DNA of 42,188 nucleotides from Candidatus Brevibacterium intestinavium (GTDB lineage Bacteria > Actinomycetota > Actinomycetes > Actinomycetales > Brevibacteriaceae): assembly GCA_019117545.1 (NCBI GenBank), contig DWZN01000141.1, positions 1-42,188 on the forward strand, given 5' to 3'. Under the pieces are notes generated by a model. The model made no database searches. It was not told the origin of the DNA and saw only the letters and a list, made by a program, of their open reading frames with translations. Shown here piece by piece: positions 1 through 42,188 of the stretch (position 1 is the first letter of the stretch; each line of letters begins with the position of its first letter). The translations under genes were made by a program, and so were the position numbers.

Positions 1-42
1 CTAAGCCGAGAACATCAACGATGATGAACGGACACAGAGAAC

Positions 43-2313
43 ATGGCTCTCATCCCCGACCGCAGGCACAACGAGCAGGACGTTTCCAGACCTGCCCCAA
101 CTCCCACCCCCGCTTCCTCCGAGAAGCAGAACAGCGCCGAGCCCACCTATCGAGAACTGCTCGAGCGAGCAGGACTCGATCTGACGGGGCACCCCCTGGC
201 CGATCGGTTCGACGGCGTCGTCGCCGGACCGATTGACGATGATTCGGAAGAGGAGAGCTCTGCCAACCCCTCAGCACTTCAGGGCAGCGATGTCCGAGAC
301 GGGGAAGGGCTGTGGTCGCGCGGGCTGACTGCGCCGCAGACCCCAGCAGAAGTCCAGGCCTGCATCGAAGTGGTCGAAGCGCGGCAGAAGGCCTGGATGC
401 AGAAGAAGAGCGAAGAGCGCGAGGCGCAGCGTGCCATCGAACACGAGGAATTCCTGAGGAGGAATCCGCAGCGCCGCGCGGAAATCGAACGCGCCAACGC
501 CGAGTGGGATGAGAGGGAAGCGCGGTACGAGGAAGCGAAGAGGCAGGAACAGGAAGCCGAACGCGCAGCAGAACTCGACCGTGCCGAGCGCCGCCGGGCC
601 GTGGACGAAAGCTGCTCCGCAGCCGCCGACACCCATCCGCTGCTCGACGAATATCGCTGGTCGGATCTCCAGCACATCGCTCCTGAGGTCGCCGGGAGCA
701 TCGAAAGGCTCCAGGTCCTGCTCGGGGATCTCCACGATTTCACCCGCCCCATGGGGCCCGACGATGCCGTGACGGTCATCGACGGACTCGAGACCTTGGA
801 CCGACTCACGGAATCTCTGTCGGTCGTCACGCTCTCCGTCTTCGAACGAGTCGGAACGCCCCGCGACTATGGGGCCAAGACGACGAAGGCCCTGGTGCAG
901 AACCGGCTGAACATCTCCGCTCAGGAGGCCCACCGCCGGACGCAGCTGGCCGAGCACCTGGGCAAGCGGACCAGCATGAGCGGAGACTCGATCGAGGCGA
1001 AATACCCCGTCCTCGCGGCCGCCCTGCGTGAAGGCACCCTGTCGTCGAATCAGGCGACGACGATCATCCGGTGTCTGAAGGGCCTGCCGCCGACGGCCAC
1101 CGAGGACGAAAAGCTCGATGCCGAGAGGCTTCTCGTCGAAAAGGCACCACAGGTGCGCGTCCGCGATATCCATGTGCTGTTCGACGAAATCCTCGGCTGG
1201 ATCGACCCCGATGGGAAGCGACCGAAAGAAGAGGCGGACCGGGAGAGCTTCAATGTCAACCTGCGCCAGATGAAGGACGGGACCTGGGCCCTCAAAGGGC
1301 GGCTCGACGAAGAGACCGGTGGAGTCCTCAACGGGCTGCTCACTTCCCGGATCAAGACCGACGGCAAGTCGGACGCGGGCAGTGCCGAGGCCGCGGCAGG
1401 CAGTGACGCCGCAGCCGGTCGGGACGCTGCCGCCAGCGCCGACACCGCGGTCGACACCGCAGCCGATAACGCGGCCGACGACGGTCAGGCGTCCGACGAC
1501 GATCCGGCGGCCGGCGACGGTCAGGCGGTCGGCCGGGGCGGAACGGAAGCCGCCGAAGAATCCGATCAGGCCGTCGTAGACGCCTATTCCGAAGTCCTCC
1601 GTGGGGACCGCGCCGACTGTCTCGACCCCTCGCTCGACTTCTCGCAGCCGCAGGTCGGCGACAACGGAGAGATCCCACAGGGAGCGGGGGTGCGAGAGGA
1701 CGGCTCGCTTGTCGCCATGGCGGCCGAGCAGCCGAGCGTTCGCAGGCGCATCTACGAACGCTTCTCCAGCCTCGTCGGCAGCATCGAGATGAACCGGATC
1801 AAAGCCGGAGCGGCGTACGCCCTGGTCGTGACCGCCAAGGCCGAGGACCTCGCCGAGCAGACGGGAAAGGCGACCACCGGGGCCGAAGCGCCCTTCCCGG
1901 TCACCACTGCCGCACTCGAAGGGCTGAACGGCTCGGTCTTCTTCCACCTGATGAGTGAGAAGACGAAGACGATGGCCCTGGCGACCGAACGTCGACTGGC
2001 GACCGAGAAGCAGCTGGCGATTCTGGCCAGCCGGGATCAAGGCTGCACCTTCCCCGGATGCGATACACCTCCCGGATGGTGCGAGGCGCACCACATCGTC
2101 CCCTGGGCAGACGGAGGCAGAACAGACGTCAACAACCTCACGTTGGCCTGCTCTGCACACCACCACTTGATCGACAGATCCGACTGGTACTGCCGAATGC
2201 TCGCGGACGGTCGACCGGCCTGGGTGCCTCCGGCATCGATCGACCCAGCCAGGGAACCGGTGCTGCACGCCCGATTCATCGCTCGCGAGATCGGAGAGAC
2301 GCTCTTCGGCTGA
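43..2313 (+). CDS. DUF222 / HNH endonuclease-domain protein (13E12-repeat-like family)
   Basis: This 756-residue protein has the layout of the actinobacterial DUF222-HNH family. After a polar N-terminus, a highly charged Glu/Arg-rich stretch at about residues 109-192 looks like a coiled coil. The DUF222 region follows at about 205-430. An Ala/Asp/Gly-rich low-complexity insert occupies about 445-525. The HNH nuclease fold is at about 667-711, with CTFPGC, the EAHHIVPWADGG core and an SAHHHLID end that give the Cys and His ligands of a zinc-bound HNH site. Such proteins are multi-copy in many actinobacteria and of unclear role; nuclease activity is inferred from the intact motif. The ATG at 43 has only a weak purine tract before it. 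Its last codons form the first unit of a 21-bp repeat that continues past the stop. The family call is firm, the function is not. Confidence 0.9.
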   Translation: MALIPDRRHNEQDVSRPAPTPTPASSEKQNSAEPTYRELLERAGLDLTGHPLADRFDGVVAGPIDDDSEEESSANPSALQGSDVRDGEGLWSRGLTAPQTPAEVQACIEVVEARQKAWMQKKSEEREAQRAIEHEEFLRRNPQRRAEIERANAEWDEREARYEEAKRQEQEAERAAELDRAERRRAVDESCSAAADTHPLLDEYRWSDLQHIAPEVAGSIERLQVLLGDLHDFTRPMGPDDAVTVIDGLETLDRLTESLSVVTLSVFERVGTPRDYGAKTTKALVQNRLNISAQEAHRRTQLAEHLGKRTSMSGDSIEAKYPVLAAALREGTLSSNQATTIIRCLKGLPPTATEDEKLDAERLLVEKAPQVRVRDIHVLFDEILGWIDPDGKRPKEEADRESFNVNLRQMKDGTWALKGRLDEETGGVLNGLLTSRIKTDGKSDAGSAEAAAGSDAAAGRDAAASADTAVDTAADNAADDGQASDDDPAAGDGQAVGRGGTEAAEESDQAVVDAYSEVLRGDRADCLDPSLDFSQPQVGDNGEIPQGAGVREDGSLVAMAAEQPSVRRRIYERFSSLVGSIEMNRIKAGAAYALVVTAKAEDLAEQTGKATTGAEAPFPVTTAALEGLNGSVFFHLMSEKTKTMALATERRLATEKQLAILASRDQGCTFPGCDTPPGWCEAHHIVPWADGGRTDVNNLTLACSAHHHLIDRSDWYCRMLADGRPAWVPPASIDPAREPVLHARFIAREIGETLFG

Positions 2314-2402
2314 GCTGCGACCCGCTTCGGCTGGGGCCTGGCGCGCTGCGGATGAGACACGGTACACTTCGGCTGGAGCCTGACCCGCTTCGGCTGGGGC
2401 CT
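2298..2402. repeat. Five 21-bp tandem units across the 3' end of the DUF222-HNH gene
   Basis: Units begin at 2298, 2319, 2340, 2361 and 2382. Units 2 and 5 are identical (GACCCGCTTCGGCTGGGG plus CCT), unit 4 is close and unit 3 is diverged. Unit 1 covers the last codons and the stop of the gene, where the TGA stop aligns with a TGG in the other units. The array fills most of the gap before the next gene. Confidence 0.85.
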
Positions 2403-2450
2403 GCTCGGGCGTGTCAGGAATGAACCTGTCACGCCGGCTGTTGCCTCGAT

Positions 2451-3560
2451 ATGAAGCTTTCCATCCTTGACCTCGTGCCGGTTCGCACGGGACAGACGAC
2501 CGCAGACTCCTTTGCCGCCTCGAAGCAGATCATCGACAAAGCGGACAAGCTCGGTTTCACTCGTTACTGGGTCGCGGAGCACCACAACATGCCCTCGATC
2601 GCCTCGACGATGCCGGGTCCCGAACTCATGCACCTCGGCCAGGGGACCGAACGCATCCGACTCGGTTCCGGTGGGGTCATGCTTCCCAATCATGCGCCTC
2701 TGGCGGTCGCCGAGCTCTTCGCCCTGCTCGCCGCGGTCTACGGTGATCGCATCGATCTGGGAATCGGACGCGCGCCCGGAACGGACCCGATCACCTCGGC
2801 GGCGATGCGCGGGCACCTCGGCGAAGGTCGGATGGTCGATCGGGACGGTCGAGCGATCGACCCTGTGGAACAGTTCCCACAGCATGTGATCGACACTCTC
2901 AGCCTGATGACTCCGGAAGGGCTGCGCATTCCCCTGCACGGCGGACGCGAGCATGTGCTGAAAGCGACGCCGGCCGCGGTGCCGGGAACCCAGCCCCTGC
3001 CCTGGCTCCTCGGGTCCTCCGGCTACTCGGCACGACTGGCCGCCGAACTCGGCATGCCCTATGTCTTCGCCAATCACTTCGCCTCCGGAGCGACCACGGG
3101 CATGAAGATCTATCGTGACAACTTCACCCCGGGTGCCTATGGCGACCAGCCGCAGACCTTCGTCACGGCCAACGTCGTCGTCGCACCGACCGCCGAAGAG
3201 GCTCAGCTGCGATCGGAGCCCTTCCTGCTGCAGATGTCGCGTCTGCGCACCGGCGGACCGATGGAGAAGCTCCATCTTGCCGGCGATGACGTGCGCTCGG
3301 TGATGAACGACAATGAGCGCATGGTCGGTGAGGAGTTGTCGAAGAACTGGATCATCGGCGATCCGAAGTCCGCTGCCGCGCAGCTCGAGGAGCTCGCAGC
3401 TCGGTTCGACGTCGACGAGATCATGATCCAACCGATCGCCGGGGCGATGGACGGTGAGGACCCGCGTGAGGATCCCGGCCGTGTGCAGACGATCGACCTC
3501 CTCGCCGAGGAACTTCTCGGGGCGGATGCGGCGGCCGAATCAGTGGGCGCCGACGCGTAG
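2451..3560 (+). CDS. LLM-class flavin-dependent oxidoreductase (MsnO8-like)
   Basis: The 369-residue protein has the bacterial-luciferase-like TIM-barrel pattern: the SILDLVPVRTGQT start typical of the MsnO8 subgroup, the YWVAEHHNMP strand-helix motif near residues 40-50, the GSGGVMLPNHAPL segment near 84 and the DLGIGRAPGTDP segment near 112. The family uses reduced flavin (FMN) for monooxygenation or related redox chemistry on small molecules; the substrate cannot be read from sequence. It stands alone, with no flavin reductase beside it. No strong Shine-Dalgarno precedes the ATG. Reading on past its TAG stop, the frame stays open for 26 more codons of Gly/Asp/Pro-rich sequence made of 27-bp repeats, as if a C-terminal tail had been cut off. 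Length is normal for the family. Confidence 0.9.
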   Translation: MKLSILDLVPVRTGQTTADSFAASKQIIDKADKLGFTRYWVAEHHNMPSIASTMPGPELMHLGQGTERIRLGSGGVMLPNHAPLAVAELFALLAAVYGDRIDLGIGRAPGTDPITSAAMRGHLGEGRMVDRDGRAIDPVEQFPQHVIDTLSLMTPEGLRIPLHGGREHVLKATPAAVPGTQPLPWLLGSSGYSARLAAELGMPYVFANHFASGATTGMKIYRDNFTPGAYGDQPQTFVTANVVVAPTAEEAQLRSEPFLLQMSRLRTGGPMEKLHLAGDDVRSVMNDNERMVGEELSKNWIIGDPKSAAAQLEELAARFDVDEIMIQPIAGAMDGEDPREDPGRVQTIDLLAEELLGADAAAESVGADA

Positions 3561-3966
3561 ACCGGGCTGACCGGGTCCGACACTGGAGACGGATCGGCCG
3601 GGCCCGACCCCAGGGCCGGGTCGGCCGGACCCGATGCGTAGACCGCGACGACCGGCGCGCCCGTACCGACGCGGAATCCGGCGCTCAGCCACGGCTCTGC
3701 GCCCCGTCTGAGGTCTCAGCTCAGCATCGATTGGAGCAAGTGGACTTCAAACCAGCGGCAGAGCACGTTATTCTGTCACAGTGTCATGATTGGTGACGGC
3801 CCCAGGGTCGTCAGTAGGATTGGCACCGTGCATTGACTCGGCATCGGCGAGAACGACCCGCAAGGGGCGCTCGTCACAGTGGCGAATCAAGCACGCCGAA
3901 CGCGCACGCGCACCTTCGGAGACTTCCCCCACGCGGGCCCGCCGCCCGCAGACCGAAAGAGAAATA
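3561..3966. other. 406-base gap: 27-bp repeats, promoter and long leader of the NlpC/P60 gene
   Basis: No gene is supported here. Positions 3564-3644 hold three imperfect 27-bp units. A plausible promoter has TTCAAA at 3746-3751 and TATTCT at 3769-3774 with a 17-bp spacer, which would give a leader of about 185 bases. The leader holds a hairpin at 3794-3813 (TGACGGCC / GGTCGTCA, loop CCAG). I looked for a ydaO-type c-di-AMP riboswitch, common before actinobacterial cell-wall hydrolase genes, and did not find its conserved core. Confidence 0.5.
3564..3644. repeat. Three imperfect 27-bp units just after the LLM oxidoreductase stop
   Basis: Units begin at 3564, 3591 and 3618. The sequence around the stop codon is itself duplicated: GACGCGTAGACCG at 3552-3564 and GATGCGTAGACCG at 3633-3645, exactly 81 bp (3 x 27) apart. 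The block is open in the reading frame of the preceding gene. Confidence 0.7.
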
Positions 3967-5055
3967 ATGCGTACCAAAATTGCTGTTTCGGCAGCACTTG
4001 GGGTCGGACTGGTATTCGGCGCCGGTGCTCCCGCACTGTCGAGCAATCTGTCCTCGACCGACGCTGCGAAGTCAGCGGACATCACGGCTGATGTCGTTCC
4101 GGGTCAGGAACTCGAACGGATCAGTGACGGAAAGATCGAAAAGGGTGAGACCGCCTACGTCGATGTCACGGTGGCAACTCTCTGGGCCGACCGCGACGCT
4201 CCCCGCAAGGTGGACAAGCCCGCCCTCGGCCATCCTGTCGACCTCGACAAATGGAACAAGAACCTCAAGAGCACCGATGTGCGACGGGGCTTGACCGGCA
4301 AGACCGAGACGCAGGCGGTCTACGGTTCGGAAGTCACCGTCCTCGACATCAAGGGCGACTGGGCCGAAGTCAGCGTCAAGGACCAGAAGACGCCGAAGAA
4401 CGAGAAGGGCTACCCGGGCTGGCTGCCGACGAAGCAGCTGGTCGAGAACGATCGGTTCACCAAGCTTCGCGAGGAGCAGCCGCGTGCCGTCGTGACGACA
4501 CCGAAGAGCGACCTCGAGGGCATCGAGTTCACCAAGGACGCCGGTGCCGACGTCAGCTTCAACGTCGACCTGCCGCTCATCGCCCAGGACGTCGACGATG
4601 TCCGCGTCGCCCTCCCCGGTGGTGGAGCGGCCTGGATCGACGCCGATGACGTTGATGTCTACGACGTCGGAGAGAAGCCCGAGAAGCCCAGCGGCAAGGA
4701 CCTCGTGAAGACCGCGAAGCAGTTCGACGGCCTGCGCTACCTGTGGGCCGGCGTCTCCGCCTACGGATTCGACTGCTCCGGGTTCACCTACAGCATCTAC
4801 CGCGCCCATGGCATCGACCTTCCACGCGACTCGGGGGACCAGGCGAAGGCCGGCAAGGCCGTGTCCTCGTCGGACCTCAAGGCCGGTGACCTGCTCTTCT
4901 TCTCCACTTCGTCGGGGACCGTCCATCACGTCGGCATGTACGTCGGCGACGGCAAGATGATCCACTCGCCGAATGCCTCGAAGGACGTCTACGTCACCGA
5001 CTGGAAGAAGTGGGACACGGGCAACGAGTTCTCCGGAGCCCGCCGGATCCTCTGA
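3967..5055 (+). CDS. Secreted NlpC/P60 peptidoglycan endopeptidase with SH3-like domains (YkfC-like)
   Basis: This 362-residue protein starts with a Sec signal peptide (MRTKIAV, hydrophobic core, AGAPALS cleavage region near residue 25). Residues about 60-230 resemble the SH3b-type domains of YkfC-like enzymes (TVATLWADRDAPRK, then GYPGWLPTKQL). The C-terminal NlpC/P60 domain at about 240-362 holds the catalytic Cys in FDCSGF, a His in VHHVGMYVG and another His in MIHSP. Known relatives cut the gamma-D-Glu/diamino acid bond in cell-wall peptides outside the cell. I chose the ATG at 3967, after GAAAGAG, because it begins the signal peptide; an in-frame GTG at 3790 would place 59 unrelated residues before it. 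A leader of about 185 bases precedes it and a strong terminator follows. Confidence 0.93.
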   Translation: MRTKIAVSAALGVGLVFGAGAPALSSNLSSTDAAKSADITADVVPGQELERISDGKIEKGETAYVDVTVATLWADRDAPRKVDKPALGHPVDLDKWNKNLKSTDVRRGLTGKTETQAVYGSEVTVLDIKGDWAEVSVKDQKTPKNEKGYPGWLPTKQLVENDRFTKLREEQPRAVVTTPKSDLEGIEFTKDAGADVSFNVDLPLIAQDVDDVRVALPGGGAAWIDADDVDVYDVGEKPEKPSGKDLVKTAKQFDGLRYLWAGVSAYGFDCSGFTYSIYRAHGIDLPRDSGDQAKAGKAVSSSDLKAGDLLFFSTSSGTVHHVGMYVGDGKMIHSPNASKDVYVTDWKKWDTGNEFSGARRIL

Positions 5056-5155
5056 CCCGTCGGCAGGCGAATCGACTGGTCAGCCAACAGGTCTATTGGC
5101 TGATCAGTCGCAAAGTGCGTTGGCAGACCTGTCGGCGGCGGATGTAGCGCAAATC

Positions 5156-5192
5156 AGAAGGCCGGTGCCCCGTCAGCGGGCACCGGCCTTCT
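5156..5192 (+). terminator. Strong intrinsic terminator hairpin
   Basis: A perfect 15-bp stem (AGAAGGCCGGTGCCC with its complement) encloses a 7-base loop about 100 bases after the NlpC/P60 stop. The T tract is weak (GCTTGTC), as is usual in GC-rich actinobacteria. It may also serve the convergent aminopeptidase gene ending at 5282. Confidence 0.85.
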
Positions 5193-5281
5193 GCTTGTCA
5201 GTTCAGGGGCGGGGCAACGTCCTCGGACCAGTGGGGGAGAGGAGTGCCCTCCGCGCTCGGGTGCAGGCACTCACCGTCGAC

Positions 5282-8206
5282 TCAGTGACGCGAGCTCTGC
5301 GTTGATTTGAGGAAGATGGCGCGGGCCAGGTCGTCGCGTCGTTCGATGATCAGACGGCGCAGAGCCGCAGGCGCATCGTCGTGGGCGGCCAACCAGGCAT
5401 CGGTCTTCTCGACCACGGCCTCCTCGTCGACCGACCAGCGCGGATAGAGTCCGAGCACCAGCCGGCGGGCGATCTCGATCGAATTGTCGGTCCAGAAGCC
5501 GAGCAGGCCAGCGAAGTATTCGTCGACGTAGTCCTCGATGAGAGGCAGCGCGCTCGAGGCGATGAACCCCGAGATGACGGCCGAGAGGACATCGTTGCTC
5601 AGCGAACCCGCCTCGCGGATGACCTCCCACGCGCGGATCTTGACGATGGGCAGGGGCAGAGCGGCACTGGCCGTCTCGGCGCGGAGCCGCCCCGAGGAGC
5701 TGGGGTCCGACTGAGTCTCTCTGGCGATGTCCGTCTGATCCGCCCAACCAAGACACACGAGCGCTGTGAGCGCATTCCACCTCAGCGTGTGGTCGTTGAT
5801 GAGACCGCGGAAGGGCAGCGCCCCGGCCGAATGCTCGGCCCCGCCTCCGTCGTCCGCAGCCTCGGCGGGGGCTCCGGGGTACATGCGGTCGATCTCCTCA
5901 CCGACGGGCACGGCCAGCACCTGACTGGCGAAGCTGCGTCCCAGAGCCACCGCCGAGCCGCCGGCCGAACAGCGCGCCGTCCGCGAGGTCAGCGCGAGCA
6001 CGAGATTGGCCAGATGCAGCTGAGCGTCCGAACCGGACTTCGCCGCGGCCAGGGCATCGAGAGCGGCCCCGAGCAGTCCGCCGATCGCGGTATCGAAATT
6101 GCGGTCGGCGACCCACTGATCGATGCAGGTCAGGGCCGTCTGACTGAGACCAGCCATGATTCCCGCATGGCTTTCCTTGCCGAGGCTGCGCGCATAGGCC
6201 GTGAGGTACTTCTGCACGGGCAGGAGTCCGTCCCGAACGGCATTGTCCAGGGCCGACCACACGAGCGCCCGCGACAGAGGATCGATGATCCGCGACACCG
6301 AGGTGATCGCCGTCTCCGTCGATGCCGGGTCGAGACGCACCCGAGCGTAGTCCAAGTCGTTGTAGTTGAGCAGGGTGATCACACCGGCGCTGCGCCCGAT
6401 GAGCTGTTCGACCTCGGCGGATGCGGTGGAGAACTCGCAGCGGAACGTGTCCAGCGGAACGATCGCACGACCCGAGCGGCCGAGAGTGGCGATCTCGATC
6501 GTGTGGGGCCGCAGCAGAGCCGCACCTCTCGCCGAATCGGCCTGGGTGATGGTCGCGGCCGTGATCTTCTCCGCTCCGGTCCGTCGGCGCGGAGCCCGAG
6601 CCTCGGCTCCGCCCCCGGTGCCGGCCCCGCCCGCGGCGTCGGCCCCGCTGGCCATGCCGACGGCGGCAACCCCCTGCCCGTCACCGGCATCGGCGGTCGC
6701 TCGCAGCCTGGCTCCCGTGCTCGAGGCGATGCGGACCCCGCTTCCCGCGCCCTGGGCCGGGTCGGTGGCCGAGGCATCGGAGGTGGTCAGTTCCAGCGAC
6801 AGCTCGGACACCCCGGATGTGCCCAGCCAGGCACCGGCCCAGTGCGCGATATCCCGGTCAGGAGCCGCCTCGGCGAGGCAGTCGAGGAAGTCGGCGAGCT
6901 CGGTATTGCGGTACTCGAAGCGTTTGAAGTACAGCCGGGACCCGGCGAAGAAGGCCTCTCTGCCGACGAAGGACACGAGCTGTTTGAGCACGGACGCACC
7001 CTTGGCATAGGTGATGCCGTCGAAGTTGAGCTTCGCGGCCTCGACATCGGGGATGTCAGCCACGATCGGGTGCGTCGTCGGATACAGATCCTGGGTGTAC
7101 GCCCAGGCCTTCCGCCGCAGCGCGAAGGTCACCCAGCCGTTCGTGAACCGGGTCGCCTCGGCCAGGGCCAGCCCGCCCATGTAGTCGGCGAAGGACTCCT
7201 TGAGCCACAGATCGTCCCACCACTTCATCGTCACCAGGTCTCCGAACCACATGTGCGCCATCTCGTGGAGGATGACGTTCGCGCGTGACTCGTAGTTCGC
7301 ATCCGTGACCTTGTCGCGGAAGATCAGGGAGTCCGTGAAGGTCACCAGCCCCGGGTTCTCCATCGCGCCGAGGTTGTACTCTGGAACGAAGATCTGATCG
7401 TACTTGCCCCAGGGGTAGGGGTAGTCGAATTCGGCGGTGAAGAATTCGAGGCCGGCCTTCGTGATGGAGAAGATGTCGGAGGCATCGAGGTGGTCGACCA
7501 GGCTGGCTCGCGTCCATGCGCCCAACTGCACGGTCTGCCCGGTGTTCGGGTCCGTCCACTCATCCCTCGCCCCCTCATAGGGTCCGGCGGTGATGCACGT
7601 GATGTAGCTCGACTGCCTGAGCGTGGGCAGGAACCGGTGGGTGACGACGTCGCCGACCGCATCCGTATCCGCCTCGGCCCGATGCGGTTCGGCCGGCCCG
7701 GAGTCCGCCTCCGGCCGGTTCGACAGCACCTGGAAATGCGCCGGAGCAGTGACGGAGAAGCTGAACTCGGCTTTGAGGTCGGGCTGGTCGAAGTTCGCGA
7801 ACACGCGTCGGGCATCGGTGGGTTCGTACTGCGTATAGAGGTAGACCTTGCCGTCCGCGGGGTCGGTGAAGCGGTGCAGTCCCTCACCCGAGGTGGAATA
7901 GCGGGCCTGCGCTTCGATCGTCAGCGCATTCCGGCCGGCGCGAACCGGAAAGGTGACACGAGCACCATCGAACACCTCGGCGGGGGAGAGGGTCTGACCA
8001 TTGATCTCGACGAAGGAAACGGAGGCGGCGATCAGGTCGATGAACGTCGAACCGGTCGAACCGGCAGTGAATTCGACGACTGTGCGGGAGAGATAGGTCT
8101 CGTCATCGGTCTCGGCGTTGCTGATGTCGATATGGACTGAGTAGGACTCGACCTCGAGCAGCTGAGAGCGACTCTGCGCTTCGTTTCGGGTGAGATTCGT
8201 CGTCAT
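5282..8206 (-). CDS. pepN: Aminopeptidase N (M1 family zinc metalloprotease)
   Basis: This 974-residue protein is a cytosolic M1 aminopeptidase that removes N-terminal residues from peptides. The GAMEN substrate-binding motif is near residue 280. The zinc motif HEMAH is near 314, with the third ligand Glu in the KESFADY segment about 20 residues later. The N-terminal beta domain occupies about 15-220 and the C-terminal helical ERAP1-like domain about 580-974. An Ala/Gly-rich low-complexity insert at about 475-549 makes it roughly 100 residues longer than the usual actinobacterial PepN. The ATG at 8206 is preceded by a good GAGGAGG. It stands alone, convergent with the NlpC/P60 gene and divergent from the exporter-like gene. 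The call is firm; the insert is the only unusual part. Confidence 0.95.
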   Translation of the reverse strand: MTTNLTRNEAQSRSQLLEVESYSVHIDISNAETDDETYLSRTVVEFTAGSTGSTFIDLIAASVSFVEINGQTLSPAEVFDGARVTFPVRAGRNALTIEAQARYSTSGEGLHRFTDPADGKVYLYTQYEPTDARRVFANFDQPDLKAEFSFSVTAPAHFQVLSNRPEADSGPAEPHRAEADTDAVGDVVTHRFLPTLRQSSYITCITAGPYEGARDEWTDPNTGQTVQLGAWTRASLVDHLDASDIFSITKAGLEFFTAEFDYPYPWGKYDQIFVPEYNLGAMENPGLVTFTDSLIFRDKVTDANYESRANVILHEMAHMWFGDLVTMKWWDDLWLKESFADYMGGLALAEATRFTNGWVTFALRRKAWAYTQDLYPTTHPIVADIPDVEAAKLNFDGITYAKGASVLKQLVSFVGREAFFAGSRLYFKRFEYRNTELADFLDCLAEAAPDRDIAHWAGAWLGTSGVSELSLELTTSDASATDPAQGAGSGVRIASSTGARLRATADAGDGQGVAAVGMASGADAAGGAGTGGGAEARAPRRRTGAEKITAATITQADSARGAALLRPHTIEIATLGRSGRAIVPLDTFRCEFSTASAEVEQLIGRSAGVITLLNYNDLDYARVRLDPASTETAITSVSRIIDPLSRALVWSALDNAVRDGLLPVQKYLTAYARSLGKESHAGIMAGLSQTALTCIDQWVADRNFDTAIGGLLGAALDALAAAKSGSDAQLHLANLVLALTSRTARCSAGGSAVALGRSFASQVLAVPVGEEIDRMYPGAPAEAADDGGGAEHSAGALPFRGLINDHTLRWNALTALVCLGWADQTDIARETQSDPSSSGRLRAETASAALPLPIVKIRAWEVIREAGSLSNDVLSAVISGFIASSALPLIEDYVDEYFAGLLGFWTDNSIEIARRLVLGLYPRWSVDEEAVVEKTDAWLAAHDDAPAALRRLIIERRDDLARAIFLKSTQSSRH

Positions 8207-8291
8207 TCAATAGCCTCCTCAGCGCACAGACTTTAGCATGCCACATTTCCGGTATTCTGAGTACAGCACCGGCGAGAGGCAGAGGGGACTG

Positions 8292-9443
8292 ATGGCGAAG
8301 ACTCGGGTCAGCCAGCTGCCTCGGCGGGCGGTCAATGTCGCCTCCCACCGCCTGCGTCTGGGACTCAAGCGCGTATGGGTGAACTCCGGCCAGCTGATCC
8401 AGATCCCGATCGCCGCCACCGCCGCCTATGCCTTCTGCGTCTATGTGCTCGGCCACCCCTATCCGTTCCTCGCCGCGGTCGCCTCGGCGGTCGGGATCGG
8501 CCCGGTCGCCGACCGTCGCCTGCGAAGAGCACTCGAGATCGGCTTCGGAGCCACCTTCGGGGTGCTCGTGGGCGAGGCCCTCGTCAACTTGTACGGCACC
8601 GGCATCTGGCAGCTCGCCCTGACCCTGATCATCGGCCTGTGCATCGGCACCATCATCAACTCCGGCGGCATCTTCATCACCCAGATCGCCGTCCAATCCG
8701 TCTACGTCGTCGTGGTCCCGGCCACCTCCACAACCATGCCGTTCCCACGCACGCTCGACGCCCTGACCGGATCGATGTGCGCGATCCTGTTGGCCTTCCT
8801 CATCCCGCGCGATGCCCGGAAGGTGCCCAGACGCCTGGCCGCGGACATGCTCGAAGAGATCAACGACGTGTTCAAGATGATGAAGCGGGCGCTCAGCGAT
8901 GCGGACTCGACGATGGCGAACCGCGCCCTCGAACGCGCCCGCGAGACCCAGGACATCATCGATTCGTGGGGTTCGTCGCTGCGGATCTCCCGCGAGGCGG
9001 CGAAGATCAATGCTCGGGCCCGCCGCCACGCCGCCGAGGTGACCCGACTCTCCCGGGCCCACACCTTCTCAGACCGGGCGATGCGGACCATGCGGGTGAT
9101 CGCCCGCAGGGTCGTGGGCATGACCGAACTCGGTGTCGAGAAGCCGGTCATCGCCGATTACGTCGGATCGCTGGCCGACGGTGCCAAGAAGCTCGAGATC
9201 GCCCTGCGTCGCGGAACCGACCGATCCCTCGCCGAGGCGGCCCTGTCCGAAGCCGCGGGAACTCTCGATCCGCGGGCGAAGCCCGACTGGGACATCCACG
9301 ACGAATCCCTCGTCCTGCTCCTGCGGACCGTCGCCGTCGACCTGCTCCAGGCCGCGGGACTGACGCGGGACGAAGCCCAATCGCGACTGCCGCCCCTGGC
9401 CGCCGACGCCGAGGACGCCGACGAAGGCCCGATCGCCGAATAG
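8292..9443 (+). CDS. FUSC / aromatic acid exporter-like membrane protein
   Basis: The 383-residue protein has a basic N-terminus, then about five or six hydrophobic segments between residues 25 and 170 (including AAYAFCVYVLG and GLCIGTIINSGGIFITQIAV), and a long charged helical cytoplasmic C-terminus. This is the half-size layout of the FUSC / ArAE-like family, whose members are linked to efflux of aromatic acids or organic anions; the substrate is not readable. I chose the ATG at 8292, preceded by AGAGGGG, over one 18 codons upstream that has no ribosome site. A TATTCT box at 8253-8258 would place the transcript start about 27 bases before this ATG. The gene is followed at once by 21-bp tandem repeats. 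Confidence 0.82.
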   Translation: MAKTRVSQLPRRAVNVASHRLRLGLKRVWVNSGQLIQIPIAATAAYAFCVYVLGHPYPFLAAVASAVGIGPVADRRLRRALEIGFGATFGVLVGEALVNLYGTGIWQLALTLIIGLCIGTIINSGGIFITQIAVQSVYVVVVPATSTTMPFPRTLDALTGSMCAILLAFLIPRDARKVPRRLAADMLEEINDVFKMMKRALSDADSTMANRALERARETQDIIDSWGSSLRISREAAKINARARRHAAEVTRLSRAHTFSDRAMRTMRVIARRVVGMTELGVEKPVIADYVGSLADGAKKLEIALRRGTDRSLAEAALSEAAGTLDPRAKPDWDIHDESLVLLLRTVAVDLLQAAGLTRDEAQSRLPPLAADAEDADEGPIAE

Positions 9444-9473
9444 GCGCCGCCGGTCTGACGGGGTCGGCCGCCG

Positions 9474-9557
9474 GGCCGGCAGCCCGTTTGCCCGGTCCGG
9501 CCGCCCGCCTGCCCAGGCCGGCAGCCCGTCTGCCCGGTCCGGCTGCCCGATCAGCTG
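9474..9557. repeat. Four 21-bp tandem units between convergent genes
   Basis: Units begin at 9474, 9495, 9516 and 9537 with the shared pattern G(G/T)CCGGC(A/C/T)GCCCG. Units 1 and 3 differ at one base, so a 42-bp higher-order repeat is also visible. The last unit runs across the stop codon of the regulator gene on the minus strand (9551-9553). Confidence 0.85.
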
Positions 9558-10168
9558 CTCTCGACGACGAACACGGCGTTCGTGCCGGGTGCGAGGGCCG
9601 TGAAATGGTGCGGCTGATCGCCCGGGTGCGTGAGGTAGTCGCCGACGCCGAGCTCATAGGACTGTCCGAGCACCTCGATGCGTGCGGCTCCGCGACCGAG
9701 GATGACGTGCTCGATGGTGCCCTGCGGATGCGGCTGGGATCGCTTCGTCTCACCCGGCTCGGCCTGAATGAAGTAGACATCGCGCCTGGCGTTCGTCGGC
9801 GAGGGCGCGAGCAGCGTGGCGACATAGTTCGCGGTCGTCGACGGCAGGCTCGGCATGTCGCCGACGTGCTGCAGCGCCACCTCGTGCGGGGGAGGGTCGA
9901 GCAGCCGAGCCAGCGGGATGTCGAGGGCGGCGGCCAGCGCCCACATCGTCTCCAGGCTCGGATTGCCGGTTCCGGTCTCGAGCCCGGACATCGTCGACTT
10001 CCCGATCCCCGCACGCCGGGCGACCTCGGACAGGGACAGTCCGGCCCGCAGCCGTTCGCGCTTCAGCGCTGCCGCGATCTGCTGGCTGGGTGAGAGCACG
10101 GCGCTGGGCTCTTCCGGCGGGCCTGGAGGGGAGTCATCCTGCGGATCGTCGTCACGTCGAGAAACCAT
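9551..10168 (-). CDS. XRE-family regulator with C-terminal cupin domain
   Basis: The 205-residue protein has a helix-turn-helix of the XRE/Cro type at about residues 28-82 (LSLSEVARRAGIGKSTMSGLE) and a cupin beta-barrel at about 130-205 (GTIEHVILGRG ... GDYLTHPGDQPHHF). This two-part design is a known family of small-molecule-responsive repressors. It is divergent from azlCD, an arrangement seen widely, so it most likely controls that exporter. A TATAGT box at 10175-10180 lies exactly 6 bases before the ATG and there is no ribosome-binding site, so the mRNA is probably leaderless. The 3' end abuts a 21-bp repeat array. Family call firm; the target is inferred from position. Confidence 0.9.
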   Translation of the reverse strand: MVSRRDDDPQDDSPPGPPEEPSAVLSPSQQIAAALKRERLRAGLSLSEVARRAGIGKSTMSGLETGTGNPSLETMWALAAALDIPLARLLDPPPHEVALQHVGDMPSLPSTTANYVATLLAPSPTNARRDVYFIQAEPGETKRSQPHPQGTIEHVILGRGAARIEVLGQSYELGVGDYLTHPGDQPHHFTALAPGTNAVFVVESS

Positions 10169-10234
10169 GTGTTCACTATACCGGCTAATATGTTCGAGTT
10201 GACGAACGTTTCTGCAGAGTGCACTGTATGGAAC
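10169..10234. promoter_or_regulatory. Shared xre / azlC divergent promoter with inverted repeats
   Basis: The minus-strand TATAGT box (10175-10180) serves the regulator. On the plus strand TTGACG (10199-10204) could be a -35 for azlC. Two inverted repeats are candidate operators: GTTCG-N6-CGAAC just before and over the TTGACG, and GAAC-ATGG-GTTC at the azlC start codon. Confidence 0.55.
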
Positions 10235-11080
10235 ATGGGTTCATTATTTCGCACGGGTGAGAGGGTGCTCCCGGGCTCGACCTATCGTGCCGTGGCCATC
10301 GTGACCATCACGATCATCGCGGTCGCGCTGTCCTATGGGGCGATCTCCGCCGTTTCGGGTTTCGCCTGGTGGCAGACCCTGCTGCTGGCGATGTTCGCCC
10401 TCGGCGGCGCTGCCGAATTCACCTTCGTCGGCGTCATCGCCGCCGGTGGCGCGCCCATCCTCGCCGTTCTGGCCGGGCTGCTCGTCAATTCCCGCAACTT
10501 CGCCTTCGGCATCGCCGTCGGTCCCTTCTTCCCCCAGGACTGGCGCGCGCTCATCGCCTCCCACTGGATCAACGACGAATCCACCGCGATCTCACGCACC
10601 GGACGCAACGACCGTGCCAGATGGCACGCCTTCCTGCTCATGGGCGCTGCGATCGCCCTCATGTGGCCCAGCGGCGCCATGGTCGGTCAGTGGCTGGGCA
10701 ATGTCATCGACGCCGATCTGCTCGGTCTCGATGCGGCCTTCCCGATCATCCTCTTCTGCCTCATCCGCGGGGATCTGAAGAACCGCGCCACGCTGTCGCT
10801 GACGGTGGCCGGCATCCTCATCGCCGTGGCGCTCACACCGCTGCTGCCCTTGGGGCTGGGCGCGGTGACCTCATTGTCCGTGTTCGTCCTCGTCGCCGCC
10901 GGATGGGCGGTGCGCTGGCTGCTCGGCCGTCGCCGAGGCGGTCTGCCTGGCAGTCGCCGAGGCGGTCTGCTGGGCCGTCGCCGAGGCGGGGCTGCGGACG
11001 AGGGCCGGAATCCTGCCGACGACGAATGGGCGGGCACGGCGATTGAGGCCCCGACAGGGGACGAGGAGGGACGGGCATGA
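10235..11080 (+). CDS. azlC: AzlC-family branched-chain amino acid exporter, large subunit
   Basis: The protein of about 281 residues has the AzlC pattern: AVALSYGAISAVSGFAWWQTLL, with FALGGAAEFTFVG and the conserved LLVNSRNFAFGIAVG segment, and about seven hydrophobic segments. AzlC with AzlD forms an exporter of branched-chain amino acids or analogues in the cytoplasmic membrane. I chose the ATG at 10235, because the in-frame ATGs at 10169 and 10190 would place the coding region over the divergent promoter. The C-terminus (about residues 230-256) is a positively charged repeat RRRGGLLG encoded by three 24-bp units at 10929-11000. Its stop overlaps the azlD start (ATGA), so the two are translationally coupled. 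Confidence 0.88.
   Translation: MGSLFRTGERVLPGSTYRAVAIVTITIIAVALSYGAISAVSGFAWWQTLLLAMFALGGAAEFTFVGVIAAGGAPILAVLAGLLVNSRNFAFGIAVGPFFPQDWRALIASHWINDESTAISRTGRNDRARWHAFLLMGAAIALMWPSGAMVGQWLGNVIDADLLGLDAAFPIILFCLIRGDLKNRATLSLTVAGILIAVALTPLLPLGLGAVTSLSVFVLVAAGWAVRWLLGRRRGGLPGSRRGGLLGRRRGGAADEGRNPADDEWAGTAIEAPTGDEEGRA
10929..11000 (+). repeat. Three 24-bp units in the 3' end of azlC
   Basis: Each unit begins GTCGCCGAGGCGG (10929, 10953, 10977) and encodes an Arg/Gly-rich octapeptide. The repeat is part of the coding region and keeps the frame. Confidence 0.85.
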
Positions 11081-11514
11081 GCGCAGGAAGCTTCCTCATC
11101 GCCCTGGCCGCGCTGAGCATCGGAACCTATCTCATGCGCTTCGCCGGGGTGAAGCTCGGAGCGGCCATCGCCACGAAGGGGCGACGGTCGCGAGCCGGTC
11201 AGGTCGGTTCGGTCGCCTCGGCGAACCCAGCTGCCTCGGCGAGTCCGTCCACCTCGGCGAACCCGAACGATCAGTCCACCTCGGCGGACTCGACCGAACG
11301 GGTGACGATGTGGATGGACCGGGCCACCGTCGTGCTCATCGGTGCCGTGTGCGCGACGACCGCGGTCTTCGACGGCAAGGACATCGCCGATCCGGCCCGC
11401 CTCATCGGCGTCGGCGCCGGAGTGCTGGCCTCGATCCTGCGCGTGCCGATGCTGCTGGCCGTGATGATCGGCATGGCCGTGTGCGCGATCATCCGCACGA
11501 CTGGGATGCTGTGA
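11077..11514 (+). CDS. azlD: AzlD-domain protein, small subunit of branched-chain amino acid exporter
   Basis: The 145-residue protein has the AzlD features: an ALSIGTYLMRFAG start segment with the conserved Arg, and hydrophobic helices around residues 85-105 and 120-143. AzlD subunits are usually about 105 residues. The extra length lies at about 38-76, a Ser/Ala/Asn-rich repeat (SANPAASASPSTSANP) encoded by GCCTCGGCG-type repeats, placed between the first and second helices. It overlaps azlC by four bases. The two form one transporter; the insert is probably a loop without a fixed structure. Whether this pair still exports branched-chain amino acids is inferred from family and partner. Confidence 0.85.
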   Translation: MSAGSFLIALAALSIGTYLMRFAGVKLGAAIATKGRRSRAGQVGSVASANPAASASPSTSANPNDQSTSADSTERVTMWMDRATVVLIGAVCATTAVFDGKDIADPARLIGVGAGVLASILRVPMLLAVMIGMAVCAIIRTTGML

Positions 11515-11673
11515 GGGGTGAGGTGCTCTGACGGGACCATTGAGGGCACGCCTGCCGAGCGACCTGAGGTCGCACGCACGGCCTCTGAGAATGTCATGAG
11601 CCGGGCGTGGGCAATTGCCCAGGATCCGTCTCCCGGGACTGCTTGGGGCGGCAGTCATTGCTAGGGTGAGAGA
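11515..11673. promoter_or_regulatory. Intergenic region with palindromes before the DUF2516 gene
   Basis: A hairpin GCGACC-TGA-GGTCGC (11559-11573) may end the azlCD transcript. A perfect 14-bp palindrome TGGGCAATTGCCCA (11608-11621) lies about 40 bp before a TAGGGT box (11662-11667), itself exactly 6 bases before the ATG at 11674. The palindrome is a candidate operator. Confidence 0.5.
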
Positions 11674-11985
11674 ATGGAATACATCGCGGGCTTTCAGCGT
11701 CTCGTCTTTCTTGCCCTGACGGTGGCCGCATTCATCGTCCAGCTCTGGGCCTTCATCGACTGCCTCCGCTTCAAGGACGAGAACTACCGTGCCGCGGACA
11801 AGCAGAGCAAGAAGTTCTGGGTCATCCTCCTCGGCATCGGACTCGCACTCGCCCTTCTCGCACTGCCGCCGATGGGCATGCGCATGATCTTCCTCAACAT
11901 CCTCGCCCTCGTCGCCGGCATCGTCTACCTCACCGACGTGCGCCCGAAGATCCGAGCCGTCGATCCGCGCTACCGCAAGCGCTGA
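11674..11985 (+). CDS. DUF2516-family small membrane protein
   Basis: The 103-residue protein has three hydrophobic segments (about residues 8-27, 45-65 and 68-88), a polar FKDENYR loop after the first and a basic C-terminus. This is the layout of the actinobacterial DUF2516 family, which has no known function. In many actinobacteria such a gene lies near mshA, as it does here. No ribosome site is clear; a TAGGGT box exactly 6 bases upstream suggests a leaderless mRNA. It is followed after 13 bases by the hydrolase gene, probably in the same transcript. Confidence 0.8.
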   Translation: MEYIAGFQRLVFLALTVAAFIVQLWAFIDCLRFKDENYRAADKQSKKFWVILLGIGLALALLALPPMGMRMIFLNILALVAGIVYLTDVRPKIRAVDPRYRKR

Positions 11986-11998
11986 GGCCGCACACCGC

Positions 11999-12808
11999 AT
12001 GAGCACCGACCTCAACCTGCCGGGCCCCGAGTCCGGCTACATCGCCACGTTCGGATCCGGCGACCCGCACACCCTGTTCGGCCACGGCTTCGCCGGCGCT
12101 ATCCGCGACACCCGCCCGTTCGGCACCGGAATCACCGGCACCCGCCATTTCCTCCACCTGCCCGGACACGGCGGGCGTCCCTCACCCGGACCCGGATGGA
12201 ACTACCCGCAGATCGCCGAGGTCCTCGCCGAGGCCCTGAGAGCCACCTCGGCCAGCCGCGCCCTCGGCGTGTCGATGTCGGCCGGCGGGCTGCTCCACCT
12301 GCTCAGCACCGCACACCCCGTGACCGCCGACCTCGACAGGATCGCGCTCGTGCTCCCGGCCTCCTTCACCAGCTTCTCCGCCGAGGTGGCCGAGGCCAAC
12401 CGCTCCCACCTCGAAAGACTGCGGAGCCTGGTCGCCGCCGAGGACATCGACGGGATCGTCGACCTCATGCTCTCGCGCGAACCCGCCGAGGTCGCCCAGA
12501 TGCCGCCTGCGCGGTCCTGGACGAGGTCGAAAGCGGAGAACCTCGTGCGCACGGACATGTCCGACGGGCTCGGCCTCGCCCTCGAGATCGCCGTCGACGA
12601 CACTTCGGAGTCCGCCGAGAATCTGCGTGACTTCGCCGGTGAGGTCCTCGTCCTCACGCACGAGGACGATCCCGCACATCCGGTCGAAGTCGCCGAGGCG
12701 ATCCACGCGGCCATCCCCGGCTCTGACCTCGAAGTGCTCCCCGCCGGATCGATCCTGTGGCGCGGACGTCAGGAAGTGCGTGGGATCCTGGGCGAATTCT
12801 TCGGCTGA
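11999..12808 (+). CDS. Alpha/beta-hydrolase fold protein
   Basis: The 269-residue protein has an HGF(A/G) oxyanion-type segment (LFGHGFAGAI, about residue 25-34), an LHLPGHGG strand-turn near 58, the nucleophile elbow GVSMSAGG at about 92-99, and an acid in LVLTHEDDPAHP near 220. The end of the domain, where the catalytic His normally sits in a GxH motif, reads AGSILW (residues 249-254), so the usual His seems absent; a nearby His in HEDDPAHP could not easily replace it. The function is therefore open: a hydrolase with a shifted His or a non-catalytic relative. It lies 20 bases upstream of mshA and after the DUF2516 gene, without a clear ribosome site. Confidence 0.8.
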   Translation: MSTDLNLPGPESGYIATFGSGDPHTLFGHGFAGAIRDTRPFGTGITGTRHFLHLPGHGGRPSPGPGWNYPQIAEVLAEALRATSASRALGVSMSAGGLLHLLSTAHPVTADLDRIALVLPASFTSFSAEVAEANRSHLERLRSLVAAEDIDGIVDLMLSREPAEVAQMPPARSWTRSKAENLVRTDMSDGLGLALEIAVDDTSESAENLRDFAGEVLVLTHEDDPAHPVEVAEAIHAAIPGSDLEVLPAGSILWRGRQEVRGILGEFFG

Positions 12809-12828
12809 TGGTTGGCTAGACTGTCCCC

Positions 12829-14127
12829 GTGCGCATCTCCGTCCTGTCCCTCCACACCTCGCCCGCCGCTCAGCCCGGCCAGGGCGATGCCGGGGGAATG
12901 AACGTCTACGTCGACCAGTCCGTGCGTGCGCTCGCCGCCGCCGGGCACCGGGTCGATGTGTTCACCGCCGACCCCGGCGGGATCGACGGCACCGGCGGCA
13001 CCGGTCAGCGGCTGCAGATCTCCGAATCGATCACGCTGCACCACCTGCCGGTCGACGCCAGGACGAAGGACGAACTCGCCGACGCCATCGACGAACTCGC
13101 CCGGCTGCTCATCGACCATCCGGACTTCCGTGCCGCCGAATTCGTCTGGGCCCACTATTGGATCTCCGCCGAGGCGGGTCTGCGCGCCCATGACATCGCC
13201 GGGGAATCCGTCCGTCCTCCCCTCGCCGTGAGCATGCACACGATCGGCGCGGTGAAGAACCGCGATTCGGAGACCAGTCACGAACGTCCCCAACGGCTGC
13301 AGGCCGAGGAGCGGATCGCGGCCGAGGCCGACCTGCTCGTGGCCGCCACCCCCGCCGAACGACGGGATCTGATCAGCGAGCTGCGAGCCGATCAGGACTC
13401 CATCGTCATCGCCCGCCCCGGCGTCGACCACTGCCTCTACCGGCCCGCCGCGAAGTCGGCGGCCAGGCAGCGGCTCGGCCTGCCCGATGACGAGGCCATC
13501 GTCCTCTACGTCGGTCGGATGCAGTTCATCAAAGGAACCGACGTCGCCGTCGACTCCCTGGCCGATCTGCGCAGGCGCAATCCGCACCTGGCCTCTCGGA
13601 CCCGCGGGATCCTCCTCGGCGCGGTCTCCGGCGTCGACGCGGGAGGCACCGCCCGGTCGGCGTCCCCGCTGCCCGGCAGCGGCTCCTCGTCCTATCTGCG
13701 GCAGCTGACCACCGCCATCTCCGCCGAGCCCAGCGTCGAGGTCCGCCCGCCCGTTCCCGCCCACGTCCTCGTCGATTACTATCGGGCCGCTGATGTGCTC
13801 ATCGTTCCCTCGCGCAGCGAATCCTTCGGGCTCGTCGCCGCCGAGGCGGCCGCCTCCGGACTGCCCGCGATCGCCTCGGCGGTGGGAGGACTGCCCGAAA
13901 TCGTCGAACACGGCCACTCGGGACTGCTCATCGCCGACCACAACCCCCACCACTGGGCGACGGCGATCGAAACCCTGCTGAGCGATGAGCACTTCCGTGC
14001 CGAGCTGGGAGCCCACGGCGTCGAACGCGCCGACCGCTTCGACTGGGGCCGCACCGTCGCCGCCGTCCTCGACGCCCTGCCCGCCGCCGTGCCGGCGGGA
14101 TGCTGCGAGGCCCTCGGGGTGTTCTGA
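12829..14127 (+). CDS. mshA: D-inositol-3-phosphate glycosyltransferase, first step of mycothiol synthesis
   Basis: MshA joins N-acetylglucosamine from UDP-GlcNAc to inositol-3-phosphate in the cytosol, starting mycothiol synthesis. The 432-residue protein shows the GT-B, GT4-family pattern: GDAGGMNVYV near residues 20-29, SMHTIGAVKN near 135-144, LYVGRMQFIKG near 225-235, and the ESFGLVAAEAAASGLP nucleotide-sugar motif near 330-345. Length is normal. The GTG at 12829 has no ribosome site, but a TAGACT box (12817-12822) lies exactly 6 bases before it, so a leaderless mRNA is likely. The YbjN-domain gene follows, an order seen in other actinobacteria. The S-(hydroxymethyl)mycothiol dehydrogenase at 28872 uses the final product. 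Confidence 0.95.
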   Translation: MRISVLSLHTSPAAQPGQGDAGGMNVYVDQSVRALAAAGHRVDVFTADPGGIDGTGGTGQRLQISESITLHHLPVDARTKDELADAIDELARLLIDHPDFRAAEFVWAHYWISAEAGLRAHDIAGESVRPPLAVSMHTIGAVKNRDSETSHERPQRLQAEERIAAEADLLVAATPAERRDLISELRADQDSIVIARPGVDHCLYRPAAKSAARQRLGLPDDEAIVLYVGRMQFIKGTDVAVDSLADLRRRNPHLASRTRGILLGAVSGVDAGGTARSASPLPGSGSSSYLRQLTTAISAEPSVEVRPPVPAHVLVDYYRAADVLIVPSRSESFGLVAAEAAASGLPAIASAVGGLPEIVEHGHSGLLIADHNPHHWATAIETLLSDEHFRAELGAHGVERADRFDWGRTVAAVLDALPAAVPAGCCEALGVF

Positions 14128-14132
14128 CCGAC

Positions 14133-14138
14133 TAGAGT
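14133..14138 (+). promoter_or_regulatory. -10 box for the YbjN / DUF1801 genes
   Basis: TAGAGT here would start a transcript around 14145, giving a leader of roughly 34 bases with a GAAGGAG ribosome site. It is a box match only, without a clear -35. Confidence 0.4.
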
Positions 14139-14178
14139 CGACGCTGAGCACGGAAGTCGAACGAAGGAGCTTGATCAG

Positions 14179-14769
14179 ATGAGCACCGACACCGAGGAGA
14201 TCCTCGACGGCGTGCGCGCCTGGGCGGAGGAGAACGACGTCGCCGTCGACTCGGTCGCCGCCTCCGAGATCGTTGTCACACTGCCGGGTGAGAAGAAGCT
14301 CAAGACGAACGTCGCCATCAGCGTCTTCGCTCGCACCGCACACCTGCAGGCCTTCGTCATCCGCCACCCCGACGAGAACTCGGCCGAATTCAACCGGTGG
14401 CTGCTGCAGAAGAATCTCAAACCCGGCCCTGTGACCTTCGCGATCGACAGCCTCGGCGATGTCTACCTGCGCACGAGCGTGCCCCGGGAGCATCTCCTCG
14501 ACGAACTCGATGCGCTGCTCGGGGCGATGCTCGACGCTGCCGACTCCTCGTTCAACGAACTCCTCCTCATCGGATTCCTCACCGGGATGAAGAAGGAATG
14601 GGCCTGGCGGGTCAGCCGCGGGGAGTCGACGCGCAACCTCGCGGCCTTCGAACAGGTGCTCAGCGGTGAGGACAACGAATTCCTCGCCGCCGGACCCGAG
14701 GCGGAAGCCGAGTCCGCGTCCGAGTCAGAGTCCCGAGCCCGGGCCGGCGGCGAATCAGGGCAGCGATGA
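14179..14769 (+). CDS. YbjN-domain protein
   Basis: The 196-residue protein has the YbjN fold pattern (AVDSVAASEIVVTLPGEKKLKTN, FVIRHPDENSAEFNRWLLQ), a domain related to type III secretion chaperones and of unknown role in actinobacteria. The fold covers about residues 5-165; the rest is a Glu/Ser/Ala-rich tail. It starts with ATG after a good GAAGGAG and follows mshA by 51 bases, but a separate -10 box suggests its own promoter. Its stop overlaps the next start (ATGA). The link with mshA is positional and widespread; no mechanism can be read here. Confidence 0.85.
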   Translation: MSTDTEEILDGVRAWAEENDVAVDSVAASEIVVTLPGEKKLKTNVAISVFARTAHLQAFVIRHPDENSAEFNRWLLQKNLKPGPVTFAIDSLGDVYLRTSVPREHLLDELDALLGAMLDAADSSFNELLLIGFLTGMKKEWAWRVSRGESTRNLAAFEQVLSGEDNEFLAAGPEAEAESASESESRARAGGESGQR

Positions 14770-15146
14770 CGGAGGACGGGGCCCGACCGGAGAACGTCGA
14801 CGAATACATCGCGTCGTTCTCCGACCGACGCCGCCGGGACTTCCTCACCCGGCTGCGCGAGCTCTGCCGGGCCGAGGCGCCGACTGCCGCTGAGAGCCTC
14901 AAATGGGGCAATCCCGCGTATTCCCTCGGCGCGATCCTCTTCATGTTCGCCGGTTACTCGAAGCACGCGAACTTCGCCTTCACCCCGAGCACGAAGGACG
15001 CGTTCGCCCACCGGCTGGGCGATTTCGAGACCGGGAAGGGAACGATCAAGCTGCCCTACGACCGCGACATTCCGACCGAGCTGCTGACCGAGATGATCGC
15101 CCACCGGATCCGCGAATTCGAGGTCGACGGGGTCAAATGGATGTGA
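14766..15146 (+). CDS. DUF1801 / YdhG-like domain protein
   Basis: The 126-residue protein has the DUF1801 pattern: VDEYIASFSDRRRRDFLTRLRELC, ESLKWGNPAYSLG, then GYSKHANFAFTP and KGTIKLPYDRDIPTELL. Relatives include a proposed iron chaperone (YdhG/Fra-like), but most have no proven role, so no function is given. It overlaps the YbjN gene by four bases and is thus in the same operon. It is convergent with the GNAT gene, with only 31 bases between them. Confidence 0.85.
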   Translation: MTEDGARPENVDEYIASFSDRRRRDFLTRLRELCRAEAPTAAESLKWGNPAYSLGAILFMFAGYSKHANFAFTPSTKDAFAHRLGDFETGKGTIKLPYDRDIPTELLTEMIAHRIREFEVDGVKWM

Positions 15147-15177
15147 GGCCGAGCCCGCTCGGGCGGCAGGGGCCGAC

Positions 15178-15789
15178 TCACTTCAGCGGCAGCTTGAGCC
15201 CTTCGTGGCTGGCCTCGTATCCGAGGCGAGAGTAGAAGCGCTGCGCATCGGTGCGTGACCTGTCGGTGGTCAGCTGGGCGAGGCCCGCGCCGAAGCGGCG
15301 ACCGCAGTCATGCGCCCACTCGAAGACCGCCGTGCCGAGGCCGAGCCCCTGCGCGGCGGCACCGATCCGCACCGCCTCGATCTGCAGCCGCAGAGTGCCC
15401 CGACGGGACAGGCTGGGAATGAGGCTCAGCTGCAGGGTGCCGACAACGCTCGCGCCCTCCTCAACGGCGACGAGCAGCTGATTGGGATCGGCCGCGATGA
15501 GGGCGAAGGCGCGTCCATAGGCGGCCGCATCATCGGCGCCGTCGCCGCCCTCGCGGGCGGTGCCGAGCACATCATCGCGCAGCAGCTCGACGAGAGCGGG
15601 CACATCCGACTCGGTGGCCCGCCGGACGACGAATCTCCGCCCCGCCGTCTCCAGGGTCTCGGGAGCGAACCCGTCGAACCCTCTGGCCGGTCCGACCGGG
15701 GCCTTTCCGGCCGGGGTCGGACCGGCCGGGGATGCTTCGTCTCGACTGCCTCCCGTCGCCGCCGCGCCCGCCTGCGCCTCATCGCTCAT
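15178..15789 (-). CDS. GNAT-family N-acetyltransferase
   Basis: The 203-residue protein has a disordered Pro/Ala/Gly-rich N-terminus (residues 1-40) and then a GNAT domain: VVRRATESDVPALVELL (first strand and helix), the LQLSLIPSLSRRG strands, the acetyl-CoA motif RIGAAAQGLGLGTAVFEWA at about 140-158, and RFYSRLGYEASHEGLKLPL at the end. It transfers an acetyl group to an amine on an unknown substrate. Its start overlaps the stop of the upstream BASS transporter (ATGA), so the two are translated together. The N-terminus is built from short GCCGGTCC/GGGGTCGG repeats, like other low-complexity parts in this window. Confidence 0.85.
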   Translation of the reverse strand: MSDEAQAGAAATGGSRDEASPAGPTPAGKAPVGPARGFDGFAPETLETAGRRFVVRRATESDVPALVELLRDDVLGTAREGGDGADDAAAYGRAFALIAADPNQLLVAVEEGASVVGTLQLSLIPSLSRRGTLRLQIEAVRIGAAAQGLGLGTAVFEWAHDCGRRFGAGLAQLTTDRSRTDAQRFYSRLGYEASHEGLKLPLK

Positions 15790-16829
15790 CGGCCGAGGTT
15801 CTCACTCACGGCAGCCGCAGGCTCGGACTCGCCGAGGGACCCGTCGACCGGCGGCTTGCCGTAGGGGCGGCGGGCGAAGACCGACGCCAGAAGGGCGCCG
15901 GAGACGTTGTGCCACACACTGAAGACCGCTCCGGGCAGGGCCGCCAGCGGCGAGAAGTACGTGGTCGCCAGGGTCGAGGCGAGCCCGGAGTTCTGGAGGC
16001 CGACCTCGAAGGACAGCGCCCGACGCGTCGGCGTGTCGAGCCGGCAGGCTGCGGCCACACCATAGCCGACGCCCAGTCCGAGCACATTGTGCGTGACGAC
16101 GGCCAGCAGCACGAGCACACCGGCCGTGGCGATCGACTCGGCCGAACCGGCCACGACGATGGCGACGATATAGGCGATGGCGATCGAGGCCAGCCACGGC
16201 AGCACCGGGGAGATCCGGTCGACGAGGTTCGAGGCGACGACGCGGATGATGACGCCGACGATGACGGGCCCGAGCACGGTCTGGCAGATCGTGACGAACA
16301 TCGACCAGAACGGCACATCCATGTACGAACCGGCCAGCCACAGGGTCAGCAGCGGGGTCAGTATCGGGGCGAGCAGAGTCGACAGGGTCGTGACCGACAC
16401 GGACAGCGCCGTATCGCCCTTGGCCAGATAGGTGACCACGTTCGAGGCCGTGCCGCCGGGGGCGCAGCCGACGAGGATGACGCCGACGGCGATCTCCGCC
16501 GGCAGTCCGTAGACCGTGACGACGAGGAGGCCGAGCAGCGGCATCGCCACGAACTGGGTGACGACGCCGAGGACGGCGATCCAGGGGCGCTTGGCGATGC
16601 GGGTGAAGTCCGGCAGCGTCAGCGTCAGCCCCATGAAGAACATGACGACGCCCAGCGACCAGGTGATCGACGGTGCCAGCGGGTTGAAGGCATCGGGCAG
16701 GAGGAACCCGAGCACGCCGGCGATGACGACGAGGACCGGCAGGGCCGTGACGGCGATGATCGAACTGCGGTCGGCGGTCGGCGCCGCGGTGGTGTTCCCG
16801 GAGGACCGGTGGGCTGGTGCGTCAGGCAT
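15786..16829 (-). CDS. Bile acid:sodium symporter (BASS) family transporter
   Basis: This protein of about 347 residues has nine or ten hydrophobic segments and the BASS pattern: PSITWSLGVVMFFMGLTLTLPDF, VGCAPGGTASNVVTYLAKGD, and RALSFEVGLQNSGLASTL near the C-terminal third. The family couples sodium to uptake of organic anions such as keto acids, pantothenate or bile acids; the substrate here is unknown. Two ATGs, at 16835 and 16829, are possible. I favour the second because a TAGCCT box (16836-16841) lies exactly 6 bases before it and overlaps no coding sequence, fitting a leaderless mRNA. It is coupled to the GNAT gene by a 4-base overlap. Confidence 0.88.
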   Translation of the reverse strand: MPDAPAHRSSGNTTAAPTADRSSIIAVTALPVLVVIAGVLGFLLPDAFNPLAPSITWSLGVVMFFMGLTLTLPDFTRIAKRPWIAVLGVVTQFVAMPLLGLLVVTVYGLPAEIAVGVILVGCAPGGTASNVVTYLAKGDTALSVSVTTLSTLLAPILTPLLTLWLAGSYMDVPFWSMFVTICQTVLGPVIVGVIIRVVASNLVDRISPVLPWLASIAIAYIVAIVVAGSAESIATAGVLVLLAVVTHNVLGLGVGYGVAAACRLDTPTRRALSFEVGLQNSGLASTLATTYFSPLAALPGAVFSVWHNVSGALLASVFARRPYGKPPVDGSLGESEPAAAVSENLGR

Positions 16830-16951
16830 GGACATAGGCTACTCGTTCCGCACCACCGATCGAGTGTGTATTGCCATTCGAGACAGCATGTCGAATAGTG
16901 AGAGTTACGGTCGCGGGTCGCTTCCGCACCGGGTCGTGCGAAAATGGAGCC

Positions 16952-17695
16952 ATGACGTATAACCTCATCCTGCTGCGCCACGGCGAGAGCGAATGGAACC
17001 AGAAGAATCTGTTCACCGGATGGGTCGACGTGACCCTGACCGACAAAGGCCGCGCCGAAGGCGCACGTGCCGGCGAACTCCTGCGCGAGAAGGAGCTCAT
17101 CCCCGACGTCGTCTACACCTCCCGGCTCAAGCGTGCGATCCTCACCGCGAACATCGCGCTGGAGGCCGCCGATCTGTCCTGGCTCGACGTCCATCGCAGC
17201 TGGCGCCTCAACGAACGCCACTACGGCGCCCTGCAGGGGAAGAACAAGAAGGAGATCCGGGAGGAGTTCGGCGAAGAGCAGTTCATGATCTGGCGCCGGT
17301 CCTTCGACACCCCGCCTCCGGCCCTGGCCGACAGCTCCGAGTTCTCGCAGGCGGGTGAGGCCCGCTACGCCAACCTCGGTGATTCGCTGCCGCGCACCGA
17401 GTGCCTGGCCGATGTCATCGACCGCCTCCTGCCCTACTGGTACGACGTCCTGGTCCCCGAACTCTCCGCCGGAAAGACCGTGCTCGTGGCCGCCCACGGC
17501 AATTCGCTGCGCGCGTTGGTCAAGCACCTCGACGGAATCTCCGATGCCGACATCACGGGCCTGAACATCCCGACCGGCATCCCCCTGCATTACGAACTGA
17601 CCGAGGACTTCACCCCGGTCAGGCCCGGCGGCACCTACCTCGACCCCGCAGCCGCCGAGGCCGCGATCGGGCAGGTCGCCAACCAGGGCCGCTGA
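16952..17695 (+). CDS. gpmA: 2,3-bisphosphoglycerate-dependent phosphoglycerate mutase
   Basis: GpmA interconverts 3- and 2-phosphoglycerate in glycolysis. The 247-residue protein has the histidine-phosphatase core [10 protein letters not shown] at residues 7-16 (phospho-His), the [13 protein letters not shown] segment, the conserved Glu in [12 protein letters not shown], and the second His in [11 protein letters not shown] near 186. All catalytic residues are present and the length is normal. I chose the ATG at 16952, preceded by TGGAG, since the 27 residues upstream in frame do not belong to the family. A 7-bp inverted repeat (17695-17717) at the stop may act as a terminator. It is divergent from the BASS gene and convergent with the LysR gene. 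Confidence 0.95.
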
Positions 17696-17717
17696 CCGCT
17701 GGCGGCCGTTCAGCGGT
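17695..17717 (+). terminator. Weak hairpin at the gpmA 3' end
   Basis: ACCGCTG and CAGCGGT pair over a 9-base loop beginning at the stop codon. There is no T tract. It lies between convergent gpmA and the LysR gene. Confidence 0.35.
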
Positions 17718-17756
17718 GGGGCCGGCGGCGGTTCGGGGCCAGGAGCCGGCGTGCGA

Positions 17757-18671
17757 CTACGCCGCCGTCTCGTCGGCGCCGGCGATCGCCTGCATCTGCT
17801 CGAGCAGCCGGGCGATCGCCGGCGACGAGGACATCGACTGGCGCCACACGAGGTGGATCGTGCGCGCGATCGCGGGATCGTCCAGGGGCACGACCGTGAC
17901 GTCGCTGGGCAGATGCGGGCGCCCCAGTCGGGGGACGAGGGCGAGCGCCCCCATAGCGCGGACGAATTCGACCTGGGTGTCGTACTCCAGTGCCCAGTAC
18001 TCGATGCGCGGCTGACTGTGCAGGTCCTCGAACAGGGCGGTCAGCCAGCGATGGCACACGGCGTTGCGCGGGGCCGAGACGAACACCTGACCGACGAGGT
18101 CGGGCCGTCCCACCTCGGCGCGGGTGGCCAGATGGTGATCGCGGTGCATAATGATGTCGGCCCGGTCGACGGTGATGAGCGCGGAGGCGAGCGTCGGCGG
18201 CAGCGACAGCGACGAGTTGTTCCAGTCGAAGATCAGCGAGGCATCGATCCTGCCGGCGGTGACCATTTCGATGAGCTCTTCGGGCTCCTCTTCGATGTTC
18301 GTCACCGTCAGCTCGGGGGCGGCGGCCCGCAGCGGCGGCAGAGACGGCACGAGGAGGCCGCGGATGCCGGTGGAGAACCCGCCGACGGTGATGCGCCCGC
18401 GCGGCTGTCCCGAGCTGGCCCGGGCCTCCGACTCGAGGCTTTCGAGGTCCTGGAGGACCGAGGCGCCGCGCCTGCTCAGCTCGCGGCCCATCGGCGTCAG
18501 CGCGATCCCGCGGCCGGTGCGCTCGGTCACCGGCGATCCGAGTTGGCGCGAGAGCTTCTGCAGCTGGTGGCTCACCGCCGCCGGCGTGTACCCGAGGGAG
18601 TCCGCCGTCGCGGTCACCGAGCCGAACGAGTCGAGGGCGACGAGGGTGCGCAGGGCGACAGTATCGATCAT
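17757..18671 (-). CDS. LysR-family transcriptional regulator
   Basis: The protein of about 304 residues has the LysR winged helix at residues 1-60 (LRTLVALDSFGSVTATADSLGYTPAAVSHQLQKLS) and a substrate-binding domain from about 90 to 295. It is divergent from the EamA exporter and probably controls it, as is common for such pairs. The ATG at 18671 is favoured over an in-frame TTG at 18674: a TAGGAT box on the minus strand (18678-18683) lies exactly 6 bases before the ATG. That box overlaps the LysR-type site at 18681-18695, which suggests self-repression. The effector is unknown. Confidence 0.92.
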   Translation of the reverse strand: MIDTVALRTLVALDSFGSVTATADSLGYTPAAVSHQLQKLSRQLGSPVTERTGRGIALTPMGRELSRRGASVLQDLESLESEARASSGQPRGRITVGGFSTGIRGLLVPSLPPLRAAAPELTVTNIEEEPEELIEMVTAGRIDASLIFDWNNSSLSLPPTLASALITVDRADIIMHRDHHLATRAEVGRPDLVGQVFVSAPRNAVCHRWLTALFEDLHSQPRIEYWALEYDTQVEFVRAMGALALVPRLGRPHLPSDVTVVPLDDPAIARTIHLVWRQSMSSSPAIARLLEQMQAIAGADETAA

Positions 18672-18680
18672 CAAATAATC

Positions 18681-18718
18681 CTAACGAAATCTTAGAATGA
18701 CTTTCAATGGAATTTTGA
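18681..18718. promoter_or_regulatory. LysR-type operators between LysR and EamA genes
   Basis: CTAACGAAATCTTAG (18681-18695) is an inverted repeat holding the T-N11-A core known for LysR sites. A second inverted repeat with the same arm spacing, TCAATGGAATTTTGA, lies at 18704-18718, about 23 bp (two helical turns) from the first. The AT-rich patch contrasts with the surrounding GC-rich DNA. Confidence 0.6.
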
Positions 18719-18742
18719 TCATCGAGCTGAGATCCTGGGACC

Positions 18743-19699
18743 ATGCGCCCGGTTCACATCATGCTCGCCCTGCTCGTCGTCGTTCTCTGGGGCGTCAACT
18801 TCGTCTTCATCGACATCGGTCTGCGCGATTGGCCGCCGATGCTGCTCGCCGCTGCACGCTTCACCTTCGTCGTCATCCCCGCCATCGTCTTCGTTCGCTT
18901 CCCCCGCGGCAGCTTCGGTCGTATCCTGCTCATCGGGGTGTTCATGACCGCCGGACAGTTCGCGCTGCTCTACACAGCCATGTCCCTCGGGCTGCCGGCC
19001 GGGCTGGCCTCGATCGTCATCCAGATCCAGGCTGCCTTCACCGTCATCGTCGCCGCCCTCGCCCTCCGCGAGGTTCCGCGCCGCCGGCAGGTGCTGGGCA
19101 TCGTCATCGGAGTGTCCGGACTCGCCGTCATCGGGCTGAGCCTGCAGGCGGCGGTGCCGGTCGCGGCCTTCCTCATCGCGCTCGCCGCAGCCCTGTCGTG
19201 GGCGGTCGGCAACGTCATCGCCCGCGGCGTGGGCGAGGGCATCAACGGCGTCCAGATGACCGTGTGGTCGGCGGCCGTGGCCCCGATCCCTCTGGTGGCG
19301 CTGTCGACGCTCATCGACGGGCCCGCCGAGGTGGCCGAGGCGCTCATGCACCCGACGTGGGGTGTTGCCGCCTCGGTCGTCTACACCGCCGGTCTGGCCT
19401 CGCTCGTGGGCTACGTCATCTGGAATTCGCTGCTGGCCCGCTTCCCGGCCGCCCAGGTCGCTCCGTTCTCCCTGCTCGTGCCCGTCGTCGGGGTGCTGTC
19501 GGCATGGGTGTTCCTCGGCGAGCGGCCCACCGGCGCAGAGATCATCGGCGGGACGCTGCTCGTCCTCGGTGTGGCCGTGACGACCGGGGTGATGACCACT
19601 CTTGCCCGCAGCCTGCCCGGCCGCGGCCGCAGGGCCGACAGGGCCGTCATCGACGAGTCGGTCACTTCTTCGACAGATCCGGCTCCCAACTGCCGGTGA
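18743..19699 (+). CDS. EamA/DMT-family exporter
   Basis: The 318-residue protein has ten hydrophobic segments in two EamA repeats (residues about 1-140 and 145-290), starting with the LLVVVLWGVNFVFIDIGL segment typical of RhaT/YdcZ/EamA-type carriers for amino acids, metabolites or purines. Substrate cannot be read. It is divergent from the LysR gene, with two operator-like repeats between. A ribosome site is not obvious before the ATG at 18743. Its last 38 bases overlap, in antiparallel, the last 38 bases of phoU, so the tail (VIDESVTSSTDPAPNCR) is encoded opposite the PhoU C-terminus. Confidence 0.88.
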   Translation: MRPVHIMLALLVVVLWGVNFVFIDIGLRDWPPMLLAAARFTFVVIPAIVFVRFPRGSFGRILLIGVFMTAGQFALLYTAMSLGLPAGLASIVIQIQAAFTVIVAALALREVPRRRQVLGIVIGVSGLAVIGLSLQAAVPVAAFLIALAAALSWAVGNVIARGVGEGINGVQMTVWSAAVAPIPLVALSTLIDGPAEVAEALMHPTWGVAASVVYTAGLASLVGYVIWNSLLARFPAAQVAPFSLLVPVVGVLSAWVFLGERPTGAEIIGGTLLVLGVAVTTGVMTTLARSLPGRGRRADRAVIDESVTSSTDPAPNCR

Positions 19700-20324
19700 G
19701 CAGGTACTCGACCTTCTGAGACACCGACACCGCGTGGTCGCCGAAGCGCTCGTAGTAGCGTGAGAGCAGGGTGACGTCAGCGATGTGTCGGGGAGCGAGG
19801 CTGCCGGCGGGCACCTCGGCGAGTTTGGCGAAGACGCTCAGATGCAGCTCATCGAGCTCCTCGTCGATCGCATTGATCGTGGGCACCGCGGACAGGCCGG
19901 GGTTCGACAGCAGGCTCTGCGTGGCCTCGGCGATCTTCTCGCCGGACTCACCCATGCGGGCGAACGTCGATTCGAAGGTCTCGGGGATCGCCGATTCCGG
20001 ATAGCGGATGCGCACCTGCTGGGCGATGTGGCGGGCGAGGTCGCCCATGCGCTCGAGTGAGGCCGACATCCGCAGGGACCCGATGATGGCACGCAGATCG
20101 GCGGCGACGGGCGCCTGCAGCGCGAGCATCTCCGCGGCCTGCTGATCGAGGGTGAACTGCATGTTGTCGATGACGACGTCGGCCTCGATGACCTGCTCGG
20201 CCAGCTCGAGGTCGTTGCTGTGCAGAGCCTGATTCGCCAGGCGAATCGCGTCGAGGGCCTTGGTGGACATGCCGACCAGCTGGGTGGCCAGATCGTCCAG
20301 TTCGTTTCTGAAGACTTCGCGCAT
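19662..20324 (-). CDS. phoU: Phosphate signalling protein PhoU
   Basis: The 220-residue all-helical protein has the two PhoU repeats, each with the acidic metal-cluster motif (for example ELAEQVIEADVVIDNMQ and the SLERMGDLARHIAQQ / YERFGDHAVSVSQK segments). PhoU links the Pst phosphate transporter to the phosphate histidine kinase and keeps it off when phosphate is plentiful. Here it is divergent from senX3-regX3, the phosphate two-component system, as in other actinobacteria; the pst genes are not in the window. PHO-box-like repeats lie between. The 3' end overlaps the EamA gene by 38 bases. Confidence 0.95.
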   Translation of the reverse strand: MREVFRNELDDLATQLVGMSTKALDAIRLANQALHSNDLELAEQVIEADVVIDNMQFTLDQQAAEMLALQAPVAADLRAIIGSLRMSASLERMGDLARHIAQQVRIRYPESAIPETFESTFARMGESGEKIAEATQSLLSNPGLSAVPTINAIDEELDELHLSVFAKLAEVPAGSLAPRHIADVTLLSRYYERFGDHAVSVSQKVEYLLTGSWEPDLSKK

Positions 20325-20490
20325 TGACGGCGGTTCCTAACTCTCAGGCGTGCGGGGGCGGTTCGCATCGGGACGTCGGCGGCATCGTGACGTCGCTGGG
20401 TGTGCGCATCCGATCATCAGCCGACCACGGCCGTAAGCGGCCGGTGGGTGCGAGCGGGGAGCGCAGGCACACAGATCTCAGCGTCGCAGG

Positions 20491-20554
20491 CGCGGGTGAA
20501 CGTCGATTGTCGGGAAGGTGAATTCCTCGGCAAATGGGGTCTGCGAAGGTGAAC
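20491..20554. promoter_or_regulatory. Three PHO-box-like direct repeats between phoU and senX3
   Basis: Read on the minus strand, GTTCACCCGCG ends at 20491, ATTCACCTTCC ends near 20513 and GTTCACCTTCG ends near 20544. The first fits the 11-base streptomycete PHO-box consensus G(G/T)TCAYYYR(G/C)G fully, and the other two match its 5' half. The first two starts are 22 bp apart (two helical turns). They are candidate RegX3 sites. Confidence 0.55.
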
Positions 20555-20595
20555 TCGGTGCACCGAGACGCCCGAGTGCGCCTAAGCTTGTGGTC

Positions 20596-22047
20596 GTGGA
20601 TCTCTTGGTAGTGGCGGTCCTGACCGGCGTCGTCGGCCTGGGACTGGGCATAGCGGGCATTCTGGCGTTCCGATTCAGCGAACGCTCCCGTGATGCTGCC
20701 GATCTGCACTCCGAAGACGACCTGCCCGAAGGCATCGCCGAGGTGCTCGCCGTCCTGCCCTCAGCCGCGATCGTCATCGACGCCGGCGACGATGTCGTCA
20801 AAGCCTCCCCAGCCGCCTATACCTTCGGCCTGGTCAGAGGTCATTCGCTCGCCTCTGCCGAGATGCTGCGCGTCGTCGGCCGAGTCCGGGCCCGCGGTCT
20901 CATCGAGGAGATCGACCTCGAGCAGACGCGGGAGAACTCCGAATCGGTGCTGCGCTACCTCCACGCCCGTGTCGCTCCCCTGGGCACCTCCTTCGTCCTC
21001 GTCCTCTGCGACGACCAGACCGAATCGGTGCGCGTCGACGCCGTCCGTCGTGACTTCGTGGCCAATGTCTCCCACGAACTCAAGACCCCGATCGGGGCGA
21101 TGGCCCTCCTCGCCGAGGCGGTCACGGACTTCGCCGACGACCCGGCCGCGGTCGAGCGCTTCGGTGGGCGCATGCAGCGGGAGTCGAAGCGCCTGACCCA
21201 GCTGGTCCAGGAGATCATCGACCTCTCCCGCGTCCAGGACCATGCGGCGCCGGCGACCACGGAGAAGATCTCCGCCGCCGAGGTGGTCGACGACGCCGCC
21301 GACCGCGCCCGGACAGGGGCCGAGGGCAAGAACATCCACATCGAGATCTCGCCACCGGCGGATCTGCTCATCGAGGGCAACTACGAACTGCTCGTCAACG
21401 CCGTCCGCAATCTCATCGACAACGCCATCAACTACTCACCCGACGGCACTCGCGTCGGGATCGGAGTCGAACTCGTCGACGAACGCGTCGAGATCTCCGT
21501 GGCCGATCAGGGCATCGGCATGTCCGCGCAGGACACCGAGCGGGTCTTCGAACGCTTCTACCGCGTCGATCCGGCCCGGTCGCGGATCACCGGAGGAACG
21601 GGCCTGGGCCTGAGCATCGTCAAGCACATCATCGCCACCCACGGCGGAGAGGTGCGGGTGTGGAGCCAGCTGGGCAAGGGCTCGACGTTCACCATCGTGC
21701 TGCCGCTGGCCGGAACCTCGTCCGACCAGGAGGCCAGCGATGCCGCCCCGCACGGCGTCCTCATCGAGCACTCGGCCGAAATCTCCGGCACCGCCTCGGC
21801 GGGCAGGGCAGGGGCCCCTGACGGGTCCGGCGAGGCGGATGCGCCCGGTGAGGGCGACGGAACCGGTGAGGCGGACGACAGCGCGCCCTCGGGCGACGAT
21901 AATGAAGATGGCGGCGACGTCGGCAGAGGCGATGACCGCGCCGCGAGCGATGCCGACCGTGCCGGCGATGAGGGCTCGTCCCGGAGGCAGGGCGGCTCAC
22001 CCCAGGATCTGACCGATGGAAGCGAACAAAGGAAGCTCACAACGTGA
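20596..22047 (+). CDS. senX3: Phosphate-sensing histidine kinase SenX3
   Basis: The kinase phosphorylates RegX3 when phosphate is low. From a GTG at 20596 it has about 483 residues: an N-terminal membrane segment (about 1-28), a PAS-like region (about 45-140), the H-box FVANVSHELKTPIGAM with phospho-His near residue 160, the N box NLIDNAINYSPDG, and the G boxes DQGIGM and GTGLGLSIV. After the ATPase domain a tail of about 100 residues rich in Gly, Asp, Glu and Ser replaces the short end usual in the family. Start choice: a TAAGCT box (20583-20588) lies exactly 7 bases before GTG 20596; GTG 20590 and 20518 are in-frame alternatives, but the last overlaps a PHO-box-like repeat. It overlaps regX3 by four bases. 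Confidence 0.93.
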   Translation: MDLLVVAVLTGVVGLGLGIAGILAFRFSERSRDAADLHSEDDLPEGIAEVLAVLPSAAIVIDAGDDVVKASPAAYTFGLVRGHSLASAEMLRVVGRVRARGLIEEIDLEQTRENSESVLRYLHARVAPLGTSFVLVLCDDQTESVRVDAVRRDFVANVSHELKTPIGAMALLAEAVTDFADDPAAVERFGGRMQRESKRLTQLVQEIIDLSRVQDHAAPATTEKISAAEVVDDAADRARTGAEGKNIHIEISPPADLLIEGNYELLVNAVRNLIDNAINYSPDGTRVGIGVELVDERVEISVADQGIGMSAQDTERVFERFYRVDPARSRITGGTGLGLSIVKHIIATHGGEVRVWSQLGKGSTFTIVLPLAGTSSDQEASDAAPHGVLIEHSAEISGTASAGRAGAPDGSGEADAPGEGDGTGEADDSAPSGDDNEDGGDVGRGDDRAASDADRAGDEGSSRRQGGSPQDLTDGSEQRKLTT

Positions 22048-22727
22048 CTCGTATTCTGCTTGTCGAGGACGAGGACTCGTTCTCGGACCCGCTGTCGTAC
22101 CTGCTCGGTAAGGAAGGGTACGAGGTGACGGTCGCCGATGACGGACTGAAGGCTCTGGCGGAATTCGACCGCAGCGGCGCCGATCTCGTCCTGCTCGACC
22201 TCATGCTGCCCGGCGTCTCCGGCACCGAGGTGTGCCGTGAGCTGCGCGCGAAGTCGAATGTGCCGATCATCATGCTCACGGCCAAGGACTCGGAGATCGA
22301 CAAGGTCGTGGGGCTCGAACTCGGCGCCGATGACTATGTGACGAAGCCCTACTCCTCGCGTGAGCTCCTGGCGCGTGTGCGTGCGGTGCTGCGTCGCAAT
22401 GTCGAGACCGAGGAAATCGACGACGAGTCCGTGCTCGAGGCCGGGGGAGTGCGCATCGACGTCGAACGCCATGTCGTGTCCGTCCGCGGTGAGGAGCTGT
22501 CCATGCCGCTCAAGGAGTTCGAGCTGCTCGAGATCCTCGTGCGCAACTCCGGACGAGTGATGACCCGCGGACAGCTCATCGACCGCATCTGGGGCGAGGA
22601 CTATGTCGGCGATACGAAGACCCTCGACGTCCATGTCAAACGTCTGCGGGCGAAGGTCGAGGTCAATCCCTCGCAGCCGCGACTGCTCACCACGGTGCGC
22701 GGTCTCGGCTACAAGTTCGAGGCCTGA
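22044..22727 (+). CDS. regX3: Phosphate response regulator RegX3
   Basis: The 227-residue OmpR/PhoB-type regulator has a receiver domain with the acidic pair E8/D9, the phospho-acceptor D52 in LLDLMLPG, Thr in MLTAKD and Lys in YVTKPYS, then a winged-helix DNA-binding domain from about 130 (MPLKEFELLEIL ... TKTLDVHVKRLRAKVE). Once phosphorylated by SenX3 it activates phosphate-scavenging genes. Its GTG start overlaps the senX3 stop (GTGA), so both are made together. A strong hairpin follows 70 bases after its stop. Confidence 0.96.
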   Translation: MTRILLVEDEDSFSDPLSYLLGKEGYEVTVADDGLKALAEFDRSGADLVLLDLMLPGVSGTEVCRELRAKSNVPIIMLTAKDSEIDKVVGLELGADDYVTKPYSSRELLARVRAVLRRNVETEEIDDESVLEAGGVRIDVERHVVSVRGEELSMPLKEFELLEILVRNSGRVMTRGQLIDRIWGEDYVGDTKTLDVHVKRLRAKVEVNPSQPRLLTTVRGLGYKFEA

Positions 22728-22798
22728 TCCGAGTCTGATTCGAAGGCCCGGCCGAGGGCCGACTCGGAGTCCGGCCGGCCCGGGAACGGTGCTGAATG

Positions 22799-22837
22799 CG
22801 GAAGGAGCCGCTCACACGATGTGAGCGGCTCCTTCCG
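22799..22837. terminator. Bidirectional terminator hairpin between regX3 and the lipoprotein gene
   Basis: A perfect 18-bp stem (CGGAAGGAGCCGCTCACA with its complement) closes a CGA loop. It lies between convergent genes and can end transcripts from both sides. There is no T tract. Confidence 0.88.
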
Positions 22838-22863
22838 TGCACCGGGTGTGCTGGAGTCCAGGA

Positions 22864-23430
22864 TCAGCCGTTGGCCGCGGCGGTCCCCTCGGTGGCGGCC
22901 TCGTCGGTGGAGGTCGCGTCCTCGCTGGGGACGTTCGACGGCGACTCGGAGGGCACGTACTGCTCGTAGTAGGGCAGGGAGTCCGTGAGCAGCTGGGCCT
23001 CGATGGTCTTCTCCTCGCCGCCGACGCCGACCGTGACCTCGACGAGGTCGCCGGGCTCGGCATCGAGCTGGTCGACGGTGACGACATCCTCGGTCGTGGT
23101 CGCAGGGCTCTCAGGGTCCTGGACGAAGGTCTCTCCGGCCTTGACCGATTCGGTCACCGAGGTGCCGGCGACATCGACGGAGACCTTCGCCGTCGAATCG
23201 CCCTTGTTGATCAGGGTGAAGAATAGCTGAGCCGGTCCTTCGCCGGTCTCGTCCGTGATGAGCATGAGCCCACGGACCTCGACGTCACCGACAGTGCCCC
23301 AAGCTCCATCGCCGCCGTTGTAGTGGTACTCGGCTGTCTGGTGGGGAGACAGCAGGCTTGCACATCCGCTGACGGGAACGACGAGAGCGAGTGCGGCAAC
23401 GGCGAGAGCCGCGCGGTTGTGCCGTTTCAT
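22864..23430 (-). CDS. LpqE-like lipoprotein
   Basis: The 188-residue protein has a lipoprotein signal: basic MKRHNR start, hydrophobic helix and lipobox VSGC with the lipid-bearing Cys23. The mature part is a beta-rich domain (about 35-145: GDVEVRGLMLITDETGEGPAQL ... LFFTLINKGDS) and a Ser/Glu/Thr/Ala-rich tail. Position next to carD and fold pattern match mycobacterial LpqE, whose role is not settled. It should be anchored outside the membrane. A TATACA/TAGTAT-like stretch upstream (around 23466-23475) is its likely promoter and AAGGAGC its ribosome site. Identity as an LpqE orthologue rests on synteny plus general pattern. Confidence 0.75.
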   Translation of the reverse strand: MKRHNRAALAVAALALVVPVSGCASLLSPHQTAEYHYNGGDGAWGTVGDVEVRGLMLITDETGEGPAQLFFTLINKGDSTAKVSVDVAGTSVTESVKAGETFVQDPESPATTTEDVVTVDQLDAEPGDLVEVTVGVGGEEKTIEAQLLTDSLPYYEQYVPSESPSNVPSEDATSTDEAATEGTAAANG

Positions 23431-23691
23431 TGTGCTCCTTGAAGTGGCAATACAAGATCAGTCTGTATACTACCCCGTTTTTGACCTGCTGTAGAACCGG
23501 ATCCCTCCCGTGGGCGAAGTCGAGACGGTGCGCGGTTGGGGTGACCCGCCGGATTCGACGTTGAGACAACTCACCCGATGACGATGTTCTCGCTGGCGAG
23601 GAGGTCGCAGGGGGTGCCCGGTGCGGGTTGAGGGGCGGAGCCTAGCATGAAGATTCATTGCTCCGGGCGATTTCTGTGGCGAGCCTCATGG

Positions 23692-23697
23692 TAAACT
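23692..23697 (+). promoter_or_regulatory. -10 box of the carD-ispD-ispF operon
   Basis: TAAACT lies 30 bases before the carD ATG. The transcript would start near 23704, with a leader of about 24 bases carrying GAAGAG. No good -35 is visible. The remaining part of the roughly 300-base gap (23431-23691) shows no gene and is less GC-rich than its surroundings. Confidence 0.45.
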
Positions 23698-23727
23698 GGG
23701 ATTCCGCGAAAGGGGTTTGAAGAGAAT

Positions 23728-24210
23728 ATGAGTTTCCAGGTCGGCGACACTGTTGTCTATCCACATCACGGTGCAGCGACAATCCAAGAAATCAAGAAGC
23801 GATCCATCAAAGGTGAGGAGAAACTGTATCTCAAGCTCCAGGTCGCCCATGGTGATCTAGTGATCGAGGTCCCGGCCGAGAACTGCGACCTCGTCGGTGT
23901 GCGAGATGTCGTCGGTGAGGAAGGCGTGGAGAAGGTCTTCACCGTCCTCCGCGCGGAATTCGTCGAAGAGCCTGCCAACTGGTCCCGCCGCTACAAGGCG
24001 AATCTTGAGAAGCTGCAGTCCGGCGACGTGATCAAGGTCGCCGAGGTCGTCCGTGACCTCTGGCGCCGCGAGCAGGACCGCGGCCTGTCGACAGGAGAGA
24101 AGCGCATGCTCTCGAAGGCGCGTCAGATCCTCGTGTCCGAACTCGCCCTGGCTGAGAAGAAGGAAGAGTCCGAGGCAGAGGCTCTGCTGGACGAAGTGCT
24201 CGCATCCTGA
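23728..24210 (+). CDS. carD: CarD-family RNA polymerase-binding transcription factor
   Basis: CarD binds the RNA polymerase beta subunit and stabilises open complexes at rRNA and other promoters. The 160-residue protein has the N-terminal RNA-polymerase-interacting Tudor-like domain ([20 protein letters not shown], then KLYLKLQV) at 1-60 and a helical DNA-binding domain ([20 protein letters not shown] with the [13 protein letters not shown] segment containing the conserved Trp). It heads an operon with ispD, ispF and a reductase-like gene, joined by overlaps. The carD-ispD-ispF order is conserved in actinobacteria. Confidence 0.96.
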
Positions 24211-25154
24211 GCACCTGTGTCATCCTCGCGGCTGCGGGGTCGGGGACTCGCCTGGGCGGCGATGAACCGAAGGCCTTCGTTCGTGTGAACGGGCGCAGCC
24301 TGTTGACCCGCAGTCTTGAGGCGATCGACTCCTCGGGAGTGGCTTCCGCAGTCGTGGTGGTCGCTCCCGAGGAGTTTCTCGTCCGTGCCCGCGAGGAAAT
24401 CTCCGCGATAACCGAGAATGGGGAAAGCGGAATGTCTATTACAGCCGTAGCCGGGGGAAGCGATCGCACCTCATCAGTGCAAATCGCCTTGAAATATGTC
24501 GGGGATGTCGAATTCGTGCTCGTCCACGACGCCGCACGCTGTCTGACCCCGCCCGAGGTGTTCCGCCGTGTGCTCACAGCAGTGCGTTCCGGCGCCGAGG
24601 CGGTCGTGCCCGTCCTGCCGATGACCGACACCGTCCGTCCTGCGGTGGCGAAGGAATCGGCCCAGACGCCAGGAAGCGGGCGAGGGGTCGACGAGATTGA
24701 GACTGCCGGGGGAGAAGGCGCAGGACCTTCCGGGGCTGCGGCAGGTGAGACTGAGATCCTGCGCGGGGCGTGCGATCGGACCCAGCTGCGGCGCGTGCAG
24801 ACCCCGCAGGGTTTTCGCGCCGACACCCTCCGTCGCGCTCACGAACAGCACCGGTCGAAGACAACCGCAGCGACCGGAGCGAGCGGCGATCCGACCGGCG
24901 GTCCCGCGTCGTCCGACGGCGCCGCACCGACCGATGACGCGGGACTGGTCGAACGGCTCGGCTGCGATGTCGTGGCCGTCGCCGGTGACGAAGAGGCTTT
25001 CAAGATCACCTACCCGCTCGACCTGCTCCTCGGCGAGCAGCTGGCCCGACTCAGAGACGAGAGCCCCGACGTCGGACCCGGAGGAACCGGCCCCGGCGTC
25101 GGACCCGGAGCGGTCGCCCCCGATGTCGGGCACACGGTGGGGCCGCGGCGATGA
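24207..25154 (+). CDS. ispD: 2-C-methyl-D-erythritol 4-phosphate cytidylyltransferase, probable CTG start
   Basis: IspD couples CTP to methylerythritol phosphate, the third step of the MEP isoprenoid pathway. The CTP-binding motif [11 protein letters not shown] with the catalytic PK is encoded from 24225 on, so the gene must begin before it. In that frame there is a TGA at 24153 and then no ATG, GTG or TTG until GTG 24285, which lies after the motif. The only plausible start is CTG at 24207, overlapping the carD stop as CTGA, matching the overlaps elsewhere in the operon. The protein (about 315 residues, roughly 80 more than usual) also shows [16 protein letters not shown] and RVQTPQGF. Low-complexity inserts lie at about 149-178 and 212-240, with a Gly/Pro tail from about 288. 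Confidence 0.9.
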
Positions 25155-25672
25155 ACGCGGTCATCCCCCGCATCGGCGTCGGGGTCGACGTCCATGCCTT
25201 CTCCACCGATCCGGAGCGGCAGCTCTGGGTCGCAGGCCTGCTGTGGCCGGGGCAGACCGGACTCGTCGGCCATTCGGACTCGGACGTCGCCGCCCACGCC
25301 TGCGCTGATGCGCTGTTCTCGGCCGCCGACCTCGGCGACCTCGGTCAGCACTTCGGCGTCGACCGTCCGGAACTCGCCGGAGCCTCAGGGACCCATCTGC
25401 TCGCCGAGGCGGCCCGGATCGTGCGCGAATCCGGCTTCGAGATCGGGAACGTCGCCGTCCAGATCATCGGGAACCGCCCGAAGATCGGCACTCGACGCCT
25501 CGAGGCCGGAAGGGCGCTGTCCGCCGCGGCCGGCGCAGCCGTGTCCGTCTCCGGCACGACCGCCGACGGGCTCGGCCTGACCGGACGGAATGAGGGCCTG
25601 GCCGCCATCGCCAATGCCGTGGTGTATCCGAGCCGTGGTGCCTCCGAGAGGAGCGGACAGGTTCCGACGTGA
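25151..25672 (+). CDS. ispF: 2-C-methyl-D-erythritol 2,4-cyclodiphosphate synthase
   Basis: IspF closes the cyclic diphosphate in the MEP pathway, two steps after IspD. The 173-residue protein has the metal ligands D13 and H15 in GVGVDVHAF and H49 in AAHACADAL, the HSDSDV loop at 41-46, and the [12 protein letters not shown] segment near the end that binds CDP. Length is normal apart from a short C-terminal extension. It overlaps ispD (ATGA) and the next gene (GTGA), so the four-gene operon is translated as one coupled unit. Confidence 0.96.
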
Positions 25673-26604
25673 AGATCCTGTTCCAGGGCGCCGGCGCCAT
25701 CGGCGTCGCCGCAGCCGCGCTGTTCACCGATGTCCACGAGGTCGCCGTCGCCGGTCGCACACCCGTGTCCGGATCGCGTGCGGCCTTTCCCCGGAGGGTG
25801 GGACACCTCGATCCGGATGGCCCGGCGCCATCGGAGACCCACGGCGGCAGCCACGGCTGGACCGTGACCGATGTGGCATCGACCCGACGCGTCGCCGTCA
25901 CCGACTTCGCCGGGGCCCGCGCTGCCGGGCCGTGGGATCTCGTCGTCCTCTCCACCCGACCGGGCGAGCTCGACCCGGAGGTCGCCTCGGCGATTCGGCG
26001 GATCGCACCGAGGCACATTGCGATCACCAGCCAGGTCGAAGGTGACCTCGACCGGGCCCGAACCGAATTCCCCGCCGCCGAGGTCGTCGTCTTCGCTCCG
26101 CTGTTCCTGTCCGAACGCGCCGAGGCGGGTGCGGCCCCGAGCGGGCGTGAGGTCCGCTTTTGGGCTCCGATCGGTGCCCCGCGATTCCTCCTCGCCGGCC
26201 GGGCGGCAGCGGTGCGACGACTCGCCCGCGGACTCGGACGACTCGTCCTCCCAGCACCGACGAGCGCCGTGGTGCTTCCGCCGACGGTGTTCATCCCCTA
26301 TGTCGCCGAACTGAGCATCCAGGGCGGGAACTGGGCCGGGCTGCGATCGCATCTGCACCGACCCACGCAGGCCGCCGCCGAGGCGGTGCGCTCCCGCCTC
26401 GGCGTGCCGGTGCCCACGTCCGCGCTCATCGCTCGCTGCGTGCTCGAGTCGCTGGAGCGGATCGTCCCGATCGACGTCACGACCTACGCCGGTCGTCACT
26501 TCGCCCGCCACAGAGGACAGACCCGGGACATGCTCGCCGGGTGGGCGGCAGCGGAGAGCTCGCCGGCTCTTCACGCGCAGATCGCCGAGCTCGACCGGGC
26601 CTGA
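25669..26604 (+). CDS. Ketopantoate reductase (ApbA/PanE)-like protein, atypical C-terminus
   Basis: The 311-residue protein begins with the NADP-binding motif [17 protein letters not shown] typical of 2-dehydropantoate 2-reductase. The central [14 protein letters not shown] segment fits the Rossmann domain. The C-terminal half departs from classical PanE: I do not find the catalytic Lys segment or the conserved Ser/Asp-Glu motif near the end (it reads [13 protein letters not shown]). It may act on another substrate or be non-catalytic. GTG overlap with ispF places it in the carD-ispD-ispF operon, an unusual position for a reductase of this family. Convergent with the permease gene downstream. 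Confidence 0.75.
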
Positions 26605-26642
26605 CTCGGCGTCGAAGACGACCGGGCCGGGCCGCGGTGGGC

Positions 26643-28061
26643 TCAGACTGCGGCGGTCCGATCGCGCCTGGTGACGACGAGGCCGACGACATAGAGCGCG
26701 ACGACGAAGAGCAGGGTGCCCACGATCTGGAACCGCACGGACTCGACGGTCAGGCCCAGCCCGATGATCACGGCGATGCCCGCCAGGGTGGCATAGGACA
26801 GCCACGGATATCCCCACATGCGCAGCGGCAGAGCGGATCCGGCCGCCTCGGCGCGTCGGCGGAGGACGATCTGAGACACGAGGGTCGCGACCCACGTGAC
26901 GATCAGCGTCGAACCGACGATGTTGAGCAGCACGCCGAGGACCTCGGCGGCCCAGAAGTAGTTGAGCCCGACGGCCACGAAGCCGAACGCCGAGGTCGCC
27001 AGCACCGCCGGCACCGGCACACCACGACGGTTGGTGGTCCGGAGTCCACGGGGGAGCATGGACCGCCGGGACATCGAGAACGCCATCCGGGAGGCGCCGT
27101 AGATGTTCGCATTCATCGACGACAGCAGGGCGATGACGATGACCGCTGCCATCAGGGAGGCGGCGAAGGGCAGACCGGCGGTCTCGATCACGGCCACGAA
27201 CGGCGACTCCGCCAGCCGATCGTCGGTCCACGGCAGGACGAGGACGATGACGGCCACGGACCCGACGTAGAGGAAGAGGATGCGCCACACGATGGTCTTG
27301 ATCGCCTGGCTGACGCTGCGTTCGGGGTTCGCGGTCTCGGCCGCGGCCACCGCGACGATCTCGATGCCGCCGAAGGCGAAGGCGACGACGAGCAGCCCCG
27401 CGGCGACGCCGGAGACGCCGGTGGGCATGAAGCCGTCGGCGAAGATCTGCGCGGGCGGATCGGCCGGGGTCCAGCCGAGGAGATAGGCGAGGCCGAGGAG
27501 GAGGAAGAGCCCGACGAAGGCGACCTTGATGAGCGAGAACCAGAATTCGAACTCACCGAAGCTGCCCGAGGCGGTCAGATTGATGGCGGTGAAGACGAGC
27601 ATGATCGCCAGGGCGATGACCCACTGGGGGACCGATGGAATGTAGGCGGCCGCGATCTGGGCGGCGGCGGTGGCCTCGGCAGCGACGACGAGGCACAGCT
27701 GAACCCACCACAGGGCACCCACGGCGAAGGCCGCGGCCGGACCCAGGGCCTTGCCCGCGTAGTGGGAGAAGGCTCCCGGGTTCGGGTCGGCGGCGACGAG
27801 TTCGCCGAGCGCTCGCATGACGAAGATGACGATGAGGCCGGCGACGACATAGGACACGAGCACGGCGGGCCCGGCCGCCTGCACGCCGGCGCCGGAGCCG
27901 ACGAACAGTCCCGCACCGATCGCCGAGCCGAGGCTCATCATCACCAGATGGCGGGGCTTCATCCCCGCCTTGAGGCCGGTGGACGAGCCGGAGAGGTCTG
28001 ATGCGCCCGACGCCGAGGCGGACACCGCATCGGCCGGCTGCTGTGAATGTGATTCAGGCAC
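26643..28061 (-). CDS. Amino acid permease, APC superfamily (GABA/D-Ala-type)
   Basis: The 472-residue protein has a polar N-terminus of about 32 residues and about twelve hydrophobic segments. The first holds the conserved LGSAIGAGLFVGSG unwound-helix motif; the AFAFGGIEIVAVAAAETANPE segment near residue 240 is typical of the AAT family (GABA, aromatic amino acids, D-Ala/D-Ser/Gly). It imports an amino acid across the cytoplasmic membrane with protons; the substrate is not readable. It is convergent with the reductase-like gene. Upstream, a hairpin at 28099-28142 separates it from the MBL/mycothiol gene pair, so it probably has its own promoter. Confidence 0.88.
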   Translation of the reverse strand: MPESHSQQPADAVSASASGASDLSGSSTGLKAGMKPRHLVMMSLGSAIGAGLFVGSGAGVQAAGPAVLVSYVVAGLIVIFVMRALGELVAADPNPGAFSHYAGKALGPAAAFAVGALWWVQLCLVVAAEATAAAQIAAAYIPSVPQWVIALAIMLVFTAINLTASGSFGEFEFWFSLIKVAFVGLFLLLGLAYLLGWTPADPPAQIFADGFMPTGVSGVAAGLLVVAFAFGGIEIVAVAAAETANPERSVSQAIKTIVWRILFLYVGSVAVIVLVLPWTDDRLAESPFVAVIETAGLPFAASLMAAVIVIALLSSMNANIYGASRMAFSMSRRSMLPRGLRTTNRRGVPVPAVLATSAFGFVAVGLNYFWAAEVLGVLLNIVGSTLIVTWVATLVSQIVLRRRAEAAGSALPLRMWGYPWLSYATLAGIAVIIGLGLTVESVRFQIVGTLLFVVALYVVGLVVTRRDRTAAV

Positions 28062-28098
28062 CTGTCGAGTCTATCCGTCGGCGGCCGAACACGCAGAA

Positions 28099-28142
28099 GC
28101 GGGTCGCAACCTGTGAAGCGGCCGCGACCCGCGTCCGTGTCT
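28099..28142 (-). terminator. Hairpin after the MBL-fold gene
   Basis: GCGGGTCGC and GCGACCCGC form a perfect 9-bp stem over a loop of about 26 bases. It lies about 60 bases after the stop of the MBL gene and before the permease gene on the same strand. Confidence 0.6.
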
Positions 28143-28200
28143 CATCTGCCGGCATGCCGTTCCGTCGAACCTCGCATGCGTCAGGCGGCAGGGTGCGGGA

Positions 28201-28872
28201 TCAGTACCCGCGCTTGATCCAGTCCTCCAGCGCCGGACGTTCGGCTCCGATCGAGGTCGAATCGCCGTGCCCGGTGAGCACGACGGTCGCCTCGGGCAGT
28301 TCGAAGAGGACATCGCGGATCGAGTCGATGATCGTCTCGAAGCTCGAGTGCGAGCGTCCGGTGGCCCCGGGCCCGCCGCTGAACAGCGTGTCACCGGAGA
28401 ACAGCACCGGACCGACGGCCCGGCCGGCTCCGGCGGAGACGGGAGCCGGCAGACCGGTTTCGACGAAGAAGCACGTCGAACCGGGGGAGTGGCCCGGAGT
28501 GTGCAGGGCCTTGAGCCGGATCCCGGCGACATTCCAGGTGTCGCCGTCGGAGATCTCACCATCGGGCCGGTAGCTGTCATAGGTCATGTCCCACAGGACG
28601 TAGTCGTCCGGGTTGAGGTACACGGGGGGATTGCCGACCCGGTGCGCGAAATCGCGGACCACACCCACATGGTCGTCATGACCGTGGGTGAGCAGGATGG
28701 CCTTGACCTCTCTGGACCCGACCGCCTCGGCGATGGCGTCGACGTCGTGGGCCGGGTCGATGACGATGACCTGCGAGTCATCGCCGATGATCCATACGTT
28801 GTTGTCCACGTCGAAGGTCTCCCCGTCGAGGGAGAAGGTTCCGGACGTGACGAGATGTTCGATTGCAGTCAT
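28201..28872 (-). CDS. Metallo-beta-lactamase-fold hydrolase partnered with mycothiol dehydrogenase
   Basis: The 223-residue protein has the HGHDDH metal motif at residues 63-68, further ligands in HTPGHSPGS and the SGDTLF Asp, and a final GHGDSTSIGAE His. This is the glyoxalase II-like MBL fold with two metal ions. Its start codon shares one base with the stop of the upstream mycothiol dehydrogenase gene (TGATG), an arrangement seen widely with that gene, so it probably hydrolyses a mycothiol thioester such as S-formylmycothiol. That substrate is inferred from the pairing, not from a residue in the sequence. Confidence 0.9.
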   Translation of the reverse strand: MTAIEHLVTSGTFSLDGETFDVDNNVWIIGDDSQVIVIDPAHDVDAIAEAVGSREVKAILLTHGHDDHVGVVRDFAHRVGNPPVYLNPDDYVLWDMTYDSYRPDGEISDGDTWNVAGIRLKALHTPGHSPGSTCFFVETGLPAPVSAGAGRAVGPVLFSGDTLFSGGPGATGRSHSSFETIIDSIRDVLFELPEATVVLTGHGDSTSIGAERPALEDWIKRGY

Positions 28873-29963
28873 CAGAACTCCACCACCGATCTCAGTACCT
28901 GGCCGGCATTCATCTTGTCGAATGCCGGCTCGACATCGGCGATGCCGATGCGTTCGGATACGAACTTGTCCAAGGGCAGCCGGCCCTGTTCATAGAGGTC
29001 GACGAGCATCGGGAAATCGCGCTCGGGCAGGCAGTCGCCGTACCAGGAGGACTTGAGCCTGCCGCCGCGACCGAACACATCGGCCAACGGAACGGTGAGC
29101 TCCATCTCCGGGGTGGGCACGCCCACCAGCACGACGGTGCCGGCGAGGTCACGACCGTAGAAGGCCTGCCGCCAGGTCTCCGGGCGGCCGACGGCGTCGA
29201 CGACCACATCGGCTCCGAATCCGCCGGTGCGCTCCTGGATCGCGCTCACGACCTCGTCCTCGCTCATGCCCTTCGTGTTGACGACATCGGTGGCTCCGAG
29301 GTCCTTCGCCCAATCGAGCTTCTTCTCGTCGATGTCCAAGGCGATGATCGTCCCGGCGCCGGCCAGAGCCGAACCGGCGATCGAGGCACAGCCGACTCCG
29401 CCGCAGCCGATGACGGCCACGGTCTTGCCGCGGGTGACCTCACCGGTATTGATGGCCGCACCGATGCCGGCCATGACACCGCAGCCGAGCAGCCCGACGA
29501 CAGCGGGATCGGCTTCGCGGACCTTCGTGCACTGCCCCTCGGCGACGAGGGTCTTCTCGGCGAATGAGCCGATGCCCAGCGCCGGTTCGAGTTCGGTGCC
29601 GTCGGTCAGGGTCATCTTCTGCGAAGCATTGTGGGTGTCGAAGCAGTACCAGGGCTCACCGCGCTTGCAGGCACGGCAGTCACCGCAGATGGCGCGCCAG
29701 TTGAGGATGACGAAGTCGCCGACCTCGACGCTCGTGACGCCTTCGCCGACCTCGGAGACGACGCCGGCGGATTCATGACCGAGCAGGAACGGGAAGTCAT
29801 CGCTGACTCCGCCCTCACGGTAGTGGAAGTCGGTGTGGCAGACGCCGCACGACTTCACATCGACGATGACCTCTCCCGGCCCCGGATCGGGGATGACGAT
29901 GTCGGTGAGTTCGACTGGTACTCCCTTGCTGCGGGAGATGACGCCCTTGACAGTCTGTGGCAT
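28872..29963 (-). CDS. S-(hydroxymethyl)mycothiol dehydrogenase
   Basis: This mycothiol-dependent formaldehyde dehydrogenase (MscR/AdhE2-type) oxidises S-hydroxymethylmycothiol with NAD. The 363-residue zinc alcohol dehydrogenase has the catalytic zinc ligands in [10 protein letters not shown] and GHESAG, the structural-zinc lobe [15 protein letters not shown] near residues 91-105, and the NAD motif [12 protein letters not shown] near 190. Length is normal for the class III-like group. The ATG at 29963 follows a good AGAAGGAG. The MBL hydrolase follows with a one-base overlap. Together with mshA upstream in the window it shows a mycothiol-based formaldehyde route. Confidence 0.93.
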
Positions 29964-30131
29964 TGCGTCTCCTTCTGTCTGCGACGACGGGTGCCCGCTG
30001 ACGCCGGCACCCGAAGTGGACTGAGTGCGCCCCGGGCGGGGCGCTCACAGTCCCCACCCTAACCAAGCAGCCCATTGTCGACCAGTTGCACGTCCGCACT
30101 CCGGGAACCGGCGTCAACGGTCTCGTGCACC

Positions 30132-30238
30132 GCCGTCAGCGGCCTCGGGATCGCCGTCGGCGGCCTCCGTCACCCGCCCTGTCAGGCGGCAGGAGCGGTC
30201 TCGGGCACAGCGCGATCGGTCTCGGGCACAGCGCGATA
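30132..30238. repeat. Two pairs of 21-bp direct repeats
   Basis: The first pair begins at 30132 and 30153 (GCCGTC(A/G)GCGGCCTC start). The second pair begins at 30197 and 30218 (GGTCTCGGGCACAGCGCGAT), identical over 20 of 21 bases. They lie between genes with no coding role that I can see. Confidence 0.85.
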
Positions 30239-30267
30239 GTGCGGTGGCCGCGAACTGCGATGAATGC

Positions 30268-30305
30268 CCGAGGCGGCCGGATGCCAGAGCATCGGGCCGC
30301 CTCGG
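30268..30305 (-). terminator. metP-metS terminator hairpin
   Basis: CCGAGGCGGCC and GGCCGCCTCGG form an 11-bp stem, then a G/G mismatch, then GATGC / GCATC with a CAGA loop. It is about 80 bases after the metS stop. Confidence 0.8.
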
Positions 30306-30386
30306 TGAAGGTGTGATCGCGCGTTTCGGATCACCGCCGGCAGGCCGCCCCGGATCGGGGCGTCTGCGCGGTCAGGTGCTCTCCGG

Positions 30387-30491
30387 TCACTCCTCGTCGG
30401 GGTGGTTGCGCAGGTGCAGGATCGCACCCGCCAGTCCGCCCCAGACGGTGACCATGGCGATGATCATCATGATGATTGCTGATGCACCCAT
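30387..30491 (-). CDS. metS: MetS-like small subunit of the methionine/alanine NSS importer
   Basis: A 34-residue single-helix protein begins MGASAIIMMIIAMVTVWGG and ends HLRNHPDEE. It starts two bases after the metP stop (TGACAATG). In Corynebacterium glutamicum the NSS transporter MetP needs a small membrane partner, MetS, encoded directly downstream; position, single hydrophobic helix and acidic end all fit. Function is inferred from that pairing. It is easily missed because of its size. Confidence 0.82.
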   Translation of the reverse strand: MGASAIIMMIIAMVTVWGGLAGAILHLRNHPDEE

Positions 30492-30493
30492 TG

Positions 30494-32068
30494 TCAGGCT
30501 CCCTTGTTCTCGGTGGACGGGTTCGCAGTGGAGGCGTTCTCTTCGGCGACGGAGTCGGTGATCGCCGACTCCATCTCATCGATGGTCTGCTTGGGCCATT
30601 TGATGATCGAGATGATGATCGCGGCCACGGCCAGCAGGCCGATCATGCCCCAACCGTAGGTGCCGGTGATCAGCGCCGGGTAGTCCTCGTACCCCTCGGT
30701 GAGGAAGGTCATGATCTGCGTGATGAGCATGTAGATCAGCACCACGCCGGTGATCGAGATCAGGATCATCCAGATCCAGCCGAGCTTGAAGCTCGAGATC
30801 GCGTTGAGGTGACGGCTGAGGACCGGCAGCTTCCGCAGCAGCCAGGCGACGACGACGATCGAGAGCACGGCCGAGCCGACGATGCCGATGTTGTTCGCCC
30901 AGGCATCCATGGTGTCGAGGGCGTAGAGGCCGGTGATCGTGGGCATGAGCAGCAGCGAGACGATCGCCATGGCACCGCCGACGACGATCGTCGAGGTGCG
31001 GTTGCCCAGGCGGAACTTGTCGCGCAGGGCCTGAATCGGCACCTGCACGATCGAGATCAGCGAGGTCAGTCCCGCGAACACGAGGCAGGCGAAGAAGACG
31101 AAGCCGAAGATCGGACCGCCGGGCATCTCGGAGATCAGCGTCGGGAAGCCGACGAAGGCCAGTCCGATGCCGTCGGCTGCGACATCGCCGACCTCGACCC
31201 CCTGCGCCGTGGCCATGAAGCCCAGGGCCGCGAAGATGCCGATGCCGGCGAGGATCTCGAACGCGGAGTTCGAGAAGCCGACGACGAGGCCGGCGCCGGT
31301 GAGGTTCGTCTTCTTCTTCAGATACGACGCGTAGGTGATCATGATGCCGAAGGCGATCGACAGGGAGAAGAAGATCTGCCCGTAGGCCGCGATCCACACC
31401 GAGGGATCGCCCAGTGCTGCGAAGTCCGGGGTGAACAGCGCATTGAGTCCCTCGGCGGCTCCGGGCAGGAACAGCGCCCGGATGACCAGGGCGAGGAAGA
31501 GGACGATGAGCAGCGGGATGAAGATCTTCGAGAAACCGGCGATGCCGTTCTGCACGCCCATGAGGAGGACGCCGAGGACGATGATCCAGACGATGATGAG
31601 CGGGATGAGCACGCCGGGCACGAACTCGAAGGAGATGCCCGGATCGCCCATCTTGAGGTACTCGCCGAAGAAGAACCCTTCGGCATCGTCTCCCCAGGCC
31701 TCCCCGAGCGAGAAGAACATGTACGAACCGGCCCAGCCGACGATCGCGGCGTAGTAGATGCCGATGATGATCGCCACGCCGGTGGCGAACCAGCCGATGG
31801 GCTCGGCCGCCTTGTGGGTCATCCGGTAGGACAGCGGGGCCGAACCCCGTGACCGGTGCCCCATCGCGTAGTAGAAGAACAGCAGCGGGATGCCCGCCGA
31901 CAGCAGTGCGACGAGGTAGGGGATGATGAAGGCGCCGCCTCCGTTGTCGTATGTGACATAGGGGAAGCGCCAGATGTTGCCGAGGCCGACCGCCGAGCCG
32001 ATGGCCGCGAAGATGAACGCGGATCGGGAGACGAAGACCTCCCTCTGGGGTGATGACTTGATCGACAT
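30494..32068 (-). CDS. metP: MetP-like sodium-dependent methionine/alanine importer (NSS family)
   Basis: The 524-residue protein has the twelve-helix neurotransmitter:sodium symporter fold. The first helix carries the sodium- and substrate-binding segment AIGSAVGLGNIWRFPY; further marks are YDNGGGAFIIPYL and the FFSLSIAFGIMITYASYLKK segment near residue 250. With MetS it should import methionine or alanine using sodium. I chose the ATG at 32068, preceded by AGGAAAGGAC; the frame stays open far upstream only because it runs opposite cysS. A leader with two strong hairpins precedes it. The tail is charged and disordered. Confidence 0.92.
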   Translation of the reverse strand: MSIKSSPQREVFVSRSAFIFAAIGSAVGLGNIWRFPYVTYDNGGGAFIIPYLVALLSAGIPLLFFYYAMGHRSRGSAPLSYRMTHKAAEPIGWFATGVAIIIGIYYAAIVGWAGSYMFFSLGEAWGDDAEGFFFGEYLKMGDPGISFEFVPGVLIPLIIVWIIVLGVLLMGVQNGIAGFSKIFIPLLIVLFLALVIRALFLPGAAEGLNALFTPDFAALGDPSVWIAAYGQIFFSLSIAFGIMITYASYLKKKTNLTGAGLVVGFSNSAFEILAGIGIFAALGFMATAQGVEVGDVAADGIGLAFVGFPTLISEMPGGPIFGFVFFACLVFAGLTSLISIVQVPIQALRDKFRLGNRTSTIVVGGAMAIVSLLLMPTITGLYALDTMDAWANNIGIVGSAVLSIVVVAWLLRKLPVLSRHLNAISSFKLGWIWMILISITGVVLIYMLITQIMTFLTEGYEDYPALITGTYGWGMIGLLAVAAIIISIIKWPKQTIDEMESAITDSVAEENASTANPSTENKGA

Positions 32069-32215
32069 GATGTCCTTTCCTGACCGGCCGCGATCTCTCG
32101 CGACCGAGCTCCGCCCGTGCCGAATCGACCGCGAGGCGGCACGGACTGATGTGAGGACCGAAATGCGACAAAGGCCCTCACTTCGGTCTTCATTGCTTGC
32201 TTCCACTTTACTGTG
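32069..32215 (-). promoter_or_regulatory. Structured 5' leader of metP, class unknown
   Basis: Read on the minus strand, about 150 bases hold two good hairpins: GTGAGGGCC / GGTCCTCAC (9 pairs, one G-U, 13-base loop) and CCGTGCCG / CGGCACGG (8 pairs). Neither the SAM nor the glycine riboswitch core is visible. Further upstream lies an 8-bp palindrome TCACGTGA (32241-32248) flanked by two GGTGCAT direct repeats. Confidence 0.45.
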
Positions 32216-32304
32216 AATCCTCTGTACAGTGTGCGGTGCATCACGTGAGGTGCATAACAGTCTGATATCGAATGCGCGGAAACGGGGATTCCGGCCCGGC
32301 CCGG

Positions 32305-32310
32305 TAGACT
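32305..32310 (+). promoter_or_regulatory. -10 box of leaderless cysS
   Basis: TAGACT lies exactly 7 bases before the cysS GTG at 32318. No ribosome-binding site precedes the GTG, so transcription probably starts at the first coding base. Confidence 0.65.
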
Positions 32311-32317
32311 GAGCGAC

Positions 32318-33769
<1,452 letters not shown>

Positions 33770-33830
33770 GGACTCGAACGTCGGTCGCGGGCACGAGCCT
33801 GCGACCCCCAACGCATCCCAAAGGAATCAC

Positions 33831-34769
33831 ATGGCTTCCAACTCCCGCTCCGGCGGTTCGAAGAAGGGCCCGGCCAAGGGCTCGGGCGGCAAGAACAGGC
33901 GCAGCCTGCGCGGCAAGGGCCCCACGCCCAAGGCCGAGGACCGCGTCTACCACAAGGCCTACAGGGCCGCCCAGAACCGGAAGAACCAGAACGCCTCGGC
34001 GCAGGCGAAGCGGAAGAAGAGAGAGCACGGGCCGAACATGGTCGCCGGGCGCAATTCGGTGCTCGAGGCCCTGCGCGAAGGCGTGCCGGCCACCACGATG
34101 TACGTGGCCGGTCGCATCGACTCCGATGACCGCGTCCGCGAATCCATCACCTTGGCCGCTCAGCGCGGCATCTCGATGCTCGAGGCGAGCAGGCCCGACC
34201 TCGACCGACTCACCGACGACGCGATCCACCAGGGCATCGCTCTGCAGATCCCGCCGTACGAGTACGCGGCGCCGTCCGATCTGCTCGAACACGCCGCCGA
34301 CCGGGCCGAGACGCCGCTGCTGGTCGCCCTCGACGGGATCACCGATCCGCGCAACCTCGGCGCGATCGTGCGCTCGACGGCGGCCTTCGGCGGTCACGGG
34401 GTGATCATCCCCGAACGCCGTGCCGCCTCGATGACGGCCGCCGCGTGGAAGACCTCGGCCGGTGCCGCCTCACGGATCCGCGTCGCCCAGGTCGTCAACC
34501 TGGCCCGAGCCATCGACGAGCTGAAGAAGCAGAATGTCTTCGTCGTCGGCCTCGACACGGCAGGCGAGGTCGACCTGCCCGAGCTGACGTTCAGCCGCGA
34601 CCCGCTGTGCATCGTCGTCGGTTCCGAGGGCAAGGGGCTGTCCCGTCTGATCTCGGAGAAGTGCGACCAGATCGTGTCGATCCCGATCGCGGCGAGCACC
34701 GAGTCGCTCAACGCCGGCATCGCCGCGGCCGTGTCCCTCTACGAGGTCGCTCGCGCCCGCCGCTTCTGA
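33831..34769 (+). CDS. rlmB: 23S rRNA (guanosine-2251-2'-O)-methyltransferase, SPOUT family
   Basis: RlmB methylates the ribose of G2251 in 23S rRNA. The 312-residue protein has a basic, disordered N-terminus (1-65, Lys/Arg/Gly-rich), a substrate-binding L30e-like domain (about 68-150, MVAGRNSVLEALREG), and the SpoU knot domain with its three motifs: DPRNLGAIVRSTAAFG, VVGSEGKGL and IPIAASTESLNAGIAAAV. I chose the ATG at 33831, after AAAGGAA, because the sequence before it in frame belongs to cysS in another frame. The basic extension is common in actinobacterial RlmB. It follows cysS, an order shared with mycobacteria. Confidence 0.93.
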   Translation: MASNSRSGGSKKGPAKGSGGKNRRSLRGKGPTPKAEDRVYHKAYRAAQNRKNQNASAQAKRKKREHGPNMVAGRNSVLEALREGVPATTMYVAGRIDSDDRVRESITLAAQRGISMLEASRPDLDRLTDDAIHQGIALQIPPYEYAAPSDLLEHAADRAETPLLVALDGITDPRNLGAIVRSTAAFGGHGVIIPERRAASMTAAAWKTSAGAASRIRVAQVVNLARAIDELKKQNVFVVGLDTAGEVDLPELTFSRDPLCIVVGSEGKGLSRLISEKCDQIVSIPIAASTESLNAGIAAAVSLYEVARARRF

Positions 34770-34775
34770 AGCTGT

Positions 34776-34824
34776 CAGCGGCCCTGCCGCCTCACGCTCA
34801 GTTCGTGAGGCGACAGGGCCGCTG
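34776..34824. terminator. Bidirectional terminator between rlmB and the permease gene
   Basis: A 21-bp stem with one mismatch (CAGCGGCCCTGCCGCCTCACG with its complement) closes a 7-base loop 7 bases after the rlmB stop. It sits between two convergent genes. Confidence 0.85.
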
Positions 34825-34866
34825 CTGCATAGGTGCGCCGTGGGGTACGGGGCACCGGCGGGCGGC

Positions 34867-36357
34867 TCAGGCGTCGACGCTGGTGCGGTAGTCGGACTCA
34901 CTGAGTGCGCCGACGACCGAGTGGCGGCGGCTGTAGGCGAAGTAGACGAGAGCGCCGACGGCCATCCACGCGCCGAAGACCGCCCAAGTGGTTCCGCCGA
35001 GGTTGATCATGAGGAACGCGCAGGCCAGCGCTCCGAGGGCCGGGACGACCGGGCCGAATGGCACCTTGAAGGAGCGTTCGAGATCGGGGCGCTTGAAGCG
35101 CAGGTAGATGACGGCGAGATTGACGAGGAAGAAGGCGAAGAGCGTGCCGATGCTCGTCGCGTCGGCGAGCTCTCCCAGCGGGATGAGGGCCGCAGTGATC
35201 GCCACCAGACCGCCGATGATGAGGGTCCCGGCCAGGGGAGTGCCGGTGCGTCGGGACACGAGGCCGAAGATCTTCGGCACCATGCCGTCGCGCGACATCG
35301 TCAGCAGGATCCGCGACTGTCCGTAGAGGACGGTGATGACCACGGAGAAGATCGCGAGCACCGCGGCGACGGCGAAGAGGAGGACGGCGAGGTTCGAACC
35401 GGTGATCTCCTCGACGATCTGGACCAGCGGAGCCTGAGCGGTCTCGAACCACTGCCACCTCCGTGCGCCGATCGCGGTCACGGCCACGAGCACGTACATC
35501 GAGGTCACGATCAGCATCGAGAGGATGATCGCCCGCGGCAGGTCGCGGCGGGGGTTCTTCGCCTCCTCGCCGGCAGTCGAGGCGGCGTCGAAGCCGATAT
35601 AGGAGAAGAACACGCTCGAGGCTGCCGCCGTGACCCCGGCCGCGCCCATCGGCATCATCGGGGCGAAGTTGCCGGCCTTGAACGCGGTGAAGGCGACGAC
35701 GGCGAAGAAGACGAGGATGCCGAGCTTGACGAACACGAGGATGGTGTTGGCCACGCCCGATTCCCAGGCCCCGCGCATGAGCAGCACGGTCGCCAGCGCC
35801 ACGACGATGAGGGCCGAGAGGTTGATGACCCCGCCCGGGTTCTCCGCCAGTCCCGGGCCGGTGGTCAGGGACGCGGGCAGTTCGAGGCCGAAGACGCGCA
35901 GGGTCTCATTGACGTAGTCGGCGGCCCCGACGGCGACCGCGGCGACGGAGACGGCGTATTCGAGCACGAGGCACCAGCCGCACACCCACGCCACACCTTC
36001 GCCGAGGGTGGCGTAGGAGTATGAATAGCTCGACCCGGACACCGGCACCATACCGGCCATCTCGGCATAGCTGACCGCCGAGAGCAGGGCGGTGACACCG
36101 GCGAGGACGAAGGCCAGCCACACCGCCGGACCGGCGACCGGCACGGCCTCGCCGAGGATGACGAGGATTCCCGTGCCCAGGGTGGCGCCGACGCTGATCA
36201 TCGTCAGCTGGAAGACGCCGAAGGTCCTGCGCAGACCGTTCGCGTGCCCTGTCTGCATGTCCGCGGCCATGGAGCTGATCGACTTCCGTCTCCCCAGCTG
36301 TCGGATCACTCCGGTGGAGGCTGACGGTGGGGTGGACGGGGTGTGCGAAACGGTCAT
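34867..36357 (-). CDS. APC-family amino acid permease (cationic amino acid transporter-like)
   Basis: The 496-residue protein has about twelve hydrophobic segments, starting with MISVGATLGTGILVILGEA and the AEMAGMVPVSGSSYSYSYATLGE segment typical of the CAT/YfnA group. The DAASTAGEEAKNPRRDLPRAII segment near residue 265 is the hallmark cytoplasmic loop of this group. It imports an amino acid, perhaps cationic, using protons; substrate is not proven. It is convergent with rlmB. Two ATGAATAT direct repeats lie directly upstream of the start and suggest regulation. Confidence 0.88.
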   Translation of the reverse strand: MTVSHTPSTPPSASTGVIRQLGRRKSISSMAADMQTGHANGLRRTFGVFQLTMISVGATLGTGILVILGEAVPVAGPAVWLAFVLAGVTALLSAVSYAEMAGMVPVSGSSYSYSYATLGEGVAWVCGWCLVLEYAVSVAAVAVGAADYVNETLRVFGLELPASLTTGPGLAENPGGVINLSALIVVALATVLLMRGAWESGVANTILVFVKLGILVFFAVVAFTAFKAGNFAPMMPMGAAGVTAAASSVFFSYIGFDAASTAGEEAKNPRRDLPRAIILSMLIVTSMYVLVAVTAIGARRWQWFETAQAPLVQIVEEITGSNLAVLLFAVAAVLAIFSVVITVLYGQSRILLTMSRDGMVPKIFGLVSRRTGTPLAGTLIIGGLVAITAALIPLGELADATSIGTLFAFFLVNLAVIYLRFKRPDLERSFKVPFGPVVPALGALACAFLMINLGGTTWAVFGAWMAVGALVYFAYSRRHSVVGALSESDYRTSVDA

Positions 36358-36385
36358 ATGAATATTCTTGCATAGTCATGAATAT
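36358..36385. promoter_or_regulatory. AT-rich direct repeat at the permease promoter
   Basis: ATGAATAT occurs at 36358-36365 and 36378-36385, 20 bp apart (two helical turns), right before the permease start on the minus strand. The patch is much richer in AT than its surroundings, and fits a regulator-binding site or promoter. Confidence 0.45.
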
Positions 36386-36465
36386 GTTCTCGGCCGGGAG
36401 TGCCGCGTTCCCGGGCGAGGGCGGTTGTCACCGTCGCGGATCTCACACCCTGGGCGCTCGAGGAC

Positions 36466-37287
36466 TCAGACCTCGGGAGTGAACCGACCGTCGTGCGCCA
36501 TCCAGCCGCCGTCGACGAGCTGCGAATGGCCGGTGACATAGCTCGAGGCGTCCGAGGCCAGGAACAGGACGGGACCGGCGATCTCGTGCAGGCGGCCCCA
36601 CCGGCCCAGGGCGGTCTTGTCCGCATAGGCGCCCCACCACTTCTCGTCGGCCTTGATCTGCTGAGTCAGCGGGGTGTCGAAGGGACCGGGCAGGATCGCG
36701 TTGACCCGCACACCCCGGTCGCCGAGCTCGCTGGCCAGGGTCTTCGTCAGCTGCACGACTCCGGCCTTGGCCGCCGCATAGAGTCCCTGCCCGGGCTCGA
36801 TCGCCAGGGCCCGGAACGAGGCGTAGGTGACGATCGAACCGCGCCCCCGGCCGGCCATCTCGCGGCCGAAACCGCGCATCAGCCGGTAGGTGCCCTTGAG
36901 ATTGAGGTCGATCACCCGATCGAACTCCTCGTCGCTGGTCGAGACCAGGCGCTTGCGCACATTCGCCCCCGGGGTGACCACGAGGACCTCGGCCTCGGCC
37001 CAGGCGGTGACGAGGGCCTCGACGGAAGCCGTGTCCGTGATGTCGACCTCGGCGGGCTGGGCCGATCCGGCACCCCGGCCGGCGATCAGTGAGGCGGTGT
37101 CGTCGGCGCCGGAGAGATTGAGGTCGGCGGCGATGACGTGGGCACCGGCATCGGCGAGTCCGATCGCACTGGCCTGACCCAGCCCGGAGCCGGCTCCGAC
37201 GACGACGGCGGTGCGTCCGCTGAGGTCGAACAGACTCGGCAGCGTGGGGTTGTGCTCATTCGTGGGCATCGTCTCGTTCGTCGTCAT
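36466..37287 (-). CDS. Short-chain dehydrogenase/reductase (SDR)
   Basis: The 273-residue Rossmann-fold protein has the NAD(P) motif VVVGAGSGLGQASA near residues 28-41, the catalytic SY(x)3K set in SIVTYASFRAL and YAAAKAGVVQLTK, and the RVNAILPGPFDTP segment. In place of the usual NNAG the sequence reads VTPGANVRK, which resembles the KduD/gluconate-dehydrogenase-like group. It probably acts on a sugar acid or polyol. It lies 51 bases after the DUF4032 gene with its own GGAAGGAT site, and may be the third gene of the ABC-DUF4032 operon. Substrate and operon membership are inferences. Confidence 0.88.
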   Translation of the reverse strand: MTTNETMPTNEHNPTLPSLFDLSGRTAVVVGAGSGLGQASAIGLADAGAHVIAADLNLSGADDTASLIAGRGAGSAQPAEVDITDTASVEALVTAWAEAEVLVVTPGANVRKRLVSTSDEEFDRVIDLNLKGTYRLMRGFGREMAGRGRGSIVTYASFRALAIEPGQGLYAAAKAGVVQLTKTLASELGDRGVRVNAILPGPFDTPLTQQIKADEKWWGAYADKTALGRWGRLHEIAGPVLFLASDASSYVTGHSQLVDGGWMAHDGRFTPEV

Positions 37288-37338
37288 CGGGATCCTTCCG
37301 TGGGGGTCGGTGCGGGGCGGGGCAGCCTCGGCGAGGTC

Positions 37339-38583
37339 TCAGAACTGTTCGCTGTCGACATAGCGGATCTCGTCGGGCAGGTTCGCCAGGTAGTCGACGA
37401 TGAAGTAGGCGATGGCCTCCATGATCGGGATGTCACGCTGTCGGGCCCTGGCCATGGTGCGCCGATGCTCGGCGAACTCGTAGAAGATCTGCCCGGGCTC
37501 GAGTTTGCGCGTGAGGTTCTCCGGAATCGCCTGGATGAGCGGTTTGTAGACTTCCTCGAGCCACCGGCGGGCGGCCTGCGACTCGTCGAGGTCGTCGACA
37601 TCGGTCAGCGCCGGGTCCGAACGGAACGAGTCGAGGTCGTTGAGCATCGCCCTGGCCTGATTCTCATTCGCCCCGATGCCGGTCAGGCGCAGCAGGCGCC
37701 GGGAGTGGTGGTTGGGTTCGACGACCTTCGGCTCGACGAGCAGGCTGATCCCGTCGAGGTCGGTCGTCACGGTCAGCTCACCGAGGTCGAAGCCGAGGTC
37801 GTTGAGGCGGCGGATGCGCTCGTCGATGCGCCAGCGCTCATTGACGCTGAACTCCTCGACCCGCGTCAGCTCCGTCCACAGGGCGCTGTAGGACTCGCAC
37901 AGCCGCTGACCGGCCTCCATCGGATCGGTCTCGGGGTCGACGAGGCCGGCGGCCTGCAGATCGAGGAAGTCCCCGGCGATGTTCATCCGCGCGATCCGCA
38001 GATCCATGTTCCGCTGACCGTCGGAGAGCTGATCGTGCAGCTCCCCGGTCTCCGCGTCGACGACATAGGCGGCGTAGGCGTCGGCGTCGCGGCGGAAGAG
38101 CGTGTTCGACAGCGAGACATCGCCCCAGTAGAACCCGACGAGGTGGAGCCGGGCCAGGAGCACGGCCAGGGCGTCGACGAGCCTGCCGCCGGTGTCCCGG
38201 GCGAGGTCGCGGGAGAACAGCGCGCGATAGGGCAGGGAGAATTCGAGGTAGGCGGTGATCAGCGCGCCGCTGAGCTTCTCACCGGTGGCGGATCTGCGGC
38301 CGCTGACAAAGGCCCGCGGCTCGACGAGGGGGACGTCGAGGTTGCCGAGCGCGCCGAGGATGTCGAACTCGCGCAGCGCCTGCCGGTCATCGGTCTCCTT
38401 GATGGCGAGGACCTCGTCGCCGATCTCGACATAGCGCACGACGTGGCGGGAGATGCCGCGGGGCAGACCGCCGAGCAGCGTTTCCGGCCACTCGTCGAGC
38501 GGCAGGTGCCAGGGCAGTTCGGCCAATGCACGGCGATCGGCATGGCGAACCGTGTGGATCTCGGGTGTCGGCGTCTCCGCCAC
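37339..38583 (-). CDS. DUF4032 protein with kinase-like catalytic residues
   Basis: The 414-residue protein matches the actinobacterial DUF4032 family, distantly related to lipopolysaccharide-type kinases. I see a full kinase-like set: K62 in LAIKE (beta-3 Lys), E72 in REFDIL (alpha-C Glu), D155 and N160 in GDVSLSN (catalytic loop), and D176 in VVDAETGE (DFG position). The second half, about 240-414, is a family-specific helical domain. It begins with GTG three bases after the stop of the ABC-like gene and is surely co-translated with it. The function of the family is unknown; phosphotransfer is my inference from these residues. No signal peptide or membrane segment is present. Confidence 0.85.
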   Translation of the reverse strand: MAETPTPEIHTVRHADRRALAELPWHLPLDEWPETLLGGLPRGISRHVVRYVEIGDEVLAIKETDDRQALREFDILGALGNLDVPLVEPRAFVSGRRSATGEKLSGALITAYLEFSLPYRALFSRDLARDTGGRLVDALAVLLARLHLVGFYWGDVSLSNTLFRRDADAYAAYVVDAETGELHDQLSDGQRNMDLRIARMNIAGDFLDLQAAGLVDPETDPMEAGQRLCESYSALWTELTRVEEFSVNERWRIDERIRRLNDLGFDLGELTVTTDLDGISLLVEPKVVEPNHHSRRLLRLTGIGANENQARAMLNDLDSFRSDPALTDVDDLDESQAARRWLEEVYKPLIQAIPENLTRKLEPGQIFYEFAEHRRTMARARQRDIPIMEAIAYFIVDYLANLPDEIRYVDSEQF

Positions 38584-38586
38584 GGC

Positions 38587-39294
38587 TCAGGAATCCGAGT
38601 CGGGAACCGAGGCCACGAGCGCCTCGGCGAGTTCCGGTTTCTCGACTCCGATGAGCCGACCGCGGTCGAGGAGCGCGATTCGGTCGCCGAGGACCTTCGC
38701 GTCCTCGAGATCGGAGGTGGCGTAGATGGTGGTCAGCTCGAACTCCTGCTGCAGGTCCTTGATCAGCGACAGGGTCTCGGCCTGCTGTTCGGGCACGAGG
38801 TTGACCACGGGCTCGTCCATGATCAGCACCTTCGGTTTGCGCACGACGGCTCTGGCCAGCGCCACGGTCTGCCGCTGCAGCCGGGTGAGGTCGCCGGGCA
38901 CCGAGTCGAGGACCTCGGCCATCCCGATCTTGTCCATCACGGTCTCGACCCGCTCCCTGATCTCCTCGGCCGGGAGGCCGTCGACGCGGAGGGCGAAGCC
39001 GAGGTTGTCGCGCACGCTCATGTGCGGGTAGAGGGCGTAGCTCTCGAGCGCCAGAGTCACGTCACGATCGTTGACGGCGGCATGGGTGATGTCGACGCCG
39101 TCGATGAGGATGGTCCCGGTCTTCGGGGTCTCGAGGCCGTGGAGCATCCTCAGGATCGTCGACTTGCCGGATCCGGACGGGCCGTAGAGGACGAGGAACT
39201 CTCCGGTGTCGACGAAGAGGTTGAAGGGGTGCACGGATTCGGATGTCGTGTTCTCGTAGACATGACTGAGGCCATTCAACGACACCGTTGACAT
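38587..39294 (-). CDS. Degenerate ABC-type ATPase (MalK/UgpC-like) without permease
   Basis: The 235-residue protein aligns along its length with the ATPase core of sugar-importer MalK-type proteins. Walker A is intact (GPSGSGKST, 38-46) and Walker B is VLIMDEP (156-162). Other key sites have changed: the Q-loop Gln is Glu (LESYALYPHM, E84); the signature LSGGQ is LTRLQ (136-140); the D-loop NLD is NLV (165-167); and the H-loop His is Ser (YATSD, S194). The C-terminal TOBE domain of MalK is missing and no permease gene is near. ATP binding seems possible, normal hydrolysis unlikely. I chose the ATG at 39294, after GAGGAGG. DUF4032 follows after three bases. Confidence 0.88.
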   Translation of the reverse strand: MSTVSLNGLSHVYENTTSESVHPFNLFVDTGEFLVLYGPSGSGKSTILRMLHGLETPKTGTILIDGVDITHAAVNDRDVTLALESYALYPHMSVRDNLGFALRVDGLPAEEIRERVETVMDKIGMAEVLDSVPGDLTRLQRQTVALARAVVRKPKVLIMDEPVVNLVPEQQAETLSLIKDLQQEFELTTIYATSDLEDAKVLGDRIALLDRGRLIGVEKPELAEALVASVPDSDS

Positions 39295-39364
39295 GTGTCC
39301 TCCTCTGAGTAACTCGGTGAGCAGCTGGTCGTCGGTGACCTGGCGGGGATGCTCAGTCCCTCTC

Positions 39365-39470
39365 ATCCTACGGGGTGGACCGGTTCGGTGCAGACAGATT
39401 TCGACAAAGCGTAGAGTGATTCTCAGCACGATGACAGTGCACCGATGCACACACCAGCCGAAAGTAGACT
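39365..39470. promoter_or_regulatory. Divergent promoters and LacI-type operator candidate
   Basis: On the minus strand TAGGAT (39365-39370) could drive the ABC-DUF4032 genes with a leader of about 64 bases. On the plus strand TAGACT (39465-39470) lies exactly 7 bases before the ATG of the first LacI gene. GTGCA-CCGA-TGCAC (39437-39450), a perfect inverted repeat in its arms, overlaps the -35 region of the LacI promoter. Confidence 0.5.
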
Positions 39471-39477
39471 GACGCAT

Positions 39478-40533
39478 ATGAAGGTCACGCTCGACGAGGT
39501 CGCCGCCCGGGCCGGAGTGTCCCTGGCCACGGTCTCGCGCGTCCTCGGCCGGCGCGGCGCGGTCGCCGACGCGACGCGGACGAAGGTCCTCGAAGCGATG
39601 AGCGAGCTCGGCTATTCGCGCTCGACGCTGCTCCAGGACGCGCCGAGGCGGCTCGTGGCCGTCAGCGCCCCCGGCAATCCCGAGCACTGGCAGGTCCAGG
39701 TCTGCACCCGCGTGTCCAAGGCCCTGCAGGATCACGATCTGCTCGTGACCCGTCCGCTGGTCGAAACCGATCCCGAGCCGCTGCAGGTCGCGATCGAGGC
39801 CGGGGCCATCGCGCTGGTGACACCGACGCTGACGAGCCTGGACACCGACATCCCCTGCATCCGCGTCGATGAGCAGTCCGCGGCCACTCTCGACGAACCC
39901 GGCGGGCAGGCGGCCGGGGGAGCACCCGTGTCGAGTGCCGCGGCGGGGGAGTCGGGACCTGCGACCGGGCCGGGCAGCGCCGATATCATCGCGGCCCGGC
40001 TCGACCTCGGCGGCGGGATGACCACGGCCTTCGAGCACCTGCGCGCGATCGGGCACCGGCGGATCGGCCTGATCTGCAACGACAGCGGCGAATTGGCCGT
40101 GCAGCTGATCCGCCGCTTCCTCGCCGAACATCCGGCCCGCAATCTCGGGCTTCGCCTCGAGGACTGGATCGCGCAGGTGCCGAAGTCGTTCTCGGGCGGG
40201 TCCCGGGCGGTGCTCGAGCTCAAGGACGCCACCTGCACCGCGGTCATCGTGCAGTCGGCGCTGCAGCTGCACGGGGCCCTGCACGGTCTGCGCAACCGCT
40301 ATCTGCAGGTGCCGCGGGACATGTCGATCGTCGGCTTCGGCGATTCGCCGACGATGAAGTTCACGGGTCCGCCGGCCACGGTGCTCGGACTCGACATCGA
40401 GGGGCTGTCGAATGCGCTGGTCGCAGCCACGCTGACGACTCTGCGCATCTCGACGACGGGACTGCCGACGGTGCCGCCGGTGTTCCGTCCCCGACTCATC
40501 GCCCGCACCTCGACGACGGCGGCGAGGCAATGA
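39478..40533 (+). CDS. LacI-family transcriptional regulator (first of a pair)
   Basis: The 351-residue protein has the LacI helix-turn-helix and hinge at residues 2-50 (VTLDEVAARAGVSLATVSRVLG) and a periplasmic-binding-protein-like effector domain after it (HLRAIGHRRIGLICND, VPRDMSIVGFGDSP). A Gly/Ala/Ser-rich insert of about 35 residues lies near 140-172. I chose the ATG at 39478 over one 11 codons upstream, because a TAGACT box lies exactly 7 bases before it. It overlaps the second regulator by four bases and is divergent from the ABC-DUF4032 operon, which is its likely target. Effector unknown. Confidence 0.9.
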   Translation: MKVTLDEVAARAGVSLATVSRVLGRRGAVADATRTKVLEAMSELGYSRSTLLQDAPRRLVAVSAPGNPEHWQVQVCTRVSKALQDHDLLVTRPLVETDPEPLQVAIEAGAIALVTPTLTSLDTDIPCIRVDEQSAATLDEPGGQAAGGAPVSSAAAGESGPATGPGSADIIAARLDLGGGMTTAFEHLRAIGHRRIGLICNDSGELAVQLIRRFLAEHPARNLGLRLEDWIAQVPKSFSGGSRAVLELKDATCTAVIVQSALQLHGALHGLRNRYLQVPRDMSIVGFGDSPTMKFTGPPATVLGLDIEGLSNALVAATLTTLRISTTGLPTVPPVFRPRLIARTSTTAARQ

Positions 40534-41633
40534 GCGAAGGCAAGGGCCCGGTGCCCGGCGGGCAGTCGCCGCCGGAGCACCGTCATGTGCGGCTGGCGGA
40601 GATCGCCGGCACGGCCGGAGTGTCGAAGGCCACCGCCTCCCGGGCGCTGCGCGATCCCGAATCGGTCTCAGCGGCGTCCCGGACGAAGGTGCAGCAGGCC
40701 CTGGCCATCCTCGGCGCCGCCGGCCACAGCACGGGCCCCGGCCGGTCCGGGCAGCCGCCGACGCCGGAGGACGGAGGCGGGTCGCCGATGATCGCGCTGA
40801 TCAAACCCGCCGTGTCGGCCGGCAACGTCGACCCGTATTCGCGGCTGGCGGAGATCCTGACGAACCGGATGTTCGGTCTGCGCATCGCCGTCGTCCACAT
40901 CGAAGCCATCGCCGAGCGCAATGCGATCCTGGCCGAGACGCTCCTCGGCGCCGAGCACGGCGGGCCCACGGTCGCCGGTGCCGTCGTCGTCGGCGGGGGA
41001 GCGGCCGGGGAGCTGGCCGGGATGCTCGCCGCACGCGGGCTGCCGCTCATCCGGATCTCCAATGCCCGCCACGACGACGGGATCCCGCGCATCTACCTCG
41101 ACGCCACCGGCGGCATCGACACCGCCGTCGCCCATCTCGTCCACCTCGGGCATCGCCGCATCGGTCTCGCGGTGCTGCGCGATTCGGCGGCACCGGCGCG
41201 CATCGCCGGGTTCCGCCGCTCGATGGCCGGCATCCTCCACATCCCCGCGACCCGCGATCAGGCTCCCGTCGTCGAGGCGGCCGGGGGTGCGATGGCCGGG
41301 GTCGCGGCTGCCGAGGAGCTCATCGACCTGCGCTGCACGGCCGTCATCGCCTGCGCCCCCTCGCTGTCCTTCGGCCTGCTCGAGGCCGCCCAACGGCTGC
41401 GCCTCGATGTGCCCCGGGACCTGTCGCTGCTCACGGTCGGCGACGTGCCCGATGCCGATGTCGTCGAGCCGCCGCTGTCGCAGGTCGTCTACGACTGGGC
41501 GATGGTCGCGCAGTCGGCGATCGATGAGATCCGGGCGATGATCGCCTCCGGGGAGTCGGGTGCGCACGTGGACTACACGGTCGATCCCGATCTCGTGCTG
41601 CGCTCCAGCTCGGTTCCCCCGCAGCGTCGCTGA
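40530..41633 (+). CDS. LacI-family transcriptional regulator (second of a pair)
   Basis: The 367-residue protein has a disordered N-terminus of about 18 residues, the LacI helix-turn-helix at about 20-70 (VRLAEIAGTAGVSKATASRALRDPESVS), a Gly/Pro-rich linker and an effector domain (HLVHLGHRRIGLAVL, VPRDLSLLTVGDVP). It overlaps the first regulator (ATGA), so the two are made together and could form a mixed complex. The two are clearly different in sequence, so this is not a recent duplication. Its neighbour on the other side is otsB, convergent; whether it also touches trehalose metabolism is unknown. Confidence 0.9.
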   Translation: MSEGKGPVPGGQSPPEHRHVRLAEIAGTAGVSKATASRALRDPESVSAASRTKVQQALAILGAAGHSTGPGRSGQPPTPEDGGGSPMIALIKPAVSAGNVDPYSRLAEILTNRMFGLRIAVVHIEAIAERNAILAETLLGAEHGGPTVAGAVVVGGGAAGELAGMLAARGLPLIRISNARHDDGIPRIYLDATGGIDTAVAHLVHLGHRRIGLAVLRDSAAPARIAGFRRSMAGILHIPATRDQAPVVEAAGGAMAGVAAAEELIDLRCTAVIACAPSLSFGLLEAAQRLRLDVPRDLSLLTVGDVPDADVVEPPLSQVVYDWAMVAQSAIDEIRAMIASGESGAHVDYTVDPDLVLRSSSVPPQRR

Positions 41634-41721
41634 CCAGTCAAGGGCCGCTGCAGCGGCGGGGGCGCGGCTCGAGTCCGAGGTCGCCGGCGAGAGCAGGGCT
41701 GCGGCCATCGCGGGAGCCGGC

Positions 41722-42188
41722 TCAGGCGCGATCTCGGTCGAGGTGCTCGGCGCGGGCCGCGGACAGCCGCTCGAGCAGGAGCGCGACGGCCGCGGGGTCG
41801 GCGATCCGGCACTGCGCCCGCGTCGGGGCGCGCCCGACCTTCACCGACAGCCCCGCGGAGAGCGAGGGCTCGGCGGCGTTCGGGTCGCTGAGCTGCTCGA
41901 GGGCGGCGAAGGCGTCCTCGTCGGTGACGTCGTCGCCGAAGTACGCCATCGCGGTGGGCTGCTCGGCTCGGGCCAGCAGCCGCAGACCGTCGCCCTTCGT
42001 CGCCTGCTTGACCGCGAGTTCGGTGATGTCGTGGCCTTCGATGACGCGGATGTCGGGGTAGTCCGCGGACACCGCAGCGGCGTGATCGTGCAGGGTCGCG
42101 GCGAGTTCGGGGTCGAGGCCGCGGGTGTGGACGGTTCGCGAATACGGTTTGGCCTCGACGCGGACACCGGAGAATCCGTCCCGGTCCG
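41722..42188 (-). CDS. otsB: Trehalose-6-phosphate phosphatase, C-terminal part (cut by window end)
   Basis: About 155 residues of the C-terminal half are present; the start lies beyond the window. The visible protein has VRVEAKPYSRTVHTRG near its beginning and the HAD-family motif YFGDDVTDEDAF with its Mg-binding Asp residues, both typical of OtsB, which removes phosphate from trehalose-6-phosphate. The end has a short helical tail. The frame is open up to the window edge. It is convergent with the second LacI gene; a short palindrome GCCGCTGCAGCGGC (41644-41657) lies between them. otsA is probably just outside. Confidence 0.9.
   Translation of the reverse strand, partial: DRDGFSGVRVEAKPYSRTVHTRGLDPELAATLHDHAAAVSADYPDIRVIEGHDITELAVKQATKGDGLRLLARAEQPTAMAYFGDDVTDEDAFAALEQLSDPNAAEPSLSAGLSVKVGRAPTRAQCRIADPAAVALLLERLSAARAEHLDRDRA

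Follow-up and report, generated by a model that had tools for sequence, protein, structure and literature searches.

A degenerate MsiK-type ABC ATPase adjoining a kinase-like DUF4032 protein in Brevibacterium

Introduction

In streptomycetes, the ATPase MsiK serves several sugar importers and is usually encoded outside their gene clusters, as described in an extract of the source (PMC6167110). A precedent for an importer ATPase with a second, regulatory partner is provided by MalK, which according to the excerpted text regulates MalT in Escherichia coli (PMC10427625), and the actinobacterial glucosamine kinase is described, likewise in an excerpt, as a protein-kinase-like small-molecule kinase (PMC6520443). 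Among open-licence PMC papers, none was found on DUF4032 / PF13224 or on a degenerate ABC ATP-binding protein in Brevibacterium, and nothing on point was present among the matches listed for MsiK and a kinase in Micrococcales.

The window analysed here is a stretch of 42,188 nucleotides from Candidatus Brevibacterium intestinavium (contig DWZN01000141.1), in which a MsiK-like gene without neighbouring permease genes adjoins a DUF4032 gene. The absence of permeases, remarked on in an earlier note, is no sign of novelty, since MsiK is usually located away from permease genes (PMC6167110, extract). The window ABC protein descends from MsiK, the ATPase that actinobacterial sugar importers have in common; it is catalytically degenerate and shortened at the C-terminus. 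As the best explanation, given roughly an even chance of being right, this retired MsiK may now act as a non-transporting nucleotide-binding partner of the DUF4032 kinase. The earlier proposal of a new signalling unit survives in part: the ABC protein is degenerate and apparently non-transporting, the DUF4032 protein is kinase-like and the pair is conserved, but the arrangement is a derived state of MsiK plus DUF4032, which is common in the class.

Gene order and regulatory region

All five genes of the locus were confirmed in the window; they are given below along with two conserved intergenic elements.

36466..37287, minus strand: SDR oxidoreductase; present nearby in the majority of the Brevibacteriaceae loci read, but not in L094 and L095
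37339..38583, minus strand: kinase-like DUF4032 protein, 414 aa
38587..39294, minus strand: degenerate, C-terminally truncated MsiK-type ABC ATPase, 235 aa (PF00005, 97.6 bits)
39317..39356, no strand assigned: near-invariant block of about 40 nt (L024 deviates) immediately preceding the ABC gene; may be an operator or leader
39416..39429, no strand assigned: GTGATTCTCAGCAC, identical in all 13 Brevibacterium intergenic regions aligned; may be a regulatory site
39478..40533, plus strand: LacI-family regulator 1, oriented away from the ABC gene
40530..41633, plus strand: LacI-family regulator 2, overlapping regulator 1 by 4 nt

The coordinates agree with the earlier statement that the DUF4032 gene follows the ABC gene by 3 bases, and the ABC stop codon and the DUF4032 GTG share one frame across this gap. 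The two LacI genes, described earlier as overlapping and facing the ABC gene, do overlap, but are back to back with it and not converging. The SDR had been counted as part of the unit, with both LacI genes facing it; they are present as neighbours, but the LacI pair and the SDR also occur in two sister genera with an intact MsiK (L082 and L083) and are therefore older than the degeneration. As features of the region, they are candidate members of a signalling unit at most. Exact palindromes (arms of at least 6), searched for as operators, were found neither in the window nor in common among the Brevibacterium loci, and an Rfam search of positions 36000-42188 at the gathering threshold gave no match. 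A single unplaced fragment (P0016, 229 aa) carries ABC and DUF4032 as one frame; it is possibly a sequencing error and was not counted as evidence.

Degeneration and descent of the ABC ATPase

The motifs of the ABC protein, read from its sequence, are as follows.

39157..39183, minus strand: Walker A GPSGSGKST, residues 38-46, retained
39022..39045, minus strand: Q-loop region ESYALYPH, residues 84-91, with Glu for Gln and YALYPHM as in MsiK
38875..38889, minus strand: LTRLQ, residues 136-140, replacing the signature LSGGQ
38809..38826, minus strand: Walker B LIMDEP, residues 157-162, retained

The earlier reading that the Q-loop Gln (E84), the signature (LTRLQ), the D-loop Asp (V167) and the H-loop His (S194) are changed with both Walker motifs kept was borne out. 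All four losses recur in 24/24 other Brevibacterium loci among the best 80 of 296 loci retained from the locus scan, and are therefore neither chance nor sequencing error; a full-length MsiK with intact motifs occupies the slot in 51/51 scorable non-Brevibacterium loci of the same best 80. Direct inspection of the motifs covered L002-L025, L084-L088 and L091-L095 (some being one record under two identifiers); for 38 core Brevibacterium genomes the degenerate state was assigned on the basis of 81-100% identity with the window protein.

The best NCBIfam model for the window protein is UgpC, at 197.6 bits and well under its cut-off of 432, and identity to intact MsiK-type members is approximately 42-51% in the nucleotide-binding domain (NBD). 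Pfam and profile searches detected no OB/TOBE domain at the C-terminus of the window protein, a loss on which the earlier note is silent; OB_MalK was found in the comparison MsiK of L026, and OB_MalK with TOBE_2 in L082 and L100 (the L100 coordinates were verified by Pfam, the gene calls of its set being otherwise poor and left aside, and gene calls of some other loci were used only where Pfam agreed). With respect to membership of the MsiK/MalK CUT1 ATPases, the protein has an ABC NBD with both Walker motifs and occupies the orthologous gene slot, but the LSGGQ signature, the Q-loop Gln and the H-loop His are not intact and the OB/TOBE domain is absent. Across deep divergence, Tyr13, both Walker motifs and YALYPHM are preserved and the trans-acting motifs are variable, with either Glu or Asp in place of the Q-loop Gln among degenerate forms. 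In L088 the Walker A Lys is replaced by Arg, which would weaken nucleotide binding there.

In the ABC tree, the degenerate forms constitute one clade with long branches and support of 100/99 from a bootstrap that had not settled; the rows L112 and L117 come from outside the order, and the mislabelling of L112 as an order member leaves this clade unaffected. In an independent DUF4032 tree, L086 (degenerate) groups with Brevibacterium and L082/L083 (intact) fall outside, while L094/L095 lie on a long branch outside Brevibacteriaceae there and inside the family in the ABC tree. Degeneration looks like a single event in Brevibacterium and one sister genus.

The degenerate ABC gene is under strong purifying selection, with a median dN/dS of 0.137 (293 pairs, 25 sequences) as compared to 0.171 for DUF4032, 0.164 for CysS and 0.119 for RlmB. 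With this value and a frame open in 24/24 Brevibacterium loci, a pseudogene was rejected. Another reading is that the frame survives mainly through coupling to DUF4032 translation, the protein itself being inactive. The succession of stop, 3 nt and GTG in a single frame in 24/24 Brevibacterium loci is what such coupling would favour, and G010 and G019 (L089, L090) have lost the ABC gene and retained the kinase, which is thus not always dependent on the ABC protein. Nevertheless, amino-acid selection on the ABC gene is about equal to that on its housekeeping neighbours, the Walker motifs and YALYPHM are preserved across deep divergence as the trans-acting motifs vary, and the gap differs from 3 nt in divergent loci (e.g., approximately 60 nt in L094). 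This reading is regarded as improbable. Stop-codon readthrough to an ABC-DUF4032 fusion, considered in view of the matching frames, was rejected as a requirement, the stop being TAA and not TGA in 2/24 loci.

The kinase-like DUF4032 protein

DUF4032 is a widespread kinase-like family, and the window protein is divided into two regions.

37882..38583, minus strand: kinase-like N-terminal region, residues ~1-234, with the catalytic set K62, E72, D155, N160 and D176 (PF06293 Kdo match, invariance, structural matches)
37390..37881, minus strand: PF13224 DUF4032 domain proper, residues ~235-398; absent from L094 and L095

The PF13224 match scores 188.5 bits (cut-off 23.8), and that to PF06293 22.9 bits (cut-off 21.3), with 35.7 bits in L094 and 38.6 bits in L120. 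The five residues reported earlier as retained are confirmed and invariant in 135/135 DUF4032 sequences (133 distinct, a few sharing a record, e.g., L025 and L091); catalytic roles may be assigned to them by analogy. The top structural matches of the N-terminal region are kinase-like, protein-kinase-like small-molecule kinases being among those of the protein. The single-chain model reached pLDDT 66.1 and pTM 0.47 with the catalytic loop as its poorest part, probably because the underlying alignment was narrow (51 sequences, 50-92% identical to the window protein); a PDB sequence search with the DUF4032 alignment gave a chance-level match only (FMR1, E 0.8). A fused ABC-DUF4032 chain, modelled from a shallow paired alignment and without PAE, reached pTM 0.53. 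The kinase was little altered when MsiK degenerated (12/161 conserved positions), and DUF4032 therefore carries no clear interface signal.

Pairing of the ABC ATPase with DUF4032

The MsiK-DUF4032 pairing is old. DUF4032 is present in 111/119 sampled genomes of the order and 103/197 of the class, as well as in Corynebacterium glutamicum, which served as a control, and pairing was scored in hand-picked loci, mostly one per family (20 of 111 order genomes, 20 of 103 class genomes and 20 of 33 matched phylum genomes, 4 of these in the order). An ABC/MsiK gene accompanies DUF4032 in 21/24 sampled loci of the order and 9/20 elsewhere in the class; MsiK lies directly upstream in 1/16 sampled loci of the phylum outside the order. 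The earlier note had held that a DUF4032 mostly without this partner would count against a dedicated unit, which applies to the rest of the phylum (15/16 unpaired upstream) but not to the order. It had likewise held intact homologues beside permeases to be counter-evidence; intact homologues are found, but they share the slot and the kinase, and in L112 an intact MsiK lies beside both permeases and kinase.

Within Brevibacteriaceae, the degenerate ABC gene occurs in 45/60 genomes, at 12-162 nt from the kinase match in 45/45, and in 0/11 kinase-less genomes (tested at E<=1e-42 only); the ABC matches in four of the latter (G036, G054, G055, G021) are all intact. In L094/L095, the DUF4032 domain is lost, but the kinase domain still accompanies the degenerate ABC gene and has all five catalytic residues. 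In other orders, DUF4032 adjoins enolase, FBPase (GlpX) or importer genes, which suggests a pathway-level association rather than a fixed MsiK complex. MsiK and kinase might accordingly be neighbours only because each has a part in sugar uptake and the control of central carbon metabolism; the degenerate protein would then have an unrelated role, for instance in binding to RNA or to the LacI regulators. Such linkage without contact is rated unlikely, and against it stands the finding that the degenerate protein was not found without the kinase in the 60 Brevibacteriaceae genomes.

Loss of sugar-importer permeases

MalG-type permeases (E<=1e-20) number a median of 1 (0-4) in the 45 degenerate-ABC genomes and 11.5 (3-68) in 18 genomes with an intact MsiK adjoining the kinase. 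The contrast (Mann-Whitney P 2e-10) comes from one clade and one event, and the P value is therefore not independent evidence. Counts were made for 18 of the 24 sampled order genomes; the intact set comprises 16 of these along with G057 and G059, and leaves out G221 (20 permeases) and G280 (9), order members with no MsiK in the slot and permeases still numerous. At E<=1e-20, 42/45 candidates were scored in G057, 42/46 in G058 and 42/63 in G059; with all 46 scored, G058 still shows a single match at E<=1e-20, and at E<=1e-8 there are nine matches in G058, 18 in G057 and 24 in G059. Of the permeases remaining in degenerate genomes, 56/58 have an ATPase within 10 kb (47 called at E<=1e-42 with the P0001 query and 9 more by tblastn), as against 2/29 in two intact sister genera, where the MsiK query at E<=1e-50 was used, so that thresholds differ between the groups.

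Alternatively, the degenerate protein could be a decoy NBD, whose permease-docking surface competes with intact MalK-type ATPases and, under LacI control, shuts down the remaining importers, the kinase being a separate neighbour. The YALYPHM...N..FAL stretch, which in MalK is situated at the cleft for the coupling helix of the permease, is among the best-preserved parts of the degenerate protein; in many core genomes a single intact MsiK-type paralogue is found along with one or two permeases, and the LacI regulators are divergent to the ABC gene. However, 8/45 degenerate genomes (G013, G015, G026, G030, G031, G039, G047, G050) are without a MalG-type permease at E<=1e-20 and therefore offer little to inhibit, and the kinase linkage in 45/45 genomes is left unexplained. 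The probability of a decoy is accordingly regarded as low.

Proposed function and implications

For the retired MsiK as a partner of the kinase, the following course is envisaged. The ancestral MsiK would have both energised many sugar ABC importers and cooperated with the adjacent DUF4032 kinase. In Brevibacterium and its sister genus, most sugar importers would have been lost, the survivors having had their own ATPases. The slot copy would then have shed its OB/TOBE domain together with what an NBD dimer requires for hydrolysis (signature, D-loop and H-loop, along with the Q-loop Gln); its nucleotide-binding site (Tyr13 and both Walker motifs) and, beside the Q-loop, the YALYPHM surface would have been retained. 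Most likely, it would now bind ATP/ADP as a monomer without hydrolysis and serve the kinase as a subunit or allosteric sensor; the kinase in turn would phosphorylate a putative substrate in carbohydrate metabolism. The carbohydrate genes that adjoin DUF4032 in other orders are in keeping with this.

More broadly, and as a tentative and somewhat unlikely extension, MsiK of Actinomycetes might generally moonlight: in addition to driving importers, it would interact with the DUF4032 kinase, either as its target or as a partner dependent on ATP, in an undescribed circuit connecting sugar uptake and central carbon metabolism. Brevibacterium would then be a separation-of-function mutant provided by nature, having kept nothing but the circuit role. 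With a lineage that has given up the transport role and retained the pair, a possible second function of MsiK becomes open to direct test, and the search for the substrate of the DUF4032 kinase is directed to sugar metabolism.

Comparison with known systems

In the MalK-MalT system, as far as the excerpted source describes it (PMC10427625), the partner is a STAND transcription factor and MalK remains a working transporter ATPase, whereas here the partner is a kinase. With Kdo/WaaP, APH(3'), FN3K, Bud32/PRPK and glucosamine kinase (the last from the extract of PMC6520443), the DUF4032 protein shares a kinase-like N-terminal domain with the full catalytic set; it differs from these protein-kinase-like small-molecule kinases in its additional PF13224 domain, its own conserved motifs and, in the order, its MsiK neighbour. 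Within the DUF4032 (PF13224) family, to which the window protein belongs, an intact MsiK adjoins most of the sampled representatives from the order, whereas here the neighbour is degenerate. With MsiK/UgpC/MalK of the CUT1 importers, the window ABC protein shares the NBD, Walker A/B, the YALYPHM region and the slot beside DUF4032, but it is devoid of LSGGQ, the Q-loop Gln, the D-loop Asp, the H-loop His and the whole OB/TOBE region; furthermore, unlike the situation with MsiK, nearly all permeases of the degenerate-ABC genomes have another ATPase nearby.

Gene arrangement in the window

The window comes from a Brevibacterium genome. The genes under study are listed below, LacI1 and LacI2 being divergent from the minus-strand ABC, DUF4032 and SDR genes.

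36466-37287, minus strand: SDR
37339-38583, minus strand: DUF4032, kinase-like protein (N-terminal kinase-like domain and PF13224 domain)
38587-39294, minus strand: ABC, degenerate MsiK-type ATPase
39478-40533, plus strand: LacI1
40530-41633, plus strand: LacI2

Upon re-reading of the translated sequence and its alignment to relatives, all the residue changes that the earlier note had named in the ABC protein (Glu in the Q-loop, LTRLQ as signature, NLV in the D-loop and Ser in the H-loop) proved correct. Domain searches detected no OB or TOBE domain in this protein, which stops after the nucleotide-binding domain; such domains are present in its full-length relatives. Among the best 80 of 296 DUF4032 loci, the closest named relative is B. 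renqingii (DUF4032 93%, ABC 97%).

The MsiK-DUF4032 pair in relatives

These 80 loci comprised 24 from Brevibacterium and 56 others. In the latter, a full-length ATPase (364-382 aa) of the type of MsiK, the shared sugar-importer ATPase, occupies the slot on the upstream side of DUF4032. Its motifs FQNYALYPH, LSGGQ, SNLD and VTHD are intact in 51/51 scorable loci; each of the remaining five is incomplete, lies at a contig end or has no slot ATPase. MsiK lies <1 kb from DUF4032 in 47/56 loci and 1.3-2.4 kb away in 7; it was not found in two, one of which has just 56 upstream bases. OtsB occurs within 6 kb on the same strand in 46/56. In the order sample, with one to a few loci from each family, the distance is <1 kb in 21/24 loci and 5.3 kb in one, MsiK is absent from two, and its motifs are intact wherever it is present. 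Outside the order, MsiK adjoins DUF4032 in 9/20 loci of the class, and it is directly upstream in 1/16 further phylum-sample loci (three of the 16 within the class). Given these frequencies, the pair is old and common in the class. Importer permeases are apparently rare near the slot MsiK, since two MalG-type queries matched only 4 and 9 of the Brevibacteriaceae and order loci examined.

In other lineages, DUF4032 is the first gene of an apparent operon that also encodes MsiK, a solute-binding protein and two importer permeases (L112:8480-14063), has enolase or the fructose-1,6-bisphosphatase GlpX downstream (loci L113, L114, L115, L119; L106, L107, L109), or follows a gene of the metallo-beta-lactamase fold (L110, L111, L157, from a family of the class with large genomes).

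Conservation of the degenerate ABC gene

All 24 other Brevibacterium loci share Glu in the Q-loop, the signature L[TS]xLQ and NLV in the D-loop, with Ser, Ala or Glu replacing the H-loop His; the length is 235 aa throughout, save L003 (246 aa). At the ABC/DUF4032 junction, the ABC stop codon (22 TGA, 2 TAA) and the GTG of DUF4032 share a frame and are 3 nt apart in 24/24. By the Nei-Gojobori method (21 to 25 sequences per gene), median dN/dS was 0.137 for ABC (293 pairs, 25 sequences), 0.171 for DUF4032, 0.183 for SDR, 0.149 and 0.229 for the two LacI genes, 0.119 for RlmB and 0.164 for CysS. On the sequences compared, the degenerate motifs are not due to chance, nor is the gene decaying.

In the ABC-LacI1 gap, two non-coding blocks (39317-39356 and 39416-39429) are nearly or fully invariant in 13 Brevibacterium loci, against a median dS of 0.56 for the ABC gene, and are candidate LacI operators or leader. 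An unplaced 229-aa fragment (P0016) carries the ABC end and the DUF4032 start in a single frame, by error or true fusion.

Across 60 Brevibacteriaceae genomes, PF13224 was found in 47, the kinase domain in 49 and the degenerate ABC gene in 45 (its state taken from 81-100% identity in 38 core genomes), with the ABC and kinase matched stretches 12-162 nt apart in 45/45. Degenerate ABC was absent from 11/11 kinase-less genomes at E<=1e-42; the ABC matches in four of these (G036, G054, G055, G021) were all intact when read. Of the four kinase genomes without degenerate ABC, two have an intact MsiK and two an empty slot.

Retained and lost residues

Comparison of 18 degenerate with 30 intact ABC sequences (kept meaning at least 88%) revealed retention of Tyr13 (at the position of the adenine-stacking aromatic), Walker A G38, G41, G43, K44 and T46, D160 E161 P162, Y86-M92, N97, F100-L102 and Q140 R141, and loss of Q84, G139, S164, D167, H194 and the tail. 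Such a pattern suggests that nucleotide can be held but that the hydrolysing dimer cannot form; L088 departs from it in having Arg in Walker A.

Timing of degeneration

In loci from two other Brevibacteriaceae genera (L082, L083), the LacI pair and the SDR are again present, but MsiK is full-length and intact. The ABC protein of a third genus (L086) is degenerate and 226 aa long, with Asp in the Q-loop, the signature LTSAQ and Ser for the H-loop His. All degenerate forms fall in one clade of the ABC tree (support 100/99, though with long branches and a bootstrap that had not converged), and the tree of the neighbouring DUF4032 groups L086 with Brevibacterium (SH-aLRT 99), leaving L082 and L083 outside. 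A single degeneration, in an ancestor shared by Brevibacterium and L086, fits best. In the DUF4032 tree, the shortened proteins of L094 and L095 sit on a long branch beyond the family, a placement taken for an artefact of their divergence.

Later losses include that of ABC with DUF4032 kept (G010 and G019; L089, L090) and that of PF13224 with the kinase domain and degenerate ABC kept (G030 and G039; L094, L095). In the latter loci, DUF4032 is cut to a kinase domain retaining every catalytic residue, with degenerate ABC adjoining; they are a natural dissection of its two domains. In L093 (G048), tblastn showed a frame break near the DUF4032 C-terminus and a split LacI1, whether draft error or real loss.

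Apparent loss of permease clients

At E<=1e-20, the degenerate genomes (n=45) contain 0-4 MalG-type permeases (median 1) and those with intact MsiK beside the kinase (n=18; 16 from the order sample, G057 and G059) contain 3-68 (median 11.5), with at least 10 in G057 and at least 19 in G059. G058 has one, all candidates having been scored. In the 58 genomes without an intact slot MsiK, a MalK-type ATPase lies within 10 kb of 56/58 permeases (47 pairs from the first genome search and 9 more from tblastn); the other two lack one in the available sequence, the first lying near a contig end in G016, the second on a contig of 5.3 kb in the genome of the window. In two intact sister genera, only 2/29 permeases have a nearby ATPase, at a different match threshold (E<=1e-50). 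The slot copy thus seems to have lost its permease clients, because of which it could lose catalysis. As the degenerate genomes all form one clade, permease loss counts as one event, not 45. Counting against this reading, two genomes of the order without MsiK in the slot, G221 and G280, have 20 and 9 permeases, so import can do without the slot copy.

Brevibacterium also has an intact paralogue of MsiK (L100:7925-10616), which adjoins an FGGY carbohydrate kinase gene, with a permease gene ~6 kb off.

ABC-kinase partnership and relation to known systems

Judging from the conserved neighbourhood, ABC and the kinase may form a protein complex; the earlier note had proposed a partnership. A model of the fused ABC-DUF4032 chain, from a shallow paired alignment, gave a pTM of 0.53, a value that favours neither answer, and few kinase positions (12/161) were altered alongside ABC degeneration.

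A search of open-licence PMC literature found no paper on DUF4032 or PF13224. The role of MsiK as a shared ATPase is already known (PMC6167110), as is regulation by MalK through MalT in E. coli (PMC10427625); compared with these, what seems to be new is an MsiK that has degenerated and is linked to a kinase.
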